Shown here: positions 1 to 6,925 of the stretch, one piece after another | Layout: each line of letters opens with the position of its first letter | How positions within the stretch are numbered: the first letter of the stretch is position 1 | Assembly (NCBI GenBank): GCA_036562265.1 | Contig: DATCKS010000602.1 | Coordinates: 1-6,925, forward strand | Length of the DNA stretch: 6,925 bases | Origin: DASVDK01 sp036562265 [NCBI: Thermodesulfobacteriota bacterium] | Lineage (GTDB): Bacteria > DASVDK01 | Reading direction: 5' to 3' | Position numbers and translations under genes: made by a program | Notes under the pieces: generated by a model | Seen by the model: only the letters and a program-made list of their open reading frames with translations | Databases searched by the model: none | Told to the model about the DNA's origin: nothing

Positions 1-60
1 AGCAAGCGTCCCTCGATGGCGTTCGTCTTCCTCACCCGCGCCGTGGAGGAGGCGCCGTGA
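1..60 (+). CDS. C-terminal tail of an upstream gene (partial, function unknown)
   Basis: Frame 1 is open from the window edge to a TGA at 58-60 and encodes SKRPSMAFVFLTRAVEEAP. The codons are almost all G/C-ending, as in the other genes here, which supports this being the real end of a coding sequence. Nineteen residues are too few to name a family. Its stop codon overlaps a GTG at 57-59 in a GTGA arrangement, preceded by GGAGG at 48-52, so a following gene could be translationally coupled to it. Confidence 0.5.
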   Translation, partial: SKRPSMAFVFLTRAVEEAP

Positions 61-221
61 GGCGCCGCAGAGGCGAGCGGCCACCGGTGGTTGGCGGCCC
101 GGAGGGCCGCCGAGGAGCGGAGGCCGGGTATCCGCACCCCACGGAACCTCCGGTTCCGTGGGGGCCCCGCGCAGGGGCCGGAGCGGACGCCGGCCGCGAG
201 CCGGTGATGGAGGCGCCGTGA
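57..221 (+). CDS. Possible 54-residue coupled small ORF, Arg/Pro/Gly-rich, unknown
   Basis: A GTG at 57-59 preceded by GGAGG (48-52) opens a 54-codon frame that ends at TGA 219-221. It begins MRRRRGERPPVVGG and ends REPVMEAP. Its start overlaps the upstream stop (GTGA) and its stop overlaps the GTG start of the RDD gene (GTGA again), so the three frames form an unbroken coupled chain. I recognise no domain; the product would be basic and low in complexity. Against it, about 11 of 54 codons end in A or T (GC3 near 80% by hand count, against well above 90% in neighbours), and the stretch is packed with hairpins that could be the true function. It could be a chance frame in a structured leader. 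Homologues keeping the same frame would settle it. Confidence 0.3.
   Translation: MRRRRGERPPVVGGPEGRRGAEAGYPHPTEPPVPWGPRAGAGADAGREPVMEAP
81..111 (+). repeat. Two adjacent inverted repeats (hairpin potential)
   Basis: CCACCGGTGG at 81-90 is a perfect 10-nt palindrome. Right after it, GGCGGCCC (93-100) and GGGCCGCC (104-111) form a perfect 8-bp stem with a GGA loop. No T-tract follows, so this is not a canonical intrinsic terminator. It may shape the transcript between the upstream gene and the RDD gene. Confidence 0.5.
137..163 (+). repeat. Strong 12-bp hairpin with 3-nt loop upstream of the RDD gene
   Basis: CCCCACGGAACC (137-148) is exactly complementary to GGTTCCGTGGGG (152-163) around a TCC loop. 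A second stem, GGCCCC (163-168) with GGGGCC (174-179), shares a base with it, so the two compete slightly. No U-run follows. It could be a GC-rich terminator, an attenuator or an RNA-stability element. A GTG at 158 in the RDD frame lies inside the 3' arm, which makes it a poor start. Confidence 0.55.
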
Positions 222-634
222 CGTTCAACCGGCTCCTCGCCAAGGTCCTCGACCTCCTCGTCGTGGCGGCGCTCACGACCTTCCCCGGGTGGGTCGGCGA
301 CGCCGCCGGGCTGACCTACGCCCTCGTGGCCGACGGCCTCTTCGAGGGGCAGAGCCTCGGCAAGCGGGTGGTCGGCCTGCGCGTCGTGGGGGCGTCGGGC
401 CTTCCCTGCACGTTCCTCCAGAGCGTCCAGCGCAATCTCACCGTGGCGGCCGGCGTGCTCCTCATGCTGCAGCGCGTGCCGTTCGTCTGGTGGCTCTTCT
501 GGCTCGTCGGCGCGCTCGTCCTGGTGTTCGAAGCCTTCCTGGTGGCGACCGACGACGAGACGCTCAGGCTCGGCGACCGGCTCGCCGAGACGCAGATCGT
601 CGTCGCCCCGCGGCTCGGCGCGCCTCGTACCTGA
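218..634 (+). CDS. RDD-family integral membrane protein
   Basis: This is a 138-residue inner-membrane protein of the RDD family, whose exact role is often unknown; some members are linked to ion or solute transport. Family marks are visible. N4-R5...D12 (NRLLAKVLD) opens the first helix, GQSLGKRVVGLRVV at 44-57 is the central conserved loop, and LGDRLAETQIVV at 118-129 is the C-terminal signature. Hydrophobic segments lie near residues 10-22, 28-41, 74-86 and 90-110, the last with a WWLFWLV core. It is at the short end of the family, with a short loop between the first helices. I chose GTG 218 because GGAGG (209-213) lies 4 nt upstream and the RDD motif starts at once. An in-frame GTG at 158 would add an Arg-rich leader inside a hairpin. 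Its start overlaps the stop of the possible small ORF (GTGA). Confidence 0.85.
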   Translation: MTFNRLLAKVLDLLVVAALTTFPGWVGDAAGLTYALVADGLFEGQSLGKRVVGLRVVGASGLPCTFLQSVQRNLTVAAGVLLMLQRVPFVWWLFWLVGALVLVFEAFLVATDDETLRLGDRLAETQIVVAPRLGAPRT

Positions 635-645
635 CGGCCGACCGC

Positions 646-659
646 TCGGGCTGTCCCGA
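646..659 (+). repeat. Small hairpin after the RDD stop codon
   Basis: TCGGG (646-650) pairs with CCCGA (655-659) around CTGT, 12 nt past the RDD stop. With only 5 bp and just AAGGTTCC downstream, it is at best a weak terminator. Confidence 0.2.
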
Positions 660-666
660 AAGGTTC

Positions 667-695
667 CTGACGCGGTCGCGCGCCGGGTGTACACT
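667..695 (+). promoter_or_regulatory. Candidate sigma-70 promoter for the NAPE-PLD-like hydrolase
   Basis: CTGACG (667-672, four of six matches to TTGACA) and TACACT (690-695, four of six to TATAAT) are separated by exactly 17 nt. Transcription would start around 702-705, on or just before the ATGs at 705 and 708. The mRNA would have almost no leader, and no Shine-Dalgarno is present. An 8-nt palindrome GTGTACAC (687-694) sits across the -10 and could be a small operator half. Confidence 0.5.
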
Positions 696-704
696 CCGCG
701 CACC

Positions 705-1640
705 ATGATGACGCGACGCGTGTGGGGCGCTCCCGCCGGCTACCGGCCGACCGCCGTCTTTGCGGCGATGGTCGCGACGAACCTTCGCCGCACCGCCCCC
801 GCGCCCGGCGTCTACCGCCCCGCGCCGGCCGGCTCGCCCGGACAGGTCACGTACGTTGGCCACGCCACCTGCCTCGCGGAGCTGCCGGGCTTCACCGCGC
901 TCTTCGACCCGATCTGGTCGTCGCGGGTGATCCTGCCGAAGCGGCTCGTCGCGCCGGGCGTCGCGCTCGACGCGTTGCCGCCCGTCGACGCCGTCCTGGT
1001 GACGCACGCGCACCTCGACCACTGCGATCGCCCCTCGCTCCGGGCGCTCGCGCGCCGCGTGCCGTCGGCCGCGCTCGTCACCCCTCGCGGCTTCGGCGAC
1101 ATCGCCCGCGGTCTCGGCTTCGCCCGTCACGTCGAGCTGGCCATGTGGGAGTCCCGGACGGTGGGCGAAGGGCGGGTGACGCTCGTGCCGGCGCGCCACT
1201 GGGGGAAGCGGAGCGGCTGGGACAGGGTCAGGCGCGGCTTCGGCGGCTTCGTCGTGGAGGCGGGCGGCCGGGCCGTCATGCACGCGGGCGACACCGCCTA
1301 CTTCGGCGGCTTCGCCGAGATCGGCGCCCGCTTCCCGCGGCTCGACGTCGCCATGCTCCCGATCGGCGCCTACTCGCCGCCGGCCTTCCGCAGCGTGCAC
1401 TGCGACCCCGACGACGCGGTGCGCGCCTTCGTCGACCTCGGCGCCGCGCGCATGGTGCCGATCCACTGGGGGACGTTCGTCCTCTCCCTGGAGGACATCG
1501 ACGAGCCGATGCGGCGCCTTGCCGCGCTCGTCGCCGGCACGCCGCTCGAGGCGCGCGTCGCGCGCCTGCGCCACGGCGAGAGCGTCGTCCTCGATCCGCT
1601 GCCGGTCGCCCCCGCCGCTCCCGCGCCGCCCGCCCGGTAA
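705..1640 (+). CDS. MBL-fold metal-dependent hydrolase, NAPE-PLD/RomA-like
   Basis: This 311-residue metallo-beta-lactamase-fold protein most resembles N-acylphosphatidylethanolamine phospholipase D and its bacterial RomA-like relatives. The dinuclear-metal ligands are all visible: HAHLDH (H101, H103, D105, H106), H165 in ARHW, D196 in GDTAY and H254 in PIHWGTF. Family marks around them include YVGHATC (50-56), DPIW near 68-71, PIGAYSPP (219-226) with H232 and DPDDAV after it, and DEP at 266-268. No clear signal peptide is seen, so it is probably cytoplasmic or peripheral. The C-terminus is a Pro/Ala-rich tail. The start is ATG 705 (or 708); an in-frame GTG at 687 lies inside the putative -10 region. 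The family suggests a phosphodiester or lipid-amide substrate, but the real substrate cannot be read from sequence. A perfect palindrome begins at the base after its TAA. Confidence 0.85.
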   Translation: MMTRRVWGAPAGYRPTAVFAAMVATNLRRTAPAPGVYRPAPAGSPGQVTYVGHATCLAELPGFTALFDPIWSSRVILPKRLVAPGVALDALPPVDAVLVTHAHLDHCDRPSLRALARRVPSAALVTPRGFGDIARGLGFARHVELAMWESRTVGEGRVTLVPARHWGKRSGWDRVRRGFGGFVVEAGGRAVMHAGDTAYFGGFAEIGARFPRLDVAMLPIGAYSPPAFRSVHCDPDDAVRAFVDLGAARMVPIHWGTFVLSLEDIDEPMRRLAALVAGTPLEARVARLRHGESVVLDPLPVAPAAPAPPAR

Positions 1641-1664
1641 GCCGCGCGCCGATCGGCGCGCGGC
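1641..1664. repeat. Perfect 24-nt palindrome between hydrolase and double-HTH gene
   Basis: The half-site GCCGCGCGCCGA is followed at once by its exact reverse complement, with no spacer. It starts directly after the TAA of the hydrolase and ends 17 nt before the TAGGAT -10 candidate of the next gene, so it covers where that promoter's -35 would lie. It may be an operator bound by the double-HTH protein, a terminator stem for the hydrolase (no T-tract follows), or both. The symmetry is seen directly; the function is inferred. Confidence 0.6.
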
Positions 1665-1681
1665 GCGTCGTCGTGCTGCGA

Positions 1682-1687
1682 TAGGAT
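1682..1687 (+). promoter_or_regulatory. Candidate -10 element for the double-HTH gene
   Basis: TAGGAT (four of six to TATAAT) ends 7 nt before the ATG at 1694, which would place the transcript start at or near the A of the ATG. There is no good -35 at 16-18 nt, where the palindrome lies instead. The overlapping AGGA (1683-1686), 7 nt from the ATG, could equally be a Shine-Dalgarno, so the call is ambiguous. The ten bases TAGGATGGGG recur upstream of the minus-strand MBL gene. Confidence 0.35.
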
Positions 1688-1693
1688 GGGGGC

Positions 1694-2179
1694 ATGCACC
1701 AGCCGGGGCACCTCCGCCTGCGCGCCGCCCGCGAGGCGCTCGGTCTCTCGGATGCCGAGGTCGCCGGTCGCACCGGCCTTTCCCTCGCCGACTACGCACA
1801 CCTCGAAGCCAGCGCTGACGCAGCGCGGCAAGCGGTCGACCTGCGGCACCTGAGGCGCGTCTGCGAGGTGCTCGGGGTCGAGCTCTGGGACCTCCTCGAC
1901 CTCGAGTGCGGCTACTGCCGGGGCAGGGGGAAGCCGGCGCGAGAGCTTGCCCGGCGCGCGCGGCACGAGCTGATCCGCGCGCGCCGCGACGCGCTCGGAC
2001 TGGCCCGCGACGCGCTGGCCCGCCGCCTCGACGTGCGGATCGAGGCCATCGACTCGATGATGCGCGACCCGTACTTCCTCGACACCTGGCCCGCCGCCTT
2101 CGTCGAGGACCTCGCCCGCATGCTCGAGGTGCCGGCGCAAGCGCTCCTCGACGTTCCCTGCCCCCGGTGCTGGCGGTGA
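1694..2179 (+). CDS. Tandem XRE-like HTH protein with two CxxC motifs
   Basis: This 161-residue protein is made of two similar halves. Half one runs from LRAAREALGLSDAEVAGRTG (residues 9-28), through a recognition-helix-like SLADYAHLEA and RRVCEVLGVELWDLLDL, to C72-x-x-C75. Half two repeats the plan: IRARRDALGLARDALARRL (94-112), RIEAIDSMM, EDLARMLEVPAQALLDV, then C156-x-x-C159 two residues from the end. Each half has the spacing of an XRE/Cro-type HTH domain (an R-x-x-LGL first helix, an L-G-V or L-E-V turn, a closing LLD). The four cysteines could form one shared Zn site or two halves of redox switches. It probably binds DNA as an internally duplicated, pseudo-symmetric unit, which would suit a palindromic operator such as the one at 1641-1664. 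There is no membrane segment. I recognise no named family, and regulation of the adjacent hydrolase genes is inference. Confidence 0.75.
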   Translation: MHQPGHLRLRAAREALGLSDAEVAGRTGLSLADYAHLEASADAARQAVDLRHLRRVCEVLGVELWDLLDLECGYCRGRGKPARELARRARHELIRARRDALGLARDALARRLDVRIEAIDSMMRDPYFLDTWPAAFVEDLARMLEVPAQALLDVPCPRCWR

Positions 2180-2213
2180 CTTCGTGTCGCCGGCGGCCAT
2201 GGCAGGCCCCCGC

Positions 2214-3050
2214 CTAGAAGGTCAGCGCCTCACCGGGGTCGATCGGGAAGACCCGGGTGGCGCTCCCGTCGCCGAGCGCCGCCTGGTATTCCTGCGGCGT
2301 CCCCTTGAGGGCCGGGAAGGTGCCGTAGTGGATGGGAAGGGCGAATCTGGGCTTGAGCATTTCTCGTGTGGCGTAGGCGGCGTCCTGCGGACTCATGACG
2401 AAGTGGCCGCCGATGGGGATGAGGACGAGGTCGGGCTTGTAGTACTCGCCGATCAGCCGCATGTCGCCGAAGAGCCCGGTGTCGCCCATGTGGTAGAGGG
2501 TGAAGCCGTTCTCGAGTTCGACGATGAAGCCGACGGGCGTGCCGCCCGCGTAGACCCGCCGCTCCTTCGTCTTCGGATCGGTCACCACCACCTCGGACGA
2601 GTGCTCGGCGTGCACCTGGGTGATCTTGATCCGCGGGCCGGCCGGCGTGACGGTGCCGCTCTTGTTGAAGCGGACGGTCTGCTCCAGGGGGACCCAGCCC
2701 AGGGCCACCATCGTGTCGATCAGCCCGGCGTTGCCGAGCACCTTGGCGCCGGTCAGCCTGGCGAGTTCCGCGACGTCGCCGGTGTGGTCGCCGTGCCCGT
2801 GGGTGACGAGGATCAGGTCGACCTTGCCTATGGCGTCGAGCTTCCGGTACCGGTCGGGCGTCTTGGGGTTCTGGGTGAGGAAGGGGTCGATCACGATCAC
2901 GGTGCCGCTCGGGGAGGTGATCTTCGTCGCGGCCTGGCCGAGCCAGAGGACCTCGGCCTTGGCGTCCTGCTGGGCGCGCACGGGACCCGCCGCCAGCGTG
3001 AAGGTGGCCGCGCCGGCCAGCTTGAGAAACGCGCGTCGGTCGGTCAGCAT
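2214..3050 (-). CDS. Tat-exported MBL-fold hydrolase, UPF0173-like
   Basis: This 278-residue metallo-beta-lactamase-fold protein of the UPF0173 group starts at ATG 3050. The N-terminus has a twin-arginine signal: DRRAFLK at 4-10, a hydrophobic stretch LAGAATFTLAAG, then PVRA-QQ with likely cleavage after A26. Metal ligands are HGHGDH (H84, H86, D88, H89), H150 in AEHSS, D190 in MGDTG and H241 in PIHYGTF. Other family marks are DPFLTQNPKT (55-64), YAGGTPVGF (167-175) and IPIGGHFVMSPQDAA (211-225). UPF0173 proteins are usually shorter and lack a signal, so folding with metal in the cytoplasm and export by Tat is notable. The substrate is unknown. The start is firm, because AAAGGAGG on the minus strand (3062-3055) lies 4 nt upstream. 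It converges on the double-HTH gene with 34 nt between stops and diverges from polA. Confidence 0.88.
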   Translation of the reverse strand: MLTDRRAFLKLAGAATFTLAAGPVRAQQDAKAEVLWLGQAATKITSPSGTVIVIDPFLTQNPKTPDRYRKLDAIGKVDLILVTHGHGDHTGDVAELARLTGAKVLGNAGLIDTMVALGWVPLEQTVRFNKSGTVTPAGPRIKITQVHAEHSSEVVVTDPKTKERRVYAGGTPVGFIVELENGFTLYHMGDTGLFGDMRLIGEYYKPDLVLIPIGGHFVMSPQDAAYATREMLKPRFALPIHYGTFPALKGTPQEYQAALGDGSATRVFPIDPGEALTF

Positions 3051-3054
3051 GTCG

Positions 3055-3062
3055 CCTCCTTT
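3055..3062 (-). promoter_or_regulatory. Strong Shine-Dalgarno of the UPF0173-like gene
   Basis: AAAGGAGG reads on the minus strand 4 nt before the ATG at 3050. It is the best ribosome binding site in the window. It fixes the start and contrasts with the plus-strand genes that lack one. Confidence 0.85.
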
Positions 3063-3079
3063 GCGGGTGCCACGACCCC

Positions 3080-3085
3080 ATCCTA
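3080..3085 (-). promoter_or_regulatory. Candidate -10 element of the UPF0173-like gene
   Basis: TAGGAT on the minus strand would start transcription near 3073 and give a leader of about 23 nt holding the Shine-Dalgarno. No convincing -35 is found at 16-18 nt. The same TAGGATGGGG decamer precedes the double-HTH gene (1682-1691), which hints at a shared promoter type or regulator. Confidence 0.35.
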
Positions 3086-3106
3086 CTACGGGCCGAGGCC
3101 GCCCGG

Positions 3107-3135
3107 TTGACGCCCCGCGTCCCTCGTCTTACAGT
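3107..3135 (+). promoter_or_regulatory. Sigma-70 promoter of polA, predicted leaderless
   Basis: TTGACG (3107-3112, five of six to consensus) is followed by a 17-nt spacer and TACAGT (3130-3135, four of six). The usual start distance of 7 nt falls on the A of the polA ATG at 3142. There is no Shine-Dalgarno before the ATG. The sequence therefore predicts a leaderless mRNA. This is the clearest promoter in the window. Confidence 0.7.
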
Positions 3136-3141
3136 CGCGGA

Positions 3142-5916
3142 ATGGCCACCAGGCGGACGCTGGCCCTGATCGACGGCCACGCCTACATCTACCGGGCGTT
3201 CCACGCGATCCAGTCCCTGTCGAACTCGCGCGGGTTCCCGACGAACGCCGTCTTCGGGTTCCACTCGATGATCCAGAAGGTCCTGTCGGACATCCGGCCC
3301 GACGCGGCGGTCGTCTGCCTCGACGCGGGCGACTCGGGCCGGGTCACGGCGTACGCGGACTACAAGGCCAACCGCGCCCCGATGGCCGACGACCTGTCGG
3401 TGCAGATCCCCAAGATCCTGGCGCTGCTCGAGGGGTGGCGGCTGCCGACGCTCGCCATCGAGGGATACGAGGCGGACGACGTCATCGGCACGCTGGCGCG
3501 CAAGGCGGTCGACGCCGGCTACGACGTCGTGATCGTCTCCTCCGACAAGGACATGCTCCAGCTCGTCGGGCCGCACGTGCGGGTCTTCGAGGGGATGAAG
3601 GGCGTCCTCATGGCCGAGCCGGAAGTCGAGGCGAAGTTCGGCGTCGCGCCGGCGCAGGTCCCCGACGTGCTCGGGCTCGCCGGCGACGCCATCGACAACA
3701 TCCCCGGCGTGCCGGGCATCGGCATGAAGGGGGCGGCCGAGCTGATCCGGAAGTACGGCGACCTCGAGAACCTCCTCGCCCACGTCGACGAGGTCTCCGG
3801 CCCCAAGCGGCGCGAGAGCCTCAAGGCCAACGCCGAGACGGCGCGCCTGTCGCGCGAGCTGGCCCGCATCAGGACCGACCTGCCGATCGACTGCGACCTC
3901 GAGGCGTTCGCGCGCCGGGAGCCGGACGCGCCGGCCCTGGCGGCGCTCTACCGGGAACTCGAGTTCGGACGTGCCCTGCGCGACCTGCTCGAGAAGCACC
4001 CGGAGCTGGCCGAGTCCCCGCCGCCGGCCGGGCCGGCCCGGCCGCCCCACGCGGGCAACGGGGCGGCGGTTGGCGCCGCCCTGCCCGCGGTCGCCTCGGA
4101 CGCCGACGCCGGCCGTCCCTTCGGCTTCGCCCGCACGGCGGAGGACCTCGAGCGGCTCGCGGCCGACATCCGGGCGGCGGGGGCGGTCGCCCTGTACGCG
4201 TTGATCGATCGCGACGACGCCGTGCGCGGGACCATCGTCGGGCTCGCCCTGCACCCGGCCGGCCACCCGGCCCGGTACGTTCCGCTGCGGCACGAGGGGG
4301 CGCTCGGCAGCGCGGCGCCGGGACAGGCCTCGCAGGGCGACCTCGCGGCCCACCTCGGACCGGTTCTGGCCGACCCGGCGACGCGGGTGCTCGCGGCCGA
4401 GCTGAAGCCGGTGCTCCTCGCGCTCGGCCGCCTCGGGCTGCCGGCGCCGGCGGGGCCGCGCGACGACCTGTCGCTCGCCTCCTACCTCCTCGATCCGGGC
4501 AAGCGGCACGACCTCGACCACCTGGCGGCCGACCACCTCTCGGTCGCCCGGTCGCGTCCCGACCTCGGCTCCGGCGCCAGGGCGCTCCCGCTGGCGCAGC
4601 TGCCGGAGGACCGCGCGCGCGACGTCGCGTGCGAGTCCGCCGTGCTGGTGACCCGCCTTGCGGCCCGGCTGCTCCCGCGCCTCGAGCCGGAGGGGCTCGC
4701 GGGGCTCTACCGCGACCTCGAGGTGCCGCTCGTGCCGGTGCTCGTGAAGATGGAGCGGGCCGGCATCGCGGTCGACCTCTCGCTCCTCGGCCAGCTCTCG
4801 AAGGAGATCGCGGCCGAGCTGGAGCGGATCACCAGGGAGATCTACGAGCTGGCGGGGCAGCGCTTCTCGATCGGGTCGCCCATCCAGCTCCGCACGGTGC
4901 TCTTCGAGACGCTGAAGCTGCCGGTCATCAAGCGGACCAAGACCGGTCCCTCGACCGACGCCGACGTGCTCCGCCAGCTCGCCGCGCTGCATCCGCTGCC
5001 GGCGAAGATCCTCGAGCACCGGACGCTCGACAAGCTCCGGAGCACGTACGTCGACGCGCTGCCGCTCCTCGTGGACCCCGAGACGGGGCGCATCCATACC
5101 ACCTTCAACCAGACGGTGGCCGAGACCGGGCGGCTCTCCTCCGACTCCCCGAACCTCCAGAACATCCCGATCCGGACCGAGCTCGGCCGCCGCATCCGGA
5201 GCGCATTCATCGCCCCCCCCGGACACCGCCTCGTCTCGGTAGACTACTCGCAGATCGAGTTGCGGATCCTCGCGCACCTCTCGCAGGACCCGCTCCTCCT
5301 CGAGGCCTACCGGGAGGCGAAGGACATCCACGTCCGCACGGCCTGCCAGCTCTTCGACGTGATGCCGTCGGAGGTGACGCCCGATCAGCGCCGGCAGGCG
5401 AAGACGGTGAACTTCGCCGTCATCTACGGCATCGGGCCCTTCAGCCTCGCCAACGACCTCGGGATCGAGGTCAAGGACGCGCAGGCCTTGATCACGCGGT
5501 ACTTCGAGACGTACGCTGGCGTCCGTCGCTACCGGGAGCAGGCGCTCGCCGAGGCCCGGGCGACCGGCTTCGTGACGACGCTCTTCGGGCGCAAGCGATA
5601 CGTCCCCGACCTCAACTCGGACAACCGCAACGTGCGCGCGTACGCCGAGCGCGTGGCGCTCAACACGCCGATCCAGGGCTCCGCCGCCGACTTCATCAAG
5701 CGCGCCATGCTGGTCGTCGACCGGCGGCTCGCGGAGGAGCGCCTCGCCTCGCGGCTCCTCCTGCAGGTGCACGACGAACTCCTCTTCGAGGCGCCCGAAG
5801 CGGAGGTCGAGCGGGTCGGAGCGCTCGCCAAGGCGGCCATGGAAGGGGTGGCCAGCCTGACCGTGCCGCTGGTCGCCGAGGTCGGGGTCGGTCGGACGTG
5901 GGCCGAGGCCCACTAG
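3142..5916 (+). CDS. polA: DNA polymerase I, proofreading site lost
   Basis: The 924-residue protein (E. coli 928) fills gaps and removes primers in replication and repair. The 5'-nuclease domain (about 1-290) keeps D11, Y74-K75-x-N-R78, E110-A-D112-D113, SSDKD (133-137) and GDAIDNIPG (181-189). A Pro/Ala-rich linker lies near 290-325. The 3'-5' exonuclease fold follows, but its metal residues are replaced: the DTE site reads Y352-A-L354, the KYD site reads K422-P-V424, and the last site has V495 and S499 in place of Y and D. The polymerase domain (about 530-924) is intact: TGRLSSDSPNLQNIP, motif A VDYSQIELR with D701, motif B RRQAKTVNFAVIYG with K754, F758 and Y762, and motif C QVHDELLFE with D878. 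It should polymerise and nick-translate but not proofread, as in Taq. ATG 3142 fits the family N-terminus; the frame is open further upstream but non-homologous. Confidence 0.97.
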   Translation: MATRRTLALIDGHAYIYRAFHAIQSLSNSRGFPTNAVFGFHSMIQKVLSDIRPDAAVVCLDAGDSGRVTAYADYKANRAPMADDLSVQIPKILALLEGWRLPTLAIEGYEADDVIGTLARKAVDAGYDVVIVSSDKDMLQLVGPHVRVFEGMKGVLMAEPEVEAKFGVAPAQVPDVLGLAGDAIDNIPGVPGIGMKGAAELIRKYGDLENLLAHVDEVSGPKRRESLKANAETARLSRELARIRTDLPIDCDLEAFARREPDAPALAALYRELEFGRALRDLLEKHPELAESPPPAGPARPPHAGNGAAVGAALPAVASDADAGRPFGFARTAEDLERLAADIRAAGAVALYALIDRDDAVRGTIVGLALHPAGHPARYVPLRHEGALGSAAPGQASQGDLAAHLGPVLADPATRVLAAELKPVLLALGRLGLPAPAGPRDDLSLASYLLDPGKRHDLDHLAADHLSVARSRPDLGSGARALPLAQLPEDRARDVACESAVLVTRLAARLLPRLEPEGLAGLYRDLEVPLVPVLVKMERAGIAVDLSLLGQLSKEIAAELERITREIYELAGQRFSIGSPIQLRTVLFETLKLPVIKRTKTGPSTDADVLRQLAALHPLPAKILEHRTLDKLRSTYVDALPLLVDPETGRIHTTFNQTVAETGRLSSDSPNLQNIPIRTELGRRIRSAFIAPPGHRLVSVDYSQIELRILAHLSQDPLLLEAYREAKDIHVRTACQLFDVMPSEVTPDQRRQAKTVNFAVIYGIGPFSLANDLGIEVKDAQALITRYFETYAGVRRYREQALAEARATGFVTTLFGRKRYVPDLNSDNRNVRAYAERVALNTPIQGSAADFIKRAMLVVDRRLAEERLASRLLLQVHDELLFEAPEAEVERVGALAKAAMEGVASLTVPLVAEVGVGRTWAEAH

Positions 5917-5926
5917 CCAGGGACGG

Positions 5927-5970
5927 GACGGCCATGGCCGGGCGTCGAATCGGTATCCCGACGGGCCGTC
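5927..5970 (+). repeat. Nested inverted repeats between polA and the sigma-factor gene
   Basis: GACGGCC (5927-5933) pairs with GGCCGTC (5964-5970). Inside, CGTCG (5943-5947) pairs with CGACG (5959-5963), stacking directly on the outer stem on the 3' side and leaving a 9-nt bulge on the 5' side. CGGCCATGGCCG (5929-5940) is also a separate perfect palindrome that would compete. No T-tract follows. It may end polA transcription or fold over the sigma-gene promoter. The pairing is seen; the role is unknown. Confidence 0.4.
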
Positions 5971-5974
5971 TAAC
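5947..5974 (+). promoter_or_regulatory. Candidate promoter of the ECF sigma gene
   Basis: GAATCG (5947-5952), a 16-nt spacer and TCTAA (5969-5973) resemble the spacing and -10 of RpoE-type promoters (GAACTT, 16, TCTRA), which would mean autoregulation. The -35 matches in only three of six positions. The same -10 read as TCTAAC is also four of six to TATAAT. Either way the start would lie about 3 nt before the ATG at 5984, and there is no Shine-Dalgarno. Confidence 0.3.
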
Positions 5975-5983
5975 GGGCGTGAC

Positions 5984-6547
5984 ATGAGCCGGCCGCCCGG
6001 GGGACCCTCGCCGGCCGACCACGACCTGGTAACCAGGGCCCGAAACGGGGACCGCGAGGCGTTCCGGGTCCTGGTCGAGCGCTACGAGGGGCGGGCGTAC
6101 GCCATCGCGTTCGGCCTCGTGGGGGACCGCGAGGACGCGCGGGAGATCGTCCAGGAGGCGTTCCTCAAGGCATACCGCACGCTCGGCGGCTTCCGCGGCG
6201 ACTCGAGCTTCTACACCTGGCTCTACCGGATCGTCGTCAACCTGGCGATCGACGCGCGGCGCAAGGAGCACCCGTCTCCACTGGAAGCCCCTGACCGCCT
6301 CGAGGACCGGGATTCCCCGAGCCCCTCGGACGACGCCTACCGCAGCGAGCTGCGCGCCGCGATCCTGGCCGCCATCGACGACCTGCCCCCGGAGCAGCGG
6401 GCGGCGATCGTCCTGCGCGAGCTGGAGGGGCTGTCGTACGCGGAGATCGCGGAGGTGGAGCAGGTGCCGATCGGGACGGTGATGTCCCGGCTGTTCTACG
6501 CGCGCCGGAAGCTCCAGAACGCCCTGGCGCGCTACCGGGGCACGTGA
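5984..6547 (+). CDS. ECF-subfamily RNA polymerase sigma factor (sigma-70 family)
   Basis: This 187-residue protein has the two-domain ECF layout. Region 2 covers about residues 14-93, with NGDREAFRVLVERY (21-34), DREDAREIVQEAFLKAY (48-64) for core binding, and FRGDSSFYTWLYRIVVNLAIDARRK (70-94) for -10 melting and recognition. A flexible acidic, Ser/Pro-rich linker spans 95-119. Region 4 covers about 122-182, with LPPEQRAAIVLRELEGLSY and the -35-binding helix-turn-helix AEIAEVEQVPIGTVMSRLFYARRKL. It resembles RpoE-like ECF groups controlled by zinc-finger anti-sigma factors, and one is encoded next. It would direct RNA polymerase to stress-type promoters on release. The ATG at 5984 is the only sensible start, and no ribosome binding site precedes it. 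It lies 67 nt after polA. The target regulon is not visible beyond possible autoregulation. Confidence 0.95.
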   Translation: MSRPPGGPSPADHDLVTRARNGDREAFRVLVERYEGRAYAIAFGLVGDREDAREIVQEAFLKAYRTLGGFRGDSSFYTWLYRIVVNLAIDARRKEHPSPLEAPDRLEDRDSPSPSDDAYRSELRAAILAAIDDLPPEQRAAIVLRELEGLSYAEIAEVEQVPIGTVMSRLFYARRKLQNALARYRGT

Positions 6548-6583
6548 TATGGAGCCCGGCGACCGTCCGGCCGCGACTATATG

Positions 6584-6589
6584 TATGAT
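6584..6589 (+). promoter_or_regulatory. Possible internal -10 element before the anti-sigma gene
   Basis: TATGAT (five of six to TATAAT) lies in a short AT-rich island (about 6576-6590) that stands out in this GC-rich DNA. The start would be near 6596, just before GTG 6600. No good -35 is seen, so it may be weak or fortuitous; it could let the anti-sigma gene be expressed apart from the sigma gene. Confidence 0.3.
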
Positions 6590-6599
6590 GGAGAGCACC

Positions 6600-6925
6600 G
6601 TGACCTGTAGCACTGTCGAGGCGCAGATCCACGCCTACCTGGACGGAGAGCTGGCCGAGCCGGAGCGCGCGGCGGCCGAGCGGCACCTCGCCGCCTGCGC
6701 GGCCTGCCGGGAGCGCCTTGCGGCCCTCGAGGGCCTGGGCCGGCTCCTGCGGCGCGAGCTCCTGGCCGCCGCCGGCCAGCCGCCGAGCGTCTGGCCCGCG
6801 ATCGAGCGCCGGCTCGGCGCCGTCGACGCGCCGGTCCGGGTCCCGGCTCGGAGGCCCGCGGCGCGCCCCGTCGGCCGCCGGCTCTTGCGTGCCGTCGTCC
6901 CCGCCGCGGCGGCCGCCGCGGCCGT
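6600..6925 (+). CDS. Zinc-finger (zf-HC2) anti-sigma factor, N-terminal part
   Basis: The frame starts at GTG 6600 and runs off the window with no stop, giving 108 complete codons. MTCSTVEAQIHAYLDGEL matches the start of ZAS/zf-HC2 anti-sigma factors. The zinc site is H29-L-A-A-C33-A-A-C36, with C3 as the likely fourth ligand in place of the histidine found in some relatives. These proteins hold their ECF sigma inactive at the membrane. After a helical Arg/Leu/Ala region comes a Pro/Arg stretch and then RRLLRAVVPAAAAAAA, probably the start of a transmembrane helix cut by the window end. GGAG (6590-6593) lies 6 nt upstream and supports GTG 6600. In-frame ATGs at 6549, 6585 and 6588 are alternatives; 6549 would begin one base after the sigma stop and add 17 unconserved residues. 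The adjacent ECF sigma is the obvious partner. Confidence 0.85.
   Translation, partial: MTCSTVEAQIHAYLDGELAEPERAAAERHLAACAACRERLAALEGLGRLLRRELLAAAGQPPSVWPAIERRLGAVDAPVRVPARRPAARPVGRRLLRAVVPAAAAAAA

Follow-up and report, generated by a model that had tools for sequence, protein, structure and literature searches.

A 6,925-nucleotide stretch of DNA (hereafter the window) contains, at positions 1694–2179 of the forward strand, a real gene that starts with ATG and encodes a 161-residue protein with an XRE/Cro-type helix-turn-helix (HTH) domain, probably a divergent second HTH, and a CxxC pair at the end of each half. We tentatively read this protein, at a confidence that stays a little short of an even balance, as a small tandem XRE/Cro-type HTH transcription regulator in which the two CxxC pairs act as zinc knuckles. 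Support for the frame as coding comes from an in-frame match to Pfam HTH_3 (E = 1.6 × 10−9, in two stretches) together with the GC content at the three codon positions (0.815/0.506/0.907), which resembles that of the neighboring genes (0.66–0.76/0.45–0.57/0.95–0.97) and is slightly less marked at position 3.

Pfam assigns the gene immediately upstream (687–1640, + strand) to the metallo-beta-lactamase-fold hydrolases (Lactamase_B_2), and a second hydrolase of the same fold, likewise assigned by Pfam, converges on the HTH gene from downstream (2214–3050, − strand). Further along the + strand lie polA (3142–5916), a gene for an ECF-type sigma factor (5984–6547) and one for a zf-HC2 protein (6549 onward), while an RDD gene near the start of the window (about 218–634, + strand) probably begins with the GTG at 218. 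A search of the whole window against Rfam returned no match. We also observed a 13-bp exact direct repeat, GGAGGCGCCGTGA, at 48–60 and 209–221, whose copies flank a 161-bp stretch between the stop codon at 58–60 and the likely RDD start codon, and this stretch holds a strong hairpin at 137–163. The arrangement resembles the outcome of an insertion or duplication between a stop and a start codon that formerly overlapped.

A clear and a probable HTH domain

To characterize the domains separately, we scored each half of the protein alone, taking residues 1–80 as half 1 and residues 82–161 as half 2. By its sequence, half 1 is clearly an XRE/Cro-type HTH: it exceeds the Pfam cut-offs for both HTH_31 (PF13560; 29.9 bits, cut-off 27) and HTH_3 (PF01381; 26.6 bits, cut-off 23), with HTH 1 spanning residues 8–64 (1715–1885, + strand), and the XRE-like character that a sequence-only reading had ascribed to both halves is here supported. 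Half 2, whose HTH 2 covers residues of about 93–149 (1970–2140, + strand), falls below the same cut-offs when scored alone (17.0 bits against 27 and 16.1 bits against 23, with E values of 0.0076 and 0.012).

Comparisons with HTH domains from elsewhere nevertheless placed half 2 above chance. Scored with a local profile of 16 HTH domains, which came from other genomes and had been found without the 161-residue protein, half 2 reached 13.4 bits against 11.9 for the best shuffled sequence (4967 scored of 5000 made), the match lying mainly in 22 residues (13–34 of the half). Among 67 collected HTH domains, half 2 scored highest with those of two loci, L106 and L107 (78 each), both of which encode RodZ above the NCBIfam cut-off, L107 by Pfam as well. 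The alignment with L107 runs over the full domain, from the first helix to the final LL, and its score far exceeds that of shuffled sequences (mean 26.3 ± 4.8, maximum 50, n = 3000), although it is favored by selection, since L107 was picked with a profile that contained half 2. For half 2 the XRE-like assignment is therefore moderately supported, by scores above shuffles and the alignment with the RodZ HTH but not by the Pfam cut-offs, and we consider a divergent HTH the probable identity of half 2. Sequence searches of solved structures gave no match with E < 0.1 for either the whole protein or half 2, the best for half 2 being a 434 repressor variant (E = 0.16); PHROGs matches were HTH regulators (best E = 5.6 × 10−8), and PADLOC returned weak matches only, the best being capH at 19.1 bits.

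Having delimited the two halves, we examined how alike they are. The sequence-only reading had described the protein as internally duplicated, with halves that align end to end; we found instead that their local alignment requires gaps of 6 and 5 residues, that they share 30% identity (MAFFT), and that their score of 46 is ordinary for a pair of HTH domains. While this score is above that of shuffled sequences (mean 26.2, s.d. 4.8; 11 of 5000 reached 46), the 325 pairs formed by 26 comparison domains, which had been gathered by the Pfam model alone and independently of the 161-residue protein, had a median of 47, with 56% of pairs scoring at least 46. Against the same 26 domains, half 1 had a median score of 42.5 and half 2 a median of 34, with 11 and 4 of the domains, respectively, reaching at least 46, the score between the halves. 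Since independent pairs score equally, common HTH ancestry explains the likeness of the halves, and we rejected a recent internal duplication. What the halves appear to share beyond the fold is an ending, LLD-[LV]-x-C-x-x-C, which reads LLDLECGYC in half 1 and LLDVPCPRC in half 2, so that a CxxC does close each half, as had been claimed.

Structure models, both predicted without an alignment of relatives, were of limited confidence. The full-chain model (pLDDT 61.0, pTM 0.28) was too weak to place the cysteines, with pLDDT below 50 at residues 62–82; the half-2 model was stronger (pLDDT 77.7, pTM 0.50), with helices at 2–31, 35–42, 53–63, 67–71 and 76–79 in the numbering of the half. Both models contain a long helix before and into HTH 2 (80–124 in the full chain, 2–31 in half 2) that fuses two helices an HTH should keep separate and that, as modeled, may keep the two CxxC pairs apart. 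Foldseek gave no row with E < 0.001 for either model, neither among the 8 rows for half 2, none of which was an XRE domain, nor among the 89 for the whole chain, where SinR came first (E = 1.4). With VIA-align, many XRE domains (3bs3, CylR2, SinR, DdrO, 434 Cro) aligned on residues between 16 and 75 of half 2 with Z up to 4.2, and the top row was an unrelated carrier protein (Z = 4.9).

Cysteine pairs, known families and the search for relatives

The protein has five cysteines, at residues 57, 72, 75, 156 and 159. The four reported earlier (72, 75, 156 and 159) were all correctly placed, whereas the fifth, Cys57, had been missed; it stands opposite an alanine of half 2 in the alignment of the halves. 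The first pair (Cys72 and Cys75; 1907–1918, + strand) lies in C-G-Y-C-R-G-R-G, a CxxCxGxG motif that we take to be the form of DnaJ-type zinc fingers, and the second (Cys156 and Cys159; 2159–2170, + strand) lies at the C terminus in CPRCWR, which presumably recalls the final knuckle of zinc ribbons. One chain thus holds two CxxC pairs, as expected of zinc knuckles, and by analogy both look like putative ones.

We then asked how often an HTH domain ends in such a pair. In none of the 67 collected domains, each taken with the 17 residues that follow it, did the final 25 residues of this segment contain a CxxC; the set includes near-copies (L066/L068 and L106/L107) and domains found with the 161-residue protein or the halves profile, its unbiased subset being 26. 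Of 80 HTH frames, a single one (L077) had a CxxC close to the domain end, in a span reaching from 8 residues before it to 25 after it. In L077 the HTH frame is followed by a zinc-ribbon-like tail (CPHC), a layout unlike that of the 161-residue protein. Judged from these sequences, the cysteine layout of the tandem-HTH protein is uncommon. The titles and abstract openings found in the literature name no tandem HTH–CxxC layout, which, from such parts of papers, is no proof of its absence in print.

Several known families combine some of these parts. XRE/Cro-C1 regulators, which are among the commonest bacterial repressors, mostly carry one HTH per chain and dimerize to read a palindrome; HTH 1 exceeds both cut-offs for this family (PF01381 and PF13560) and HTH 2 resembles it, but the CxxC at the domain end sets the protein apart from the collected members. 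Despite the likeness of half 2 to the RodZ HTH, the protein scores 24.2 bits with the RodZ model (PRK10856; cut-off 208), and does so through HTH 1, half 2 alone scores 13.7 bits with the RodZ HTH (PF13413) against 24.6, and the length of 161 residues compares with 334–340 for RodZ. MqsA-type antitoxins (TIGR03830, CxxCG_CxxCG_HTH) likewise join CxxC pairs to an XRE-type HTH, with both pairs N-terminal to a single HTH, and the protein scores 12.6 bits with their model (cut-off 61.8). The archaeal aMBF1 (TIGR00270) has zinc CxxC pairs and an XRE HTH arranged in a different order from the parts of our protein, which scores 15.4 bits with that model (cut-off 110). The lowest E value among NCBIfam models, 2.6 × 10−9, was that of Mobile mystery protein A (TIGR02612), obtained through the HTH with a score of 37.1 bits (cut-off 122.6). 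A true member of that family in our collection (L064, 149.2 bits) lies beside a Fic gene, whereas the 161-residue protein is encoded beside hydrolases, and we rejected this locus as a relative.

Searches for orthologues covered contigs, plasmids, phages and whole genomes. With the protein as query, none was confirmed among 254 candidate stretches in genome_contigs or 53 in viral_contigs, and an alignment of the two halves as query gave 99 candidate stretches in viral_contigs, again with none confirmed. By tblastn, plasmids and phages held no match at E = 0.01, and plasmids at E = 10 yielded seven records, none spanning 80% of the query; the three that were read (all but H3, H4, H6 and H7) were a frame judged not to be a gene and two proteins with one HTH each and no CxxC. 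Among whole genomes, sampled from three phyla, the protein query matched in 0 of 4, in 23 of 140 and 8 of 150 at E = 0.01, in 2 of 90 from one class at E = 10−3, and, at E = 10−4, in 0 of 150 from the same phylum as the set with 8 matches and 0 of 61, while the halves profile at E = 10−4 matched in 8 of 377 and 14 of 349. The genome matches that were read included no orthologue, being generic single-HTH proteins or chance frames. Across 85 loci (L005–L033 and L064–L119) scored with our own profile, an HTH frame was present in 71 and absent in 14, and these loci supplied the 80 HTH frames considered above.

How much weight these negatives bear depends on whether the lineage of the window was sampled. 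A PolA search of genome_contigs gave 63 candidate stretches and four relatives (L001–L004), and in 282 genomes of the phylum to which the closest PolA contig belongs, the best PolA identity among the matches listed was 50% at full length and 54% over part. Because the best listed full-length identity is 50%, the genomes sampled probably do not include the window's lineage, and the missing orthologues are therefore weak evidence; the collections sampled yielded no relative that would show conservation of any feature. As in the window, polA has a match to an ECF-type sigma factor as its neighbor in 7 of 34 PolA loci (L001, L037, L039, L043, L050, L051 and L056), some of the others being too short to judge this neighbor, and four of the seven (L039, L043, L050 and L056) have an anti-sigma match too. 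This shared neighborhood suggests distant kinship only.

The region upstream of the gene

A perfect 24-bp palindrome, GCCGCGCGCCGATCGGCGCGCGGC, occupies positions 1641–1664, immediately adjoining the stop codon that ends the upstream hydrolase gene and lying 29 bp before the ATG of the HTH gene; it is a candidate for an operator or for a terminator-type hairpin. Its arm of 12 is longer than that of any other loop-free palindrome in the window, and among 200 sequences simulated with matching first-order composition none reached an arm of 12 and three reached 11. A search that allowed three mismatches found no second copy in the window. The palindrome can also fold into a hairpin of 10 pairs with a 4-base loop.

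Between the palindrome and the gene we noted by eye a −10-like hexamer, TAGGAT (1682–1687, + strand), which a promoter scan of 600–3200 did not report, listing the polA promoter only. The hexamer belongs to a sequence, TAGGATGGGG, that occurs twice in the window, at 1682–1691 before the HTH gene and at 3076–3085 on the − strand before the second hydrolase gene, and none of 200 shuffles contained two copies. The polA promoter itself is a sigma-70-type match at 3107–3142 (TTGACG, 17, TACAGT). Its predicted −10 element ends at 3135, 6 bases before the ATG, so the polA transcript is possibly leaderless. The spacing from TAGGAT to the ATG of the HTH gene is identical, and from this equal distance we infer a transcription start at that ATG. 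If both transcripts start at the ATG, the center of the palindrome falls at −41.5, a position typical of class II activator sites, with which a poor −35 element would be expected. Alternatively, TAGGAT may function in ribosome binding.

Proposed mechanism and competing explanations

According to our preferred reading, the protein would be a DNA-binding transcription regulator whose single chain carries two XRE/Cro-type HTH domains, each closing at its last helix (LLD) and followed by a CxxC pair. The CxxCxGxG and CPRC motifs, together or separately, would bind a structural zinc and hold the end of each domain in place. Most likely the regulator would bind an inverted repeat, of which the 24-bp palindrome is an example, and so repress or activate its own promoter and perhaps also the hydrolase gene upstream. 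Of the parts of this proposal, the ORF, HTH 1, the cysteine positions and the palindrome are established and HTH 2 is moderately supported, whereas a bound zinc, an operator, autoregulation and contact of HTH 2 with DNA are what we only infer. Against it stand the position of HTH 2 under the Pfam cut-offs, the Foldseek searches without a significant row, the long modeled helix before HTH 2, the searches that yielded no relative and the ability of the palindrome to form a hairpin after a stop codon, and CxxC pairs can exist without metal.

The same domain scores also fit an ordinary XRE regulator that would form homodimers and contact DNA through HTH 1 alone, half 2 being a decayed HTH that serves as a dimerization or structural tail. 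Only HTH 1 exceeds the Pfam cut-offs, half 2 has the lower median against the 26 independent domains, and its local-profile match is short; yet half 2 aligns with the RodZ HTH across the whole domain and retains the LLD-x-x-C-x-x-C ending, and we regard decay as plausible but unlikely. The five cysteines, four of them in CxxC pairs, would also suit a thiol redox switch, with disulfides at the CxxC pairs altering DNA binding, but the first pair has the CxxCxGxG form that we associate with zinc fingers and the flanking genes encode, by Pfam, hydrolases rather than redox enzymes, which leaves this reading improbable. More improbable still is a single-chain pseudo-dimer, in which two unlike XRE domains would be locked or released by one Cys4 zinc site formed by a CxxC from each half, the monomer sitting on the 24-bp palindrome as a metal or thiol switch of its own gene. 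For binding of a palindrome by a monomer, which the sequence-only reading had proposed, the palindrome at 1641–1664 is a candidate site and offers a concrete target.

The palindrome may, however, be unrelated to the protein and serve the upstream hydrolase gene as its terminator hairpin, an explanation that is compatible with each of the protein readings and that we judge evenly balanced between true and false. Its start directly after the stop codon and its strong hairpin agree with termination, and this reading is favored by the other arm-12 hairpin of the window, at 137–163, which likewise lies behind a + strand stop codon. Conversely, no T run follows the palindrome, a terminator scan did not list it, the fold of 1635–1700 is not clearly stronger than that of shuffled sequences (z = −1.37, with 23 of 200 folding equally well), and a perfectly symmetric 24-mer exceeds what a hairpin needs.

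As a single orphan sequence, the tandem-HTH protein is at present of value as a lead. Should relatives keep the cysteine layout, it would represent a variant of the known XRE/HTH regulators. If the proposal is true, a two-HTH chain closed by CxxC would provide another route to a symmetric or near-symmetric DNA reader, one coupled to metal or thiol state.
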